Assembly (NCBI GenBank): GCA_903903985.1 | Contig: CAIVAT010000018.1 | Span: 62,001 to 126,000, forward strand | Direction: 5' to 3' | DNA length: 64,000 nucleotides | From: an uncultured Bacteroidales bacterium | Lineage (GTDB): Bacteria > Bacteroidota > Bacteroidia > Bacteroidales > FEN-979 | Shown: positions 1 to 64,000 of the stretch, piece after piece | Position numbering within the stretch: the stretch's first letter is position 1 | How the letters are laid out: each line of letters begins with the position of its first letter | Notes under the pieces: model-generated | What the model saw: only the letters and a program-made list of their open reading frames with translations | The model's database searches: none | What the model was told of the DNA's origin: nothing | Translations under genes and position numbers: made by a program

Positions 1-972
1 TTCCACCCGCTGATCGTATGGTTTGAGCATGTGCGTTTCGATCAATAAACCGGGACGGTTCCTTAACGCAGTATATCCCTGCGACAACATGGGCGGTGCG
101 ACTTCTGTTATCAGCCCGCTTCTCGGATCATGCCAGTTGCGGAATTCCACATAAGGAAAAACAGGGTAGCCACCATCATTCAAATGCTTCTCCAGCTGCC
201 GGGTAAATGTATTCTTCGACCAGTTTGTCAATCCTTCATCCATATCCCCGTAAATTTCCATCAGGTAGGTAAGCACATACTGGTAATCGGCACCATCGGT
301 GGTATGGGAATCAATAAAAAAATCGGGCATCCACATGTTGAACAAACGCAGCCATGCCTGGATTTCAGGGGAATCAGCCTTCAGAAAGTCACGGTTGAGG
401 TTCAGGTTGTTGGCAGTGGTTCGCCAGCCCATCTCTTTTGGCCCGTTCTGGTTGATACGGTTGAATGGGCCGAAGCGCTCATGCCCGTCGACGTTGAAGA
501 TGGGAATGAAAATGATGGAGACATTTTCGAGCAGGCTGGAAAGGTTACGGGTGACACTAGATTCGTGACCTGGCGTGGAGGATGAATGGGGGATCGTCGC
601 AGAACCGTTGATGGCAAGATCGCGAATAAGCATCAATCCTGCGTCCTTGCCTTCGCATTCACCGGCATGGATGCATGCCTGTATGAAGAGGATGGTGCGG
701 CCGGACGCATGGATAGCCGCCGGATCACTGAGCCCCTCCCTGTCGAGGATGAGCAATGGCAGGTCCCGGCCCTGGGCACTCTTGCCAAAAGTGGTATAGG
801 TGATCATTTTTGACCCGGTGGCAAGTTGCCTGCAATAGTCGATGGTCGCCTCGTAACGGGGCGTTTCGAGATTTCCTGACAATTCATAAAAGGTTCGCCA
901 GTCTTCGGCTTGTACGATCATTGTTTGAATGATCATCAGCCCTGATAAAAGCAGGTTGAATTTTTTCATCAT
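1..972 (-). CDS. Zinc carboxypeptidase, peptidase M14 family (partial, C-terminus off the window)
   Basis: The reading frame is open from the ATG at 972 to the window edge (324 codons), so the C-terminus is missing. It begins with a signal peptide (MMKKFNLLLSGLMIIQ, cleavage near residue 22), so the enzyme is exported. The M14 catalytic set is visible: zinc ligands in the HAGE motif (H102, E105) and H223 in DSHTT, a substrate-binding NR pair (N193-R194), and a probable catalytic Glu in IETH (E312). Family knowledge says it removes C-terminal residues from peptides. The missing end could carry a T9SS sorting domain or an extra Ig-like domain. It is divergent from the next gene; a second in-frame ATG lies one codon downstream. 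Confidence 0.87.
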   Translation of the reverse strand, partial: MMKKFNLLLSGLMIIQTMIVQAEDWRTFYELSGNLETPRYEATIDYCRQLATGSKMITYTTFGKSAQGRDLPLLILDREGLSDPAAIHASGRTILFIQACIHAGECEGKDAGLMLIRDLAINGSATIPHSSSTPGHESSVTRNLSSLLENVSIIFIPIFNVDGHERFGPFNRINQNGPKEMGWRTTANNLNLNRDFLKADSPEIQAWLRLFNMWMPDFFIDSHTTDGADYQYVLTYLMEIYGDMDEGLTNWSKNTFTRQLEKHLNDGGYPVFPYVEFRNWHDPRSGLITEVAPPMLSQGYTALRNRPGLLIETHMLKPYDQRVE

Positions 973-1108
973 GAATTACTTATTAGTGTCCATCTGTGCA
1001 TTGCCCGGGGGTTGAAATAATACCGTCAGGATTGCAAGTTCAGTTCTACCTGTATTCTGACTTTCCGTGCGAACATTGTGCGTCGGCCGGCAGCACCCAA
1101 TATAGTTT

Positions 1109-1116
1109 CAAACATA
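1109..1116 (-). promoter_or_regulatory. Candidate -7 box for the M14 peptidase gene
   Basis: On the minus strand this reads TATGTTTG, matching TAnnTTTG. No clear -33 TTG was found at the right distance. It lies in the 218-base divergent region 973-1190, where I see nothing else beyond the facing promoter element at 1160. Confidence 0.35.
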
Positions 1117-1159
1117 CATAAAAAAACGGTACTGCCGGGCACCGATGACTCAATAATAC

Positions 1160-1167
1160 TAACTTTG
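1160..1167 (+). promoter_or_regulatory. Candidate -7 box for the secreted Asp-box protein gene
   Basis: TAACTTTG matches the Bacteroidota primary-sigma -7 element TAnnTTTG and sits 23 bases before the ATG at 1191. No convincing -33 box is visible, so the call rests on the -7 element and position. Confidence 0.5.
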
Positions 1168-1190
1168 TACTGGTATCAATTTTTAATGAA

Positions 1191-2750
1191 ATGCGGAATC
1201 TCCTGCTGGATTTGATCATGTTGTTCGGTTTTGTGGGCGGTATGTACGCCCAATATCCAAATATTACAATAGGATCGGCTAATCTACCCAACGAGCCATC
1301 CATATGCATCAATTTAAAGAACCCGTCACAGATGGTTGCCGGATCCAATACAGACAACTACTATTATTCGTCGGACGGAGGGCAAACATGGACTCCTGGT
1401 GTGCTTTCATCCGGTTATGGAGTATGGGGCGATCCGGTGGTGATAGCCGATACATCCGGGAGTTTCTTCTTTTTTCATCTCTCAGTCCCTTCCTGGCCGC
1501 AGTGGCTCGACCGCATTGTATGTCAGAAATCAGTCAATGGAGGCCAGACCTGGAACAATGGCTCGTTTATGGGGTTGAACGGAACAAAGGACCAGGACAA
1601 GGAGTGGGCAGTTGTAAACCCGTTGAACAATTCCATCTATACATGCTGGACGCAGTTTGATGCCTATAACAGCACCATGCCTGAGGATAGTACCAACATC
1701 ATGTTCAGCCGTTCGCTGGATGGCGGAACAACCTGGAGTGCTGCCAAACGGATCAACCGGAAGGCCGGAGATTGCCTTGATATGGACAATACGGTGGAGG
1801 GGGCGGTCCCGGCAGCAGGGCCGGATGGCGAGGTTTATGTGTCCTGGACCGGTCCGCAGGGGCTCGTATTTACCGCCTCGGCTGATGGAGGTGCCACATG
1901 GCCCGAAAACAACCTGGTGATCAGCGACATTCCCGGGGGATGGGATTTCCCGGTGCCGGGAATTTATCGTGCGAACGGCTTGCCGGTTACTTGCTGTGAT
2001 CTCAGCAATGGCCCCTACCGCGGAACAATTTATATCAACTGGTGTGACCAGCGCAACGGTGAAAACGATACCGATGTCTGGATCATTAAATCGAATGATG
2101 GCGGAACAACATGGTCAACTCCGAAACGGGTAAATAATGACCCGCCCGGCCGGCAGCAGTTTTTCACCTGGATGACGATTGATCAGGTTACCGGATTTAT
2201 TTACACTGTATTTTACGACCGGCGCAATCATGCCGACAACCTTACTGACGTTTACATGGCGGTATCGAAGGATGGGGGAGAAACGTTTAATAATTTCAAG
2301 ATAAGTGAAAGCCCATTCAACCCAGATCAGGGGATTTTTTTTGGCGACTATACCAACATCGCAGCGCACAACAACATCGTTCGCCCGATATGGACGCGGT
2401 TGAATGATGGCAACCTGAGTATCATGACCGCTCTGGTCGACAATATTTTTGTTGGCATCAGCCCCGAGAAAGAACTACCAGTGCCTTTTTCCCTCGAGCA
2501 AAATTTTCCGAATCCCGTGCAGGATATAACCTATATTTCCTTCAGAATTCATGCACCGGCAACAGTCAGCCTGAAAGTATATGATGTTTACGGGCATGAG
2601 GTAGCAACGCTTCTTTCAGATGTGCCGGTTTCTTCAGGGAAGCATATCGAGCAGTTTGACCGCAGGGAGTATCACCTTGGCCCGGGGTTTTATTATTTTT
2701 CATTGACAAGCAAAGACCTGACGATCAAGCGAAAAATGGTCTTCGAATGA
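1191..2750 (+). CDS. Secreted Asp-box (BNR) beta-propeller protein with T9SS type A sorting domain
   Basis: A 519-residue exported protein. Residues 1-21 form a signal peptide ending in YAQ. At least five Asp-box/BNR motifs follow (SSDGGQTW at 60-67, then SLDGGTTW, SADGGATW, SNDGGTTW, SKDGGETF), which mark a sialidase-like beta-propeller. The last ~85 residues (PVPFSLEQNFPNP..., then Y-V-Y-D-V-Y-G-like strands and a terminal KRKMVFE) are a type A C-terminal sorting domain, so it should leave the cell through T9SS. I do not see the FRIP-type arginine motif or other catalytic residues that prove sialidase activity; it may bind or hydrolyse another glycan or be non-catalytic. Confidence 0.85.
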   Translation: MRNLLLDLIMLFGFVGGMYAQYPNITIGSANLPNEPSICINLKNPSQMVAGSNTDNYYYSSDGGQTWTPGVLSSGYGVWGDPVVIADTSGSFFFFHLSVPSWPQWLDRIVCQKSVNGGQTWNNGSFMGLNGTKDQDKEWAVVNPLNNSIYTCWTQFDAYNSTMPEDSTNIMFSRSLDGGTTWSAAKRINRKAGDCLDMDNTVEGAVPAAGPDGEVYVSWTGPQGLVFTASADGGATWPENNLVISDIPGGWDFPVPGIYRANGLPVTCCDLSNGPYRGTIYINWCDQRNGENDTDVWIIKSNDGGTTWSTPKRVNNDPPGRQQFFTWMTIDQVTGFIYTVFYDRRNHADNLTDVYMAVSKDGGETFNNFKISESPFNPDQGIFFGDYTNIAAHNNIVRPIWTRLNDGNLSIMTALVDNIFVGISPEKELPVPFSLEQNFPNPVQDITYISFRIHAPATVSLKVYDVYGHEVATLLSDVPVSSGKHIEQFDRREYHLGPGFYYFSLTSKDLTIKRKMVFE

Positions 2751-2781
2751 GCCGGGTCCGGCAGAAACTTTTTACCCTTGT

Positions 2782-2814
2782 TTTGTTTCTTTTGTCGAAA
2801 TTTTCCTACCTTTG
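2782..2814 (+). promoter_or_regulatory. Promoter of the TetR-TolC unit
   Basis: A -33 box TTTG (2782-2785) and a -7 box TACCTTTG (2807-2814) are separated by 21 bases, close to the Bacteroidota consensus spacing. The predicted transcript has a leader of about 90 bases before the chosen ATG at 2914. Confidence 0.6.
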
Positions 2815-2913
2815 CCTCGCCACCGGAGTGTGCCCTGTTAAGTAGTATTTATTAAGATAAGATTGCGACAAGCAGCTGTTATTCAGTGCTGTATGTCGGG
2901 TTATTCGGGACGA

Positions 2914-3540
2914 ATGGATAAAGCGTTGATAGACATCCTTGAACGAGTCAGGGAACTCTTTTATAAATTCGGGGTCAGAAGTGTTTCTGTTGAAGACATC
3001 TGCCGCGATCTTGGCATGTCGAAAAAGAAACTGTACAAACACGTGACAAGTAAAACGGAACTGGTTTCTAAATTGCTTGAACTTGAACGCCAGAATTTTG
3101 AAATCATATTTGACAATCACAACTTCGAGGGGGTCAATGCCATCGATATTTTGCTGACGGTCAGCCGTGATCTTGGCGACCGGTTTCGTGATGTCAGCCC
3201 GTCCATGACATTTGATCTGAAGAAATATTATCCGGATATTTATCATAAACACGTAGATGAACGCATCGAATTCATTTATAATAAGATACAAATAAATCTC
3301 CGGAAAGGGATCAGCCAGGGAATGTATCGTGATGATCTCAGTATTGAGTTGGTTGCCAGGCTTTATATCCGGCGGCTGATCGACCTTCATAACCCGGAAT
3401 TTTTTCCGGCTGATAAATTTTCATTTCAAACCCTGTTTGATGTCATGTTCGACAATTTCATCCGAGGAATCGCAAACATGAATGGGATTGATTACTACGA
3501 AAAACAAAAACGGAAGGTGAATTTTAAAAAATTTAATTAA
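2914..3540 (+). CDS. TetR/AcrR family transcriptional regulator (efflux locus, copy 1)
   Basis: A 208-residue regulator with an N-terminal helix-turn-helix (about residues 12-50, SVEDICRDLGMSKKKLYKHV) and a helical ligand-binding domain. The start is placed at ATG 2914 because the alignment with the second TetR (9563) begins there (MDKALIDILERVREL versus MNPKAQYILEQVGRL); an open frame extends upstream to ATG 2893 and TTG 2863. The two copies share the unusual core motif PSM-[TD]-[FY]-D-[LI]-[KR]-KYYP. The gene ends 5 bases before the TolC-like gene, so they are one operon, and it probably controls efflux expression. Its ligand is unknown. Confidence 0.85.
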   Translation: MDKALIDILERVRELFYKFGVRSVSVEDICRDLGMSKKKLYKHVTSKTELVSKLLELERQNFEIIFDNHNFEGVNAIDILLTVSRDLGDRFRDVSPSMTFDLKKYYPDIYHKHVDERIEFIYNKIQINLRKGISQGMYRDDLSIELVARLYIRRLIDLHNPEFFPADKFSFQTLFDVMFDNFIRGIANMNGIDYYEKQKRKVNFKKFN

Positions 3541-3545
3541 CTACA

Positions 3546-4910
3546 ATGAACTACCGGTTTTTTATGCTTCTGCTTGTTTTGAGTCTGTTTGCAGAAATGG
3601 TTTCCTTCGCACAAAATCCTTCACAGGCAAAAACAAATGAGGTGATGCGATTTTCACTTGAACAGGCGCAGGCCTATGCTTTTGAAAATAATTATGATCT
3701 CAAGAATTCGACCACGGATGTGGAAATTGCAAGAAAGATGGTGAAACAAAATACTGCAATCGGGTTACCCCAGATCAATGCAGGGGTCGATTACATGAAC
3801 AATGTCATTCAGCCTACTACGTTGATACCTGGTGAGTTTTTCGGGCAACCCGGCACCTATCAGGCGATCACTTTCGGCACCAAATACACTGCAACCCTCA
3901 AGGGAACCCTCACGCAACTTATTTACAGCGGGCAGTATCTCGTTGGTTTGCAAACTGCCAAGGCTTTTCTTGAAACATCAAAGCAAAAAAATGTTCGTGA
4001 CAAAGTAGATGTTCGCGATCAGGTTGCCGATAGTTACATCCGCTTGCTCGTGGTTGACGAAGGAATTAAGATCCTCGATTCAACGTATATTGTTGTCAGC
4101 AGGCTTGTTGACGAAGCCCGTAAAAGTTACCAGGCCGGATTAATCGAAGATATTGATGTTGACCAGGCCGATTTGAACAGATCAAACCTGGAAGCGACGA
4201 TCACCTATACGAAAAATTTACGGGCAGTGGGTTATGCAAGTCTTAAATTCATCATGGGTCTGAAAGACACCCAGGAGATGGTTCAAACGGATAATCTTGA
4301 TTACTTCCTCGCCCAGGTTAACCGCGATGCATTGATCAACCAGCAGTTCGACTATAATGTCAACATTGATTACGTGCTTTTAAAAAAGGCAGATTATCTG
4401 ACATTGATGAGATATAAACTTTCTAAAACTGCATTTCAGCCATCTTTGTCCGGATTCCTGGGTGCTTCAACCAATGCACAGCGCAGTTCCTGGGATTTTT
4501 TCAACACCAGTAAAGTGTGGTATCCCGCCGTAAATTTCGGGTTTTCACTGCAAATACCGATTTGGAGCAGCGGCAGCCGGAAATATGCCGTTGACCAGAC
4601 CAGGCTTGAAGTGGAAAAAACCAAGGTTACGGATGAGAAATTGCGGGTAGGCCTTGAATTGCAGGTGGCAACTGCAAAGACTGATTTCAGCAATGCTTAC
4701 GCAATTTACCAGAATAAAGTGAAAGGATTTCAAACCGCCCTGAAGATCTATGAAAAAACGATGGAAAAATATAAGCAGGGCATGGCAGGCAGTACTGACC
4801 TGAACCAGCGTTACAATCAATTCCTCGCAGCAAACAGCGACTACATGCAATCGATCTATACATTGCTTGCACAGAAAATCAAGCTGAGTAAATTGATGGA
4901 GAAATTTTAA
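3546..4910 (+). CDS. TolC-family outer membrane efflux protein
   Basis: A 454-residue protein with a signal peptide (MNYRFFMLLLVLSLFAEMVSFAQ) and two repeats of the long-helix TolC fold: FSLEQAQAYAFENNYDLKNS near residue 36 and the matching second half from about residue 250. It should trimerise into an outer membrane channel for the RND pump and adaptor encoded on the opposite strand. It is co-transcribed with the TetR gene just upstream and ends only three bases from the stop of the convergent pump gene, with no terminator hairpin in between. Confidence 0.88.
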   Translation: MNYRFFMLLLVLSLFAEMVSFAQNPSQAKTNEVMRFSLEQAQAYAFENNYDLKNSTTDVEIARKMVKQNTAIGLPQINAGVDYMNNVIQPTTLIPGEFFGQPGTYQAITFGTKYTATLKGTLTQLIYSGQYLVGLQTAKAFLETSKQKNVRDKVDVRDQVADSYIRLLVVDEGIKILDSTYIVVSRLVDEARKSYQAGLIEDIDVDQADLNRSNLEATITYTKNLRAVGYASLKFIMGLKDTQEMVQTDNLDYFLAQVNRDALINQQFDYNVNIDYVLLKKADYLTLMRYKLSKTAFQPSLSGFLGASTNAQRSSWDFFNTSKVWYPAVNFGFSLQIPIWSSGSRKYAVDQTRLEVEKTKVTDEKLRVGLELQVATAKTDFSNAYAIYQNKVKGFQTALKIYEKTMEKYKQGMAGSTDLNQRYNQFLAANSDYMQSIYTLLAQKIKLSKLMEKF

Positions 4911-4913
4911 GTC

Positions 4914-7900
4914 CTACACTTTCGCACGTCTCCTTGCAATGCGGTTTGATCTTCTCCGCCTTATACCTGCAATCATTTGGGCATCGATCAGCACCATGGC
5001 CGGAACGAAAACAAGGGTGAGGAATGTTGCAAAGCTCAACCCGAAAATGATCGTCCAGGATAGCGGCCCCCAGAAAGCCACGTTGTCACCCCCAAAATAA
5101 AGGTGAGGGTTCAATTCCGAAAACAGTGTCACGAAGTTTATATTCATCCCGATAGCAAGCGGCACGAGGCCGAGCATCGTTGCAGTTGCCGTAAGCACTA
5201 CCGGGGTTATCCTTGTTTTCCCGGCCTGGATGATGGCATCCTTGGTTTTCATACCGCGCGACTTGAGTTCGTCTCCGAATTCAACAATCAGGATGCCATT
5301 CCTTACAACAATGCCTCCGAGGGCTACAATACCGAGCCCGGTCATGATGATGCTGATGGACATGCCGAAAATAGCAATTCCAAGGAATACGCCGATCACG
5401 CTGAAGATAACTTCGCTGAGAATAATGAAGGATTTGCTTAGCGAACCAAACTGTGTGATGAGGATAAAGAAAATCAAACCGATGGCGATCATCATGGCCT
5501 TCAGGAGGAAAACCATTGTTTCCTGCTGGTCTTCCCGCTCACCCGTCAGTTTGATCTCTACCCCTTTGGGCATGTTGTAGGCCGGCAATGATCTGTTGAT
5601 CATGGCAACCACTTCATTGGCTGTGTATCCTGAGAGTACTTCCGAAGATAAAGTGATCACCCTTTTGAGATTTTTACGCTTGATGCCCCCGTAGGTGTCT
5701 CTGTAATGGATCGTAGCTACAGAAGAAATGGGAATCTGGCGGAGTTGTCCCGAATTCATGTCACGATAGGTGATTTTCGCATTGATGATCTTGTTTACAT
5801 TCGTCCGTTCTTTTTCCGAATACCTTAGCTGGATCGGGTATTCATCTTCATCTTCTTTATATTTAGAGATTTCTTTTCCGTAAATCGCCGTGCGCATTTC
5901 AAGTCCGATCTGCCCCAATGATAATCCTTCCCTGTTTGCCCTCACCCGGTCGATGTCGATGATGATCTCGGGCTTGTTATTGTCGAAATCCGATTTGATC
6001 TGCTCAATTCCTGGAATTTGCAGGGAGTCGAGATAGGATTTGAATTTGAAAGAGGTGGCAATTAAATCATCCAGGTTTTCTCCGGTGACTTCAATGTTGA
6101 TCGGCTTGCCGGTGGGTGGTCCCATCCTGTTCTTTTCAACACTGATGGTAGCGCCGGGAATGTTCTTCAGGTTCTTCCTGATTTTATCCATGATATCCTG
6201 GGTGGATACCCCTTTCCGGAATTTACTTTCGGTAAAGTTGATGGTCAGCTTTCCTTTGTTTGACGATACGGAGCGATCAAATATGTTATCCCCGGCCCCG
6301 AACCCAACATTGGTAATAATTGATTCAACAACAGGATTCTTCTCGCCAATCACCTGGGTTACCCTTTTTTCCACGAGGGTGGTAACGGAATCAGTAATAT
6401 GCTGGTCTGTTCCCTCAGGCATCTTGACGTAGACATTGATGTATGTTGGATTATTGTTAGGAAAGAATAAAATTTTCGGTTTGGTGACACCCATGAGGAT
6501 AAAGCTGAAAATCAACAAGGAGACTACTGCCGTCAGGATATACCAGGGCATGCGGCCTCTCAACGCAAAAATCAAAGTTCGCTCGTAGAGATGCAGGACC
6601 CATGGCCAGGTAACAGTTTGAAACCGGATGATCAAACTTTTTAAAACAAGCCGGTATAAGGCATTCAGCAACAACATGAAGATGAATATATTGCCAATGG
6701 CAAAACCTCCGGCAAGGTAAGAGGCCAGGGCCAGCAACAATAATACTACACTGCTGATAATCAGTCTTTTACGATTGGTCTTATGCTCAACAACGTCATA
6801 TTCATGCTTCATAAACGTTACAGCGAACACCGGATTGATGATGTAAGCAACAAACAAGGAAGCAAACAGGGTGAGGATCAGCGTAACCGGCAGGTAATGC
6901 ATGAATTTTCCTACAATTCCCGGCCAGAATGCCAATGGGAAAAAGGGTGCAAGTGTGGTAAGCGTTCCCGACAGAATCGGCAGAAAGACTTCTCCTGCGG
7001 CGTTTTTCGCCGCTTTCACAATATCCGGCTGTCCGCGGTGCAACCGGTGCGTGTTCTCAATCACCACAATGGCATCGTCGACAATGATGCCAAGTGCAAA
7101 GATAAATCCGAACATCACGATCATGTTCATCGTGAAACCCAGGCTTGGCATGATCAGGTAAGCAACAAACATGGAAAGGGGTACCGACAGGGCGACAAAA
7201 AACGCATTGTTGAGTCCCATGAAAAACATCAAAACGACAATCACCATGATGAAACCGATGATGATGGTGTTGTTCAGCTCTTCCAGTGTGCTTTTGGTAA
7301 ACCGGGACTGATCGCCTGTGATGTTCATACTGAGATCGGGTGGATAGGAGGTCTTTTTCAATCCATTCATGATCTCCTTAATTTTGTCGGATGCATCGAT
7401 CAGGTTTTCACCACTTTTCTTGATCACGTTCAGGGTGACCACGTTTTTCCCGTTAAGGCGGGCAAAACTTTCCTGTTCCTTGAATGAATCACGAACATCG
7501 GCTACGTCCTGGATATAAACGATGGCTCCGCTGGCCGATTTAAGCATGATGGTCTTGATCTCTTCGGGCGATTTGAATTGTCCTGCCAGACGGATCGTGT
7601 ATTTTGTTCCGAAGGCGGTGATGGTTCCCGCAGAAACGGTAACATTTTCAGAGGCAACCGCCGATTCAATATCCCGGAAAGACACACTTGCTGCCTGCAT
7701 TTTATACATGTCGACATCAATCTGTATTTCGCGTTCGAGGGCGCCAACAATGTCAACCCGGGTAATTTCCTTGAGCGTTTCGATCCTGTCCTGGGCATCC
7801 TCTGCATATTTTTTCAACCGTTGCAGGTCATAATCACCAGACAGGTTGATGTTCATGATCGGAATTTCGGAAATGTCAAACTCTTTGATGTCTGGGTCTT

Positions 7901-8303
7901 TTGGCAGATTGTTCGGAAGGTTTGTCTTCGCCTTGTCTACCGCATCGCGAACGCGCTGTTTTGCTTCTGAAACTTCGATGCCAGGGTTGAATTCCACCAC
8001 GATGGTCGAAAAGTCCTGGATTGAATTGCTGGTAATTTTTTTAACATCTGCCAGCGATTTGCACTGCTTTTCGATGGGGCGTGTCACCAGGTTTTCCATA
8101 TCCTCGGGTGATGTTCCGGGGTAAACGGTATTCACCAGGATGGTCGGGATTACAATTTCCGGGAATTGTTCTTTTGGAATGCTTATGTAGGATAACAAAC
8201 CCAACGTGGTGATGATGACAGTAAGCACATAGATACTTACTTTATTGTCGATAGACCAGCTTGTTGCAAAAAACTCCTTGAGCTTGTGTTGTTTTTCTTT
8301 CAT
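4914..8303 (-). CDS. RND-family efflux transporter permease (AcrB/MdtB-like)
   Basis: An 1129-residue inner membrane pump, slightly longer than AcrB. It starts with a cytosolic tail and TM1 followed by the conserved FPEI-x-IP and YPG-x-SPE-DME motifs, has the two large periplasmic loops with porter domains, and TM4 and TM10 blocks; the TM4 region GIIVDDAIVVIEN holds the paired proton-relay aspartates, and GGIVVRNGILIVEF is the TM10 counterpart. It couples proton influx to export of drugs, bile-salt-like compounds or lipids; the substrate cannot be told. The adaptor lies 12 bases upstream in the same operon. Confidence 0.9.
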   Translation of the reverse strand: MKEKQHKLKEFFATSWSIDNKVSIYVLTVIITTLGLLSYISIPKEQFPEIVIPTILVNTVYPGTSPEDMENLVTRPIEKQCKSLADVKKITSNSIQDFSTIVVEFNPGIEVSEAKQRVRDAVDKAKTNLPNNLPKDPDIKEFDISEIPIMNINLSGDYDLQRLKKYAEDAQDRIETLKEITRVDIVGALEREIQIDVDMYKMQAASVSFRDIESAVASENVTVSAGTITAFGTKYTIRLAGQFKSPEEIKTIMLKSASGAIVYIQDVADVRDSFKEQESFARLNGKNVVTLNVIKKSGENLIDASDKIKEIMNGLKKTSYPPDLSMNITGDQSRFTKSTLEELNNTIIIGFIMVIVVLMFFMGLNNAFFVALSVPLSMFVAYLIMPSLGFTMNMIVMFGFIFALGIIVDDAIVVIENTHRLHRGQPDIVKAAKNAAGEVFLPILSGTLTTLAPFFPLAFWPGIVGKFMHYLPVTLILTLFASLFVAYIINPVFAVTFMKHEYDVVEHKTNRKRLIISSVVLLLLALASYLAGGFAIGNIFIFMLLLNALYRLVLKSLIIRFQTVTWPWVLHLYERTLIFALRGRMPWYILTAVVSLLIFSFILMGVTKPKILFFPNNNPTYINVYVKMPEGTDQHITDSVTTLVEKRVTQVIGEKNPVVESIITNVGFGAGDNIFDRSVSSNKGKLTINFTESKFRKGVSTQDIMDKIRKNLKNIPGATISVEKNRMGPPTGKPINIEVTGENLDDLIATSFKFKSYLDSLQIPGIEQIKSDFDNNKPEIIIDIDRVRANREGLSLGQIGLEMRTAIYGKEISKYKEDEDEYPIQLRYSEKERTNVNKIINAKITYRDMNSGQLRQIPISSVATIHYRDTYGGIKRKNLKRVITLSSEVLSGYTANEVVAMINRSLPAYNMPKGVEIKLTGEREDQQETMVFLLKAMMIAIGLIFFILITQFGSLSKSFIILSEVIFSVIGVFLGIAIFGMSISIIMTGLGIVALGGIVVRNGILIVEFGDELKSRGMKTKDAIIQAGKTRITPVVLTATATMLGLVPLAIGMNINFVTLFSELNPHLYFGGDNVAFWGPLSWTIIFGLSFATFLTLVFVPAMVLIDAQMIAGIRRRRSNRIARRRAKV

Positions 8304-8315
8304 GTCTGGTTTGGA

Positions 8316-9434
8316 TTAAAAGTCGATGGGCTGGCCATTGTAAAGATCTTTATACCCGGCGGTGATGATTTTATCCCCTTCATTCAGCCCATTGACAATT
8401 TCCGTGAGTCCATTGTAAGTTACAGAGGGTTTAATGATGCGTTTTCGTGCCACTTTTTTGCCATTCTCTTCGGCAGCCACGAAAATAAATTGTCCTTCAT
8501 CACGCGAATTCTGGATATAATTCTGCGGGACGGCAATTGCTGAAGGGTTGGTGTAATCTTTGATCCGGAGTACGGCAATCATATTGGCCCGGAAGATGAT
8601 GTCAGACCCTGGCAAAGCTGCCTCAACAAGGAATGTACGGTTGGTGGGATTGATGAACTTGCTTGCAAAAGTGATCTGGTTGGTGAGTTCCCGGTTGAGG
8701 TCAGGTAAAAATATTTTTACCTGGTCGCCGGTTTTTACTTTTGAAGAGTATGCTTCGCCAACATCGGCAAGTGCTTTTGCTTTCGAAAAATTGACAATGC
8801 GGAATGCAGGAATGGGTGAGGATGGCGAGGCAAGTTGCCCGACTTTAATGGGGATATCCTCCACGGTGCCATTGATGGGTGAGGTGATGACCGACATTTT
8901 TATCTGGTCCTCCAGTGTGGAAATGCTGTTCTGAACGGATTCCATGTCATTTTTCGCTTTCAGGTACTGCACTTCCGATCCGATCTTCTGATCCCATAAA
9001 GTCTTTTGCCGGCTATACAAATCGGTGACGAAAGCCAGTTTATTATTCAGGTCGCTCAGTTGTTGTTTGAGCACCTCGGCGTCAAGCTCAGCAAGCACCT
9101 GTCCGCTCGTAACCGCATCTCCCTCATGAACCAGTATCCTGGTCACTGTGCCACCCTGATTTCGGGGGCTCACCGCAATGTTCTCATTGCCGTCTATTCG
9201 CCCCTGCACCTCAATGTAATGTTCGAAGGGCTTTTTTGTGATGACATCAACCGTGACCATGGTAGCTGAAACAGCGTTGGCAGGCGTAAGTTCCTTTTCC
9301 AGTTTCATGATCTCTTCTGTTAGCTGGTCATGCTCTTTTTTCAGCTGATCCAGCCGGGCTTTTTTATCCCCAACCTTGCCGGTGCAACCTGCAAGAAGTA
9401 AGAAAATGCCGGCAATAAAAATAATCTGTTTCAT
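8316..9434 (-). CDS. RND efflux periplasmic adaptor lipoprotein (HlyD/MFP family)
   Basis: Start placed at ATG 9434 (MKQIIFIAGIFLLLAGC), giving a lipobox LAGC with Cys17 as the acylation site; an in-frame ATG at 9446 is possible. After an early coiled-coil segment (about residues 23-50) come the biotinyl-lipoyl half motif (VSPRNQGGTVTRILVHEGD), a helical hairpin (~120-165), the second lipoyl half (SPINGTVEDIPIKVGQ) and beta-barrel domains. It bridges the RND pump and TolC-like channel. It is the first gene of the minus-strand pump operon and is divergent from the second TetR gene. Confidence 0.88.
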   Translation of the reverse strand: MKQIIFIAGIFLLLAGCTGKVGDKKARLDQLKKEHDQLTEEIMKLEKELTPANAVSATMVTVDVITKKPFEHYIEVQGRIDGNENIAVSPRNQGGTVTRILVHEGDAVTSGQVLAELDAEVLKQQLSDLNNKLAFVTDLYSRQKTLWDQKIGSEVQYLKAKNDMESVQNSISTLEDQIKMSVITSPINGTVEDIPIKVGQLASPSSPIPAFRIVNFSKAKALADVGEAYSSKVKTGDQVKIFLPDLNRELTNQITFASKFINPTNRTFLVEAALPGSDIIFRANMIAVLRIKDYTNPSAIAVPQNYIQNSRDEGQFIFVAAEENGKKVARKRIIKPSVTYNGLTEIVNGLNEGDKIITAGYKDLYNGQPIDF

Positions 9435-9485
9435 AATTGGAATCATATTGATAAGGATTGCATCGTTAAGCAGAATTTAAGGAGG

Positions 9486-9493
9486 CAAAGATA
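9486..9493 (-). promoter_or_regulatory. Candidate -7 box for the adaptor-pump operon
   Basis: On the minus strand this reads TATCTTTG, a full match to TAnnTTTG. The nearest TTG lies 26 bases upstream, longer than ideal. It shares a 128-base region with the promoter of the divergent TetR gene, so one regulator bound here could control both. Confidence 0.5.
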
Positions 9494-9551
9494 GGAAATT
9501 CTGAGACGTAAAAACTTTCCAATTGAAAATCGTTTCCATGAGTGTTTTATG

Positions 9552-9559
9552 TATATTTG
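9552..9559 (+). promoter_or_regulatory. Candidate -7 box directly at the second TetR gene start
   Basis: TATATTTG matches TAnnTTTG and ends three bases before the ATG at 9563. If used, transcription would begin within a few bases of the start codon, giving a leaderless or nearly leaderless mRNA. A promoter further upstream or a different start is the alternative. Confidence 0.4.
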
Positions 9560-9562
9560 CAT

Positions 9563-10186
9563 ATGAATCCAAAAGCGCAATACATCCTTGAACAGGTAGG
9601 AAGGCTCTATCACCGTTATGGGATCAAGAGTGTTACGATGGATGATGTCGCCAAGCAACTTGGCATTTCCAAGAAGACAATTTATGAATTTTTCAATGAT
9701 AAGGAAGACCTGGTTGGCCAGGTGCTCCTGTTTGAACACGAACATCACTGCGGGTTTTTGAATACAGGTCACGAAGGAAATATCAACGCGATTGAAAGGT
9801 TGTTTGAAGTGTATAAAATGATCAATGCCATGTTTAAGGATTATAATCCCTCGATGGATTATGATATCCGGAAGTATTACCCCACCCTGTTTGTGAAGAT
9901 CAGGGAAATCAGGCGCAAGAGCATGTTTGAATCGGTTTATAAAAACCTGAACCAGGGAAAGAAGGAGGGATTGTATCGTTCTGACCTCAACGCCAGGATC
10001 ATAGCGAAAATCCATGTTTTCATGGTGGAAAACCTGTTTGGCAGTGACATGTACACCCCGGAAGAGCTTACCTCCTTTAAAATGTTCCATGAAATATTCG
10101 TATACCATCTATATGGCATACTAAGCCAGGAGGGATGCAGCTTTTTCGAAAAGAATTTTGATAAATTCAAAGCGACCTTGTCGTGA
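9563..10186 (+). CDS. TetR/AcrR family transcriptional regulator (efflux locus, copy 2)
   Basis: A 207-residue regulator starting at ATG 9563; an open frame reaches a GTG at 9542 but the alignment with copy 1 supports 9563. The helix-turn-helix is at about residues 25-45 (VTMDDVAKQLGISKKTIYEFF). The ligand domain shares with copy 1 the PSMDYDIRKYYP core and an NLN-x-GK-x-x-GLYR-x-DLN stretch, so both arose by duplication. It is divergent from the adaptor gene and probably represses or tunes the pump operon. Why a split efflux system keeps two related regulators is not clear from sequence. Confidence 0.85.
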   Translation: MNPKAQYILEQVGRLYHRYGIKSVTMDDVAKQLGISKKTIYEFFNDKEDLVGQVLLFEHEHHCGFLNTGHEGNINAIERLFEVYKMINAMFKDYNPSMDYDIRKYYPTLFVKIREIRRKSMFESVYKNLNQGKKEGLYRSDLNARIIAKIHVFMVENLFGSDMYTPEELTSFKMFHEIFVYHLYGILSQEGCSFFEKNFDKFKATLS

Positions 10187-10231
10187 AATGAACCGGAAAC
10201 CGGGGTTCCCGGATTGTCCGTTCCGTTTCAC
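10183..10231 (+). terminator. Possible terminator hairpin after the second TetR gene
   Basis: The TetR stop codon lies in an imperfect long stem (GTGAAA... pairing with ...TTTCAC, 10183-10231) whose core is a clean CCGGG-gtt-CCCGG hairpin (10200-10212). There is no strong T tract, so termination strength is uncertain. Confidence 0.35.
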
Positions 10232-10284
10232 AACCCAGCATCTGTAGAAGAATCACATAATCGATCCTAAATACAATCCGGCTT

Positions 10285-10836
10285 TTGCTTGACGATGACT
10301 ACGATTTAATATCCAGGTGCCTGAAAAGGGAGGTTGAGGCAGAATATAAACTGTATCAGCGTTTTGCCCCGAGGATGTTTGGGCTTTGCCTGCGTTACGG
10401 AGGGAATGAAATGGAGGCTGAAGATATCCTGCAGGATGGATTTATGCGTCTCTTCAGTCACCTCCACCAGTTCAGGTTCGAAGGGAGTATAGAGGGTTGG
10501 ATAAGGCGTATCTTTGTGACCACAGCCATCAATTATTACCGGAAAAACCTGAAATTCTGCGAAGATGTTGAGTTAACAAACGCATACGAAGATGCAACTT
10601 TGCAGGAGGATGCCTTGTCTGTTATTTCTACGAAGGAACTGCTGGCTTTGCTCCAGCGTCTGCCCCTGGGCTATCGAACGGTTTTCAACTTGTTTGTCAT
10701 CGAAAATTATAATCATAAAGAGATCGCAGATTTACTTGGCATCTCCGAGGGAACTTCAAAATCACAGTTTCACAGGGCGAAATCTTTGGTCAGACGGATG
10801 TTGAAGGAAATGGAAACAGAGCATATTATCGGTTAA
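10285..10836 (+). CDS. ECF-type RNA polymerase sigma factor (sigma-70 family, RpoE-like)
   Basis: A 183-residue protein with sigma region 2 (about residues 20-95, including the YYRKNL promoter-melting helix end) and region 4 (about 125-178, LPLGYRTVFNLFVIENYNHKEIADLLGIS helix-turn-helix). The start must be TTG at 10285: the frame is closed by a stop at 10258 and the next ATG is past region 2 onset. Such sigma factors redirect polymerase to a small regulon, often envelope stress or polysaccharide use. The next gene, seven bases downstream, encodes a single-pass membrane protein that fits an anti-sigma partner. Confidence 0.85.
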   Translation: MLDDDYDLISRCLKREVEAEYKLYQRFAPRMFGLCLRYGGNEMEAEDILQDGFMRLFSHLHQFRFEGSIEGWIRRIFVTTAINYYRKNLKFCEDVELTNAYEDATLQEDALSVISTKELLALLQRLPLGYRTVFNLFVIENYNHKEIADLLGISEGTSKSQFHRAKSLVRRMLKEMETEHIIG

Positions 10837-10843
10837 GAAACAA

Positions 10844-11419
10844 ATGGAAGAAAAGGATCCAATAGAAAAACTGGTCAATTCGGCCTTCTCTGATTTCGAA
10901 AAGGGGCCGCCTGACCGGGTTTGGGAAAAACTGCAGGCCAAATTGCACCCCGAACCTGCTCCTGCAGGATTCTGGGCCCGCCTGATTGCGTTTTTTCATT
11001 TGCCGGAATGGCCGGTAGGCTGGTACCTGGTACTCGCCGGGACTGCCGTCAGCCTGATGCTGACGATGGGTTATTTTGGTCTGAGTCGCCACCATATGAT
11101 CAGGGGGCATGCGTATGCGGGTGAATTGCGTCTTTGCCGGGGAACGGCCATGTTGTTCGAAGTGGCCGACAAAACAATGGCCTGGGACTCGGTTTCCTAT
11201 TTTCGGTCGGCAATCATCGACGATTACGGGCATTTTCAGTTTTCACATGTCAGGGATGGCAATTATATTCTCCGGATCGCACCAGAAAGGAATTCTGAAG
11301 CGGCGAAGAAGTTCCTTCCCTCCTGGTTCGACCGGTGTGAAAAATCAGATTCCTGTTTGGTTATCCATGTGAATACGAGCGATGTGAATGTGGAGGCACA
11401 CCTCATCCTGAAACGATAA
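10844..11419 (+). CDS. Single-pass membrane protein, candidate anti-sigma partner
   Basis: A 191-residue protein I cannot assign to a named family. Visible parts: a cytosolic N-terminus (1-50) with an acidic, amphipathic start (MEEKDPIEKLVNSAFSDFEK), one membrane segment at about 56-78 (WYLVLAGTAVSLMLTMGYF), and an exported domain of about 110 residues with alternating strands and a G-HF-F-x-x-V-x-DG-x-Y-x-L-R stretch typical of transthyretin-like/carboxypeptidase-regulatory folds. Two cysteines in the CEKSDSC segment could form a disulphide. The position right after the sigma gene and the topology suggest sigma-factor control; this is inference from context only. Confidence 0.55.
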   Translation: MEEKDPIEKLVNSAFSDFEKGPPDRVWEKLQAKLHPEPAPAGFWARLIAFFHLPEWPVGWYLVLAGTAVSLMLTMGYFGLSRHHMIRGHAYAGELRLCRGTAMLFEVADKTMAWDSVSYFRSAIIDDYGHFQFSHVRDGNYILRIAPERNSEAAKKFLPSWFDRCEKSDSCLVIHVNTSDVNVEAHLILKR

Positions 11420-11451
11420 ATGGTAAAATAGTGAAAATGGAAAATTTTCGC

Positions 11452-11898
11452 CTAATTATCTGAGGCGAACCATTCGGCGTAAGAATTAGCCGTCTCCCTC
11501 AGGCGCATGCTGTGAAGCTTGACCTGGGCAGGCAGCAATTCACTGATTCGTTTTGCAAAATCAAGCAGGAAATTTTCACTGGTTGGCTGGTACGGCAAGA
11601 ACACGATATTGGTAAAAGGCTCCCCGAGATGCTGAATGTCCTGCTGCGGAACCGATGAATTCAGCAAAAGCGCATGGTCAAGGGGATCAACAATCTGTTT
11701 CTTGATAATCTTTTTCAGATCACCGAAATCGATGACCATTCCAAGTTTTGTAGAATCCTGGTCGGAAATGGGACAGCCGATCACCGTAACGGAGAGTTCA
11801 TAGGAATGCCCATGAACATTTTTACACGGTCCATCATACCCCATCAATGCATGGGCTGCTTCAAACCTGAATTCCTTGGTTACCCTGATCCGGTTCAT
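11452..11898 (-). CDS. queD: 6-carboxytetrahydropterin synthase (QueD, PTPS family)
   Basis: A 148-residue PTPS-fold enzyme. Zinc ligands H16, H29 and H31 (AAHAL, VHGHSY), the nucleophilic Cys25 in the CxxxHGH arrangement that marks QueD, and an Asp-His pair (D74-H75 in DPLDHALL) plus C-terminal Glu in LRETANSYAEWF are all present. Known QueD converts 7,8-dihydroneopterin triphosphate to 6-carboxy-5,6,7,8-tetrahydropterin, the second step to queuosine and preQ1. QueC, QueE and QueF are not in this window. It lies 53 bases after mntP on the same strand; a second, different PTPS paralogue is at 26448-26861. Confidence 0.8.
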   Translation of the reverse strand: MNRIRVTKEFRFEAAHALMGYDGPCKNVHGHSYELSVTVIGCPISDQDSTKLGMVIDFGDLKKIIKKQIVDPLDHALLLNSSVPQQDIQHLGEPFTNIVFLPYQPTSENFLLDFAKRISELLPAQVKLHSMRLRETANSYAEWFASDN

Positions 11899-11915
11899 GG
11901 TGATTAAATGTGAGG

Positions 11916-11923
11916 CAAAGATA
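11916..11923 (-). promoter_or_regulatory. Candidate -7 box for queD
   Basis: Reads TATCTTTG on the minus strand, 17 bases before the queD start. No -33 element is evident. It suggests queD can be transcribed apart from the genes upstream. Confidence 0.4.
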
Positions 11924-11951
11924 TATAAATCTATCGTTCGGGATGCATCCT

Positions 11952-12512
11952 TTAATGGAATGCCATATGTTCAATGACAACATTTACGCCCATTGCGATC
12001 AGCACGATTCCTCCTGAAAATTCAGCCCAGCGCGTGGGAATGAAAGTGGTTTTTTCGCCAAGTTTTGCCCCGATCACTGAAACGATAAAGGTGATGATTG
12101 AAATAGTGATGACCGCTTCAAAAATATTCACCCTGATGAAACCAAACCCGATGCCAGTCATGAGCGCATCGATGCTGGTGGCGATGGAAAGTGTGAGCAG
12201 TACTGTGGTTTTCCTGATGTCAACCGGGCGCTCACCCTCGCTGATCGTGAAAGATTGCCAGATCATTCTCATCCCGATGAAGGTCAGTATCACGAAAGCG
12301 ATCCAATGATCAACCGGTTCAATCAATGACTGAATGCTGCTCCCCAATACCCATCCAAGCAGTGGCATCACGCCCTGGAAGAGTCCGAAAAGAAAAGCCA
12401 TCCAAAGGATATCTTTCCACACCAGTTTGCGGGTAGATCCGAAGGTGAGCGATACTGCAAAACAATCCATTGAAAGTCCAAGGGATATCAGGAAAAGTTC
12501 AGGGAGATTCAA
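11952..12512 (-). CDS. mntP: Putative manganese efflux pump MntP
   Basis: A 186-residue, six-helix inner membrane protein built of two homologous halves. Conserved intramembrane acids appear in SLGLSMDCFAVSLTFG (first half) and ATSIDALMTGIGFGF (second half). MntP exports Mn(II) and guards against manganese excess. The start is TTG 12512, chosen because the spacing from the start to the SMD motif equals that of known MntP proteins; its TTGA overlaps the stop of the preceding reductase gene, indicating translational coupling. I see no yybP-ykoY riboswitch in front of it. Confidence 0.82.
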   Translation of the reverse strand: MNLPELFLISLGLSMDCFAVSLTFGSTRKLVWKDILWMAFLFGLFQGVMPLLGWVLGSSIQSLIEPVDHWIAFVILTFIGMRMIWQSFTISEGERPVDIRKTTVLLTLSIATSIDALMTGIGFGFIRVNIFEAVITISIITFIVSVIGAKLGEKTTFIPTRWAEFSGGIVLIAMGVNVVIEHMAFH

Positions 12513-12970
12513 CGGTAAATAAGATTAACGATTTTTTCCAGCCATCCGGCATCTGTTTCATCAAAGGAGCCGTGGGCATCGCTGTCAACGTCGAGAACGC
12601 CGATTATTTCACCTTCATGGTTTCTGACAGGGACAACAATTTCTGATTGCGACCGGGAATCGCAGGCAATATGCCCGGGGAACCGATGCACATCAGGAAC
12701 CACCATTGTTTTCTGCTGATCAACGGAAGCCCAGCAAACGCCCGTATGTTTTTCCAGAACCTGGCAGGCGAGGGGGCCCTGGTAAGTTTTCACGGTCAGT
12801 TCCCCTGATTTGAGAAAATAAAACCCGGTCCAGAAAAAATAATCCATTTTATGGTGAAGAACAGCGATGATGGTAGCCATGCGGGCGTCGGGATCGGTTG
12901 ATTTTCGGACCAACGCCTCCAATTGATCGTATAAACGCTGATAACGTGCAATTTTTTTCGAAGTCTCCAT
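12509..12970 (-). CDS. msrC: GAF-domain free methionine-(R)-sulfoxide reductase (MsrC)
   Basis: A single GAF domain of 153 residues. All three redox cysteines of the fRMsr family are present with the exact family spacing: C69, C79 and C103 (10 and 24 apart; motifs LACQV, TGVCWA, HIACDS). The enzyme reduces free methionine-R-sulfoxide with thioredoxin. ATG 12970 is preferred over an in-frame TTG at 12982. It lies 8 bases after the tryptophanase stop and overlaps the start of mntP by four bases, so the three genes form an operon. Confidence 0.85.
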   Translation of the reverse strand: METSKKIARYQRLYDQLEALVRKSTDPDARMATIIAVLHHKMDYFFWTGFYFLKSGELTVKTYQGPLACQVLEKHTGVCWASVDQQKTMVVPDVHRFPGHIACDSRSQSEIVVPVRNHEGEIIGVLDVDSDAHGSFDETDAGWLEKIVNLIYR

Positions 12971-12978
12971 GGAATTTT

Positions 12979-14352
12979 TCAAACAAGGTCAAGGACAACG
13001 GTGAAATGCCTCATGATGGGCGCTTCAGTCACGATTTTCAATCCTTTGCGAATGGTGTCCCGGCGATCGAATATATTTTTCAAAGCAACAGCTACAACAT
13101 CCATGTGGTTGTTTGAATACACCCTCCTGGGAATTGCCAGGCGCATAAGTTCCAATGACGGGTAACGATTTTCGCGGGTAACAGGATCTCGGTCGGCCAT
13201 CAGGGCACCGATTTCCACGCCACGGACTCCAGCCTCCAGGTAGAGTTCTACGGCGAGCGTTTGAGCCTGGAATTCCTCCTTGGCAAGATGCGGTAAAAAC
13301 CGTTTGGCGTCAACGAAAACAGCATGCCCTCCAATGGGTTGCTGAATGGGGATTCCATATTCCATCAGGTGCCCGCCAAGGTACTCCACCTGTTTGATGC
13401 GGGTTTCCAGGTAGTCGAATTCAATGCCCTCGTATAAACCCTGTGCAAGTGCATTCATGTCGCGTCCCGACATCCCGCCATAGGTGATATATCCTTCGAA
13501 CATGATGTTGAACACACTTGCTTTGCAGTGCAATTCTTTGCTGCGCATGGCGATGAACCCGCCCATGTTCACAATGGCGTCCTTTTTGGCGCTCATGGTC
13601 ATGACATCGGCACATGCAAACATTTCACGCACGATTTCACGAATGGATTTATCCTGGTATCCCTTTTCACGCAATTTGATGAAATAGGCATTTTCAGCAA
13701 AACGGGCAGAATCAAAAACTACCAGCTTCCCGTATTTATCGGCCAGCTGCCTCACCATTTTCAGGTTTTCAATCGAAACAGGTTGTCCCCCTGATGAATT
13801 GCACGTAACCGTGACAATGATGAAAGGGATCTTATCTCCTTTGGAAATTAATACCTCTTCAAGTTTTAAAAGGTCGACATTTCCCTTGAAAGGGTGCGAC
13901 AAAGTTGTATCAAATGCCTCGTCGATGGTACAGTCTACTGCAGTTGCCTTGCGGAATTCAATATGTCCTTTTGTCGTATCGAAATGCGAATTTCCCGGGA
14001 TGACGTCACCCTCTTTAATCAGCACGGAAAACAAAACATTTTCGGCGGCACGTCCCTGGTGGGTGGGCAAAAAGTGCTCAAAACCAAGCAACTCCTGAAT
14101 GGCGTTCTTCATTTTGTAGTAGGATGACGCACCGGCATAGCTCTCATCACCCAACATCATTTCCGACCATTGCCTGTCGCTCATCGCACCGGTACCCGAA
14201 TCAGTAAGCAGGTCAATGAATACTTTGTCGCTGCTGAGCCCAAAAAGGTTATATCCTGCTGATTTGATCCATTTTTCACGTTCCTGGCGGCTGCTCTTTC
14301 GGATTGGTTCCACCATCTTAATTTTGAAGGACTCAGCAAAGGGTAGTTCCAT
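12979..14352 (-). CDS. tnaA: Tryptophanase (L-tryptophan indole-lyase)
   Basis: A 457-residue PLP-dependent beta-eliminating lyase from ATG 14352 (a TTG-type extension to 14379 is less likely). The PLP lysine is K257 in MSAKKDA; THQGRAAEN and HFDTTKGH contact the cofactor. It resembles both tryptophanase and tyrosine phenol-lyase, but carries VEIG where tyrosine phenol-lyase has the substrate-binding Arg (MERG), and SARFAENAYFIK as in tryptophanase. It should split tryptophan into indole, pyruvate and ammonia, giving energy substrate and the signal indole. No TnaC-like leader or TnaB permease is adjacent. Confidence 0.85.
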   Translation of the reverse strand: MELPFAESFKIKMVEPIRKSSRQEREKWIKSAGYNLFGLSSDKVFIDLLTDSGTGAMSDRQWSEMMLGDESYAGASSYYKMKNAIQELLGFEHFLPTHQGRAAENVLFSVLIKEGDVIPGNSHFDTTKGHIEFRKATAVDCTIDEAFDTTLSHPFKGNVDLLKLEEVLISKGDKIPFIIVTVTCNSSGGQPVSIENLKMVRQLADKYGKLVVFDSARFAENAYFIKLREKGYQDKSIREIVREMFACADVMTMSAKKDAIVNMGGFIAMRSKELHCKASVFNIMFEGYITYGGMSGRDMNALAQGLYEGIEFDYLETRIKQVEYLGGHLMEYGIPIQQPIGGHAVFVDAKRFLPHLAKEEFQAQTLAVELYLEAGVRGVEIGALMADRDPVTRENRYPSLELMRLAIPRRVYSNNHMDVVAVALKNIFDRRDTIRKGLKIVTEAPIMRHFTVVLDLV

Positions 14353-14376
14353 ACAGCAAAGGTTAAATGGTTGGGG

Positions 14377-14384
14377 CAAAGGTA
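14377..14384 (-). promoter_or_regulatory. Candidate -7 box for tnaA
   Basis: Reads TACCTTTG on the minus strand, 25 bases before the tnaA ATG. TTG/TTTG trimers occur 11-15 bases upstream, shorter than ideal spacing. The position supports the ATG at 14352 over any longer frame. Confidence 0.45.
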
Positions 14385-14417
14385 GAATATTTTTTCAAAC
14401 AATTTTTTTGTAACTGC

Positions 14418-14448
14418 TTGTGTGTTTGCTAAAAATCATGTAGGTTTG
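14418..14448 (+). promoter_or_regulatory. Promoter of the ptb-permease-buk operon
   Basis: A -33 TTG (14418-14420) and -7 TAGGTTTG (14441-14448) are 20 bases apart, matching the Bacteroidota consensus. The leader would be about 115 bases and includes an AT-rich repeat built on the unit CGTAAATC (14525-14552). Confidence 0.6.
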
Positions 14449-14568
14449 CCACAATGGAACTCCTGTGAAATTGTAAACAGGTGAACGGGAGGACGTGCTG
14501 ACTGGCGGACGCGGAACAAATTATTTCGTAAATCTAAATTCGTAAATCGTAATTTTAAATTATATATC

Positions 14569-15495
14569 ATGACTACAATGACTGGAATCGTCGGAAGTGA
14601 TTGCCTCACAAAGCTTTCCGACCTCAATGAACTTGCACGGAAATCAAAGAAAAAGAGACTGGCTGTTGCCGTTGCACACGACGAACATTGCCTGGAGGCA
14701 ATTTGTGCGGTGGATAAAATGGGGATCGTGGAGGCCATCCTGGTTGGTAATGAAAAGAAAATTCATGAAATTGCCGGCAAACTGAAACTCGATGTAAGTA
14801 AAATGCGCATCATCAACGAAGAGATTGATGCAAATTCTGTGAAAATCGCAGTGAAGATGGTTCGCAACAAGGAGGCCGACATCCTGATGAAGGGCAATGT
14901 CCCGACTGCTATATTCCTGCGTGGCGTCCTTGATAAAGAAAACGGGCTGCGCAAGGGCGAAGTGCTTTCTCACTTTGCGCTCTTTGAGATCCCCACCTAC
15001 CATAAACTGCTTGGCCTTACCGATGCCGCGATGATCCCGGCTCCTGATTTCAAAACCAAAGTGGCCCTGACGACCAATGCTGTTGAGTTCATGAACAAAC
15101 TGGGCTATTCAAAGCCCAAAGTTGCTGTGCTTGCGGCAGTGGAAATGGTCAATGAAGCAATGCCTGCCACCCTCGAGGCAGCCATGCTCTCTAAAATGAG
15201 CCAGCGCGGGCAGATTAAGAATTGCATCATCGACGGCCCCCTGGCTTATGACAATGCTGTAAGTGCCGCGAGTGCAAAACACAAGGGAATCGTAAGCGAT
15301 GTGGCCGGTGATGCCGATCTGCTCATTGTCCCCGATATTGAAGCCGGTAATATTTTATACAAAGCCTTTGGGTTTTCTGCCAATGCAAAGCTTGCTGCAG
15401 TGGTTTTGGGTGCAGCCGCACCCATTGTGCTCACATCCCGGTCTGATACCGAAGAGTCAAAACAGGCCAGTATCGTGATGGCTGCTGCGATTTAG
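14569..15495 (+). CDS. ptb: Phosphate butyryltransferase (phosphotransbutyrylase)
   Basis: A 308-residue member of the phosphate acyltransferase (PTA/PTB) family, with the fold's typical N-terminal KRLAVAVAHDEHCLEAI and C-terminal region DLLIVPDIEAGNILYKAF. It transfers the acyl group of butyryl-CoA (or isobutyryl-/isovaleryl-CoA) to phosphate. The length fits Ptb rather than the longer MaeB- or Pta-type proteins. Butyrate kinase lies two genes downstream, which fixes the role: together they make butyrate or a branched-chain acid plus ATP. An APC permease sits between them. Confidence 0.87.
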   Translation: MTTMTGIVGSDCLTKLSDLNELARKSKKKRLAVAVAHDEHCLEAICAVDKMGIVEAILVGNEKKIHEIAGKLKLDVSKMRIINEEIDANSVKIAVKMVRNKEADILMKGNVPTAIFLRGVLDKENGLRKGEVLSHFALFEIPTYHKLLGLTDAAMIPAPDFKTKVALTTNAVEFMNKLGYSKPKVAVLAAVEMVNEAMPATLEAAMLSKMSQRGQIKNCIIDGPLAYDNAVSAASAKHKGIVSDVAGDADLLIVPDIEAGNILYKAFGFSANAKLAAVVLGAAAPIVLTSRSDTEESKQASIVMAAAI

Positions 15496-15519
15496 GTTTT
15501 ATCAATTCAATAGGAAAAC

Positions 15520-17059
15520 ATGGCGAAAAACATGTTCCTGACAAAGCCATTGGGCGATTTGCTTCAGGAAGCCAAGGATAACAAGTCGGGTTTAAAAAAG
15601 ACCCTTACCGGATTAAACCTGACCACCCTGGGTATCGGCGCCATCATCGGAGCCGGTATCTTTGTCCTTACCGGCCAGGCTGCGGCTCAGTATGCCGGTC
15701 CTGGCATCGTGATTTCATTTATTATTTCAGGGGTTGCCTGTGCTTTTGCTGGATTGTGTTATGCCGAATTCGCATCCATGATCCCGATCTCCGGAAGTGC
15801 ATATACCTACTCCTATGCCACATTGGGCGAATTTCTTGCCTGGATCATCGGTTGGGACCTGATACTCGAGTACCTTTTTGCGGCATCGACGGTCTCTGTT
15901 GGCTGGTCGGGATATGTTGTCAGTTTTTTAAAGGATTTCGGAGTCTTCATTCCTACTGCGCTTACTGCTGCCACAGGATCGGTGCTTGTGGAAGTTCCCA
16001 AACTGGGATGGCAGCAACTTACAGAGAATCTCAGCACCGGCTTGCTGGCGCAGGGAATTAATGTTGACACACTGCCGCATGTCACTGCCATTATCAACCT
16101 TCCGGCCATGTTCATCATTGCGGCGCTTACCCTGTTGCTCATTGTCGGCATCAGGGAATCAGCCAATTTCAACAACATCATGGTCATGGTAAAAGTGGCA
16201 GTCATCATTTTATTCATCGCCATTGGCATCGCATTCGTTCAGGCAGGCAACTGGCATCCTTTTATTCCCAAAAACACCGGTGTGTGGGGGCATTTCGGAT
16301 GGAGCGGTATCCTGCGTGGCGCAGGAGTGATTTTCTTTGCATATATCGGGTTCGATGCCGTTTCTACAGCTGCCCAGGAGGCTAAAAATCCCCAGCGTGA
16401 TATGCCCATCGGGATCCTTGGATCGCTGAGCATCTCTACGGTATTGTATATCCTGGTTGCCATCGTGTTGACCGGGATCGTCAGTTATACAACCTTGAAT
16501 GTTTCCGATCCAGTTGCGGTCGGGGTGAATGCCATGGGTGAGGGGATGTTCTGGCTGAGGCCGATCGTGAAAATTGCAGCAATTGCAGGGCTGAGTTCGG
16601 TCATTCTGGTTATGCTGATGGGGCAACCCCGTATTTTTTATTCCATGTCGAAGGACGGTTTGCTGCCACCGGTTTTTTCAAAAGTGCATCCAAAGTTTAA
16701 AACGCCATACATCAGCACCCTTCTCACGGGTTGTGTTGCGATTGTGCTTGCAGGGATCCTTCCGATCAGCATTTTAGGAGAACTTGTTTCCATTGGAACG
16801 CTGCTTGCTTTTGCAATCGTTTGCATCAGCATTGTCGTATTGCGCAAAACCAGGCCCGACATCGAACGCCCGTTCCGTACCCCTTTCGTTCCCTGGATTC
16901 CCCCTCCTCGGAGCCCTGATTTGCCTGGTTCAAATGGCCGCATTGCCACTGGATACCTGGCTCAGGCTTATTATTTGGATGGCCATCGGGTTCATCATTT
17001 ACTTTAGCTATAGTTACCGTCACAGCAAGATAAGAAATGCAACCAAAACATCAAAATAA
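15520..17059 (+). CDS. APC-family amino acid permease, interrupted by a frameshift near its C-terminus
   Basis: The protein has about 12 membrane helices and the APC signature in TM1 (IGAIIGAGIFVLTGQ), followed by SGSAYTYSYATLGE and FFAYIGFDAVSTAAQEAKNP; it most resembles cationic/branched amino acid permeases of the YfnA type. The first frame ends at 17007 with a nonsense tail after FVPWIP. Past a run of five C (16900-16904) the expected ending (PLLGALICLVQM..., then TWLRLIIWMAIG and YFSYSYRH) is read in another frame to the stop at 17059. One C too many would explain it. So either an assembly/sequencing error, a real mutation removing the last helices, or slippage. The span given is the restored gene. 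Confidence 0.82.
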
Positions 17060-17070
17060 TTAGTTTACGA

Positions 17071-18147
17071 ATGAAAGACGTCAGGGTTCTTGCAATAAAT
17101 CCCGGATCAACATCCACAAAGATTGCCGTGTACCAGAACACGGAAGCTGTTTTTTTAAAGAATATCAAGCATACCACAGAAGAACTCGCACCATATCCTA
17201 AAATCACGGATCAGTTTCAATTCCGTAAAGAGATCATTCTTCAACAACTCCGTGATGCAGATATGCACATTGAAGATTTACAGGCGGTTGTTGGCAGGGG
17301 TGGATTGCTGAAACCCATTCCTTCAGGGATCTATGAGGTGAATGACGCGATGATTGCCGATTTGAAAAGCAGTGCCCGGGGTGAGCATGCAAGCAACCTT
17401 GGAGGTTTGATCGCGAGCGACCTGGTTAAATCGTTGCCCAGCGCGAAAGCCTATATTGTTGACCCGATCGTGGTAGATGAATTTGATGATATTGCAAGGA
17501 TTTCAGGGCATCCACTGCTTGAGCGCCTTTCAATCTTTCATGCCCTGAACCAGAAGGCCGTTGCCCGTGAATATGCCAAGTCAATCCGCCGGAAATATGA
17601 GGACCTGAATTTGATTGTAGCTCACCTGGGGGGCGGAATTACCATCGGGGCCCACCAGAAGGGACGGGTTATCGATGTGAACCAGGGTCTCGACGGCGAG
17701 GGACCTTTCAGCCCCGAGCGGTCCGGAACACTTCCGGTGATGGACCTTGTCAGGCTCTGTTTCAGTGGCAGGTATTCGTTGGGTGAGGTTCAGAAAATGG
17801 TGAAAGGAGAAGGCGGACTTGTCGCTTACCTGGGAACCAACAATGCTTATGATGTTGAAAAAATGGTGGATGCGGGTGATACCTATGCTGAATTGATATA
17901 TCACGCCATGGCCTACCAGGTGGCAAAATATGTTGGGGAGATGTATACCGTCCTTAAATGTGAAGTGGACGCGATCCTCATCACTGGAGGAATCGCTTAC
18001 GACAAGGGGTTTGTGAACTGGATACAGGAACGCACATATAAACTGGCACCTGTCCATATATATCCGGGAGAGGATGAGATGAAGGCACTTGCCATCAATG
18101 GGCTGATGGTGGTTCGCGGGGAGCTGAATGTGATGGAATATCACTAA
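17071..18147 (+). CDS. buk: Butyrate kinase
   Basis: A 358-residue acetokinase-family enzyme of normal Buk length. Visible nucleotide and acyl-binding motifs are NPGSTSTKIA near the start, GRGGLLKPI, AHLGGGITIGAH and ITGGIAYDKGF. It turns butyryl-phosphate (or a branched acyl phosphate) and ADP into acid and ATP. It starts 11 bases after the permease's restored stop, and belongs to the ptb-permease-buk operon. It differs clearly from the acetate kinase at 59958-61172. Confidence 0.88.
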   Translation: MKDVRVLAINPGSTSTKIAVYQNTEAVFLKNIKHTTEELAPYPKITDQFQFRKEIILQQLRDADMHIEDLQAVVGRGGLLKPIPSGIYEVNDAMIADLKSSARGEHASNLGGLIASDLVKSLPSAKAYIVDPIVVDEFDDIARISGHPLLERLSIFHALNQKAVAREYAKSIRRKYEDLNLIVAHLGGGITIGAHQKGRVIDVNQGLDGEGPFSPERSGTLPVMDLVRLCFSGRYSLGEVQKMVKGEGGLVAYLGTNNAYDVEKMVDAGDTYAELIYHAMAYQVAKYVGEMYTVLKCEVDAILITGGIAYDKGFVNWIQERTYKLAPVHIYPGEDEMKALAINGLMVVRGELNVMEYH

Positions 18148-18182
18148 CCATCCCATGCCAGGATGCATGAAAATACCCTTCC

Positions 18183-18839
18183 TTACGCTTGTTTCATTAT
18201 TGAAAGCATCTCCCTGACAAGGTTTTCTGTGCCATCGGCAATCTGGCTGATCGAGGCATTCAGCATATAGCAAGGAGTGGTCAGGATTTTCCTGGCTTTA
18301 TCTGTGACTACTTCACCGTGTACGGCTTGCTGATATTTGTTTCCCGTATGCTCAATAAAAATTTTTGAAGCAGGATCGTTACCGGTGGTAAGGGTAGTGC
18401 CTTTAAATAATTTTGCCAGAATCACCGGCGAAATACACATCGCACCGATCGGTTTTCCTGCTCTGAACATGGCTGAAACCGCCTTTTCAACCTCTCCGTT
18501 CACCGTGCAGCCATCTCCTTTGAAAGCCCAGTCGCAAAGATTTTTTGCTGCACCAAAACCGCCGGGGAAGATCAATGCATCATAATCAGCAGCATTGAAA
18601 ACAGACAATGGGCTGATATTTCCCCGTGCAATCCGCGCTGATTCGACCATGACATTCCTCGTTTCAGCCATCTCTTTTCCGGTGACATGGTTGAGCACAT
18701 GATGCTGCCTGATGTCAGGAGCAAAACATTGATACACCGCACCGGCCTTGTCGATGGCAAGCAGCGTCAATACGGCCTCATGGATCTCGGCTCCGTCGTA
18801 TACGCCACAGCCGGATAGAACAACGGCAAATTTTTTCAT
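18183..18839 (-). CDS. elbB: ElbB-like glyoxalase of the DJ-1/PfpI superfamily
   Basis: A 218-residue class I glutamine amidotransferase-like protein from ATG 18839 (open to 18863). It has the ElbB marks: KFAVVLSGCGVYDGAEIHEA at the start, ALIFPGGFGAAKNLCDWA, the nucleophile elbow Cys in GAMCISP, and IEHTGNKYQ. Family members act as weak glyoxalases; older literature links ElbB to isoprenoid synthesis. It is a single gene, convergent with buk. Confidence 0.82.
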   Translation of the reverse strand: MKKFAVVLSGCGVYDGAEIHEAVLTLLAIDKAGAVYQCFAPDIRQHHVLNHVTGKEMAETRNVMVESARIARGNISPLSVFNAADYDALIFPGGFGAAKNLCDWAFKGDGCTVNGEVEKAVSAMFRAGKPIGAMCISPVILAKLFKGTTLTTGNDPASKIFIEHTGNKYQQAVHGEVVTDKARKILTTPCYMLNASISQIADGTENLVREMLSIMKQA

Positions 18840-18860
18840 TTTCCTTGAATTTTCAGCATA

Positions 18861-18868
18861 CAAAGTTA
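18861..18868 (-). promoter_or_regulatory. Candidate -7 box for elbB
   Basis: Reads TAACTTTG on the minus strand, 22 bases before the ATG at 18839, which argues against the longer frame starting at 18863. No -33 box is seen. Confidence 0.45.
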
Positions 18869-18998
18869 GTTCAACTTTGGGAGATCGGGGAACGGAAACT
18901 AAGTCTTTTTATTAAAACAGGTACAATTTCCAAGAGGCAAAGAGACTAAAAGAATGCTGAAAGGTTGACAGGTGTTCAACATGGGAGGATATATTCTT

Positions 18999-19006
18999 TA
19001 ACTTTG
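18999..19006 (+). promoter_or_regulatory. Candidate -7 box for the nucleotide-sugar operon
   Basis: TAACTTTG, 37 bases before the ATG at 19043. It lies inside the longer open frame starting at 18965, so the shorter start is favoured. A TTG at 18965 is 31 bases away, too far for the usual spacing. Confidence 0.5.
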
Positions 19007-19042
19007 CGCAAATTTGAACGAAAAAACCAAAAACTGATCCCG

Positions 19043-20173
19043 ATGAAGAAGCTCCAGATGGTCGACCTGCGCAGTCAGTACCTTGACATTAAAACCGAAA
19101 TTGACCATGGAATCCAGGAGGTGGTCGATTCCTGCGCATTCATCAATGGTCCGGCTGTTCAGGCCTTTCAAAAAAATATGGAACAATACCTTGGAGTGAA
19201 ACATGTCATTCCATGTGCAAACGGTACTGATGCACTGCAGGTTTCCATGATGGCTCTCAACCTTCTGCCGGGCGATGAGGTGATCACCACCTCCTTTACT
19301 TTTATCGCCACTGCCGAAGTAATCGCCTTGCTGAAACTCACACCGGTTTTGGTAGATGTTGATCCTGGCACGTTCAACATCAATCCCGCAGCCATTGAAC
19401 GGGCTATCACACCGAAAACAAAAGCCATTGTCCCGGTTCATCTTTTCGGACAAACTGCCCCGATGGAAGAGATCATGGAAATTGCGGCCAAATACAACCT
19501 TTATGTGATTGAGGACAATTGCCAGGCGATCGGCGCTGATTACGTATTTGCTGACGGCAAAAAGAAAAAAGCCGGTACCATTGGCCACATCGGTTGTACC
19601 TCTTTTTTCCCTTCGAAAAACCTGGGATGTTACGGAGATGGGGGAGCCATTTTTACAAATGATGATGATCTCGCAAAACAAATGCGTGTGGTGGTTAACC
19701 ATGGGATGACGGTTCGTTATTATCATGATTACGTTGGAGTCAACTCCCGCCTCGACAGTATACAGGCCGCCATTTTGAATGTGAAACTGGCCCGTCTCGA
19801 TACCTATGCCGCCAAACGACTTGCTGCTGCTGATTTCTATGACAAGGCATTTGCAAATCATCCTGGGTTGAAAACACCCGAACGCTACACCAGATCAACC
19901 CACGTTTTCCATCAGTACACGCTGGTAACAGAAAAGGTTGACCGGAAGGAATTAATTGATTATCTTGCCTCTAAGGAAATACCTGCGATGATTTACTACC
20001 CTGTGCCATTGCACCTTCAGAAGGCCTACCTGGATCCGCGTTACAAACCCGGCGATTTTCCTGTTACCGAGCATTTGTGCAACACTGTTTTTTCGTTGCC
20101 CATGCATACTGAACTGGATCAGGAGCAACTGACTTATATCACCCAACACGTTCTGAATTTTTTAAATCGTTGA
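19043..20173 (+). CDS. wbpE: DegT/DnrJ/EryC1/StrS aminotransferase, WbpE-like
   Basis: A 376-residue PLP sugar aminotransferase from ATG 19043. The PLP lysine is K192 in FFPSKNLGCYGDGG; ANGTDAL at 60-66 and IEDNCQAIGA at 156-165 bind the cofactor. With the WbpD- and WbpB-like genes that follow, the likely reaction is amination of UDP-2-acetamido-3-oxo-glucuronate at C3, using the glutamate/2-oxoglutarate pair, on the way to UDP-2,3-diacetamido-2,3-dideoxyglucuronic acid for an O-antigen or other glycan. The exact sugar is inference from the gene trio. It abuts the next gene (2-base gap). Confidence 0.85.
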   Translation: MKKLQMVDLRSQYLDIKTEIDHGIQEVVDSCAFINGPAVQAFQKNMEQYLGVKHVIPCANGTDALQVSMMALNLLPGDEVITTSFTFIATAEVIALLKLTPVLVDVDPGTFNINPAAIERAITPKTKAIVPVHLFGQTAPMEEIMEIAAKYNLYVIEDNCQAIGADYVFADGKKKKAGTIGHIGCTSFFPSKNLGCYGDGGAIFTNDDDLAKQMRVVVNHGMTVRYYHDYVGVNSRLDSIQAAILNVKLARLDTYAAKRLAAADFYDKAFANHPGLKTPERYTRSTHVFHQYTLVTEKVDRKELIDYLASKEIPAMIYYPVPLHLQKAYLDPRYKPGDFPVTEHLCNTVFSLPMHTELDQEQLTYITQHVLNFLNR

Positions 20174-20175
20174 TC

Positions 20176-20754
20176 ATGGAATCAGAATATTTTGCTCATG
20201 AATCTGCTTTTATCGATGAGGGTTGTTCAATTGGCAAGGGAACCAGGATCTGGCATTTTACCCATATCATGAAAGGATGTGTCATCGGTGAAAATTGCAA
20301 CCTGGGACAAAATGTAGTGGTCTCACCGGATGTCGTTCTCGGCCGGAATGTAAAAGTGCAAAACAATGTTTCGATCTATACCGGTGTCATTTGCGAAGAC
20401 GATGTATTTCTCGGGCCATCCATGGTATTTACCAATGTGATTAATCCGCGGAGCCATATTTTGCGGAGGGATCAATATCAGGAAACCCTGGTCCGTCGTG
20501 GAGCATCCATCGGCGCCAATGCAACCATTGTTTGTGGAAATGAAATTGGTGAATTTGCCTTCATCGGCGCGGGTGCGGTCGTCACCAAAGATGTTCCACC
20601 TTACGCACTGATTGTTGGCAATCCCGGCCGCCATGCTGGCTGGATGAGCGAGTATGGTCATCGGTTGCTTTTTGATGATCAGGGAATTGCCACCTGTCCG
20701 GAAAGTCATCAAAAATATGAATTGACAAAAGATGGAAAAGTTATTAAACGATAA
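20176..20754 (+). CDS. wbpD: Hexapeptide-repeat N-acetyltransferase, WbpD-like
   Basis: A 192-residue left-handed beta-helix protein with many imperfect [LIV]-G-x-x-x-x repeats (VIGENCNLGQNVVVSPDVVLGRN, then AFIGAGAVVTKDVPPYALIVGNP). The N-terminal ESAFIDEGCSIGKGTRIWHF is characteristic of WbpD/UDP-2-acetamido-3-amino-glucuronate N-acetyltransferases. It transfers acetyl from acetyl-CoA to the C3 amino group made by WbpE. The start is ATG 20176; a TTG at 20170 overlaps the previous stop. Confidence 0.85.
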   Translation: MESEYFAHESAFIDEGCSIGKGTRIWHFTHIMKGCVIGENCNLGQNVVVSPDVVLGRNVKVQNNVSIYTGVICEDDVFLGPSMVFTNVINPRSHILRRDQYQETLVRRGASIGANATIVCGNEIGEFAFIGAGAVVTKDVPPYALIVGNPGRHAGWMSEYGHRLLFDDQGIATCPESHQKYELTKDGKVIKR

Positions 20755-20763
20755 GCATAACCA

Positions 20764-21750
20764 ATGACAGAAATGCATAAACCCATTCATTTTGGACTGA
20801 TTGGTGCGGCAGGATACATTGCTCCCCGTCACATGAAGGCAATCAAAGATACCGGGAATCAACTGGTATGTGCCCTTGACCCTTACGATGGAGTGGGTAT
20901 CATTGACAGTTACTTTCCGCAGGCAGATTTCTTTATCGAACCCGAACGATTCGACCGGCACCTTGACAAGTTGCGACGGATGGCTTTTTCAAAAGAGCAC
21001 CCCGATGACAGAAAGGTTGAATATGTGAGCATATGTTCGCCGAACTATATGCACGATTCACATATCCGGCTGGCTTTGCGCAACGATGCGCATGCCATCT
21101 GCGAAAAACCCATCGTACTGAATCCATGGAATCTTGAAGCACTTGAAATAATTGAAAAAGAGACAGGCAAAAAAGTATATACCATCCTTCAGTTGCGGCT
21201 TCATCCGTCCATCATGGCCTTGCGCGAACAGGTTCAGAACGGGCCTAAGGATAAAATCCATGATCTCGACCTGACCTACATCACGTCGAGGGGAAACTGG
21301 TACGCCCGCTCATGGAAAGGCGATGTGTCAAAATCGGGTGGCATTGCCACAAACATCGGGGTTCATTTTTTTGACATGCTGACCTGGGTTTTTGGAAAAA
21401 TGAAAGAGAACAAAGTCCATGTTTTGGAAGAAAAGAAAGCCGGAGGTTTGTTAAAACTTGAACATGCCAATATCCGGTGGTTCTTGAGCATCGACTACAA
21501 TGATATTCCTGCGGAGGTGCGGAAAACCGGGAAAAGAACGTACCGGTCCCTCCTGATGGGTGATCAGGAAATTGAATTCAGCGATGGGTTCACCGACCTG
21601 CATACGGAGATGTATCGTGAAATCATTGCAGGCCGGGGATATGGCATTTCAGATTCCAAGCAGAGCATCAGTATCGTCTATCAGATCAGAAACAGCGTCC
21701 CCATTGGCTTAAAGGGAGATTATCATCCGATTTTAAGCGCGATTTTATAA
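20764..21750 (+). CDS. wbpB: Gfo/Idh/MocA oxidoreductase, WbpB-like UDP-GlcNAcA 3-dehydrogenase
   Basis: A 328-residue NAD(P)-dependent dehydrogenase. The Rossmann motif is GLIGAAGYIAPRHMKAI near the N-terminus, and CEKPIVL holds the EKP signature of the family. It is shorter than generic oxidoreductases of the family and matches WbpB-type enzymes, which oxidise C3 of UDP-N-acetylglucosaminuronate and regenerate cofactor with 2-oxoglutarate. Nine bases follow wbpD. The C6 dehydrogenase (WbpA) that should supply its substrate is not in the window. Confidence 0.83.
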   Translation: MTEMHKPIHFGLIGAAGYIAPRHMKAIKDTGNQLVCALDPYDGVGIIDSYFPQADFFIEPERFDRHLDKLRRMAFSKEHPDDRKVEYVSICSPNYMHDSHIRLALRNDAHAICEKPIVLNPWNLEALEIIEKETGKKVYTILQLRLHPSIMALREQVQNGPKDKIHDLDLTYITSRGNWYARSWKGDVSKSGGIATNIGVHFFDMLTWVFGKMKENKVHVLEEKKAGGLLKLEHANIRWFLSIDYNDIPAEVRKTGKRTYRSLLMGDQEIEFSDGFTDLHTEMYREIIAGRGYGISDSKQSISIVYQIRNSVPIGLKGDYHPILSAIL

Positions 21751-21852
21751 AGAATAGAAAAAATCAACAATTCTGGAGTAAAATTTGCTGATCAATAATT
21801 GATATTCATTAACTTCACCCGTTTTTTGGAAATGATCATTAATACCATCCCT

Positions 21853-22872
21853 ATGAAAATATTGGTCACGGGCGGAACAGGATATATCGGTTCCCACACT
21901 GTTGTTGAGCTTCAGGCCAGGGGTTTTGAGGTGATTATTGTCGACGATTTATCCAATTCATCCATCGACGTATTGGATAACATAGCCAAAATATCGGGGA
22001 AGAAACCGCTTTTTGAAAAATTCAACCTCACCGATTCCGAAAAGACCGAAGCATTTTTCAAATTGCACAACGACATCCGCGCAGTCATTCATTTTGCTGC
22101 ATTCAAGGCGGTTGGTGAATCAGTGGAGATACCCTTGATGTATTACCGCAACAACCTGGTATCGCTGATCAATGTTTTACAGGGCATGATCGATAACAAT
22201 ATCCGGGATATTGTATTTTCTTCATCCTGCACCGTATACGGGCAACCTGATCAACTGCCGGCCCGTGAGGACACCCCTGTTCAAAAGGCCGTTTCCCCTT
22301 ACGGAAATACAAAACAGATTTGTGAGGAGATCATCACCGATACCAGCATAACTGCCAATGTCCGGAGTATCCTGCTGCGATACTTCAACCCCATTGGGGC
22401 ACATGAAACAGCCTTTATTGGCGAGCTTCCTTTGGGTGTACCGAATTGCCTGATGCCATATATCACACAGACCGCCATTGGAAAAAGACCGTTTCTGAGG
22501 GTTTGGGGCAGTGATTATGAAACCCCCGATGGTACAGCCGTCCGTGACTATATCCATGTGGTTGACCTTGCCAAGGCCCATGTTATTGCAGTAGAGCGGC
22601 TGACCGGAGGCAAAGGCAAAAAAAATGTTGAAGTATTTAACCTTGGAACCGGAAACGGATTCTCGGTTTTAGAAGTTATCAAATCATTTGAGCGCACTTC
22701 GGGGGTGAAGCTGAATTATGAAATAAAGGAGCGACGGCCCGGCGACATCGTTAAGGTATGGGCGGATACTGAATTTGCAAACAAGGAACTGGGATGGAAA
22801 GCCGAAAATGATTTGGATTCAATGACACGGTCGGCATGGAAATGGGAACAGGCGCTGGCAAAAAAGAAATAG
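21853..22872 (+). CDS. galE: UDP-glucose 4-epimerase
   Basis: A 339-residue extended short-chain dehydrogenase from ATG 21853 (the longer frame to 21799 adds 18 unlikely residues). NAD motif GGTGYIGSH at 7-15; catalytic Ser in SSSCTVYG and the Tyr-Lys pair in YGNTKQICEE; the C-terminal half has GTAVRDYIHV and NLGTGNGFSVLEV typical of GalE. It interconverts UDP-glucose and UDP-galactose, or the GlcNAc forms. The 102 bases before it contain a small perfect palindrome (ATCAATAATTGAT) and no clear promoter. Confidence 0.88.
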   Translation: MKILVTGGTGYIGSHTVVELQARGFEVIIVDDLSNSSIDVLDNIAKISGKKPLFEKFNLTDSEKTEAFFKLHNDIRAVIHFAAFKAVGESVEIPLMYYRNNLVSLINVLQGMIDNNIRDIVFSSSCTVYGQPDQLPAREDTPVQKAVSPYGNTKQICEEIITDTSITANVRSILLRYFNPIGAHETAFIGELPLGVPNCLMPYITQTAIGKRPFLRVWGSDYETPDGTAVRDYIHVVDLAKAHVIAVERLTGGKGKKNVEVFNLGTGNGFSVLEVIKSFERTSGVKLNYEIKERRPGDIVKVWADTEFANKELGWKAENDLDSMTRSAWKWEQALAKKK

Positions 22873-22933
22873 GAGGGATGAGGCATGCCTCTTCCGGAAA
22901 TAGCGAAATAGTCAAACAGTGAAAAATATAATT

Positions 22934-23983
22934 ATGAAGACAATTCTAATCACCGGGGGCACCGGTTTTATCGGTTCTCATGTCGTTCGCAGGTTTGTGA
23001 CCAAATATCCTGAATACAAAATCGTGAACCTCGACAATTTAACCTATGCAGGAAACCTTGCCAATTTGCGTGATATCGAAAAAGAGCCGAATTATGAATT
23101 TGTCAAAGCCGACATCACCGCCGGTGAATTGATGAAGGCACTCTTTAAAAAATACCGGTTCGACGGCGTGATTCACCTCGCCGCCGAATCGCATGTTGAC
23201 CGCTCTATCAGCAGTCCGATGGAGTTTATTTATGCCAACATTATTGGTACGGTCAACCTGTTGAATGCAGCCCGTGTGATTTGGGAGGATTTTACCGACA
23301 AAAGGTTCTATCATATTTCCACCGATGAGGTATATGGTTCACTCGGAGCAACAGGCTTCTTTTATGAAAACACCGCCTATGATCCCCGAAGCCCTTATTC
23401 CGCATCCAAAGCAAGTTCTGACCACCTGGTAAGGGCGTATAATCATACTTATGGCCTGCCGACGGTGATTTCCAATTGTTCAAACAATTACGGCCCGTTC
23501 CAGTTTCCTGAAAAACTGATCCCACTGGCAATACATAATATCAAAAACAGCAAGCTGATCCCGGTTTACGGCAAAGGGGAAAACATTCGTGACTGGTTGT
23601 TTGTTGAGGATCACGCCAATGCCATCGACCTGATCTTTCACAATGGCAAAATTGCAGAAACTTATAACATTGGCGGGCACAATGAATGGAAAAACATCGA
23701 CCTGATCCATTTGCTTTGCGAAATCATGGACCGGAAACTGAAACGGTCGAAAGACACCTCCCTGAACCTCATCACCTATGTGAAAGACCGTGCCGGGCAT
23801 GATCTGCGGTATGCCATCGACTCAAGCAAAATCCAAAAAGAACTTGGATGGAGCCCCAGTTTGCAGTTTGCCGAGGGACTTGAAAAAACCGTGGAATGGT
23901 ATCTTGCCAATGAAGAATGGATGAAAAATGTCACCACTGGCGATTACCAGAAATATTATGATCGACAATACGTAAAACGATAA
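22934..23983 (+). CDS. rfbB: dTDP-glucose 4,6-dehydratase
   Basis: A 349-residue extended SDR enzyme from ATG 22934. Motifs: GGTGFIGSHVV (NAD binding), HLAAESHVDRSI, STDEVYGSLG with the catalytic Asp-Glu pair, and YSASKASSDHLV with Tyr and Lys. It makes dTDP-4-keto-6-deoxyglucose, the branch point to rhamnose and other deoxysugars. RfbA, RfbC and RfbD are not nearby. A short run of the GAAATAGTG-type repeat lies in the 61-base gap before it. Confidence 0.88.
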   Translation: MKTILITGGTGFIGSHVVRRFVTKYPEYKIVNLDNLTYAGNLANLRDIEKEPNYEFVKADITAGELMKALFKKYRFDGVIHLAAESHVDRSISSPMEFIYANIIGTVNLLNAARVIWEDFTDKRFYHISTDEVYGSLGATGFFYENTAYDPRSPYSASKASSDHLVRAYNHTYGLPTVISNCSNNYGPFQFPEKLIPLAIHNIKNSKLIPVYGKGENIRDWLFVEDHANAIDLIFHNGKIAETYNIGGHNEWKNIDLIHLLCEIMDRKLKRSKDTSLNLITYVKDRAGHDLRYAIDSSKIQKELGWSPSLQFAEGLEKTVEWYLANEEWMKNVTTGDYQKYYDRQYVKR

Positions 23984-23992
23984 TGTCCGTTT

Positions 23993-24015
23993 GGGGCGTC
24001 CCGGCAGGATGCCCC
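23993..24015. terminator. Hairpin between rfbB and fabD (convergent)
   Basis: GGGGCGTCC, five-base loop, GGATGCCCC: a nine-pair stem with one G-T wobble between two convergent genes. T-rich sequence follows on the plus side (GTCGATTTGGTTT), so it may terminate in one or both directions. Confidence 0.5.
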
Positions 24016-24026
24016 GTCGATTTGGT

Positions 24027-24917
24027 TTATCCCTCCGTTACGGAAGCCGCATGCGATGTCTGTACGTTCCCGAACTTCGCAATCAGGCCTTGCAGCACGT
24101 TTCCCGGGCCCACTTCAATAAAATTATCTGCGCCGTCGGCAATCATATGCTGAACCATCTGTGTCCACAGCACGGGTGCGGTCAACTGATCAATGAGGTT
24201 CTGCCTTATTTGTAACGGTTCAGTTACCCTGAGTGCGGTGGCATTCTGATAAATAGGGCAAATGGGAGCGGTAATTTCCGCCTGCTTGATGGCTTCAGCA
24301 AGTTCCATACGCGCAGGTTCCATCAGCGGCGAGTGAAAGGCTCCGCCAACCTTCAGTGGCAATGCCCTGCGCGCTCCTGCAGCTTTTAACCGTTCACAGG
24401 CAATTTCAATTCCTTTCATGCTCCCTGAGATGACAAGTTGTCCGGGACTGTTGTAGTTGGCAGGAACCACAATTTCATCAATGGCTTTGCAAATCTCTTC
24501 TACTTTAGCGTCATCCAGGCCCAAAATAGCTGCCATCGTGGATGGTTCCTTTTCGCATGCCTTTTGCATGGCCATTGCCCGGGCAGAAACCAGTCGCAGA
24601 CCCTCTTCAAAAGAAAGGGCTTTGCCGGCGACCAGGGCAGAAAATTCACCGAGGGAATGGCCTGCGACCATATCGGGCTTAAAATCCTCACCTAGTGTCG
24701 CGGCGAGGATGACCGAATGAAGAAAAATAGCAGGCTGGGTAACTTTCGTTTGACGAAGATCATCGTCGGTACCTGCAAACATCAGGTCGGTGATGCGGAA
24801 GCCCAGGATGTCATTGGCTTTTTCAAACATCTGTTTGGCCAATAATGAATTATCATACAAATCCTTGCCCATCCCGACAAACTGGGCCCCCTGGCCGGGA
24901 AATACATATGCCTTCAT
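24027..24917 (-). CDS. fabD: Malonyl-CoA:ACP transacylase
   Basis: A 296-residue acyltransferase of normal FabD length. FPGQGAQFVGMG at the N-terminus forms the oxyanion hole, GHSLGEFSAL carries the nucleophilic serine, and GGAFHSPLM the catalytic histidine. It loads malonate onto acyl carrier protein for fatty-acid synthesis. Other fab genes are absent here. It stands alone, with an AT-rich GTGAAATAG-type repeat upstream. Confidence 0.9.
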   Translation of the reverse strand: MKAYVFPGQGAQFVGMGKDLYDNSLLAKQMFEKANDILGFRITDLMFAGTDDDLRQTKVTQPAIFLHSVILAATLGEDFKPDMVAGHSLGEFSALVAGKALSFEEGLRLVSARAMAMQKACEKEPSTMAAILGLDDAKVEEICKAIDEIVVPANYNSPGQLVISGSMKGIEIACERLKAAGARRALPLKVGGAFHSPLMEPARMELAEAIKQAEITAPICPIYQNATALRVTEPLQIRQNLIDQLTAPVLWTQMVQHMIADGADNFIEVGPGNVLQGLIAKFGNVQTSHAASVTEG

Positions 24918-24983
24918 GTGCTGATCATTTTAGATAGTGAAATAGAGAAATGGTGAAATGATTAAATTTCACCACTTTGCTTA

Positions 24984-25721
24984 TTATTTCCTGTCTCCGA
25001 GAAACCTCAGCAGGAATAAAAACAGGTTGATAAAGTCAAGATAGAGTGTGAGCGCCCCGAGAATGCTGAGTTTCCTTGAATTCGCCTCACCATATTCACC
25101 CGCTCCGGCACCGATTCTTTTCAGGCGCTGCACATCATAGGCGGTGAGCCCGGTAAAGACCAGTACCCCTACAACGCTGATGATATAATCCATGGTACCG
25201 CTGTGCAGGAAGAAATTCACAAGCATGGCCACCATGAGCCCAACCAGACCCATCATCATGATGGATCCGAATTTTGTCAGATCGGTTTTGGTTGTGTAAC
25301 CGGTCACTGCCATGATGCCAAACATGGCAGCCGTGATGGCGAAGGTCTTATAAACGGAAGCTGCGGTATAGATTAGCAAAATAAAACTCAGGCTCATGCC
25401 CATCAGAATAGAAAAAGCGATGAACAAAAGTGTCAAAACGGCAGGTGACAATCGCTGAAATCCAAACGACATCAGCAATACAAATCCGATAGGAGCCAGC
25501 ATGACAATCCAGCCATAGGGGGTCATGACCCCGGTTTCAACATTTCTCAGAGTGCCCATCAGTTCTGCAGAAGAGCCAAACCAATACGCGGTAACTGCTG
25601 TAACGAACATGGCCAGGGTCATCCATCCGAAGACCTGGGTCATAAATGATTTTGCAACTGCAAGATCCTGAGTGCCTTGCTGCGTGCCAAACAATCCATT
25701 GTTATTGCTTTGTTCAAACAT
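24984..25721 (-). CDS. Bax inhibitor-1/YccA family membrane protein
   Basis: About 245 residues with seven membrane helices after a short glutamine/asparagine-rich cytosolic start; ATG 25721 is preferred over TTG 25727. The family signature around TAYDVQRLKRIG and the C-terminal LYLDFINLFLFLLRFLG are clear. Members are pH-sensitive calcium-leak or protease-modulating proteins; the function in this organism is not known. Confidence 0.85.
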   Translation of the reverse strand: MFEQSNNNGLFGTQQGTQDLAVAKSFMTQVFGWMTLAMFVTAVTAYWFGSSAELMGTLRNVETGVMTPYGWIVMLAPIGFVLLMSFGFQRLSPAVLTLLFIAFSILMGMSLSFILLIYTAASVYKTFAITAAMFGIMAVTGYTTKTDLTKFGSIMMMGLVGLMVAMLVNFFLHSGTMDYIISVVGVLVFTGLTAYDVQRLKRIGAGAGEYGEANSRKLSILGALTLYLDFINLFLFLLRFLGDRK

Positions 25722-25815
25722 TTTCAATCTCCTTTTTAAGTTAATGAATCAATGAATGAATGCATAGAATGCAAACAATGAGAAAAAAACATAATCATTA
25801 TTCGCTCCTCATGCA

Positions 25816-26430
25816 TTAGTGAAGCTTGGTGCTGATCAGGTGCAGAAATTCGGCCCGGGTTTTATCCCGTTCAAAAGCTCCGACAAAATCGGAGGTCGTT
25901 GTGACAGAATTCTGTTTCTGAACGCCACGCATGGCCATACACAAATGTTGTGCCTCAATTACAACTGCCACCCCAAGGGGTTTCAGGGTGTCGTTGATGG
26001 CCTCTTTGATTTGCATGGTAAGCCGCTCCTGTACCTGCAAACGTCGGGCATAAATATCCACCACCCTGGCAATTTTGCTTAATCCGGTGATATATTTATC
26101 TGGAATATATGCCACATGGGCTTTCCCGATGAACGGAACCATGTGGTGCTCGCACATCGAATAGATCTCAATGTCTTTAACAATCACCATTTCTCGATAG
26201 TCCTCCCTGAATTTCGCCGAACTCAGTATCTCCTTGGGATCAAGCGCATATCCCTGCGTAAGGAATTGAATGGCTTTGGCAATGCGCAGCGGGGTCTTCT
26301 CCAATCCTTCGCGGTTCGGGTTTTCCCCGATGAGGCGAAGAATTTCTTTGTAATGGAAACTCAGCTCCTCGGTTGTTTTTTGATCAAATTCCTCGAACTT
26401 TTCGTAATTAAGCTTTCGTTTGGTTGCCAT
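25816..26430 (-). CDS. folE: GTP cyclohydrolase I
   Basis: A 204-residue T-fold enzyme. Zinc and substrate motifs are CEHHMVPF (Cys and His ligands), VQERLTMQI, and HLCMAMRGV with the second Cys. It converts GTP to 7,8-dihydroneopterin triphosphate, feeding folate, queuosine (QueD at 11452) and tetrahydropterin pathways. It lies 17 bases downstream of a PTPS gene on the same strand, which suggests a dedicated pterin route. Confidence 0.92.
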
Positions 26431-26447
26431 AAGAGTTTATTTGCAAA

Positions 26448-26861
26448 TCATTTACCATAATATTCTACAATATTGTTTTCTGATTGTTCAAGGCGCACGC
26501 AATGCAGGATGCCTCCAAGTTTTTCAATATCATCCGCAAGTTCATTCCAGATCCCAATAGCCACATTTTCACTTGTTGGCACTTTCCCTGCCAGGAAATC
26601 AACTTCGAGGTTAAGGTTTTTATGATCAACCTTCTGCAAAATCTTTTCATCAATCAATTTGCTGACGTGACGAAGATGGATCACCAAACCCGTTTCAGGA
26701 TCAACTTCGCCTTTCACAGTGACAAAAAGGATGTAATTATGCCCGTGCCAGTTTGGATTGGAGCATTTGCCGAAGACCGTAAAATTCTCAGTATCCGAAT
26801 ACCCCGGAAGAAATAACCGGTGTGCCGCGCTGAAATGCTCCCTGCGGATAATGTAGATCAT
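26448..26861 (-). CDS. 6-pyruvoyltetrahydropterin synthase, animal-type (PTPS)
   Basis: A 137-residue enzyme from ATG 26861 (the open frame to 26969 adds a hydrophobic, unlikely N-terminus). Zinc ligands H14, H39, H41; catalytic Cys33 in the long-spaced KCSNPNWHGHNY arrangement; Asp79-His80 in VDHKNL; and Glu125 in LEQSENNIV. This spacing and the GEVDPETGLV and DHKNLNLEV stretches follow vertebrate PTPS much more than QueD. Expected reaction: dihydroneopterin triphosphate to 6-pyruvoyltetrahydropterin, towards a biopterin-like cofactor. It sits in an operon with folE; no sepiapterin reductase is visible here. Confidence 0.82.
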   Translation of the reverse strand: MIYIIRREHFSAAHRLFLPGYSDTENFTVFGKCSNPNWHGHNYILFVTVKGEVDPETGLVIHLRHVSKLIDEKILQKVDHKNLNLEVDFLAGKVPTSENVAIGIWNELADDIEKLGGILHCVRLEQSENNIVEYYGK

Positions 26862-26871
26862 GGTGATTGGA

Positions 26872-27918
26872 TTAATGAACAAAAGTACTGCTTTTTTTCC
26901 TTTTGAAAAAGTTAAACCGGGTACCCCCCCATATACGGAACTGGGCGACATCATAGTTGAACATCGCATTGCTTAATTTAGCCGGCACTTCATTGAAACC
27001 GGTCTGAATGGAGCCGCCCAGAAACCATTTGTCGGAATTATACCCAAAAGCAAACCGGCCACTCAACTGGAATGAAAACTCAAAATCGGAAAAGGATTGC
27101 AATTCACTGGAATAGGTATGGAACTGGGCAGCAACACCGGGAAAAACAGCCGCAGTGACATATACGTTTTTAAGAAACACCAGGGTATATGCATATCCCG
27201 GTGCCAAACCTATTGAATAAAAGTTGCCCCCCAGGATATGATTCGCCGACGGGATATTATACTCTATAATTAACTCTTCAGGGATAATCCCATTTGCAGA
27301 GCTGATTTGGTAATAAAGGAATGATGGCCTCACCAAAAGACTGCCCGCACTCCTTTTCTGCCGTTCGTTCTGGATGAATGCAGCGCGAATGGAAAACCTT
27401 CCGGGATTATAAATCCAGTAAGCCGACACCCCCACCGAAAAGGTAGCCATATCCGGTATAATGTATTTTGTGTCATCTGGCCGTTCAGGATAACTGATGT
27501 AGAACCCTTTGTATTGCTGAAGAAAGAGTTCGGCGGCAAAGCTGCGTCCGAATGCACTGAAACGCAGATCGAGTGTTGATGTGTTCCCGTATTTCGCTTT
27601 GTCACTTTTATAAAATGGATTGTCGATGGACAATACAAGTCCAAACCACTTCCAGTAACCTGCCAGTCCCACCTGGACATTGACATTCGGGCGGTATTCG
27701 ATCTTGTCGAGGTTTCCGGCATTGATTCTCAGCGAGGCATTTTGAAAACTGAAAAACAGCCTGGCCGTAAGCTTATGCGGATACCGCTCAATGTAATTGC
27801 TGTCAATGGTTGAATGCATGCTGTCGGATGCCGGAATTAAAGGAAGTGCAACGGAGATCTTTGCTGTTGCGAGCACCAGAACAAGCATAAATCCATTCGC
27901 CATGGGGCTGTAAGTCAT
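26872..27918 (-). CDS. DUF4421-family outer-membrane-like protein
   Basis: A 348-residue exported protein of a Bacteroidota-restricted family (DUF4421). N-terminal signal (residues ~6-25), then alternating aromatic-ended strands typical of an outer membrane beta-barrel: KLTARLFFSFQNASLRI, GLAPGYAYTLVFLKNVYVTAAV and the last FRIWGGTRFNFF. Function is not known to me. ATG 27918 or ATG 27903 could be the start. It follows the small membrane genes at 27925 and 28364, where atpB often sits in related genomes. Confidence 0.7.
   Translation of the reverse strand: MTYSPMANGFMLVLVLATAKISVALPLIPASDSMHSTIDSNYIERYPHKLTARLFFSFQNASLRINAGNLDKIEYRPNVNVQVGLAGYWKWFGLVLSIDNPFYKSDKAKYGNTSTLDLRFSAFGRSFAAELFLQQYKGFYISYPERPDDTKYIIPDMATFSVGVSAYWIYNPGRFSIRAAFIQNERQKRSAGSLLVRPSFLYYQISSANGIIPEELIIEYNIPSANHILGGNFYSIGLAPGYAYTLVFLKNVYVTAAVFPGVAAQFHTYSSELQSFSDFEFSFQLSGRFAFGYNSDKWFLGGSIQTGFNEVPAKLSNAMFNYDVAQFRIWGGTRFNFFKRKKSSTFVH
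26880..26887 (-). promoter_or_regulatory. Candidate -7 box for the PTPS-folE pair
   Basis: Reads TACTTTTG on the minus strand, 19 bases before the PTPS ATG at 26861. It lies in the end of the DUF4421 gene. It supports the short PTPS start. No -33 box is seen. Confidence 0.35.
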
Positions 27919-27924
27919 GCTCCT

Positions 27925-28329
27925 TTATTGAACTTTATGATCCGGAAGGGATGGTTGGGTGTACCTGATGATGCATACTGATTCAAAAATGGTGTAACAC
28001 AGGTAAAGGAGGAAAAAACCAAGCATGAAAGGAATCGCATCGGCACGGTTGAAAAAAGCGTAAGCGATCATGACACCGGCATAGATAAAAAGTTTAAGAA
28101 GAATGGTAAGCAGAAAAGTGTTTACAAATTTAATGAACCTCTTTCCGGTTGACCTGAGCAGATAATAAAAAGAAAGGAGTGAGGTTGCAATGAAAAAAAC
28201 AAAAAGGAAAGGCAGGGCCGGAGAAAGGTAAGACCTGGGGAGAAGGAACATCATGATCAAGGCAATTGCTCCAAGAATGGCTGAAAACACAAGCAAATGC
28301 TTAAGATATTTAAGGTAAGCTGAATTCAT
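27925..28329 (-). CDS. Small four-helix membrane protein, ATP-synthase-neighbourhood type
   Basis: 134 residues with four predicted membrane helices (about 12-30, 38-58, 68-92, 100-120) and a short charged tail. I do not recognise a named family, but it resembles the unassigned membrane protein found between AtpZ and AtpB in Bacteroidota. It has no catalytic motif. Here no ATP synthase subunit follows. Confidence 0.6.
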   Translation of the reverse strand: MNSAYLKYLKHLLVFSAILGAIALIMMFLLPRSYLSPALPFLFVFFIATSLLSFYYLLRSTGKRFIKFVNTFLLTILLKLFIYAGVMIAYAFFNRADAIPFMLGFFLLYLCYTIFESVCIIRYTQPSLPDHKVQ

Positions 28330-28363
28330 GGGGCAAAGATACTAAATATTGTAACGACAGTAT

Positions 28364-28573
28364 TTACTTGCGCAAGAGGTCTTTGACGACAAAATAGATG
28401 GAAAGGGCAACAGAAATAATGGAAAAAAGCACTGTCAGGATGGGCCGTGTCTGCAGCCATTGGTCCAGTTTAAACCCGGAAAACACCCCTGCAAGAATGA
28501 TTGCCAGCATTTGAAAGGCCATGCCTGAATACCGGGCATAGGCGTTAAGGTTTTTCCGGGGATCTGATTCCAT
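28364..28573 (-). CDS. AtpZ/AtpI-family small membrane protein
   Basis: 69 residues with two membrane helices: SGMAFQMLAIILAGVFSGFKLDQWL and ILTVLFSIISVALSIYFVV. The loop with F-x-G-x-x-LDQWL and the short C-terminal basic tail fit AtpZ, an accessory of F1Fo ATP synthase assembly or of Mg2+/Ca2+ supply. Its start overlaps the end of the bactofilin gene by 29 bases, implying co-translation. Confidence 0.8.
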   Translation of the reverse strand: MESDPRKNLNAYARYSGMAFQMLAIILAGVFSGFKLDQWLQTRPILTVLFSIISVALSIYFVVKDLLRK

Positions 28574-28949
28574 TTGTGGGTGGGGGAATCTTATTGTCTT
28601 TTAAGCCGGGCTGCTCCATCCGGCAGTTTCCCGAAAATTTGGCTCCCGGCTCAATGGCAAGCTTGCCGGTGGTGATATCCCCGCTGAAGCGGGCTGTTTC
28701 TTTTAAAGTCAATAGTTCAGCAACTTTAACCGTAGCAGTGACTTCACCTGAAAAATCTGCATTCTGACATGTGATCTCGCCATCAATTTTACCAGTAGGG
28801 CCAACAACAATTTTACCTTTACACTGGATGTTCCCATTGAGAGTTCCGTCAATCCGAAAATCACCATTGACCTGGATTTCGCCTTTCACCATTGCGCCTG
28901 GGCCCAGGATGTTGATGGTGGGCATTTCAGGTTCTCTGTTTTTCGACAT
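28545..28949 (-). CDS. Bactofilin (polymer-forming cytoskeletal protein)
   Basis: 134 residues from ATG 28949. A beta-helical bactofilin core with repeating G-x-[IV]-x-[GC] turns (ILGPGAMVKGEIQVNGDFRI, LNGNIQCKGKIVVGPTG) is flanked by short disordered ends; the proline-rich tail overlaps the atpZ start. Bactofilins self-assemble into non-polar filaments at the inner membrane and recruit cell wall or motility factors. It lies 23 bases after porW, so it is co-expressed with a T9SS component. Confidence 0.87.
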   Translation of the reverse strand: MSKNREPEMPTINILGPGAMVKGEIQVNGDFRIDGTLNGNIQCKGKIVVGPTGKIDGEITCQNADFSGEVTATVKVAELLTLKETARFSGDITTGKLAIEPGAKFSGNCRMEQPGLKDNKIPPPTNGIRSPEKP

Positions 28950-28972
28950 AAATATTGATTTAAACACGGTAG

Positions 28973-31657
28973 TTATTTAATGGCAGGGTAATTTTTTTCA
29001 AAGAAACGAAGATACTGAGGAATATCCTTATTTTTATATAAAACTGGATAATTTTCTACAGAGATAACAAAGTTGAAATACTCGCCTGCGTTTTCAAGTT
29101 TGGTAAAAATATATTTACTGCTGAGGATTCCCATGAAATAGTTCATGGCAGTTTCACTGTTGTCAAAATTGTTCACCGTGATCATCTGGCGCCCATTATC
29201 CAGCAGCAGGCTGTTTACCATCAGGTTATCGAGATCGTTGAATTTCGCATTGTAATCCGAGATTTTCACTTTGAGCGCATCGACATCCACAAGTTGGTCG
29301 TTGACAATCAACACGTAAAAATGCATTGCATTGGGATCGAATTTATACAATTTCATGGTGTTATCCGCGATGGTTGTAGAATCAGGTGCAACAGGCAGCC
29401 CTTTGGCATCCTTTGGGGTTCCAAGAAAGGCAAGTACGTTTTCTGCCATCGGTTTTACCTTGCTCCTGGGATAGTCCCGGATAACCTTGTTCATCGCTGC
29501 CACAAGTGAATCAACAACTTCGATTTTTCCAAGTGCCAGAGCACGCATGTAGTCAAATTTTGGCATCAGCACCGAATCGGATTTGAATTTGGTCCTGGCA
29601 ATGTCTGCATTATTGATGACCATGTAATACTGCTGGTTTGTGAACGCTTTGTAAGTGTCGGAATAAAGTTTGGAAGCATCCGATTGCCGCGCGTTAATCT
29701 CTTTATAATAATTCGGGTTCACCAGCAATTTGGCATAATCACTTTCAGGATACAGGGTAAGGATCTGATTCTTATATTGGTCGCTTTTGGGTTGGTTCTG
29801 AAGGTGGGCATAGAGCTGGCACAACTCATAGGCCGTTTGGATCTTATATTTGTTGGATGGGAACCGGTTGAGCAGGGCCAGGAATGTTTCAGTTGCATTC
29901 ACATAATCACCAAGTCCTTCAACATAAATGAATCCTGCCTGGTAATAGGCCTCGATGATCATGTCGTTGGACGCAAGAACTTTTTCTTTGGTTAACGGGA
30001 TATCCGGCAGATAATATGCCCTCTCCTTGGGATTTTTTGATTTTGCAAGCCCTTTTTTCCCTCCATTGACGGAGTCTCCGGCTGCACCTGAAACTGAATC
30101 CGAGGGCTGCGTCTCCGTGGGTATATTGGCTACCATTTTATTTGAAAGGAACCAATTGTCTTCAAGCTTTCGCTGCCCCCATTTTCGCTGAAATGTTGAA
30201 AAGCCTTGCGACATGGTCGTTGCGTTGTAAAAATACCAGCGCCCGTCTGTTGTGCTTCCTCCCGGCTGATCCTGCCCCATGCCCTGACCGTATAAATTCT
30301 GAGCCTCCAACCTTTGTTGTTCTTCCCTCATTTTTTTCATTTCATCGGCAACAAGTTTTGATATAACCTGGTCGATGACTTTATTACGGTCAGCTTCCGA
30401 CATGGTAGCCAGTTTTTGCAGACTATCCTGCCTCTGGATGACCTGGAGGTTTTTAACCAGATCGGTGAGGGTTTGGGTCCGTTTGTAAAGTTCGGTGTAA
30501 TTGGGAAAGTCTTTCGGCAGGAACTGCATGGTGCTGTCGTAATAGGCCTGGGAAATGGGATAATCACGTGTTCCGAAGAAAATATCCGCCAGTTCCAACG
30601 ACGAAATTGCTTTCTGGTAATTGTTCGTCACGCTGGTGCTGACTGATTTTTTATAAAATTCAACCGCGGTTACCGTATCATCATCCTTCATGGAAATATG
30701 AGCGAGGGCGTAATAAATCTGATCCTGAAAATCCTTGTTTTTAAAATCCTTCAGCATTTTTGTCAGCTTTTTGACAATATATTCCCGGTTGCCGCTTTTT
30801 GCATCATAACACTGGGCAAGGTTGATCTTTGCATTAAACTCCATTTCATACGACTTGGCATGTTTGATCACATAGGAATACATTTTCGTTGCCTCGTTCA
30901 AATCACCGTTAAGCTGGTAGATCTGGCCGAGGATGAATTCACACCGCGTACGGTCTGCCGAAGTGGGTTTTAATTCCAGGGCACGGGTGAGGTAAGGCAC
31001 GGCTGCATCGTAGCTCTTTTGCATTATGAAAAAATGGCCGTATACCAGATTAAGCTCGGTCTCATATTTCTGGGGGGCATCGCCTTTATTGATCTTGCTC
31101 AGCATAAGGTCAAGCATCGGCTCTGCCCGGCTGAAATCGCCAATCTGAATGTTTGTCTTGGCCAGCCATAGCATCGCATCGTATTTGATCTCATTTTCAT
31201 TGTAGGTCTTGATCACAAACTCGAACGTACGCCGGGCCATGGGATAATCCTGTTTGTAAAAATAACATTTGCCGATAAGCAGGTAAGAATCGTCAATCCA
31301 GCGCACATACTCTTTCCGGTTAAAGACCATTGAATGTTTGTTGATTGCCTTGGAGGCTTTTTTTATGGCAATGTCTGCATATTGGGAGATCTTTGATGCG
31401 CTGGCTTTATCACCATAAAGGTAAACCGGAAGTACCAGGGCATAATTGTCTTTGAGTCCAATTTGCAGATCCTTGAGCCCCGTGCGAAGATTATCCATGC
31501 CATTCCAATACACGTTGTAGTGTGAAGTGATGTTGTGGTAGGTTCGGCGAACCATCGTGTTTTTCTTGGTGGAACATGCACTAAACATGGCTAATCCAGA
31601 TAAAATCAGGACCCATGCGGCGAGGGAATATATCTTCGTCGGCTTCAAAACATTCAA
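28973..31657 (-). CDS. porW: PorW/SprE-like T9SS lipoprotein with tetratricopeptide repeats
   Basis: An 894-residue lipoprotein: signal peptide with lipobox FSAC (Cys28), then the conserved THYHNITSHYNVYWNGM-like entry segment (RRTYHNITSHYNVYWNG), and at least eight TPR-like helical hairpins to about residue 390, a linker, and further TPRs and a C-terminal domain. SprE (Flavobacterium) and PorW (Porphyromonas) are needed for T9SS function, probably linking the trans-envelope complex to the attachment complex. The frame starts at TTG 31657 (or TTG 31648); no usable ATG precedes the lipobox. Confidence 0.83.
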   Translation of the reverse strand: MNVLKPTKIYSLAAWVLILSGLAMFSACSTKKNTMVRRTYHNITSHYNVYWNGMDNLRTGLKDLQIGLKDNYALVLPVYLYGDKASASKISQYADIAIKKASKAINKHSMVFNRKEYVRWIDDSYLLIGKCYFYKQDYPMARRTFEFVIKTYNENEIKYDAMLWLAKTNIQIGDFSRAEPMLDLMLSKINKGDAPQKYETELNLVYGHFFIMQKSYDAAVPYLTRALELKPTSADRTRCEFILGQIYQLNGDLNEATKMYSYVIKHAKSYEMEFNAKINLAQCYDAKSGNREYIVKKLTKMLKDFKNKDFQDQIYYALAHISMKDDDTVTAVEFYKKSVSTSVTNNYQKAISSLELADIFFGTRDYPISQAYYDSTMQFLPKDFPNYTELYKRTQTLTDLVKNLQVIQRQDSLQKLATMSEADRNKVIDQVISKLVADEMKKMREEQQRLEAQNLYGQGMGQDQPGGSTTDGRWYFYNATTMSQGFSTFQRKWGQRKLEDNWFLSNKMVANIPTETQPSDSVSGAAGDSVNGGKKGLAKSKNPKERAYYLPDIPLTKEKVLASNDMIIEAYYQAGFIYVEGLGDYVNATETFLALLNRFPSNKYKIQTAYELCQLYAHLQNQPKSDQYKNQILTLYPESDYAKLLVNPNYYKEINARQSDASKLYSDTYKAFTNQQYYMVINNADIARTKFKSDSVLMPKFDYMRALALGKIEVVDSLVAAMNKVIRDYPRSKVKPMAENVLAFLGTPKDAKGLPVAPDSTTIADNTMKLYKFDPNAMHFYVLIVNDQLVDVDALKVKISDYNAKFNDLDNLMVNSLLLDNGRQMITVNNFDNSETAMNYFMGILSSKYIFTKLENAGEYFNFVISVENYPVLYKNKDIPQYLRFFEKNYPAIK

Positions 31658-31687
31658 AACATTTAGATAGTACTAACTTTAATTTTA

Positions 31688-31695
31688 CAAAAATA
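31688..31695 (-). promoter_or_regulatory. Candidate -7 box for porW
   Basis: Reads TATTTTTG on the minus strand, 30 bases before the porW start. No -33 box at the usual distance; the surrounding DNA is AT-rich, so chance matches are more likely. Confidence 0.3.
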
Positions 31696-31749
31696 TTTTA
31701 ATTTTTTGAATTACCGGAAAGTAATAAATGAAAATTACCCGGAGTTTGA

Positions 31750-31855
31750 ACCCCATCCCTCCTGGCCCCCTTCCGTTTGGGCTCCATCTTCCTCCCCCTT
31801 CCCCAAACAGGGAAGACAAGTCCCTCCCTTTTTGGGGAGGGATTTAGGGTGGGGT
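31750..31855. repeat. Intergenic palindromic repeat element (REP-like)
   Basis: A ~106-base C/T-rich to G-rich element between porW and the M23 peptidase gene, with three nested inverted repeats: ends ACCCCATCCCT (31750-31760) against AGGGTGGGGT (31846-31855, one-base gap); GTTTGGG (31775-31781) with CCCAAAC (31802-31808); and a perfect TCCCTCCC-tttttg-GGGAGGGA hairpin (31821-31842). The base composition differs from neighbouring AT-rich DNA. It resembles the dispersed intergenic repeats known in Bacteroidota; copy number cannot be judged from one copy here. Confidence 0.6.
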
Positions 31856-31927
31856 AAAACTCCCGATAGTTGTGGCGTCATATAATTTTCCGATATTTGC
31901 AGCGTTTTCAGGATCAGTTTGTGAACC

Positions 31928-32818
31928 ATGGCTTTGGAAAAAAAAGATAGGAAAAAGGGAAAGTGGACTGAAAAATGGCGCAATAAATACCGCCTTGTTT
32001 TCATGACTGACGATACCCTGGAGGAGCGGTTTACCTTCAGGCTTTCCCGGATGAATGTGTTTATAGCCCTGGGAACACTCGCCATCATCCTGATTTTTCT
32101 TACCAGCGTGCTGATCACCTTCACACCGCTGCGGGAATACATCCCCGGATATACCAATGTAGGACTGACGAAAAGGTTGTACAAATTGCAGCTGAAAACG
32201 GATTCCATTGAACGGAATTTGGTTGCCAAAGATCAGTTTATCAGTAATTTACGAAATGTTATTGATGGAAAGGATCTGACAGATGACAAACCGGTAACGA
32301 GGGACACCCTGAAACGATACGGGAACATCAGCATCAAACGGTCTGCTGAAGATTCGTTGCTGCGCCTTGAGGTTGAAAATCAGAATAAATACAGTTTGTA
32401 TAAAATGGAAGCCATTGATATCACCAGCCAGAAAAAATCGTCCATTGGTGGGGTTCTGTTCTTTACACCCCTGAAAGGGATCATTACCAACATGTTCAAT
32501 CCTGCCCAAAAACATTACGGAGTTGATGTTGTTGCCAAGCAGAACGAAGCGGTTAAAGCCGTGCTGGATGGCACGGTCATCCTGAGCAACTGGACGTTGG
32601 AAACAGGTTATGTGATCGTTGTCCAGCATGCCCGGAATATTGTATCGTTATACAAGCATAATTCTGCGATCCTTAAAAAGGTTGGTGACTATGTAAGGGC
32701 AGGCGATCCAATTGCAATCGTTGGTGAAACCGGCGAATTGACCACGGGGCCGCATCTCCATTTTGAGTTATGGAGCGATGGCAGTCCGTTAGACCCAAAA
32801 GAATACATAACTTTTTAA
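31928..32818 (+). CDS. M23-family (LytM) peptidase, membrane-anchored
   Basis: A 296-residue protein: basic cytosolic N-terminus, one membrane helix (about 42-66), a coiled region to about 110, and a C-terminal LytM domain. The zinc/catalytic residues are complete: HYGVDV (His and Asp ligands), the YKH histidine, and HLHFEL. It likely cuts peptide crosslinks of peptidoglycan during envelope growth, or activates other hydrolases. It is 17 bases upstream of dxr and appears to open a dxr-rseP operon. Confidence 0.87.
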   Translation: MALEKKDRKKGKWTEKWRNKYRLVFMTDDTLEERFTFRLSRMNVFIALGTLAIILIFLTSVLITFTPLREYIPGYTNVGLTKRLYKLQLKTDSIERNLVAKDQFISNLRNVIDGKDLTDDKPVTRDTLKRYGNISIKRSAEDSLLRLEVENQNKYSLYKMEAIDITSQKKSSIGGVLFFTPLKGIITNMFNPAQKHYGVDVVAKQNEAVKAVLDGTVILSNWTLETGYVIVVQHARNIVSLYKHNSAILKKVGDYVRAGDPIAIVGETGELTTGPHLHFELWSDGSPLDPKEYITF

Positions 32819-32835
32819 TCCATCACTGCAGATCA

Positions 32836-33993
32836 TTGAAAAAAAACCTCGCCATATTAGGATCAACCGGGAGTATTGGAACCCAGGCACTCGATGTGTT
32901 GCGCAACCACCCTGATCTGTTTGGGGTTGAAGTCCTTACTGCCCAGGGAAACTGCGACCTCCTGATCAGCCAGGCCATTGAATTCAGGCCAAATGCGGTT
33001 GTCATCGGAAATGAGCATTGCTATTTGAAATTATCTGAAGCCCTGAAAAAATACCCGGTGAAGGTTTTTGCAGGCCAGGATGCCATTGCCCAGATTGTGG
33101 AGATGGAAGAAATCGACCTGGTCCTGAGTGCATTGGTTGGCTATGCCGGGCTAAAACCAACGTTAAATGCAATCAGGGCAGGTAAACATGTTGCCCTGGC
33201 CAATAAGGAGACGCTGGTCATCGCTGGTGACCTGGTCATGTCGGAAGCCCGTCGGAACAATGTGATGGTCCTTCCCATCGATTCTGAACACTCTGCAATT
33301 TTTCAATGTCTGGCAGGGGAACCGCATGGAAGCGTGGAGAAAATTTACCTTACTGCTTCCGGAGGCCCTTTTCTTGGGAAAACAGTGGACCAGATGAAGA
33401 ACATTACCAGGGAAGATGCGTTGCAGCATCCCAACTGGAAAATGGGAAATAAGATCACCATCGATTCGGCCTCAATGATGAACAAGGGATTGGAGGTGAT
33501 TGAAGCCCGGTGGCTTTTTAACCTGCTGCCCGAACAAATTGATGTGATCATTCACCCGCAGTCAGTCGTTCATTCCATGGTACAATTCGTTGATGGTTCG
33601 ATAAAAGCACAACTGGGCCTGCCGGATATGAAACTTCCGATACTCTATGCATTGACTTTCCCGCAGCGGGTAAAGTCGGGCTTACCCCGGTTAAATTTTG
33701 CAGACTTTCCGCAACTTACGTTTGAAGCACCGGATACAAAATTGTTCAGGAACCTTTCACTTGCCTATGATGCACTGCGGCAGGGAGGAAACATGCCCTG
33801 TATCCTGAACGCGGCCAATGAAATTGCGGTCAGCGCATTTTTAAATAATCGCCTTAGCTTCCTGGCCATGCCCGACGTTGTTGAATATTGCATGAAAACA
33901 GCAACTTTTATCGCAAATCCGGGATATGACAATTATGTTGAATCGCACGGAGAAGCAATGAAACTAGCCGACGAATTTATCCTTCATTTATAA
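32836..33993 (+). CDS. dxr: 1-deoxy-D-xylulose-5-phosphate reductoisomerase
   Basis: A 385-residue enzyme of normal length. The NADPH motif is ILGSTGSIGTQALDV; the metal and substrate residues lie in the Dxr-typical DSEHSAIFQCL, TASGGPF and NKGLEVIEA segments. It performs the first committed step of MEP isoprenoid synthesis. The start is TTG 32836, since the family begins close to the GSTGSIG motif; the ATG at 32770 would overlap the peptidase gene by 49 bases and add 22 residues. Confidence 0.92.
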   Translation: MKKNLAILGSTGSIGTQALDVLRNHPDLFGVEVLTAQGNCDLLISQAIEFRPNAVVIGNEHCYLKLSEALKKYPVKVFAGQDAIAQIVEMEEIDLVLSALVGYAGLKPTLNAIRAGKHVALANKETLVIAGDLVMSEARRNNVMVLPIDSEHSAIFQCLAGEPHGSVEKIYLTASGGPFLGKTVDQMKNITREDALQHPNWKMGNKITIDSASMMNKGLEVIEARWLFNLLPEQIDVIIHPQSVVHSMVQFVDGSIKAQLGLPDMKLPILYALTFPQRVKSGLPRLNFADFPQLTFEAPDTKLFRNLSLAYDALRQGGNMPCILNAANEIAVSAFLNNRLSFLAMPDVVEYCMKTATFIANPGYDNYVESHGEAMKLADEFILHL

Positions 33994-34023
33994 AATTATT
34001 AATCTGTAATTCAGGAATAACGC

Positions 34024-35346
34024 ATGGAAATCCTCATAAAAATCGTTCAATTATTGCTCAGTTTATCTATTCTTGTAATATTTCACGAGTTCGGACATTT
34101 TATTGCCGCCCGGGTCTTTAAAATCCGTGTAGAAAAATTCTATCTTTTTTTCGATCCCTGGTTTTCACTCATTAAATTTAAAAAAGGTGATACGGAATAC
34201 GGCATCGGGTGGGTCCCGTTGGGAGGGTATGTGAAAATATCAGGAATGATCGATGAATCGATGGATAAAGAACAGATGAAATTGCCTCCCCAGCCATGGG
34301 AACTGCGTTCCAAACCAGCCTGGCAGCGCCTCATCGTCATGTTGGGCGGGGTTACGGTCAACATTCTCCTGGCGATTGGCATCTACGTGATCATGCTTGC
34401 TGCATGGGGCGAACAATATCTTCCCGCAACAAATGTAAAATATGGAATTTCGGTCGATTCACTTGGCTTTGCGATGGGACTGCGCGATGGTGATTTAATT
34501 CTTTCTGTCGACAACAAGGTCGTTGAAGATTTTGCTTCGATACCGAAAACGATCATCCTTGAAGAGGCCAAATCGGTTCAGGTGATGCGCAATAACCAGA
34601 AAGTCGATGTGAAAATCCCAGATGGTTTCATCAGTAAGCTGATAAAACAGAAGTCTCCCGACTTTATAGCGGTCAGATTCCCCTTCGAGGCAGGAAAATT
34701 CACGGTCGGATCACCGGCCGAAACAGCCGGGATGAAAATAAATGATAAGATCATCGGGCTGAACGACTCCATCCTAACCTTTTTTGATCAATTCCGGGCA
34801 CATGTCCAGCACTACAAAAATAAAATGGTGAACGTGATGGTGTTGCGCGGAAAGGATACCGTTCGACTGGCCGTGAATGTGCCTGCAGCGGGACTTATCG
34901 GGGTATATCCCAAAGGACCGGCAAACTATTTTATCTTCAAGGAGCGGAGCTATAATTTTATTACAGCGATACCGGCAGGTGTGGTAAAAACGTTTGATCA
35001 GGCGGGGAATTATATCAAATCCATCAAACTTTTATTTTCACAGGAGAAAGCATATGAGTCGGTTGGCGGTTTCATCACCATCGGCAATATTTTCCCCTCA
35101 AGCTGGGATTGGATGGCTTTCTGGTCCCTGACCGCTTTTCTTTCGATCATGCTTGCGATCCTGAACGTACTGCCAATCCCGGCCCTTGACGGCGGCCATG
35201 TGATGTTTCTGCTTTATGAGATCATATTCCGGCGCAAACCGAGCGACAAGTTCATGGAATATGCCCAGATCGTTGGAATGGTTATTTTATTCGGCCTGTT
35301 GATCTTTGCCAACGGTCAGGATATTATGAAGTTGTTCAAACACTAA
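34024..35346 (+). CDS. rseP: RseP site-2 zinc metalloprotease
   Basis: A 440-residue intramembrane protease. HEFGH (H21, E22, H25) in the first membrane helix and LDGGH near the third helix are the zinc-binding motifs; between them are PDZ-like domains (about 130-210 and 210-290). It performs regulated intramembrane proteolysis of anti-sigma factors and removes remnant signal peptides. The ECF sigma/membrane protein pair at 10285-11419 could be one client, but nothing links them directly. Confidence 0.92.
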   Translation: MEILIKIVQLLLSLSILVIFHEFGHFIAARVFKIRVEKFYLFFDPWFSLIKFKKGDTEYGIGWVPLGGYVKISGMIDESMDKEQMKLPPQPWELRSKPAWQRLIVMLGGVTVNILLAIGIYVIMLAAWGEQYLPATNVKYGISVDSLGFAMGLRDGDLILSVDNKVVEDFASIPKTIILEEAKSVQVMRNNQKVDVKIPDGFISKLIKQKSPDFIAVRFPFEAGKFTVGSPAETAGMKINDKIIGLNDSILTFFDQFRAHVQHYKNKMVNVMVLRGKDTVRLAVNVPAAGLIGVYPKGPANYFIFKERSYNFITAIPAGVVKTFDQAGNYIKSIKLLFSQEKAYESVGGFITIGNIFPSSWDWMAFWSLTAFLSIMLAILNVLPIPALDGGHVMFLLYEIIFRRKPSDKFMEYAQIVGMVILFGLLIFANGQDIMKLFKH

Positions 35347-35352
35347 AAAGTT

Positions 35353-35364
35353 GGTAAGCTTACC
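35353..35364. repeat. Perfect 12-base palindrome between rseP and yitT
   Basis: GGTAAGCTTACC sits between the convergent stops, in a 29-base gap that also contains the loosely repeated AGTTTGCTAACTTACT. It may serve as a weak bidirectional terminator; no T tract follows. Confidence 0.4.
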
Positions 35365-35375
35365 AGTTTGCTAAC

Positions 35376-36278
35376 TTACTCAGTAACCTTCTCCCTGAGC
35401 GATTTAAACCCTTCCCCGAGTATTTCCGTGGCATCGGTGACAGTAAGAAACGCTTTCGGATCTATTTCATGGATAAATTCCTCGAGGATGCCTAATTCAC
35501 GGCGGCTGACGACCGTAAAAATAATTCGCTTCTCTGCCATATTGTACATCCCTTTGCCATCAATGTAAGTCCCGCCCCGGTCAAGGTTGTTCAGGATTTT
35601 ATCGCGGATCTCTTCATGCTTGTCGGAAATGATGAAAATACTTTTATCATAGCTCACTCCTTCAAGGACCACATCGATCACTTTCCCGGTAATATAAATG
35701 ACGATCCAGGAGTACAGGGGTATTTTCCAATCCCTGAATACCAGCAAACCAACGAGAACGATGGTGGAATCGACATAGATCATCAGGATTCCCAAAGGCA
35801 TCCGTGTATATTTTGCAATGATCATGGCAACAATATCGCTGCCGCCGGAAGTTGCTTTCGCCTTGAATATCAAGCCGATGCCAAGACCTGCCAGAACCCC
35901 GCCGAAGATAGACGAAAGCAATGCATCGCCCTTTACCAGTGGTTCAAATCCCCAGAAAAATGTAAGCGTATCTGTAAAGATCGCAGTAAGTGAAAACCCC
36001 ACAACTGTCTTCATGCCAAACCGCGGACCTAAAAATTTAATACCAAGCAAGGTCAATGGGATGTCGAAACACAGTGCAACCATGCCAACCGGAGTTCCCA
36101 GCAGGTAGTGCATGACGATGGAAATTCCGTAAACACCACCGGGTACGATTTTATATGGGGTGATGAACAATACGAAACTGGCGGCCAGGATGAATGCGCC
36201 GATAATTATCAGGCTGTATGATAAAAACCATTTGCGTGAGAATGGCTTTTCCCGGATAAGAAAAACGGACATGGTCAT
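35376..36278 (-). CDS. YitT-family membrane protein (DUF161/DUF2179)
   Basis: About 300 residues: five to six membrane helices in the first 200 residues (ILAASFVLFITPYKIVPGGVYGIS, GGVLAGLGIGLIFKAKATSGGSDIVAMI) and a C-terminal soluble DUF2179 domain. The GGVYGIS and GGSDI glycine-rich motifs typify the family. The function is not established. ATG 36278 is chosen because a good promoter (36308-36338) lies just upstream; the longer frame to 36341 would run through it. Confidence 0.82.
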   Translation of the reverse strand: MTMSVFLIREKPFSRKWFLSYSLIIIGAFILAASFVLFITPYKIVPGGVYGISIVMHYLLGTPVGMVALCFDIPLTLLGIKFLGPRFGMKTVVGFSLTAIFTDTLTFFWGFEPLVKGDALLSSIFGGVLAGLGIGLIFKAKATSGGSDIVAMIIAKYTRMPLGILMIYVDSTIVLVGLLVFRDWKIPLYSWIVIYITGKVIDVVLEGVSYDKSIFIISDKHEEIRDKILNNLDRGGTYIDGKGMYNMAEKRIIFTVVSRRELGILEEFIHEIDPKAFLTVTDATEILGEGFKSLREKVTE

Positions 36279-36307
36279 TGGTTTTAAGTGAATGATGCGG
36301 AGAAATG

Positions 36308-36338
36308 CAAAGATATCTTTTTGTTCCGACAAGCTCAA
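36308..36338 (-). promoter_or_regulatory. Promoter of the yitT-family gene
   Basis: On the minus strand: TTG (36336-36338), a 20-base spacer, then TATCTTTG (36308-36315). Both boxes and the spacing fit the Bacteroidota consensus, with transcription expected near 36302. Confidence 0.6.
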
Positions 36339-36537
36339 CAACCACCGGAAGGCTCATGGACCGCCGTAATCCATAAAGATTCGGTTCAGCACAATGAAGG
36401 CAATGAATTTGCGTTAATTAGTGTAACATTATATTCAAAATCAAGTACAAACAAGGACGGTACTTCTTTGAATGCCTTATCCTGATTTGACTGAGTTTAG
36501 ATTGGCGCCTCCATGGTGATAATAACAAAAAAAACTG

Positions 36538-36545
36538 TATTTTTG
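36538..36545 (+). promoter_or_regulatory. Candidate -7 box upstream of the porP-like gene
   Basis: TATTTTTG. It is downstream of the ATG at 36513 that opens the longest frame, so a transcript from here could not use that codon. In the intergenic stretch 36279-36584 (about 306 bases) I see only the two promoters and the eight-codon ORF at 36559. Confidence 0.45.
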
Positions 36546-36558
36546 TCAAGATTTTATC

Positions 36559-36582
36559 ATGAACCTGACAATCCCTGTTTAA
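36559..36582 (+). other. Eight-codon mini-ORF ending two bases before the porP-like start
   Basis: ATG AAC CTG ACA ATC CCT GTT TAA, then two bases, then the TTG at 36585. Ribosomes finishing it could re-initiate at the weak TTG. It may also be a chance ORF. Confidence 0.3.
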
Positions 36583-36584
36583 CG

Positions 36585-37559
36585 TTGCAACCGTATCCTT
36601 ATCTCCATAAAATCAAAATAAGCGTATTATACCTCCTTATTATCCTTGGTTTTCAGGCAGGAGGATTCATTTATGCCCAGCAGCCAACGCTTATAACGCA
36701 TTACATGTTTACAAACATGGCGACCAACCCTGCATTCGCAGGTGGAAGCGGAGGCATCAATGCAACCGGGCTGGTTCGCCAGCAATGGATGGGGTGGAAA
36801 GATTCAGACGGGACCAAGTCGACCCCGCAAACGTTTTTATTAACAGTTGATTCTCCCATCAGGAAACTTCACGGAGGGCTTGGCGGATCAATTTCCCAGG
36901 ACCAGATCGGCGCATTCAAGAATATTGTATTGAAACTTGGATATGCATACAGCATGGAAGCAATGTCTGGTGATCTCTCATTCGGTTTGCAGGGCAGTTT
37001 ACTGAACATCAGTTACGATGCTTCAAAATTCAACCCGATTGATGATAATGACCCTGTTCTTGGTTCCCTGGAAGGAAAAAGGAGCGACATGATCGTTGAC
37101 ATGGGGCTGGGCGTGTTTTATAAAGTTCCCGAAAAATATTATATCGGGTTATCTGCCGAAAATATCCTGCAATCAAAAGGAAAAAAAACATCATACAAAC
37201 TGCGTCGCACATATTATTTGAACGGGGGCTACCAGTGGACCATTCCTGATCATCCGGCTTACGAATTGCTGCCCTCAGCCCAGTTTATGTACGATGGCGC
37301 TGTTTTCCAGCTCAGTGCAAGCGCCTTGCTGATGTACAATAATAAATTCTATGGGGGCCTGGGGTACCGGATTGAGGATGCGGTTTCGGTGCTGGCAGGC
37401 GTTGTGGTTAAAGGTCTCCGCATCGGTGTGGCATACGATATCAGTACTTCGGCCATGAGTAAATACAACAATGGCGGCCTGGAAATCATGGTCAATTATT
37501 GCTTTAAAATTGACACCGATAAATTCAGGAAAAGTTACAGGAATACACGTTTCTTGTAA
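36585..37559 (+). CDS. PorP/SprF-family T9SS membrane protein
   Basis: A 324-residue outer membrane protein. A signal sequence (KIKISVLYLLIILGFQAGGFIYAQQ) is followed by the family hallmark HYMFTNMATNPAFAG and a beta-barrel ending in YDISTSAMSKYNNGGLEIMVNYCF. PorP/SprF proteins anchor T9SS substrates or link the GldKN ring to the outer membrane. The longest frame starts at ATG 36513, but the promoter at 36538 lies after it, and TTG 36585 is the best start. It leads into gldK-N. Confidence 0.83.
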   Translation: MQPYPYLHKIKISVLYLLIILGFQAGGFIYAQQPTLITHYMFTNMATNPAFAGGSGGINATGLVRQQWMGWKDSDGTKSTPQTFLLTVDSPIRKLHGGLGGSISQDQIGAFKNIVLKLGYAYSMEAMSGDLSFGLQGSLLNISYDASKFNPIDDNDPVLGSLEGKRSDMIVDMGLGVFYKVPEKYYIGLSAENILQSKGKKTSYKLRRTYYLNGGYQWTIPDHPAYELLPSAQFMYDGAVFQLSASALLMYNNKFYGGLGYRIEDAVSVLAGVVVKGLRIGVAYDISTSAMSKYNNGGLEIMVNYCFKIDTDKFRKSYRNTRFL

Positions 37560-37570
37560 AATAAAAAGTT

Positions 37571-37578
37571 TAAATTTG
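37571..37578 (+). promoter_or_regulatory. Candidate -7 box for gldK
   Basis: TAAATTTG, giving a leader of about 75 bases before the gldK ATG. It suggests gldK-N can be transcribed separately from the porP-like gene. No -33 element with proper spacing. Confidence 0.35.
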
Positions 37579-37661
37579 CCGCTTTGTTTTGAAAATACTG
37601 AAGATTAATATAATAAATCTCAATACGTAGCGTTATTTTTCATCTAATAATTTGCCAACAA

Positions 37662-39029
37662 ATGAAAAAACTGCTCATTTATTCCGCTCTGCTCATTTTT
37701 CTTGGAAGCTGCGGTAACTCGGGAAATGGTGAGCTTACGGGAGTGAAAAACCGGAAGCGTTACTATTCTCCTGATCCGTTTGGCATGGTATACGTTCCCA
37801 TGGGCTCCTATACCATGGGTGTCAGCGATGAAGATATGCCTTACGCACAATTGAACAATCCGAAAACGGTTACGGTTCAGTCGTTCTATATGGACCAGAC
37901 CGAAATTACAAACAATGAGTACCGGCAGTTTGTTTACTGGGTAAGGGATTCCATCGCAAGGAGAATCCTTGGCGAAACAAAGCCCGAGCTCTTTTTTATA
38001 TCGGAAAACAAAAAAACCGGCGAAACGTTTGATCCGCCTTACCTGAACTGGGAAAGCAAAATTGAGTGGAATTCTGAGCAGCAGGATGTGCGCGATGCCC
38101 TGGCACAGATGTACCTTCCGGAAAATGAACGATATTTCAGACGGAAGGAGATCGATACCCGCAAACTTTATTTTGAATATTATTTTGTTGACTTGAAAGC
38201 CGCATCACGCAAGGATTTTACAGCACAAACCGACCCCAAGGAGGCCAGCCTGGCCAATCGTCCGCAGGGGATCAAAGACCGTTCCGTCTATGTACGCAAG
38301 GAGGTGATCAATGTATATCCCGATACACTTTGCTGGATTCATGATTACGCCTATTCCTTCAATGACCCGAGTACCGAAAAGTATTTCTGGCATGCAGCAT
38401 ATGACAATTACCCGGTGGTTGGCGTTAACTGGAAGCAGGCCAATGCCTTCTGCATCTGGCGTACCCAGTGGAAAAACAGTTTTCTCAATGGCAAGAAAGG
38501 GGAGACGTTTATCAGCGATTTCCGGTTGCCTACCGAAGGCGAATGGGAATGGGCTGCACGTGGTGGCTATGATGCAAACCCCTATCCCTGGGGGGGGCCT
38601 TACGCCCGCAACGACAAAGGGTGTTTCCTGGCGAACTTCAAACCGGTCCGCGGTGATTATATTGCTGACGGAGGCGCCACGACAGTTATCGTAGCACATT
38701 ATCCCGCCAATGATTATGGCTTGTACGACATGGCCGGAAATGTAGCGGAATGGACCGTGACCGCATTTCATCCCTCTTCCTACAATTTCTCCTGGGATTT
38801 GAACCCCGATTATAAATACAATGCGAAGGATACGGATCCACCCGCATTGAAAAGAAAAGTTACCCGCGGTGGCTCCTGGAAGGATGTTGCCTATTTCCTT
38901 CGCGTTTCCACACGGTCCTACGAATACCAGGATACTGCAAAGTGCTATATAGGATTTCGCTGTGTTCAGAGTTTCCTGGGCCGCCAACGCGATGACAATC
39001 CTGCAAGGGCTTCTAAAGTTTACCGGTAA
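37662..39029 (+). CDS. gldK: T9SS ring lipoprotein GldK/PorK
   Basis: A 455-residue lipoprotein: lipobox LGSC (Cys17), then a formylglycine-generating-enzyme-like (FGE/sulfatase-modifying) domain with its FGMVYVPMGSYTMG start, FYMDQTEITNNEYRQFV, DFRLPTEGEWEWAARGG, and VTRGGSWKDV...GFRC end. GldK with GldN forms the large periplasmic ring of T9SS under the outer membrane. The FGE fold here is structural; no oxidase cysteines pair is needed. First of four genes in canonical order K-L-M-N. Confidence 0.93.
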   Translation: MKKLLIYSALLIFLGSCGNSGNGELTGVKNRKRYYSPDPFGMVYVPMGSYTMGVSDEDMPYAQLNNPKTVTVQSFYMDQTEITNNEYRQFVYWVRDSIARRILGETKPELFFISENKKTGETFDPPYLNWESKIEWNSEQQDVRDALAQMYLPENERYFRRKEIDTRKLYFEYYFVDLKAASRKDFTAQTDPKEASLANRPQGIKDRSVYVRKEVINVYPDTLCWIHDYAYSFNDPSTEKYFWHAAYDNYPVVGVNWKQANAFCIWRTQWKNSFLNGKKGETFISDFRLPTEGEWEWAARGGYDANPYPWGGPYARNDKGCFLANFKPVRGDYIADGGATTVIVAHYPANDYGLYDMAGNVAEWTVTAFHPSSYNFSWDLNPDYKYNAKDTDPPALKRKVTRGGSWKDVAYFLRVSTRSYEYQDTAKCYIGFRCVQSFLGRQRDDNPARASKVYR

Positions 39030-39071
39030 TAACGAATACTTATCCATTTTTATACTTAATCCTCTCAAACA

Positions 39072-40106
39072 ATGGCTTTACTCGATCTAGTAAAAACAAA
39101 AGGCTATAAGAATTTCATGTCCAAGCTTTATGGCTGGGGAGCTGCAGTCGTAATCATCGGTGCGTTGTTTAAAATCAACCATTATACCGGGGCCGATACA
39201 ATGCTCATCATCGGATTGGGCACGGAATCAATCATCTTCTTTTTCTCGGCGTTTGAACCACCCCACGTTGAACCGGATTGGAGCCTGGTGTATCCGCAGT
39301 TGGCAGGTATTTATCATGCAGATGAAACTGATGCCGGCAAAGCGTTCGGATCAAAAGATTCAACCACTCAGGAATTGGATAAAATGCTCGAAAAAGCAAA
39401 GATCGGCCCGGAATTGATTGCGAGCCTTGCTACAGGATTGACAAACCTTTCTGATACCACTTCTAAATTGTCGAATGTCGCAGATGCTTCCCTGGCCAAC
39501 GACAAGTACGTGCATACCATGAAAAGCGCTACCGAATCTGTTACCGTGCTGAATGATTCTTACCGCAAAGCCGCCCACTCTCTTGACCAGAATGTTCAGG
39601 CATCTGATGAACAACTCACCCATATCAGGTCAACAGCAAAAAGCGCTGCAACCCTTTCTTCCATGTTCGCCGAGGTAAGCGAGTCGCTGAAAGAAGATGT
39701 GAACGCGAACAAGGCTTTTTCTGCAAGCATTGTAAATGCCGCGTCATCAGCCAATAAATTTATTGAAAAGTACAATGAATCTGCCACATTGCTTTCTAAA
39801 ACCGCGGAGACCCTCAGCGACTCTGCAACCGGCGGAGCAGCATATAATAAGGAACTTCACCGGATCTCTACCAATTTATCGGCCCTCAATGCACTCTATG
39901 AACTGCATCTTCAGGGATCGAACCAGCAAATGGAAACTACAAACAAGTTCAACACCGTAATGAACAAATTTGCGGTCAACCTGAGTGAATCCATGGCCAA
40001 TACCGAACATTTTAAAACCGAAGTGGAAAACCTGACCAGGAACATAGCTGCCCTGAACAAGGTTTATGGGAACATGCTTTCGGCAATGAACGTCGGCGGA
40101 AAATAA
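39072..40106 (+). CDS. gldL: T9SS motor protein GldL
   Basis: A 344-residue inner membrane protein with two membrane helices in the first 65 residues (KLYGWGAAVVIIGALFKINHY, MLIIGLGTESIIFFFSAF). The first helix and its neighbourhood hold the conserved proton-motive residues of the GldLM motor. The remainder is a long cytosolic, helical and Ser/Thr/Asn-rich region (about 110-344), which makes it longer than the ~215-residue Flavobacterium form. GldL with GldM turns proton flow into rotation. Confidence 0.93.
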   Translation: MALLDLVKTKGYKNFMSKLYGWGAAVVIIGALFKINHYTGADTMLIIGLGTESIIFFFSAFEPPHVEPDWSLVYPQLAGIYHADETDAGKAFGSKDSTTQELDKMLEKAKIGPELIASLATGLTNLSDTTSKLSNVADASLANDKYVHTMKSATESVTVLNDSYRKAAHSLDQNVQASDEQLTHIRSTAKSAATLSSMFAEVSESLKEDVNANKAFSASIVNAASSANKFIEKYNESATLLSKTAETLSDSATGGAAYNKELHRISTNLSALNALYELHLQGSNQQMETTNKFNTVMNKFAVNLSESMANTEHFKTEVENLTRNIAALNKVYGNMLSAMNVGGK

Positions 40107-40143
40107 TCAGGGATTCACAGGTATCAATATAATATAAAACTAA

Positions 40144-41754
40144 ATGGCTGGATATAAAGAGACACCGAGGCAAAAGATGATCGGGATGATGTATCTCGTT
40201 CTTACTGCATTGCTCGCATTGAATGTCTCGAAACAGATCATTGATGCTTTCGTACTGGTAAATGAATCGATGGAAACCACCAATGAAAACTTCTCGAAAA
40301 AACTTGAAAACACCTATTCAAAATTCAAGATACAATACCAACTGAACCCTAATAAAGTAGGGCCATATTGGGAAAAGGCCCAGCAGGCTCATGTTTTGTC
40401 TGAAAAACTTTCCAGGTATGTTGACAGCATCAAATATATCGCCGTTATGAAATCGGATGGACTTGCCTCTATAGAAGAAGCCAGGAAGCTGAAATTGCGC
40501 GATGCCAAACGTAAGGAAAGCTATAATGAGTGTACCCGGTTTTTTATCGGCAGTTCTCCTGACGGATCAGCCGGTGAAGCAAGAATCCTTCGTGAGAAAA
40601 TCGAAGTCTACAAAAAACAGATGCTCGACCTGCTTGACCCGAAATTCAGGAACTCCATTAAAATGGGCATGGATACGAAAGGCCCCTACTACGATATGGA
40701 CGGAATGCAACAGAACTGGGAGATGCATAATTTCTACCGGACCATCCTCGCTGCGACTGTAACGATATTGAATAAAACCAAGGCCGAAGTGTTCAATGCC
40801 GAATTTGATGTTGTCAATAACCTTTACAGTTCTATTGATGCATTGAACTTTAAGTTCGACAAGATCCAGGCAAAAGTTATTCCGAAAAGCAGTTATGTTT
40901 TCCTTGGCGATGAATACCAGGCCGAAATTCTTGTCGGCGCTTATGATACTAAGCAAAATCCTGATGTGCGCTATACCCTGGGCGCAGATACCCTGACTCC
41001 GGCAAATTTCAAGAACGCAACCTTCCTGGAAGGGTCACAGGGCCTGGTCGTTTTAAAATTAGCCGGTTCGTCCGAAGGACTGAAAAAATTTGCAGGAATC
41101 ATCAAAGTGGTCAGCCCGTTGGGAGATACCATGGTATTCCACTTTAAAGATGAATTCATCGTTGCTAGGCCTGGCATTACCATCTCACCGAGCAAAATGA
41201 ATGTTTTCTATATCGGTGTCGATAATCCGGTTGAAATCAGTGTTCCCGGTGGCCCCGAACGCATCATCCCGACCATTTCCACCGGCAGTATCCGGCAGGA
41301 AGGGAAAGAATGGATCGTTTCTAACCTGGCAGTAAATGGCGCACGCGAAGCGGTTATCAGTGTAAATGCCGTGTTCTCAGGAAAATCAAAGAACATGGGG
41401 TCATATAAATTCCGACTGAAGACCGTTCCCGATCCGCTTATTAAAGTTGCCGGGAAAAATGAAGGGTTTATTTCCAAAAGCCTGCTCCTTGCAAGCCCGT
41501 TTCTTGTACCGGAAATGCCGGCAGGTTTTGATTTTGACCTCAAATATATCGTAACATCTTTTACCTTTTCAACATCCACCGCTGCCGGTGAAGGAAACGA
41601 TGTGAAAGTCCAGGGAAACCGGCTGACAGAAGATATTCTCAGGACAATAAAAAATGCCCGCAAAGGCCAGCGGATCTGGTTTGATGACGTGTACGCCAAA
41701 GGCCCTGACGGTGTAAGAAAAGTAAATACCAGTCTTAGTTTGAAATTGAACTGA
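40144..41754 (+). CDS. gldM: T9SS motor protein GldM
   Basis: A 536-residue protein with one N-terminal membrane helix (about 12-35, MIGMMYLVLTALLALNVSKQIIDAF) and a long periplasmic shaft of four domains, as in known GldM. The early sequence YKETPRQKMIGMMYLVLTALLALNVS is strongly conserved. It forms a dimeric shaft inside a GldL pentamer that reaches the GldK/N ring. 37 bases separate it from gldL. Confidence 0.94.
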   Translation: MAGYKETPRQKMIGMMYLVLTALLALNVSKQIIDAFVLVNESMETTNENFSKKLENTYSKFKIQYQLNPNKVGPYWEKAQQAHVLSEKLSRYVDSIKYIAVMKSDGLASIEEARKLKLRDAKRKESYNECTRFFIGSSPDGSAGEARILREKIEVYKKQMLDLLDPKFRNSIKMGMDTKGPYYDMDGMQQNWEMHNFYRTILAATVTILNKTKAEVFNAEFDVVNNLYSSIDALNFKFDKIQAKVIPKSSYVFLGDEYQAEILVGAYDTKQNPDVRYTLGADTLTPANFKNATFLEGSQGLVVLKLAGSSEGLKKFAGIIKVVSPLGDTMVFHFKDEFIVARPGITISPSKMNVFYIGVDNPVEISVPGGPERIIPTISTGSIRQEGKEWIVSNLAVNGAREAVISVNAVFSGKSKNMGSYKFRLKTVPDPLIKVAGKNEGFISKSLLLASPFLVPEMPAGFDFDLKYIVTSFTFSTSTAAGEGNDVKVQGNRLTEDILRTIKNARKGQRIWFDDVYAKGPDGVRKVNTSLSLKLN

Positions 41755-41764
41755 TAATATTCAT

Positions 41765-41772
41765 AAGGAGGT
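41765..41772 (+). promoter_or_regulatory. Shine-Dalgarno-like sequence before gldN
   Basis: AAGGAGGT precedes the gldN ATG by three bases. It is one of the very few strong Shine-Dalgarno matches in this window; Bacteroidota genes generally lack them. It may raise GldN output relative to its neighbours, or be chance. Confidence 0.4.
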
Positions 41773-41775
41773 AAT

Positions 41776-42633
41776 ATGAAAAATGCATTTTTCCTGGTTT
41801 TGTTCTCCGCCTGCTTGTGGGGACTCAACCTTACATCCTATTCACAAGTCCTGGAAGGTCCTCCCAGGGATGGTGTGTATGATAAGACTGCCATCACCCA
41901 GGTTCAGCCAATTCCTTATCCATACCTGCGTGAAGCCGATGTAGTTTGGACCAGGAGAATATGGAGGGTATTGGACTTGCGTGAAAAAATGAACCAAACA
42001 TTTTATTTCCCGGAAAAACCACAGAATAACTGGCGCAGCTTTGTTCAAATCATTATGGACGGTTTGAAGGAAGGAACGGTGACTGCCTATTCCAGTGAAT
42101 CAGATCAGTTCCTGGTCCCCCTTACCTACAAGGAACTCCTGGATAAACTGGAAAGCGCCGACTCTGTCAAACTTCCAAGGCCCGACAATCCCGACATCAT
42201 GTTTGATACCGTGATCAAGTCGGAATTCGACCCTTCCAATGTAAAAAAACTGAAGATCAAAGAGGATTTTTATTTCGACAGACAGAGATCGCTGGTAGAA
42301 GTCAGAATTCTTGGAATCTGTCCGGTGGTTGATGAGATTGATAAAAACACTGGAGAGAAACGTTTTGAAAAGAACCTCTTTTGGATCTATTTCCCCGAGT
42401 GCCGGAATCTTTTTGCAAAAAATGAGATGTTTAACCTGAAAAATGGTTCTGCCGGAAGAATGACGTATGATGATGTTTTCATGAAACGAATGTTCTCCTC
42501 CTATATTTATAAAGAAGAAAATGTATACGACCGTTCCATCAATGAATATGCAACCGGCGTGGATGCACTGCTTGAATCGGAAAAGGCCAAAAATGATCTG
42601 TACGAATTCGAATCAAATCTTTGGGAATACTGA
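41776..42633 (+). CDS. gldN: T9SS ring protein GldN/PorN
   Basis: A 285-residue periplasmic protein with a signal peptide (FLVLFSACLWGLNLTSYSQ). The core LREADVVWTRRIWRVLDLREKMNQTFYFP is diagnostic of GldN/PorN. It binds GldK to form the ring and contacts the GldM shaft. It is the last gene of the T9SS operon; a strong hairpin follows at 42675. Confidence 0.94.
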   Translation: MKNAFFLVLFSACLWGLNLTSYSQVLEGPPRDGVYDKTAITQVQPIPYPYLREADVVWTRRIWRVLDLREKMNQTFYFPEKPQNNWRSFVQIIMDGLKEGTVTAYSSESDQFLVPLTYKELLDKLESADSVKLPRPDNPDIMFDTVIKSEFDPSNVKKLKIKEDFYFDRQRSLVEVRILGICPVVDEIDKNTGEKRFEKNLFWIYFPECRNLFAKNEMFNLKNGSAGRMTYDDVFMKRMFSSYIYKEENVYDRSINEYATGVDALLESEKAKNDLYEFESNLWEY

Positions 42634-42674
42634 TCCTGAGGACCAATCCCCCCGCGGGATTCGTGAAAAAGTTT

Positions 42675-42703
42675 CAAAGGCTGTCTCACCGAGGCAGCCT
42701 TTG
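42675..42703 (+). terminator. Terminator after the gld operon
   Basis: CAAAGGCTGTCTC, loop ACC, GAGGCAGCCTTTG: a 13-pair stem with one T-G wobble. The T tract is short (TTTGTT), yet position after gldN and before the recG promoter supports a terminator. Confidence 0.6.
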
Positions 42704-42749
42704 TTGCGAGTACGATGTTCAGGATGACAATAACCTTGTTCAAATTCTT

Positions 42750-42757
42750 TATTTTTG
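42750..42757 (+). promoter_or_regulatory. Candidate -7 box for recG
   Basis: TATTTTTG, 25 bases before the recG ATG and just after the gld terminator. Confidence 0.4.
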
Positions 42758-42782
42758 CGTGGATTGGATTTGATGATATGCT

Positions 42783-44888
42783 ATGACAACACCCTTCCTT
42801 GAAACCCCGGTTGAGTATCTCAAAGGTGTTGGTCCGGCCCGGGCCGATCTGCTGAAAAAAGAATTGAATATTCATACATTTGGCGAATTGCTTACCTTTT
42901 TCCCATTCAGGTATGTCGACCGGAGTAAATTTTACCAGATTGCCGACATCCATGATGATTCCTCCTACATCCAGATCAAAGCCAGAATAGTCCACATCCA
43001 AACGATCGGAGCGCTGCATCACCAGCGATTGGTGGCTACCGCACGCGATGCCAGCGGTGAAATCGACCTTGTATGGTTCCAGGGAGTAAAATGGGTTTTG
43101 GAAATGCTTACACCTCAGCAGGAATACGTTATTTTCGGCAAGCCGGGTATTTACAATGGCCGGTGGAACATCCCACACCCGGAACTGGAAATTCCAACCC
43201 AGCAACCTTTACCGCTGAGTGAAGTGGTCAGGCCAATATACAATTCGACAGAAAAACTTAAATCTAAAGGGCTGGATTTTAAAGGAATAGGAAAACTGGT
43301 CCGTAACATTTTACTGAACGAGAAATTTATCATGCCTGAGAGCCTCACCCCGGAAATAATACAAAGGTTGCGGCTGATCAACAGGCAGGAAGCATTTGTC
43401 AACATTCACTTTCCCCAAAGCCCTGAATTGCTGAAAAAAGCCCAGACCCGGTTAAAGTTTGAAGAGTTGTTTTATATCCAGTTGCGGCTTGCAAAACAGC
43501 GGCATGGCAGATTGCTAAAACACCAAGGCCATAAATTTCTGAAGGTGGCGGAATATGTCAACCAGTTCTACCACCATCACCTGACCTTTGAACTGACAAA
43601 TGCACAAAAACGTGTGATCAAAGAGATCAGGGTTGATCTTGGCTCTGGAAATCAGATGAACCGACTGCTCCAGGGAGATGTCGGCAGCGGGAAAACCCTG
43701 GTGGCGTTGATGACCATGCTCATTGCCCTCGATAACAGTTTCCAGAGTTGTTTGATGGCCCCCACTGAAATACTTGCCCGGCAGCATTTTAACTCTATCT
43801 CAGGCATGCTTACAGGACTCAATGTGGTGTTGAAATTACTGACCGGTTCCACCAGACCTGCAGAACGGCGTGAGATCCAGGAAGGGTTGCAGAACGGAAC
43901 GGTGCACCTGCTCATCGGGACGCATGCCCTGATTGAAGAAAATGTAAAGTTCAGGCGCCTTGGCCTCGTAGTGATCGATGAACAGCATCGGTTCGGGGTC
44001 GCCCAGCGCGCCAAATTGTGGGAGAAAAATGTTGTGACACCGCACATCCTCGTCATGACGGCTACCCCGATTCCGCGCACGCTGGCCATGACCCTCTATG
44101 GAGACCTTGATACATCCATTATTGATGAATTGCCACCCGGCCGGAAACCTGTTGTGACAAAACATGTTTATGAACCTGAACGGGAAAAGGTTTTCAGGTT
44201 TATTCGCGAAAAGATCGGTGAAGGCCGGCAGGTTTACATTGTTTTCCCGCTTATCCAGGAATCCGAGACCCTGGATCTGAAGAATCTGGAGGATGGCTAC
44301 ACTGCGATCATCCAGGTGTTTCCGCCTCCGCAATACACAGTCAGCATGGTTCATGGCCGGATGAAACAGAAAGAGAAAGACGATGAGATGAAACGGTTCC
44401 TGGAACGGAAAACGCAGATCATGGTGGCAACCACGGTCATCGAAGTGGGGGTTGACGTGCCAAATGCTTCGGTAATGGTCATTGAAAATGCCGAACGTTT
44501 TGGCCTCGCCCAGCTTCACCAGTTGAGAGGCCGGGTAGGCAGAGGCAGTGACCAGTCATACTGCATCCTGATGAGCGGGTTTGAGCTTTCGGCAGAGGCA
44601 AGAAAAAGAATTTCCACCATGGTGCGCACAAACGATGGTTTTGAAATTGCGGAAACTGACCTGCAACTTCGTGGTCCGGGCGATTTGCAGGGAACGCAGC
44701 AAAGCGGGATCATGGACCTGCGTATCGCAGATATTGTGAAGGATGAAAAAATATTGAAGTTTGCCAGGAGTTTAGCCTCGGAAATCATCAGCAATGATCC
44801 CATGCTGTCAAAAAAGGAAAATGACATTCTGGCACTTCATCTGCTCAACATGGATAAGAAACAGCAAAATTGGGGGCTGATCTCTTAA
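42783..44888 (+). CDS. recG: ATP-dependent DNA helicase RecG
   Basis: A 701-residue SF2 helicase of normal length: wedge/OB domain (about 1-150), then Walker A GDVGSGKTLVAL, the DEQH box VIDEQHRFG, TATPIPRTLAM (motif III), and QLRGRVGRG (motif VI). It remodels stalled replication forks and branch-migrates Holliday junctions. Single gene followed 44 bases later by pheT with its own promoter. Confidence 0.95.
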   Translation: MTTPFLETPVEYLKGVGPARADLLKKELNIHTFGELLTFFPFRYVDRSKFYQIADIHDDSSYIQIKARIVHIQTIGALHHQRLVATARDASGEIDLVWFQGVKWVLEMLTPQQEYVIFGKPGIYNGRWNIPHPELEIPTQQPLPLSEVVRPIYNSTEKLKSKGLDFKGIGKLVRNILLNEKFIMPESLTPEIIQRLRLINRQEAFVNIHFPQSPELLKKAQTRLKFEELFYIQLRLAKQRHGRLLKHQGHKFLKVAEYVNQFYHHHLTFELTNAQKRVIKEIRVDLGSGNQMNRLLQGDVGSGKTLVALMTMLIALDNSFQSCLMAPTEILARQHFNSISGMLTGLNVVLKLLTGSTRPAERREIQEGLQNGTVHLLIGTHALIEENVKFRRLGLVVIDEQHRFGVAQRAKLWEKNVVTPHILVMTATPIPRTLAMTLYGDLDTSIIDELPPGRKPVVTKHVYEPEREKVFRFIREKIGEGRQVYIVFPLIQESETLDLKNLEDGYTAIIQVFPPPQYTVSMVHGRMKQKEKDDEMKRFLERKTQIMVATTVIEVGVDVPNASVMVIENAERFGLAQLHQLRGRVGRGSDQSYCILMSGFELSAEARKRISTMVRTNDGFEIAETDLQLRGPGDLQGTQQSGIMDLRIADIVKDEKILKFARSLASEIISNDPMLSKKENDILALHLLNMDKKQQNWGLIS

Positions 44889-44903
44889 TAAGGTTTTTAT
44901 TGC

Positions 44904-44911
44904 TAATTTTG
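44904..44911 (+). promoter_or_regulatory. Candidate -7 box for pheT
   Basis: TAATTTTG, 21 bases before the pheT ATG, inside the recG-pheT gap. No -33 element at the usual spacing. Confidence 0.35.
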
Positions 44912-44932
44912 CTGTATTAATCCGAATGACAA

Positions 44933-47431
44933 ATGAAAATTTCTTATAATTGGCTCAGGCAATTCCATGATCTTGATCTTTCACCTGACAAGGTGGCGGA
45001 AATGTTGACAGGGTGCGGGCTTGAAGTTGAGGGCCAGGAACCTTTTCAATCGGTGAAAGGCGGACTCAAAGGAGTATTTATCGGTGAAGTCCTTACCTGT
45101 GAAAAACACCCCAATTCTGACCATTTAAGCCTGACTACGGTTGATGTTGGTTCAGGCGATCCGTTGAAAATTGTTTGCGGTGCAAGCAATGTCGCAAAGG
45201 GGCAAAAAGTGGCAGTAGCAACCATTGGAACCACGTTGTATTTTAAAGATACCGAACTGACCCTTCAGCGAACCAAAATCAGGGGTGAAATTTCCGAAGG
45301 AATGATCTGTGCGGAAGATGAACTTGGGCTTGGCAATGCACATGACGGGATTATGGTACTGGATTCAATGGCTCCCATAGGGTTACCGGCATGCGATTAT
45401 TTCAAAGTGGAGGAAGATGTTACATTTACCATCGGGCTGACCCCGAACCGTATAGATGCAGCCTCTCATCTTGGCGTGGCGCGCGACCTGGTTGCTGTGT
45501 ACAATAACTTTGGACGGCCTGAACCCCTGGCAACCGGGCACAGAAATGTAATCGTTCCTGATGTTTCAGCATTCAAAGTTGATAATAACAGCCTGCAGGT
45601 TGAAGTAATTATTGACGATCCGGCAGCTTGCCCGCGCTATTCGGGCATTACAATATCAGGCTTGCGTGTTGCTGAATCACCCGACTGGCTGAAAAATCGA
45701 CTGGTAAGTATTGGCTTGCGCCCGATCAACAACATTGTGGATGTCACCAATTATATCCTGATGGAACTCGGACAGCCCCTTCATGCATTCGATGCCGATC
45801 GCATCTCAGGGAAAAAGGTCATTATCAGGAAATACCCAAGCGGTACAAAGTTCGTCACACTGGATGGCATGGAACGTGAACTGTCTGAAAACGACCTGAT
45901 GATATGCAATGAAAAAGAACCGATGTGCATTGCCGGTGTTTATGGAGGTGCCGAATCAGGAGTGACGGGAGAAACAACAAGTGTGTTCCTTGAAAGCGCC
46001 TGTTTTGATCCCAGGCACATCCGGAGAAGTTCGAAGTTTCACGGTCTCCAAACCGATGCCTCTTTCCGGTTTGAACGGGGTACCGATTACAATATTACGG
46101 TATTTGCACTGAAACGCGCTGCGATGCTGATAAAAGAGATCGCCGGTGGCGAGGTTTCATCAGAAATCGTGGATGTTTATCCAGTTCTTCTTCCACTCAA
46201 AGTCGTTGATCTTTCGTATGCTAACCTCGACCGCCTGATCGGTAAAATCATCAACCGCGAGGTGGTGAAAACCATTCTTACCGACCTCGGGATCCATATT
46301 CTTGATGAAATACCACTTTTAGGAACTGCTGGTGGCGGGCAGGTTCCTGGGCTCCGGCTGGAAATACCGGCTTATAAAGTAGATGTAACCCGCGAAGCCG
46401 ATGTTGTTGAGGAGATCTTACGGGTTTATGGTTATAATAACATTGAGCTTCATGAGGAAATTAAATCCTCCATTTCATATACCATCAGGCCTGATCCTGA
46501 AAAGTGTCAGAACCTTGTTTCGGATTACCTGGTTGCCAACGGGTTCAATGAAATCATGAATAATTCACTCACACGATCGGCATACTATACCGATAACTCG
46601 GATTATCCTCTTGAACACTGCGTGAAAATGCTGAACCCGATAAGCCGGGATCTCGATGTGATGAGGCAAACCTTGCTTTTCGGAGCGCTTGAAAGCGTTG
46701 TCTTCAATCAGAACCGCAAGACATCAGAACTTAAAATGTTTGAATTCGGAAGGGTGTATTCAACCGGCACTTTTAAGAATGATCCGCTTCAGGGCTATCA
46801 TGAAGAAGTTCATCTTGCCATGATCCTCACCGGGCGGGCACAACTGGAAAACTGGAATACGGCAGACAGCCAGGTCGATTTTTATAGCCTGATAGGCTAC
46901 CTGAATGGCATATCTGATAAATTAGCCATCCCAAAGGATTCCTGGACGTTTCAACCGCTTAAATCAACACACTTATGTGATGGATTGCAATATTTACTCG
47001 GCGATAAAATTATTTTTGTTCTTGGACTGGTCAGTGACCAGGTTTTAAAAGCCTTCGATTGCAAGCAGCCGGTGTACTTTGCAGAAGTAAACTGGACCCA
47101 CTTATTTTCACTGATACCTAAGAAGAACCTCCAGTACAAAGGAATTCCAAAATTCCCGGAAGTCAGGCGCGATCTCGCCCTGCTGGTCGACAAGGAGATT
47201 ACCTTTTCCCAGATTGAAAAACTTGCATTTCAAACGGAGAAGAAGCTTTTACAGAAAATCGGGTTATTCGATGTGTATGAGGGTGAAAAAATAGCCTCCG
47301 GAAAAAAATCCTATGCCCTTAGCCTGATCCTTCAGGATGAGGACAGAACCCTTACAGACAAGGACATTGAAAAAGCCATGGAACGCATTCTGCAGGCAAT
47401 GGTTTCTAAGTTTAATGCACAGTTAAGATAA
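44933..47431 (+). CDS. pheT: Phenylalanyl-tRNA synthetase beta chain
   Basis: An 832-residue subunit with the full domain set: N-terminal EMAP/tRNA-binding-like domain (about 40-150), B3/B4 editing domain (about 210-400), B5, catalytic-like core ([12 protein letters not shown] region on), and the C-terminal ferredoxin-like anticodon-binding domain ([16 protein letters not shown]...). With PheS it charges tRNA-Phe and edits Tyr. The pheS gene is not in this window, a separation common in this phylum. Confidence 0.95.
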
Positions 47432-47438
47432 CGATCCA

Positions 47439-48668
47439 ATGGATATTCAGTCGATCAAGCAACGGTTCGGGATCATCGGGAATTCTCCTCTGCTCAACAG
47501 GGCCATTGATATAGCAAGCCAGGTTGCAGCAACAGACATAACGGTGCTTGTAAGCGGCGAAAGCGGCACCGGGAAAGAGTTTTTTCCTAAGATCATCCAC
47601 CAGATGAGTGCCCGGAAACACGGTCCGTACATCGCGGTTAATTGTGGAGCTATCCCTGAGGGAACAATAGACTCGGAGCTCTTTGGGCATGAAAAAGGAT
47701 CCTTTACAGGCGCTCACGAAGCCCGTAAAGGTTATTTTGAAGTAGTTGACGGGGGAACCATTTTCCTGGATGAAGTCGCTGAACTCCCGCTGGGTACCCA
47801 GGTAAGGCTCCTGCGTGTACTTGAATCGGGTGAATTCATGCGCGTTGGTTCTTCCAAGGTTTTAAAAACAAACGTTCGGGTTGTTGGTGCCACCAATGTG
47901 AACATCCCTGATGCCATTGCTAACGGCAAATTCAGGCAGGATCTTTATTATCGCTTGAATACCGTTCCCATTCTCGTCCCGGCTTTGCGTGAACGCAAAG
48001 AAGACATTTATCTTTTATTCAGGAAATTCGCCGCCGATGCTGCCGAAAAATACCGCATGCCTGCTATTCAGCTTGACGACGACGCCCAGCAGATGATCAG
48101 GAACTTCAGGTGGCCGGGGAACATCCGCCAGCTTAAAAATCTGACGGAACAAATCAGTATCATTGAAAAAACCAGGATAATTGATGGAGTAACTTTGCTT
48201 AAATATATGCCTCAGGGACAATCGAATGAGCTCCCTGTTCTTTATAAATCCGAAGATTCTTCAAAATTCAATGAGCGTGAATTGCTTTATAAGGTGCTTT
48301 TTGACATGAAAAAAGATATGAACGACCTGAAGCAACTGGTGATGAATCTCATGCAGAATGATGATGACCTGAGCAATAACCTGGATGAGAACACCCACCT
48401 GATTAAACGGCTTTATAAGGATCTTGAGGAAGTGAAGGAGCCTGACCAGCCAATTATTGTACACCACCAGGGGAAAAGGTTCGAAGAACAGGAGCCGATC
48501 CAGGAACCGGAAGAGGTGGAAGAATCACTCTCTTTAGAGAAGAAGGAGATTGATTTCATTCGGAGGGCCCTTACAAAGCACGAAGGGAAACGTAAGGATG
48601 CAGCAAATGAACTTGGAATTTCAGAGCGCACACTATACCGGAAGATCAAGGAATATAACATTGAATAA
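47439..48668 (+). CDS. Sigma-54-type AAA+ transcriptional activator with Fis HTH, no sensor domain
   Basis: 409 residues. No receiver or GAF domain precedes the AAA+ module, which starts almost at once: Walker A GESGTGKE (40-47), sigma-54 contact loop GSFTGA (87-92, usually GAFTGA), Walker B GGTIFLDE (~105-112), and the arginine-finger helix. A linker rich in Met, Asp and Glu (about 275-375) precedes a C-terminal Fis-type helix-turn-helix ([16 protein letters not shown]). It abuts lptE, so it may regulate envelope genes; the signal is unknown. Confidence 0.88.
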
Positions 48669-48669
48669 T

Positions 48670-49245
48670 ATGGCTTACTTCCGGACATCGATCGAACAAG
48701 TGCTGAATAGACAATGTCATCGCTTGCGTGCTTGTTCCGCACCTCTATGCATGACCGTTACCCTTTTGGTCCTGATGTTGCAGATGAATTCTTGCAGGGT
48801 CAGTTATTCGTTCACCGGGGCTTCCATTTCACCCAATGTAAAAACCGTTTCTATTCCCAATTTCCCGAATAATGCCGGATTGGTTGTGCCTACCTTATCG
48901 AGAACGATCACCAATGCATTGCGTGATTATTTTACTTCACAAACGAACCTGGTGCTCGTTGAGCGGAGCGGTGATCTCCATCTTGAAGGAACAATTACAC
49001 AGTATGCAGTGATTCCTGTGGCCATTCAAGGCAATGAAACTGCAGCATTGAACCGGCTTACCATTGCTGTTAGCGTGAAATTTACCAATAAGACAGACCC
49101 CAAACAGAATTGGGAATCATCTTTTTCCCGTTACCAGGATTATGCCAGTACCTATAACCTTTCTTCCGTTCAGGATGGACTCATCCGCGAAATCACCGAT
49201 CAGCTTGTTCAGGATATTTTCAACAAAGCAGTTGTTAACTGGTAA
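48670..49245 (+). CDS. lptE: LptE-family LPS-assembly lipoprotein
   Basis: About 191 residues from ATG 48670, one base after the previous stop; an ATG at 48751 gives a shorter, more typical signal peptide (MTVTLLVLMLQMNSC) with the lipid cysteine in both cases. Post-lipobox YSFTGASISPNVKTVSIPNF and the terminal DQLVQDIFNKAVVNW are characteristic of Bacteroidota LptE. It plugs LptD at the outer membrane during LPS delivery. Confidence 0.83.
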   Translation: MAYFRTSIEQVLNRQCHRLRACSAPLCMTVTLLVLMLQMNSCRVSYSFTGASISPNVKTVSIPNFPNNAGLVVPTLSRTITNALRDYFTSQTNLVLVERSGDLHLEGTITQYAVIPVAIQGNETAALNRLTIAVSVKFTNKTDPKQNWESSFSRYQDYASTYNLSSVQDGLIREITDQLVQDIFNKAVVNW

Positions 49246-49271
49246 TTCATTCGAATGATGATTCAGATAGC

Positions 49272-49991
49272 ATGACCAGCCAGCAATTTTCAAAATTCAT
49301 GACCAATCCTGGTCCGGTCAGCGACCAAAGTCTGCAGTTGATTGAAGCAGTTGTGGCACGATTCCCGTATTGCCAGTCGGCACAACTGTTGCTGGCCAGT
49401 TGCTATTATAGCGGCGAACATCCCAATTATCCGGATCAACTCAAAAAAGCAGCGGCCCATGCAGGTGATCGCAGCATGCTGAAGGAACTGATCGACCATT
49501 CAACACAATACCGGTCCCTGCCCGTGCATACGGCAGAAAAAGCGTATTATCATCGACCCGAGATACATCCCGTCGAAAAGGTTACCATGTCCTATGAACC
49601 CCTCACCACGGACGAACTTCTGGCAATTGTAAAAAAAAGGCTTGCAGAAATCGAGGCTGAACAAAAAAGCGGGCAGGAAAAACCGCACATCGTGCATTCC
49701 GTGACGGATCCCCTGATTCCCCAGGCCTTGGCCTCAAAAGCCTCAATTATCGATAAATTTATCCAGGAAGAACCCCGTATATCCAAACCCAAGGCGAGTT
49801 TTTTCAATCCGGGCGACAGTTCCCTCAGGAGCAATTTCGATGAAGAAGAAATTGTAAGTGAAACCCTTGCCCGGTTATATGCACAACAGGGCAACATACA
49901 CAAGGCCATTCACATTTATGAGAAATTATCTTTGATTAATCAAGAAAAAAGTCGTTACTTTGCAGCCCAAATTGAAAAACTCAGTTCCTGA
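49272..49991 (+). CDS. Conserved TPR-like protein between lptE and secG
   Basis: A 239-residue predicted cytosolic protein. The N-terminal part (about 1-75, RFPYCQSAQLLLASCYY) and the C-terminal end (residues ~195-239, LARLYAQQGNIHKAIHIYEKLS) are helix-hairpin TPR-like; the middle is charged and probably disordered. I recognise the gene neighbourhood (lptE, this gene, secG) as conserved in Bacteroidota but not a function. A role in secretion or envelope assembly is only a guess. Confidence 0.7.
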   Translation: MTSQQFSKFMTNPGPVSDQSLQLIEAVVARFPYCQSAQLLLASCYYSGEHPNYPDQLKKAAAHAGDRSMLKELIDHSTQYRSLPVHTAEKAYYHRPEIHPVEKVTMSYEPLTTDELLAIVKKRLAEIEAEQKSGQEKPHIVHSVTDPLIPQALASKASIIDKFIQEEPRISKPKASFFNPGDSSLRSNFDEEEIVSETLARLYAQQGNIHKAIHIYEKLSLINQEKSRYFAAQIEKLSS

Positions 49992-50009
49992 AAATCAATT
50001 TGGAATTCA

Positions 50010-50042
50010 AATCGTAAATCATAAATCGTAAATCCTAAATCG
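50010..50042. repeat. Short AT-rich tandem repeat before secG
   Basis: Units of the form ATCGTAAATC/CATAAATCGTAAATCCTAAATCG repeat in the 53-base gap before secG. A similar unit (CGTAAATC) occurs in the ptb leader at 14525-14552. Confidence 0.4.
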
Positions 50043-50044
50043 AA

Positions 50045-50380
50045 ATGGGTCTCTACATTCTTATCTCCGTTCTCATCCTCATCGTTTGTGTATTGATGGT
50101 ATTGGTCGTTTTAGTCCAGAATTCCAAAGGTGGCGGACTGGCTTCTAATTTTGCATCCTCCAACCAGTTCATGGGGGTTCGGAAAACAGCTGATTTTCTT
50201 GAAAAAACGACATGGACTTTGGCTCTTGCACTGCTTGTGCTGAGCCTGTTCTCCATTTTTGTCATACCTAAATCCCAGGGAAAATCCGAAGCTACACAAA
50301 GTGAAATCCAGAAGCAGATCGACGAAAGCAAATCCGCTCCGATCCAGGATTTTCAAGCGCCCCCGGCTCAAAAGAAATAA
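50045..50380 (+). CDS. secG: Protein translocase subunit SecG
   Basis: 111 residues: two membrane helices (about 4-26 and 57-79) joined by a cytosolic loop with QNSKGGGLASNF, the SecG signature, plus an extended C-terminal tail of charged and proline-rich residues. SecG assists SecA-driven export through SecYE, the first step for all T9SS cargo. A strong terminator follows. Confidence 0.92.
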   Translation: MGLYILISVLILIVCVLMVLVVLVQNSKGGGLASNFASSNQFMGVRKTADFLEKTTWTLALALLVLSLFSIFVIPKSQGKSEATQSEIQKQIDESKSAPIQDFQAPPAQKK

Positions 50381-50413
50381 TATATTTCAGGGCCTTCACC
50401 GGCCAGTAAATTG

Positions 50414-50439
50414 TGTCAGATTGTCAGTACAGTCTGACA
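50414..50439 (+). terminator. Rho-independent terminator after secG
   Basis: TGTCAGATTGT, loop CAGT, ACAGTCTGACA: an 11-pair stem with one wobble, followed by a long T-rich tract (TTTTTATTTTTTTT). Confidence 0.8.
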
Positions 50440-50498
50440 TTTTTATTTTTTTTCAGCTTGAAACTGAAATATTGTCCAGATTTTACCACCCGATTCCC

Positions 50499-50533
50499 TT
50501 TGGCATAACTTATGACTAAGTTGGTTAACCTTG
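50499..50533 (+). promoter_or_regulatory. Candidate promoter of groES-groEL
   Basis: TTTG (50499-50502), 23-base spacer, TAACCTTG (50526-50533, one mismatch to TAnnTTTG). I see no CIRCE inverted repeat (HrcA operator) in this 141-base region, so heat control, if any, works differently. Confidence 0.35.
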
Positions 50534-50579
50534 AGCAAAAGGTGAAAATATGTAATGTTTAACTTAACAATAAAGCAAA

Positions 50580-50858
50580 ATGGCAAAAGTGAAGATCAAA
50601 CCGTTGGCTGACCGAGTATTGGTTGAAGCTGCCGCGGCAGAAGACAAGACAGCCGGAGGAATTATCATTCCGGATACGGCAAAGGAAAAACCTCAGAAAG
50701 GAACGGTGGTTGCTGTTGGTCCCGGTAAAAAGGATGAACCCATGACCGTTAAAATCGGTGACAGTGTGCTCTATGGCAAATATGCCGGCACGGAGATCAC
50801 CATTGATGGCGCAAATTACCTGATCATGCGCGAATCCGACATCGTTGCAGTAATTTAA
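50580..50858 (+). CDS. groES: Co-chaperonin GroES
   Basis: 92 residues, typical length. [21 protein letters not shown] starts the GroES beta-barrel, with the mobile loop near 20-35 ([10 protein letters not shown]) that docks to GroEL and the YGKYAGTEI turn. It caps the GroEL cavity. 52 bases before groEL. Confidence 0.95.
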
Positions 50859-50898
50859 CCAGCGAAGTCAGGGAAAAATTCAAGAACAAACAACATAA

Positions 50899-52548
<1,650 letters not shown>

Positions 52549-52567
52549 ACCGTTAACAATACTGTTC

Positions 52568-52597
52568 AAAAAAGCCCTGAGTGATCAGGGCTTTTTT
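52568..52597 (+). terminator. Rho-independent terminator after groEL
   Basis: AAAAAAGCCCTGA, loop GTGA, TCAGGGCTTTTTT: a perfect 13-pair stem whose A and T runs also give the T tract. The symmetry suits both directions. Confidence 0.87.
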
Positions 52598-52639
52598 ATT
52601 ATATTTTCCCTAATATTGCATCTGTATAAATATCCGGTT

Positions 52640-53200
52640 ATGAAATACGATTTTTTAATGCGCAGTCGTGTGTTGTTCCTGTTTCTGCTGTGTTTCCCAT
52701 TGTTCGTAAGATCTCAACCGCAACCTTATCACCTTCCCATCGATCCCGATTCGAAAAAAATCATGTTTCGTGAAGTGGTCGAACAGCAGGGAACCCCTGC
52801 ATATCTTTATGATAAAGCCATTGAATGGTTCGGTTACTATTATCTCAATGCTCAATCCGTTTACACGGTTCAGAATAAAGAAAACGGAAAAATAGAGGGG
52901 CTTGGAAGGATGAAGATCTATTATACCGACGAAACTTCGGGAGCAAAACGGGATGGCGGAACGATTCAGTATCAGATAATACTTGAACTTAAAGATAACA
53001 AATACAGGGTTACCCTTACAGATTTCAACCTGAAAACCGCATCACGCTTTCCTATTGAAAAATGGATGAACAAATCCGACGTGGCCTATAACCCCAGTTG
53101 GGATTCATACCTTTACCAGGTTGATACAACCATGCAGCGACTTATTTCAACAATGAAGGATAAAATGAAACCCGCTGTGATCAAGAAAGATGTGTGGTAA
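52640..53200 (+). CDS. DUF4468-like exported protein (TBP-like fold)
   Basis: A 186-residue protein from ATG 52640 (the frame open to 52535 overlaps groEL and lacks meaning). N-terminal signal (RSRVLFLFLLCFPLFVRSQ), then FREVVEQQGTPAYLYDKAIEWF, which matches the DUF4468 family of Bacteroidota exported proteins with a TBP-like fold. Function not known. Its end overlaps the rlmN start by 11 bases. Confidence 0.7.
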   Translation: MKYDFLMRSRVLFLFLLCFPLFVRSQPQPYHLPIDPDSKKIMFREVVEQQGTPAYLYDKAIEWFGYYYLNAQSVYTVQNKENGKIEGLGRMKIYYTDETSGAKRDGGTIQYQIILELKDNKYRVTLTDFNLKTASRFPIEKWMNKSDVAYNPSWDSYLYQVDTTMQRLISTMKDKMKPAVIKKDVW

Positions 53201-54281
53201 TCTCCTTCCGGACATCAGGTCGATGACAAAACCGGACCTGGAACATTTTTTCCTCCGGCATGGAGAGAAAAAATTTCGTACAACCCAGGTTTACGAATGG
53301 CTCTGGAAAAAATCGTGCCATTCGTTTGAAGAGATGACAAGCCTCCCGAAGGATGTCAGGCACATGCTTGAAAATCATTTTACCTTTCATACCGCCGTTT
53401 CTGAAACCCAGCAAAACAGTTCCGACGGAACAGTGAAGACCTTATTCCGGCTGCATGACGGATTCGTGATTGAAGCGGTGCTGATCCCCTCCGGGGACCG
53501 TTCCACTGTTTGCATCTCCTCTCAGGCCGGATGTGCGCTGGGATGCAAATTTTGTGCTACCGGTCAAATTGGGTTTTTACGAAACCTCACCACAGGAGAG
53601 ATTTTTGACCAGGTAACGGCAATGCATTTGGCCGGAGCAACGATGGCAGATCCCGGCCCTGCCGAAATACAAACCGGGTCACGGATATCGAATATTGTCT
53701 TTATGGGGATGGGAGAGCCATTTTTGAACTATGACAACGTATTGGGTGCCATCAGTAAGATTGTTTCACCTGACGGATATGGAATGTCGCCCCAGCGAAT
53801 CACGGTTTCCAGCGTTGGAATCCCAAAGATGATCAAGAAGATGGCCGAGGATGATCCCGGATATCATTTTGCACTCTCGCTGCACGCTGCAACCGATGAA
53901 AAGCGCGACCAGATTATCCCGTTGAACAGGAAATTCCCAATCGGAGATTTGACAGAAGCGCTGAAATATTATCATAAAAAAACCGGTAAACGCTTTACCA
54001 TCGAATACATCCTTTTCGGTGGTTTCAACGATTCTGTTGCCGATGCAAAGGATCTGGCCCTGTTTTGCAAAAGTTTTCCTGTCAAAATAAACATCATTGA
54101 ATTCAATCCCGTAAATGGTTCCGGCTTTATTAAATCGGATCCTGATAAAACCAGGGCATTTGTCGGTTTCCTTGAAACCCGGAACTTAATTGTGAACATC
54201 CGTCAAAGCAGGGGGAAGGATATTGATGCAGCCTGCGGCCAGCTTGCGGGAAACCCATTAAAAGTAAAAAGAAAGATATAA
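53190..54281 (+). CDS. rlmN: Dual-specificity RNA methyltransferase RlmN
   Basis: A 363-residue radical SAM enzyme. The [4Fe-4S] cluster motif is GCALGCKFC; VCISSQ seven residues upstream and DAACGQL near the C-terminus supply the two methyl-carrying cysteines. It methylates C2 of A2503 in 23S rRNA and A37 of some tRNAs. The start overlaps the previous gene; an internal ATG at 53223 is possible but loses the conserved LLPDIRSM N-terminus. Confidence 0.94.
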   Translation: MCGNLLPDIRSMTKPDLEHFFLRHGEKKFRTTQVYEWLWKKSCHSFEEMTSLPKDVRHMLENHFTFHTAVSETQQNSSDGTVKTLFRLHDGFVIEAVLIPSGDRSTVCISSQAGCALGCKFCATGQIGFLRNLTTGEIFDQVTAMHLAGATMADPGPAEIQTGSRISNIVFMGMGEPFLNYDNVLGAISKIVSPDGYGMSPQRITVSSVGIPKMIKKMAEDDPGYHFALSLHAATDEKRDQIIPLNRKFPIGDLTEALKYYHKKTGKRFTIEYILFGGFNDSVADAKDLALFCKSFPVKINIIEFNPVNGSGFIKSDPDKTRAFVGFLETRNLIVNIRQSRGKDIDAACGQLAGNPLKVKRKI

Positions 54282-54308
54282 AATTCATCTTTGATAAAAG
54301 GTATTGCT

Positions 54309-55946
54309 ATGGATAATTCAAATTTTGAAATTCAGGGGAATATTGTGGATGTTGTCGCAAAGTCAGTTTTCCAGGGAACAGTGATCGTTCGTAATGGGAA
54401 AATCGAGGCCATCCGAAAGGAAAAGGTTGAAGCGGAAGGGTACATCCTTCCCGGGCTGATCGATGCCCATATCCATGTAGAGAGTTCCATGCTGATCCCT
54501 TCCGAATTTGCCAGGCTGGCAGTGGTTCACGGCACGGTCGGATCGGTTTCTGATCCCCATGAAATTGCCAATGTGCTGGGGATCCCCGGAGTGAAATTTA
54601 TGATCGCCAACGGGCATTCGGTTCCGTTTAAATTTAATTTCGGAGCTCCGTCGTGCGTTCCGGCCACCCCCTTTGAAACAGCAGGGGCATCTCTCGGGGT
54701 GAAGGAGGTGCAGGAACTGTTGAAGATGCCGGAAATCAAATACCTGTCAGAAATGATGAATTTCCCGGGAGTCTTGTTTCACGACCCCGAAGTAATGGCC
54801 AAACTTGCTCTGGCGAAGGAGGCAGGCAAGCCGGTGGATGGCCATGCACCAGGAGTTACCGGTGAAAATGCTGAAAAATACATCAGGGCAGGAATTTCAA
54901 CCGACCATGAATGTTTTTCCCTGGCTGAAGCGCGTGAAAAAATAAAATACGGGATGCATATTCTGATCAGGGAAGGAAGCGCTGCAAAAAACTTCAGCAC
55001 CCTCTACCCGTTGATCGATGAATTTCCCGGCCAGGTGATGCTTTGCTCGGATGATAAACATCCCGATGACCTGGTGGCAGGGCACATCAACCTTGAAGTG
55101 AAGCGGGCACTCGCACTCGGACTGGATAGGATGAACGTTTTGCGCAGTTGTACCTATAACCCGGTGAAACACTACCATCTTGACATCGGGTTGCTTCAGC
55201 TGGGCGACGCTGCCGACTTCATTACGGTGGATAATCTGAGCGATTTCAATGTGCTTGCCACATATATCGATGGAACAATGGTTGCAGAAGGAGGTAAAAC
55301 ACTCATTTCCGGAGTCAGGGAAACCCCTTTCAACAAGTTCAACATCGGTCCGATGATGGAAAAAGAGATCCGGGTGATCCCCGGTGAAGGCCGGCTCAGG
55401 GTTTTTAGCGCCTTCGACGGCCAGTTGATTACCGGAACACTGCTTGCCGATCCTTGCATTGCCGATGGCAATGTGGTCAGCGATCCCGCCCGGGACATTT
55501 TGAAAATCGTGGTTAAAAACAGGTATCATGAAGCGCCTGCTGCGGTGGGATTTATCAAAAACATCGGTTTGAAAAGGGGGGCCCTGGCATCGTGTGTTGC
55601 CCACGATAGCCATAACATCGTGGCAGTGGGGGCAGATGATGGTTCCATTACGGAGGCCATCAACCTTATCATTGCCGAAAAGGGAGGGATTTCGCTGGTT
55701 GATGGAACAACCAAGAGAATACTTCCGCTCCCTTTCGCGGGAATCATGTCGGGGCTCAACGGCTACAATGTGGCTCTTCAGTATGAGGAAATGGATCAGG
55801 CTGCCAAGCAAATGGGGGCTGCACTATCAGCGCCTTATATGACCCTTTCTTTCATGGCATTGCTGGTCATTCCTGAAATTAAACTGAGTGACAAGGGGCT
55901 GTTTGATGGAACACAGTTTCAGTTCACCGGGATTTTTGAGAAATAA
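54309..55946 (+). CDS. ade: Adenine deaminase
   Basis: About 545 residues from ATG 54309 (a TTG at 54291 opens the frame). Metal-dependent amidohydrolase motifs are clear: DAHIHVESSM, DPHEIANV, DGHAPGV, TDHECF and CSDDKHPD, and the C-terminal SHNIVAVG block of bacterial Ade. It converts adenine to hypoxanthine and ammonia in purine salvage. It lies 27 bases after rlmN. Confidence 0.92.
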   Translation: MDNSNFEIQGNIVDVVAKSVFQGTVIVRNGKIEAIRKEKVEAEGYILPGLIDAHIHVESSMLIPSEFARLAVVHGTVGSVSDPHEIANVLGIPGVKFMIANGHSVPFKFNFGAPSCVPATPFETAGASLGVKEVQELLKMPEIKYLSEMMNFPGVLFHDPEVMAKLALAKEAGKPVDGHAPGVTGENAEKYIRAGISTDHECFSLAEAREKIKYGMHILIREGSAAKNFSTLYPLIDEFPGQVMLCSDDKHPDDLVAGHINLEVKRALALGLDRMNVLRSCTYNPVKHYHLDIGLLQLGDAADFITVDNLSDFNVLATYIDGTMVAEGGKTLISGVRETPFNKFNIGPMMEKEIRVIPGEGRLRVFSAFDGQLITGTLLADPCIADGNVVSDPARDILKIVVKNRYHEAPAAVGFIKNIGLKRGALASCVAHDSHNIVAVGADDGSITEAINLIIAEKGGISLVDGTTKRILPLPFAGIMSGLNGYNVALQYEEMDQAAKQMGAALSAPYMTLSFMALLVIPEIKLSDKGLFDGTQFQFTGIFEK

Positions 55947-55967
55947 ACTTACGTATTTATATATATA

Positions 55968-55992
55968 GTTAATTTGTAATTTGTTAACTTTG
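55968..55992 (+). promoter_or_regulatory. Promoter -7 box and overlapping inverted repeat for the ArsR gene
   Basis: TAACTTTG (55985-55992) is a full -7 match. It overlaps a perfect inverted repeat GTTAA-N11-TTAAC (55968-55972 and 55984-55988), which is well placed for an autorepressor; the ATG follows at 56019. Confidence 0.5.
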
Positions 55993-56018
55993 CGGAATAA
56001 TCTCAAAATTAACTCGCT

Positions 56019-56321
56019 ATGACTAAAAAAAGCACACTCGACATTCAAAAGCTTGAAACCGCTGCCAGTAAACTGCGTGCCATGGCTCATCCAATGCGGA
56101 TAGCCATCATTGAATTGCTTACTGAGAATAAAAAACTTACTGTAACTGAAATTTATGAAAGGCTGAGCATTGAACAGGCCTCAGCCTCCCATCACCTGAA
56201 TATTCTGAAAAACAAGGGCTTGCTGGAGTCAAAACGCGATGGCAAGATGATATTATACTCCTTGAAAACCAGTGTGCTTGCAAATGTGATCGAGTGCATC
56301 AATCAATGCGTTACGCACTAA
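56019..56321 (+). CDS. ArsR-family winged-helix transcriptional regulator
   Basis: A 100-residue regulator: N-terminal helices, then LRAMAHPMRIAIIELL, the recognition helix SIEQASASHHLNILKNKGLLES and the beta-wing KRDGKMILYSL. The metal-binding ELCVCDL motif of metal sensors is absent, and a lone cysteine (C97) lies near the end, so it probably senses something else (redox state or small molecule). It is convergent with the lipoprotein gene, whose stop overlaps by four bases. Confidence 0.87.
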   Translation: MTKKSTLDIQKLETAASKLRAMAHPMRIAIIELLTENKKLTVTEIYERLSIEQASASHHLNILKNKGLLESKRDGKMILYSLKTSVLANVIECINQCVTH

Positions 56322-58096
56322 TTCCACGTTTCTTCGACATCCCAGTTTGACCTGATTTCAATGGTCTTCGGAAAATACATGACCTCCTCGGGCTGGATTT
56401 TCAATTTGTAATTTCCGGTATCCCATCGTTTGTTCCCGTTGCGGTCGTTGATGGCCTTGAGTTTATACTTCCCGGGAGCCATGAAATTAAAATGGAGGAT
56501 CCCGGATCCCTGGATAGTATGCTCTTCAAATACAATGGATTCCTTTTCGTTAGTCAGTTGAACAACGTATTGCCCCGGTCGCTTTTCCATGTTCATGGTA
56601 AGGATCAGATTGCCAAAATCCTTTTCACCCTTTGTTCTGAAATCCAGGCGAACGGTGTCGTGGGATATGTTCTGTATCCCGAAAAAAACCGAATCAGGTA
56701 TCAGTACCCGATAACTGGTTTCCTCTTCCCATTTGTGAAGAATGAGGATTTTTCGTTTCAGGCTGTCTACAAGTTTGATTTCAGGATGGATGGTGTCTTT
56801 TTTGGCGATCAACAATACCCTCGAAAAATCCCATCGCGTCAATGGGTAAGAAAATGTAATGATAAGTTTGTTTTTGAACTGGTTGAGTCCAAATGCTGAT
56901 GCCGAGGTTCCCATGGCCAGCTGGATTCCTTTCGCTTTTTTTTGTGACTTTTTCTGACTCTCTTTTTTCACAAGTTCAAGCCGGATCGTATCGGCTATTT
57001 TATTGTCAACCATCACTTTTGCAACCAGGGAATCGACATTGGGCCTGGTTATCCATATGCGCACTGAATCACGTTTTGCCGAAAACTCTTCCATGTGCCA
57101 TGGAGTAACGGAATCAAAATTCAAAGGAACAACACGAAGGTTTCTTACCGGGTACCTGAAAACAAGCATTGCCATTCCTTCCAGGGGGAAAGACGCATGG
57201 AGCATGCGTTGAATGGAATCATTTTCCTCAAACAGGAAAAGCGGGTAGGCAGGGTAGATCAGGAAACTCCGTTTGATGGAATCGGCCTTGTGGATTGAAT
57301 CAGTTTTCCGCAGGGAATCGATATTTTTCACTTTGACCGGAGGGACTTTCGGTTGTTCGGTCTTTGATGTATCGGGTTTAGCAACTGTTATATAGTAAGG
57401 ATTGGCCAGGCTATCGGAAAAAGCGATTTTTTCTGAGGGCTGGTTGAAAATCAGGTCGCCATTCTGATCTGCCAGGGCAAAAAGCTTGAATGGTGCCTTT
57501 TGAAGATTGTGAAACATGAAGTTGCCCTGATCATTTGTTTTTGTAATATAATAGGGAGGCACCCGTATCGGAAGGGAATCAAATGGGAGTGTGTCATTAT
57601 TGTTGATGTATAATTCGATAAACACATCCTTTTGAGGTGTATGATCAAATGCCGACTGAAGGGTTCCCTGCAATGAAAGGGTGTCGACAAAAGCGCCGGT
57701 TGAAAACACGTAATTAAAGCCCTTCAGCACATTGCCTTCGGAGAGGTCGGCGATGGCATTGCCAAAAGTGATCGAATAGGTGGTATTGGGAGCCAGGCTG
57801 TCGGCGAGTTTTACCACCAGCGATTTACCTCTTAACTTTGTGTCGATCGGGCTTTTTAACGGTGGTGAAATAAAAATTTCAGCAACCGGGTTTTTCAGGT
57901 TGATAAATTCGTTAAAATCGATCCGGATGGATTTCGATTTGAAATTAACCGCTGAATTTGGCGGGTCGCAGGCAGCAACGACGGGGGGCTCTGTGTCTTT
58001 CGGCCCGCCTGTCGGACTTACCGGATGGGCACATCGCGACAGCAACAAAACGGATGTAAGCAGGAAAAGGTAAAACAAAATAATCGGTCGTTGCAC
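56318..58096 (-). CDS. Ig-like domain lipoprotein (Big_5-type)
   Basis: A 592-residue predicted outer-membrane lipoprotein. The signal peptide ends at LLSRC (Cys22) and is followed by the conserved HPVSPTGGPKDTEPP segment. An SbsA-like Ig domain (about 40-130) comes next, then long beta-rich regions and a C-terminal domain (GNKRWDTGNYK). The family is widespread in Bacteroidota; its role is unknown to me. The start is GTG 58096; no ATG lies ahead of the lipobox. Confidence 0.75.
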   Translation of the reverse strand: MQRPIILFYLFLLTSVLLLSRCAHPVSPTGGPKDTEPPVVAACDPPNSAVNFKSKSIRIDFNEFINLKNPVAEIFISPPLKSPIDTKLRGKSLVVKLADSLAPNTTYSITFGNAIADLSEGNVLKGFNYVFSTGAFVDTLSLQGTLQSAFDHTPQKDVFIELYINNNDTLPFDSLPIRVPPYYITKTNDQGNFMFHNLQKAPFKLFALADQNGDLIFNQPSEKIAFSDSLANPYYITVAKPDTSKTEQPKVPPVKVKNIDSLRKTDSIHKADSIKRSFLIYPAYPLFLFEENDSIQRMLHASFPLEGMAMLVFRYPVRNLRVVPLNFDSVTPWHMEEFSAKRDSVRIWITRPNVDSLVAKVMVDNKIADTIRLELVKKESQKKSQKKAKGIQLAMGTSASAFGLNQFKNKLIITFSYPLTRWDFSRVLLIAKKDTIHPEIKLVDSLKRKILILHKWEEETSYRVLIPDSVFFGIQNISHDTVRLDFRTKGEKDFGNLILTMNMEKRPGQYVVQLTNEKESIVFEEHTIQGSGILHFNFMAPGKYKLKAINDRNGNKRWDTGNYKLKIQPEEVMYFPKTIEIRSNWDVEETWN

Positions 58097-58122
58097 CTGA
58101 GCAGGGGATTTTCGTAAGTTTG
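58091..58122 (+). promoter_or_regulatory. Promoter of yebC
   Basis: TTG (58091-58093), a 21-base spacer and TAAGTTTG (58115-58122): both boxes fit the Bacteroidota consensus. The leader would be about 75 bases. Confidence 0.6.
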
Positions 58123-58128
58123 CGACCC

Positions 58129-58136
58129 CAAATTTA
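58129..58136 (-). promoter_or_regulatory. Candidate -7 box for the Ig-like lipoprotein gene
   Basis: Reads TAAATTTG on the minus strand, 32 bases before the GTG at 58096. It is only a few bases from the plus-strand yebC promoter, so the two divergent promoters overlap face to face. Confidence 0.4.
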
Positions 58137-58203
58137 CCAATCGTTTTAATAGGTTATCCTTTTTTTATTAATTTTACACTGTTAATCAACAAACAGCAAA
58201 TAT

Positions 58204-58944
58204 ATGTCTGGTCACAATAAATGGTCCACTATAAAACGAAAAAAAGGAGCGCTGGATGCCAAGCGTTCGAAAATTTTCTCAAAGATCATCAAAGATATTA
58301 CCATAGCCGTGAAGGAAGGCGGGGCTGACCCCGATGGCAATCCCCGGTTGAGGCTTGCAATCTCCAATGCCAAGGGTGCTTCCATGCCCAAAGACAATAT
58401 TCAGCGGGCCATCAGCAAAGGTGCAGACAAGGATGCTGCTGCATTGATTGAAACAACCTATGAAGGCAAAGGGCCTCATGGAGTTGCCATCTTTGTTGAA
58501 TGTACAACAGATAATCTGCAGCGGACCGTTTCCAATGTCAGGGCTTATTTTAATAAGCATGGAGGGGAACTGGGGCAGAACGGGATGCTCAACTATCTTT
58601 TCGACCGCAAAGGGGTATTTGTTGTTCCAAAGGGTGATTTGAACCGGGATGATTTTGAAATGGAACTGATCGATGCCGGCGCAGAAGATATTACGCTGGA
58701 GGATGATGTTTTTACCATCATCACGGCCATGGAAGACTTCGGGAGCATGATCAAAAAACTTGAAAAGCTTGAAATAGAACCAGAGAGCGCCGCCTTGCAG
58801 CGTATTCCTAAAACAACCGTTGCACTTGAGGAAGACGCAACACGTAAGGTACTGCGGCTCATCGATATCATTGAAGAGGATGAAGATGTCCAGAATGTTT
58901 TCCACACCCTGGAAATCAGCGATGAAATGGCTGAGAAACTCTAA
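58204..58944 (+). CDS. YebC/PmpR-family protein
   Basis: A 246-residue protein with the family start SGHNKWSTIKRKKGALDAKRSK and PKDNIQRAISK. Older work calls it a transcriptional regulator; recent work shows YebC-type proteins help ribosomes through proline-rich stretches. Its stop codon lies within the shared terminator stem. Confidence 0.92.
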   Translation: MSGHNKWSTIKRKKGALDAKRSKIFSKIIKDITIAVKEGGADPDGNPRLRLAISNAKGASMPKDNIQRAISKGADKDAAALIETTYEGKGPHGVAIFVECTTDNLQRTVSNVRAYFNKHGGELGQNGMLNYLFDRKGVFVVPKGDLNRDDFEMELIDAGAEDITLEDDVFTIITAMEDFGSMIKKLEKLEIEPESAALQRIPKTTVALEEDATRKVLRLIDIIEEDEDVQNVFHTLEISDEMAEKL

Positions 58945-58976
58945 CAAAAAACGCGGCGAAAGCCGCGTTTTTTGTT
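58943..58976. terminator. Bidirectional terminator shared by yebC and the response regulator gene
   Basis: AACAAAAAACGCGGC, loop GAAA, GCCGCGTTTTTTGTT: a perfect 15-pair stem with A and T runs in both directions. The yebC stop (58942-58944) and the facing regulator stop (58975-58977) both overlap the stem ends, so the terminator closes both genes. Confidence 0.87.
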
Positions 58977-59946
58977 AAGCCTCGCAGATGAACTGCGTAA
59001 GGTTGATGCCCTTTGGCAATGCCAGTTTTTTACGCAGCCGGATGCGTGAAATTTCAGTACTTGGAGCGGTAATCTTCAGGATATGTGAAATTTCCTTTGT
59101 ATTCAGGTTCATGCGCAACAAGGCACAAAGCTTATGGTCGCTCGGTGTAAGCTGCGGGAAATTCTTCCTGAGGCGGTCGAAAAATCCCGGATGTATTTTC
59201 TCGAAGTGTGCTTTGATGCGGTACCAGTCATTATCGAATTTGATGTTTTCATCAATCGATTTCAGCACCTTCCCGATTTCAACCTTGGTAATGGTTTTAT
59301 CATTGCGTAAAAGACGGTTGATGTCCTTCTTGATCAGGCCGATGATTTTATTTTTTTGCGAAATAAAGATAGACGATGTTGCCAGTTCCCTGTTGATCAG
59401 GTCAAGCTCCATGTGATGCTTTTGCTTTAGCAGTTGATTTACACTTTGCTCGGCACGGATGCGTTCCTGCAGGCGGAGGTTTCTTTCTTTTTCAACCTTT
59501 TTCCGTTGTTCAATCTCCTTTTTCAGTTCTGAAATGATCCGTTCATTTGTGATTTCCAGGTTGCGCTGGTAATTTGCAACCTCAATGGCAGCACGGATCT
59601 GGTCGATATCCACGGGCTTGAAAAGGTAGGCATAGGGTTTGAGGGAGAAGGATTTTGAAAAAATCTCACTTTTATTCATGGAGGTGAGAAAAATAATCCC
59701 GCAATTATTATTTTCAGTAAGGATCCTGGCGGCTTCAATCCCATCCATTTTTCCAGCAAGTCCCACATCCATAATCACAATGTCGGGTTCGAGGTTAGAT
59801 TCCTGGAGGTTTGCAATGTTTTCAATTGCGCTTTCTCCCTTGGTGTCAATACCAAGAACATCATATCCAAACTCTGTCAGTTTGGTTTTAAGATCATGAG
59901 CAATGATCAGCTCATCTTCAACAATATACAAACTAATAGGTGCCAT
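58975..59946 (-). CDS. Response regulator with coiled coil and LuxR-type HTH
   Basis: A 323-residue protein: N-terminal receiver domain (ILYIVEDE-like start, acidic pocket with phosphoacceptor Asp in IVIMDVGLAGKMDG, Lys in YLFKPVD), a long coiled coil (about 135-190, rich in Glu, Lys, Arg), and a C-terminal winged/LuxR-like helix-turn-helix (LTPSDHKLCALLRMNLNTKEISHIL). The C-terminal half is a type seen in Bacteroidota sensors and regulators. It is 11 bases downstream of ackA on the same strand; its sensor kinase is not here. Confidence 0.83.
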   Translation of the reverse strand: MAPISLYIVEDELIIAHDLKTKLTEFGYDVLGIDTKGESAIENIANLQESNLEPDIVIMDVGLAGKMDGIEAARILTENNNCGIIFLTSMNKSEIFSKSFSLKPYAYLFKPVDIDQIRAAIEVANYQRNLEITNERIISELKKEIEQRKKVEKERNLRLQERIRAEQSVNQLLKQKHHMELDLINRELATSSIFISQKNKIIGLIKKDINRLLRNDKTITKVEIGKVLKSIDENIKFDNDWYRIKAHFEKIHPGFFDRLRKNFPQLTPSDHKLCALLRMNLNTKEISHILKITAPSTEISRIRLRKKLALPKGINLTQFICEA

Positions 59947-59957
59947 AATTTACTGGT

Positions 59958-61172
59958 TTAAAATTTATATTCCGAATTAGTTACGATGTTATATGTGTCT
60001 ATTGCAATCACCAATTCCTCGTTAGTTGGCATCACCATGGATACCACACGGGAGCCGGGTCGTGTAAGGATGGCCTCTTTCCCACGGGCGGTATTCCGTT
60101 CATTGTCAAACTCAACTCCCAAAAAACCAAGGCCATCGAGGATTCGCTTACGTGTATCCACATCATTTTCGCCAATTCCCCCGGCAAAAATGATTAAATC
60201 AACACCACTCATGGCGGCTGCGTATGCTCCGATGTATTTCCTGACCCGGTAGGCATACATATCAAGTGACAATTGAGCACGGCTGTTTCCATTGGAGGCG
60301 GCTTGCTCTACGTCGCGCATATCAAAGGAAATGCCTGATATTCCGCATACACCGCTTCTTTTGTTAAACATCGCATTGGTGTCTGCAATGGTCAGGTTCT
60401 CTTTTTCCGCGAGAAATAACAAGACACCAAGGTCAACATCGCCACTTCGTGTACCCATCATCAATCCTTCCAGAGGCGTAAAGCCCATGGAGGTGTCGAG
60501 TGATTTTCCATCCTGTATGGCAGCAATGGAGGATCCGTTGCCCAAATGACAGGTGATGATCCGGAGATTGTTAAAATCCTTGCCAAGGTAACGGCAGGCT
60601 TTCTGCGCTACATACTTATGCGAAGTTCCATGAAACCCATAACGGCGGATCTTGTATTTTTCATAAAATTCATAAGGGATGGCATACAGGTAAGAGTAGG
60701 CAGGCATCGACTGGTGGAAGGAGGTATCGAAAACCGAAACCTGGGGAACCCTGGGCAGGATCGCCTCAATAGAGAGGATTCCTTTCAGGTTGGCAGGATT
60801 GTGCAATGGGGCGAGTTCGATGCATTTTTCGATGTCTTTCTTTACACTTTCAGTAATAAGTACACTGGTTTTGAAATTCTCGCCACCATGGGCAACACGG
60901 TGTCCAACGGCAAGAATTTCATTTTCATCCCTGATCACCCCGTGAACAGGATCCTTCAGTGTTTTAAGAATGAGGTTGATCCCGACCTGATGATCGGGAA
61001 CTTCCTGAATGATCCTGTATTTCTCTTTCCCGGTTACCTGGTGAGTCAGTTCACTCGTTGGCAATCCGATACGGTCAAGCAATCCTTTGGCTTTGAGATC
61101 TGTCTCGTCAGAAATTTCAATGAGTTGGTACTTGATGGAAGAGCTGCCGCAGTTTAGGACAAGTATTTTCAT
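59958..61172 (-). CDS. ackA: Acetate kinase
   Basis: A 404-residue acetokinase: NCGSSSIKYQL, HRVAHGG, DTSFHQSMP, RRYGFHGTSHKYV, HLGNGSSIAAI and GTRSGDVDLG are all present. It makes ATP from acetyl-phosphate during fermentation. No phosphotransacetylase gene is adjacent, which is unusual since ackA-pta pairs are the norm; the response regulator gene follows instead. Confidence 0.95.
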   Translation of the reverse strand: MKILVLNCGSSSIKYQLIEISDETDLKAKGLLDRIGLPTSELTHQVTGKEKYRIIQEVPDHQVGINLILKTLKDPVHGVIRDENEILAVGHRVAHGGENFKTSVLITESVKKDIEKCIELAPLHNPANLKGILSIEAILPRVPQVSVFDTSFHQSMPAYSYLYAIPYEFYEKYKIRRYGFHGTSHKYVAQKACRYLGKDFNNLRIITCHLGNGSSIAAIQDGKSLDTSMGFTPLEGLMMGTRSGDVDLGVLLFLAEKENLTIADTNAMFNKRSGVCGISGISFDMRDVEQAASNGNSRAQLSLDMYAYRVRKYIGAYAAAMSGVDLIIFAGGIGENDVDTRKRILDGLGFLGVEFDNERNTARGKEAILTRPGSRVVSMVMPTNEELVIAIDTYNIVTNSEYKF

Positions 61173-61252
61173 TTGTTCACAAATGGTTTATAATAAGTAA
61201 GATCAGTTTTCAATCAGCAATACGGGAATCGTAGATCGTATGTTAGGGTGTA

Positions 61253-61282
61253 CAAAGTTACATCATTTATATCTTTTTTCAA
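61253..61282 (-). promoter_or_regulatory. Promoter of ackA-response regulator operon
   Basis: On the minus strand: TTG (61280-61282), 19-base spacer, TAACTTTG (61253-61260). It is one of the best promoter matches in the window and gives a ~75-base leader to ackA. Confidence 0.65.
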
Positions 61283-61376
61283 TTGAATTCAATAAAAATA
61301 ACGTAACAAATACTTTTTTTCTTTACAGAACACTATATATTATGATTTTATGGGTAGGAGTTATTTGATTTAATAG

Positions 61377-61398
61377 TATTTTTGGTTACCCTAACCAA
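61377..61398 (+). promoter_or_regulatory. -7 box and palindrome before the GH3 gene
   Basis: TATTTTTG (61377-61384) overlaps and is followed by a perfect inverted repeat TTGGTTA-ccc-TAACCAA (61382-61398), 11 bases before the ATG. It could be an operator or a 5' hairpin. The 237-base region between ackA and this gene otherwise holds only the ackA promoter. Confidence 0.45.
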
Positions 61399-61409
61399 GC
61401 GCTGAACAC

Positions 61410-62930
61410 ATGGCTCTGATCAATTCCGTTATCTCATGGCTGATGAAAAAGCGCATTCATCAGATTGAACTCTTCATGCAGTACCCTGACGAGGTACAAT
61501 CAGAATGGTTGCGTAAGCTGATGTCTACGGCACGGAATACTGAATGGGGCCGGAAATATGATTTTAAATCCATTTCCACACCCGACCAATTTAAAAACCG
61601 CATCCCGGTTCAGGATTATGATTCCATGAAAGATGCAATCGACCGCCTGCGCCAGGGAGAACAAAACATTTTGTGGCCTACGGAGATCAAGTGGTTTGCC
61701 AAATCATCGGGTACAACAAATGATAAAAGCAAATTTATTCCTGTCAGCCAGGAAGCCCTCGAAGAGTGCCATTTCAAAGGGGGCAAGGACCTGTTGTCCA
61801 TTTATTTCAACACCCATCTTGATACCAGGCTTTTCGACGGGAAGTCGATTGCCATGGGAGGATCGCATCAGATCATGGAAGTGAACAACGAATCATACAT
61901 ACAGGGCGACCTGTCTGCAATCCTTATCCAGAACCTCCCCGGATGGATCGAGTTCATGCGCACACCCAATTTATCCATCGCCCTGATGGATGAGTGGGAG
62001 AGCAAAATTGAAATGATGGCTGCTGCAACGATCCAGCATGATGTGACCAGTATTTCGGGCGTACCTTCGTGGACTTTGTTGCTTTTTAAACGAATTCTCG
62101 AAATCACCGGGAAATCAAATCTCCTTGAGGTATGGCCCAATTTTGAATTGTTTATCCACGGAGGTGTCAATTTTTCTCCTTACCGTGAACAATTCAGGCA
62201 GATCCTCCCTTCCAACAGGGTAAATTACCTGGAAACATACAATGCATCGGAGGGTTTTTTTGGGATCCAGGACCGGACGAACGCAGACGACATGCTGCTG
62301 ATGCTTGACTATGGAATTTATTATGAATTCATACCGCTTGATCAGGTAGGGCTGGATCAACCCGATGCCTGCCGTTTGGATCAGGTGGAACTGAACACCC
62401 ATTATGCAATGGTCATAACAACAAACGCCGGGTTATGGCGATATATGATCGGAGATACCATACAATTTACCTCATGCCGCCCTTACAGGATTAAAATTTC
62501 AGGCCGTACGAAGAATTTCATCAATGCCTTTGGAGAGGAACTGATCATCGACAATGCCGAAAAAGCCATCGCCATCGCATGCGAGCGCAGCAATGCCGTG
62601 GTAACGGAATATACAGCAGCCCCCGTCTATATCACCGGCCATGGTAAAGGTGCCCATGAATGGCTTATTGAATTTGAGCGTTATCCCGATGATCTTTCTT
62701 TTTTTACAGCAACCCTGGATACTGCGCTCAAATCACACAATTCCGATTATGAAGCCAAGCGCTATCACGACCTGATCCTGGAAGAACCACGTATCAGACC
62801 TGTTCCCTCCAGGACTTTCTATAATTGGCTTAAATCGAAAGGAAAACTGGGAGGACAGCATAAAGTTCCAAGGTTGTCAAATGACAGAAAATATATTGAC
62901 GAAATCCTGAATTTATTACCCCCTGGTTAA
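61410..62930 (+). CDS. GH3 acyl-acid-amido synthetase family protein
   Basis: A 506-residue ANL-type adenylating enzyme of the GH3 family. SSGTTNDKSKFIPVS (about 93-107) is the ATP-binding P-loop-like motif, followed by an N-terminal AMP-binding domain and a C-terminal lid with YRIKISGRTKNFINAFGEE. Plant GH3 proteins conjugate auxin and jasmonate to amino acids; bacterial members are common in Bacteroidota and their substrates are largely unknown. It reads with the kinase and kdsB genes downstream. Confidence 0.87.
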   Translation: MALINSVISWLMKKRIHQIELFMQYPDEVQSEWLRKLMSTARNTEWGRKYDFKSISTPDQFKNRIPVQDYDSMKDAIDRLRQGEQNILWPTEIKWFAKSSGTTNDKSKFIPVSQEALEECHFKGGKDLLSIYFNTHLDTRLFDGKSIAMGGSHQIMEVNNESYIQGDLSAILIQNLPGWIEFMRTPNLSIALMDEWESKIEMMAAATIQHDVTSISGVPSWTLLLFKRILEITGKSNLLEVWPNFELFIHGGVNFSPYREQFRQILPSNRVNYLETYNASEGFFGIQDRTNADDMLLMLDYGIYYEFIPLDQVGLDQPDACRLDQVELNTHYAMVITTNAGLWRYMIGDTIQFTSCRPYRIKISGRTKNFINAFGEELIIDNAEKAIAIACERSNAVVTEYTAAPVYITGHGKGAHEWLIEFERYPDDLSFFTATLDTALKSHNSDYEAKRYHDLILEEPRIRPVPSRTFYNWLKSKGKLGGQHKVPRLSNDRKYIDEILNLLPPG

Positions 62931-62966
62931 TTCCTTTTTTTTACTTTTGATCACAAATTCTAAATT

Positions 62967-63581
62967 ATGCATATAGCAGTCGCCGGAAACATCGGATCCG
63001 GAAAAACCACGCTGACCGGATTGCTTGCCAAACACTTTGGGTGGGATCCGCATTATGAAGATGTTGATACAAACCCTTACCTCAACAGTTTTTATGAGGA
63101 CATGCAACGGTGGTCATTTAACCTGCAGATCTACTTTTTAAACAGCCGGTTCCGACAGGTGGTCGATATCCGGAATTCTGGTAAAACGGTGATCCAGGAC
63201 CGGACGATCTATGAAGATGCCTATATTTTCGCCCCCAACCTGCATACCATGAACCTCATGAGCACCCGCGACTATGAGAATTACCGGTCGCTGTTTGATC
63301 TCATGGGTACCTTTATCCTGCCTCCCGATCTGCTTATCTATTTGAGAGCCAGTGTTCCTACACTTGTCAGCCAGATCCAGAAACGTGGCAGGGACTATGA
63401 AAACGCGATCCGCCTCGATTACCTTAAAAACCTGAATGAAATGTATGAGGACTGGATAGAAGGTTATAAATTCGGAAAACTCCTGATCATTGATGTTGAT
63501 ACCCTGAAGGTCAATGAAAATCCTGAAGACCTCGGATATGTGATTGATAATATCAATGCACAATTGCACGGACTTTTCTAG
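62967..63581 (+). CDS. Deoxynucleoside kinase (dAdo/dGuo/dCyd type)
   Basis: A 204-residue P-loop kinase: Walker A GNIGSGKT (7-14), the substrate Glu-Asp-x-D segment (YEDVDTNPYL), the catalytic DRT/ERS-like QDRTIYEDAY, and the LID RGRDYE. It phosphorylates deoxynucleosides to feed nucleotide salvage. It lies 36 bases after the GH3 gene and 8 bases before kdsB. Confidence 0.9.
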   Translation: MHIAVAGNIGSGKTTLTGLLAKHFGWDPHYEDVDTNPYLNSFYEDMQRWSFNLQIYFLNSRFRQVVDIRNSGKTVIQDRTIYEDAYIFAPNLHTMNLMSTRDYENYRSLFDLMGTFILPPDLLIYLRASVPTLVSQIQKRGRDYENAIRLDYLKNLNEMYEDWIEGYKFGKLLIIDVDTLKVNENPEDLGYVIDNINAQLHGLF

Positions 63582-63589
63582 CGCAGCGG

Positions 63590-64000
63590 ATGAAAATTTT
63601 AGGTGTTATTCCTGCACGATATGCTTCCACGCGTTTTCCGGGGAAACCACTTGTTGTGATCGATGGTAAAACCATGATCCAACGGGTTTACGAACAGGCT
63701 ATCCGGTGCGGCAAACTTGCAAAAGTAGTGGTGGCCACCGATAACGAAGCAATTTTTCATCATGTCATTCTTTTTGGAGGCAATGCGCTGATGACCGGCG
63801 AACACCATGCCACGGGAACAGAACGTTGCCATGAAGCGGTTGAAAAACTGGGTTCGGCTGGCGAGAATTACGATTTCATCATCAATGTTCAGGGAGATGA
63901 GCCCTACATTGATCCGGCCCAGATCAGCCAGGTTGCTGATTGTTTTCAATATGCACACACCCAACTGGCAACCCTTATCAAAAAGATATCATCCGTGGAG
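63590..64000 (+). CDS. kdsB: 3-deoxy-manno-octulosonate cytidylyltransferase (KdsB), partial at the right edge
   Basis: 137 codons to the window edge, starting at ATG 63590. ILGVIPARYASTRFPGKPL is the nucleotide-binding signature, with VATDNEAI and VQGDEPYI typical of KdsB. It activates Kdo as CMP-Kdo for lipid A core assembly, consistent with LptE and the sugar genes. The C-terminal half is beyond the window. Confidence 0.93.
   Translation, partial: MKILGVIPARYASTRFPGKPLVVIDGKTMIQRVYEQAIRCGKLAKVVVATDNEAIFHHVILFGGNALMTGEHHATGTERCHEAVEKLGSAGENYDFIINVQGDEPYIDPAQISQVADCFQYAHTQLATLIKKISSVE

Follow-up and report, generated by a model that had tools for sequence, protein, structure and literature searches.

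We found that an uncultured Bacteroidales bacterium carries, beside its gene for GTP cyclohydrolase I (FolE), a gene whose product is, by motif, fold, and tree, a genuine 6-pyruvoyltetrahydropterin synthase (PTPS) of the PTPS-II subfamily. The predicted chemistry of this protein is very probably that of PTPS. We think it rather likely that the PTPS, FolE, and an SDR supply a tetrahydropterin cofactor for phenylalanine hydroxylase, with FolE shared with folate synthesis. According to this model, FolE would make 7,8-dihydroneopterin triphosphate, which would be the substrate of the neighboring PTPS and would be converted by it to 6-pyruvoyl-tetrahydropterin. An SDR, for which the best candidate is a 234-aa protein (G000:C84), would reduce this intermediate to a tetrahydrobiopterin-type cofactor. 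The cofactor would be used by a long phenylalanine-4-hydroxylase in an operon for tyrosine/homogentisate breakdown, and FolE would be common to the synthesis of the cofactor, of folate, and probably of queuosine. We infer the catalytic activity of the PTPS, the identity of the reductase, and the role of the product as hydroxylase cofactor from the genes described below.

Here the window is the whole stretch of 64,000 nucleotides that was analyzed. Genomes, loci, families, and genera carry the codes G, L, f, and g, respectively, and G000 is the window's own genome (5.2 Mb in 195 contigs, 87% complete). We used a close-relative sample of 41 genomes, made up of G000 and 40 relatives, and a phylum sample of 374 genomes, which includes G000.

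Motif, fold, and tree place the window protein in PTPS-II

The PTPS gene lies at positions 26448..26861 on the minus strand and encodes 137 aa. The FolE gene (25816..26430, minus strand, 204 aa) lies 17 nt downstream on the same strand, and its product scored 255 bits against NCBIfam TIGR00063 (cutoff, 181.6). A gene for a DUF4421 protein (26872..27918, minus strand; Pfam PF14391) lies 10 nt upstream of the PTPS gene and was marked there in some relatives only. On the other side, the gene for a Bax1-I family protein (24984..25727, minus strand; Pfam PF01027) is a syntenic neighbor for which no role in pterin metabolism is known. A QueD-type paralog (11452..11898, minus strand, 148 aa) lies outside the PTPS-FolE pair and serves as a contrast; these two proteins are the only PF01242 matches in G000, with no third. 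The original prediction had the coordinates of the PTPS, FolE, and QueD-type genes correct.

In local alignments, the window PTPS was identical to human PTPS at 65 of 129 aligned residues (about 50%) and to the window's own QueD at 44 of 120. A phmmer search of the PDB returned human PTPS as the best match (E = 5.8e-38), followed by rat (1.7e-35) and C. elegans (4.4e-28) PTPS, with weaker matches to P. aeruginosa 2oba (7.2e-8) and E. coli QueD (1.2e-6). Human PTPS shares with it the motifs around FGKC.NPN.HGHNY, DHKNL, SEN/TENVA, and NNIV.Y.G. Five residues separate the Cys (C33) from HGH (C-SNPNW-HGH), giving CxxxxxHGH. According to the available part of one paper, this is the signature of PTPS-II, and those of QueD (PTPS-I) and PTPS-III are CxxxHGH and ExxHGH, respectively (PMC5041015). 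We found CxxxxxHGH in 143 of 143 relatives scanned, many of which had been found by a pattern that contained NPNWHGH. The protein had been predicted to be a vertebrate-type PTPS. The long Cys-to-HGH spacing, the flanking motifs, and the match to human PTPS bear out the animal type; "vertebrate" is too narrow, and the type is that of PTPS-II.

An AlphaFold2 model of the window PTPS (pLDDT 94.9, from a 27-row alignment) had its best structural matches in rat, human, and C. elegans PTPS (TM by query length, 0.88 to 0.91), with E. coli QueD behind the animal proteins (TM, 0.75 to 0.79). Phylogeny had been proposed as a check, and in our tree of 61 rows, which held 7 QueD-like rows and from which cyanobacterial and PTPS-III rows were absent, the window PTPS grouped with animal PTPS and apart from QueD. 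A split with support of 96/96 set the 7 QueD-like rows apart from all PTPS-II and animal rows; long branches meet at this split, as the program warned. In an AU test, placing animal PTPS outside the bacterial group gave a p of 0.58, and the animal proteins may branch either inside or outside this group. Placing the window PTPS with QueD gave a p of 0.43; this constraint does no more than slide its row down the QueD branch and is not decisive.

The window PTPS scored 59.6 bits against the QueD profile TIGR03367, under the cutoff of 89.25. The paralog at 11452 scored 85.1 bits, just under the same cutoff, so its QueD-type name rests on motif and tree: it has three residues between Cys and HGH (C-KNV-HGH), the PTPS-I/QueD motif, and falls on the QueD side of the tree. 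The prediction of a separate QueD-type paralog thus held, although the profile cutoff was not reached. The window PTPS has the Pfam PTPS fold in common with QueD and differs from it in the Cys-to-HGH spacing and the tree branch, with QueD encoded by its own gene. It shares CxxxxxHGH, active-site residues, and fold with the PTPS-II proteins of COG0720, which include animal PTPS and, in the part of the paper available, Synechococcus PTPS-II (PMC5041015). It differs from that subfamily in having Gln for Glu at residue 126, in adjoining the only folE found, and in belonging to a genome without a recognized sepiapterin reductase.

A long phenylalanine-4-hydroxylase is the candidate consumer

We found a long phenylalanine-4-hydroxylase in G000 (L093 9387-11249; G000:C22). 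It matched PF00351 and scored 754 bits against NF010657 (cutoff, 346), and its best PDB match was the phenylalanine-4-hydroxylase 7vgm (E = 1.3e-152). The match to the long bacterial enzyme (NF010657, 7vgm) runs along nearly its full length. Upstream lie genes of the CoA-transferase, homogentisate dioxygenase, HPPD, fumarylacetoacetase, and flavin-reductase types, an operon of the homogentisate type. Some scores in this operon were low; homogentisate dioxygenase scored 20.5 for its C-terminal Pfam domain (cutoff, 21) and 38.3 for its N-terminal domain (cutoff, 20.2), and the N-terminal domain of HPPD scored 32.0 (cutoff, 27). The natural pterin of the long bacterial phenylalanine-4-hydroxylase was not found in the literature, among the matches listed. 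As a separate observation, the C-terminal part of the G000 hydroxylase had no Pfam match, in a genome that had no PCD match.

The hydroxylase was present in 17 of the 41 genomes, and 16 of these 17 also had PTPS-II (Fisher p = 0.002, with kinship uncorrected). The exception was G004, whose contig breaks off 63 nt from FolE on the side where PTPS would be, so the missing PTPS is probably an assembly gap. Across the phylum sample, we found the hydroxylase in 126 of 374 genomes and, by our own tally, a PTPS-II match in 124 of the 126. The other two, G263 and G405, belong to one genus of f60 and have the long hydroxylase without a PTPS-II match; they may use another pterin.

Pathway clusters and the spread of PTPS-II in the phylum

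In all seven f52 loci (L284 to L290, picked for suggested adjacency), we found, in this order, genes for the hydroxylase, one or two peroxiredoxin-like proteins, PTPS-II, FolE, and an SDR; the clusters of G192 and G342 hold one small gene more. The SDR of G276, the sole f52 SDR tested, had as its best PDB match 2bd0, the Chlorobium tepidum sepiapterin reductase (E = 3.4e-34). PTPS-II, FolE, SDR, and SDR genes follow one another in G370 and G160. In G095, an SDR gene lies just downstream, with the intervening stretch masked by an opposite reading frame. The pair stands without an adjoining SDR in G204, G115, G064, G282, and G385, and in L189 a PCD gene (over the cutoff) lies upstream of PTPS-II and FolE on the same strand. 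These loci were picked where coordinates already hinted at clustering, plus a few others, and are not a random sample; in G043 and G070, ORF picking did not resolve the region. In the tree, L218, an Ignavibacterium, fell with f52. By gene content, the f52-type and similar clusters speak most strongly for a role of this phylum's PTPS-II in making biopterin.

The peroxiredoxin-like genes of f52, recognized by eye, lie between the hydroxylase and PTPS-II genes and are possibly a hint of peroxide from an uncoupled hydroxylase.

With a PTPS-II profile at a threshold of E = 1e-15 or better, we found a PTPS-II-like gene in 353 of the 374 phylum genomes; four of the matches were weak (1e-16 to 1e-27). 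This profile gave a single match in G000 and thus does not pick up the QueD of G000. About 310 of the 374 genomes had two or more PF01242 genes by our own count, so a QueD-type gene usually accompanies PTPS-II. In about 43 genomes (again our count), the PTPS-II-like gene was the sole PF01242 member, so PTPS-II might act as a QueD in some genomes. Many genomes of families f21, f27, f28, and f29 had two PTPS-II profile matches, perhaps a second PTPS-II-like or hybrid paralog.

PTPS-II is far more widespread than the hydroxylase (353 versus 126 of 374 genomes), and 11 of the 27 PTPS-II carriers among the 41 genomes lack the hydroxylase. The hydroxylase is thus not the sole reason for PTPS-II. These counts favor a reading in which the PTPS is a true one whose main product is another pterin, such as a glycosylated biopterin, a pigment, or a signaling pterin, and in which use by the hydroxylase is minor or confined to certain lineages. 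The C. tepidum sepiapterin reductase makes L-threo-tetrahydrobiopterin, according to a title cited in the available part of PMC7520308, which also fits this reading. Against it, the hydroxylase gene stands beside PTPS-II in the f52 loci, and we consider another main product possible but unlikely.

A 234-aa SDR is the candidate reductase

A cofactor made by the PTPS, FolE, and an SDR would require a reductase, and the original prediction had suggested a genome-wide look for sepiapterin reductase. We found none over the TIGR01500 cutoff in the 41 genomes, with the SDRs of G000 scoring far below it. TIGR01500 gave none over the cutoff in 14 control genomes either, so this test is weak. G000 has 12 SDR matches, of which we read four (C144, C195, C6, and C84). 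The C144 protein is 35% identical to an f52-cluster SDR (1e-33), but its NCBIfam and PDB matches identify it as FabG. By eye, C195 has sugar-nucleotide-like neighbors, and C6 adjoins genes of an acyl-carrier-like kind. We set these three aside.

In the relatives, one of the best TIGR01500 matches (L055, in G037) was over the cutoff as the benzil reductase NF005381 and under it for TIGR01500. Its solved matches had an SDR first and mouse and human sepiapterin reductases further down. Another top match (L056, in G029) was 43% identical to L055. Both were rejected as well.

The fourth G000 protein, the 234-aa SDR (G000:C84:11353-12054), stood out by co-occurrence and by adjacency in relatives. 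Its orthologs are present in 28 of the 41 genomes and agree with the presence or absence of PTPS-II in 38 (26 with both, 1 with PTPS only, 2 with the SDR only, and 12 with neither). For the 16 other families, the corresponding counts were 3, 1, 0, and 12 (Fisher p = 0.007, with kinship uncorrected). We also searched an 80-genome phylum subset, chosen to include PTPS-II-lacking genomes and many families, and found a clean group of 15 genomes with at least 231 bits, the next match scoring 134 bits. In this subset, the SDR did not track PTPS-II, which was present in 13 of 15 SDR carriers and 54 of 65 noncarriers (p = 1.0). It did track the long hydroxylase (8/12 versus 7/68; p = 8e-5), the long and short forms being judged from split matches and reading-frame length. 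The SDR gene directly follows the long hydroxylase gene on the same strand in G162, G330, and G152, which represent three other families; in G000, it adjoins neither the hydroxylase nor the PTPS gene.

The 234-aa SDR had no specific family by profile, and 2bd0 was not among its best 60 solved matches; the C. tepidum enzyme, the best solved match of the f52 SDR, was not recognized in G000. The 234-aa SDR could be a pyruvoyl-tetrahydropterin reductase or a recycling reductase. Plasmid searches with this SDR and with the window PTPS gave no match. We found no PCD (PF01329) in G000 (87% complete) or in the 25 genomes of its own family; it was present in 2 of the 41 genomes and 7 of the 14 controls. 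PCD bears on cofactor recycling, not on synthesis. The prediction had named, as findings that would together count against it, a tree joining the PTPS to QueD or PTPS-III and a genome without a reductase. Our tree does not join it to QueD, and a candidate reductase exists in G000, although none was recognized there by TIGR01500.

The active site is kept, with Gln at residue 126 in one clade

We aligned 153 bacterial rows, in which several genomes are present twice, with human, rat, and C. elegans PTPS. We found H14, C33, H39, H41, D79, and H80 in all 153 bacterial rows and the three animals, and E98 was invariant across the 153 bacterial rows. We take the Asp-His pair (D79 and H80) to be PTPS active-site residues. 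Residue 126 was Glu in 132 bacterial rows and the three animals and Gln in 21 rows. The latter come from 18 genomes of genus g1 (including the window's own) and one of g5, which makes 19 distinct genomes, with two rows repeating G008 and G010. The Gln codon in the window is CAA. When the rat numbering is set so that its Cys is Cys42, residue 126 aligns to rat Glu133, presumably the pterin anchor; a literature search for a pterin-anchoring Glu133 returned nothing. The Glu at this position, which is outside the published subfamily signature, is thus absent from the window PTPS and its clade. The roles of the active-site Cys and the Zn-binding histidines of PTPS are described in the available part of PMC2229834.

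This substitution raises the possibility of a genus-specific shift, with Gln126 in place of the anchoring Glu making the PTPS slower or letting it accept another pterin. The restriction of Gln to 21 rows, which come from g1 and one g5 genome, against Glu in the other 132 rows and the animals, is what would be expected of such a shift. However, the remaining active-site residues are kept, E to Q is a conservative change, and the hydroxylase is still present in several Gln126 genomes. The PTPS gene is also under strong purifying selection (pN/pS, 0.10 to 0.19 in 10 comparisons that gave 0.03 to 0.10 for FolE), which indicates that it is not decaying. We regard a shifted activity as quite improbable.

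FolE pairs with PTPS and also feeds folate synthesis

In all 27 loci examined (the window's own and 26 relatives, L003 to L029), the FolE gene came after the PTPS gene and on its strand, a pairing far beyond chance. FolE was marked by blast in 73 of 80 contigs fetched by PTPS similarity; some of these contigs end early, and in 5 the PTPS gene was itself masked by greedy ORF choice. FolE is frequently followed by Bax1-I and FabD genes, which we take as plain synteny. At L194 3334-4062, on a contig labeled Draconibacterium, the Bax1-I gene beside FolE is broken into two reading frames. The available part of the AGeNNT network study describes a cluster of 1183 sequences that carry the PTPS-II motif and have two neighbors, one of them GTP cyclohydrolase I (PMC5445326). 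That cluster, likened to the window PTPS by motif and FolE neighbor, is probably the same group; in the part available, its FolE edge coverage is at most 0.13, whereas FolE is almost always adjacent here (PMC5445326). Our literature search, which covered subscription journals poorly, gave no other paper on PTPS-FolE function in Bacteroidota among the matches listed.

The original prediction held that the pair may make a tetrahydropterin cofactor and not queuosine or folate. The first part is consistent with the PTPS-II identity, the hydroxylase in the genome, and the f52 clusters. The exclusion of folate failed for FolE. We found a single FolE (PF01227) in G000, one in 40 of the 41 genomes, and two in G037, and FolB is encoded in G000 and in 36 of the 41. 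With a sole FolE found and FolB encoded, FolE must also feed folate synthesis in G000, and the pair is not reserved for the cofactor. FolE probably serves queuosine synthesis as well. In G023 (same family, 99% complete), folE is kept with no PTPS beside it or found by search (L306 8678-9828), and a small gene directly upstream of FolE matches window positions 27925-28329 by eye. This absence is probably a real lineage-specific loss. Thus, the two genes are separable, and FolE has work of its own.

A role for the PTPS itself in folate or queuosine synthesis, as a PTPS-III or a second QueD, is very improbable. Its gene adjoins the only FolE found, its usual neighbors in the window's class point to no pathway, and some genomes have PTPS-II without another PF01242 gene, but by motif the stretch reads CSNPNWHGH, with CxxxxxHGH and not ExxHGH, FolB is encoded, and a separate QueD-type gene falls across the 96/96 split.

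Discussion

We favor the reading that the PTPS, FolE, and an SDR supply a cofactor for phenylalanine hydroxylase, a kind of system that is already known. Three points are worth following: the phylum-wide spread of PTPS-II, the clade with Gln126, and the 234-aa SDR as a candidate. A bolder combined claim, that nearly all members of the phylum share biopterin-type pterins as an overlooked trait, that the 234-aa SDR, which tracks PTPS-II among order-level relatives, does the reduction in the window's lineage, and that the pterin-anchoring Glu was swapped for Gln, we hold to be speculative and on the whole doubtful. In the parts available, a 2026 review describes biopterin as rare in bacteria and archaea (PMC13259868), and a 2016 paper predicts only about 50 COG0720 proteins to act in biopterin synthesis (PMC5041015). 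If the function of PTPS-II is the one that its sequence indicates, one large phylum would make wide use of biopterin-type cofactors.
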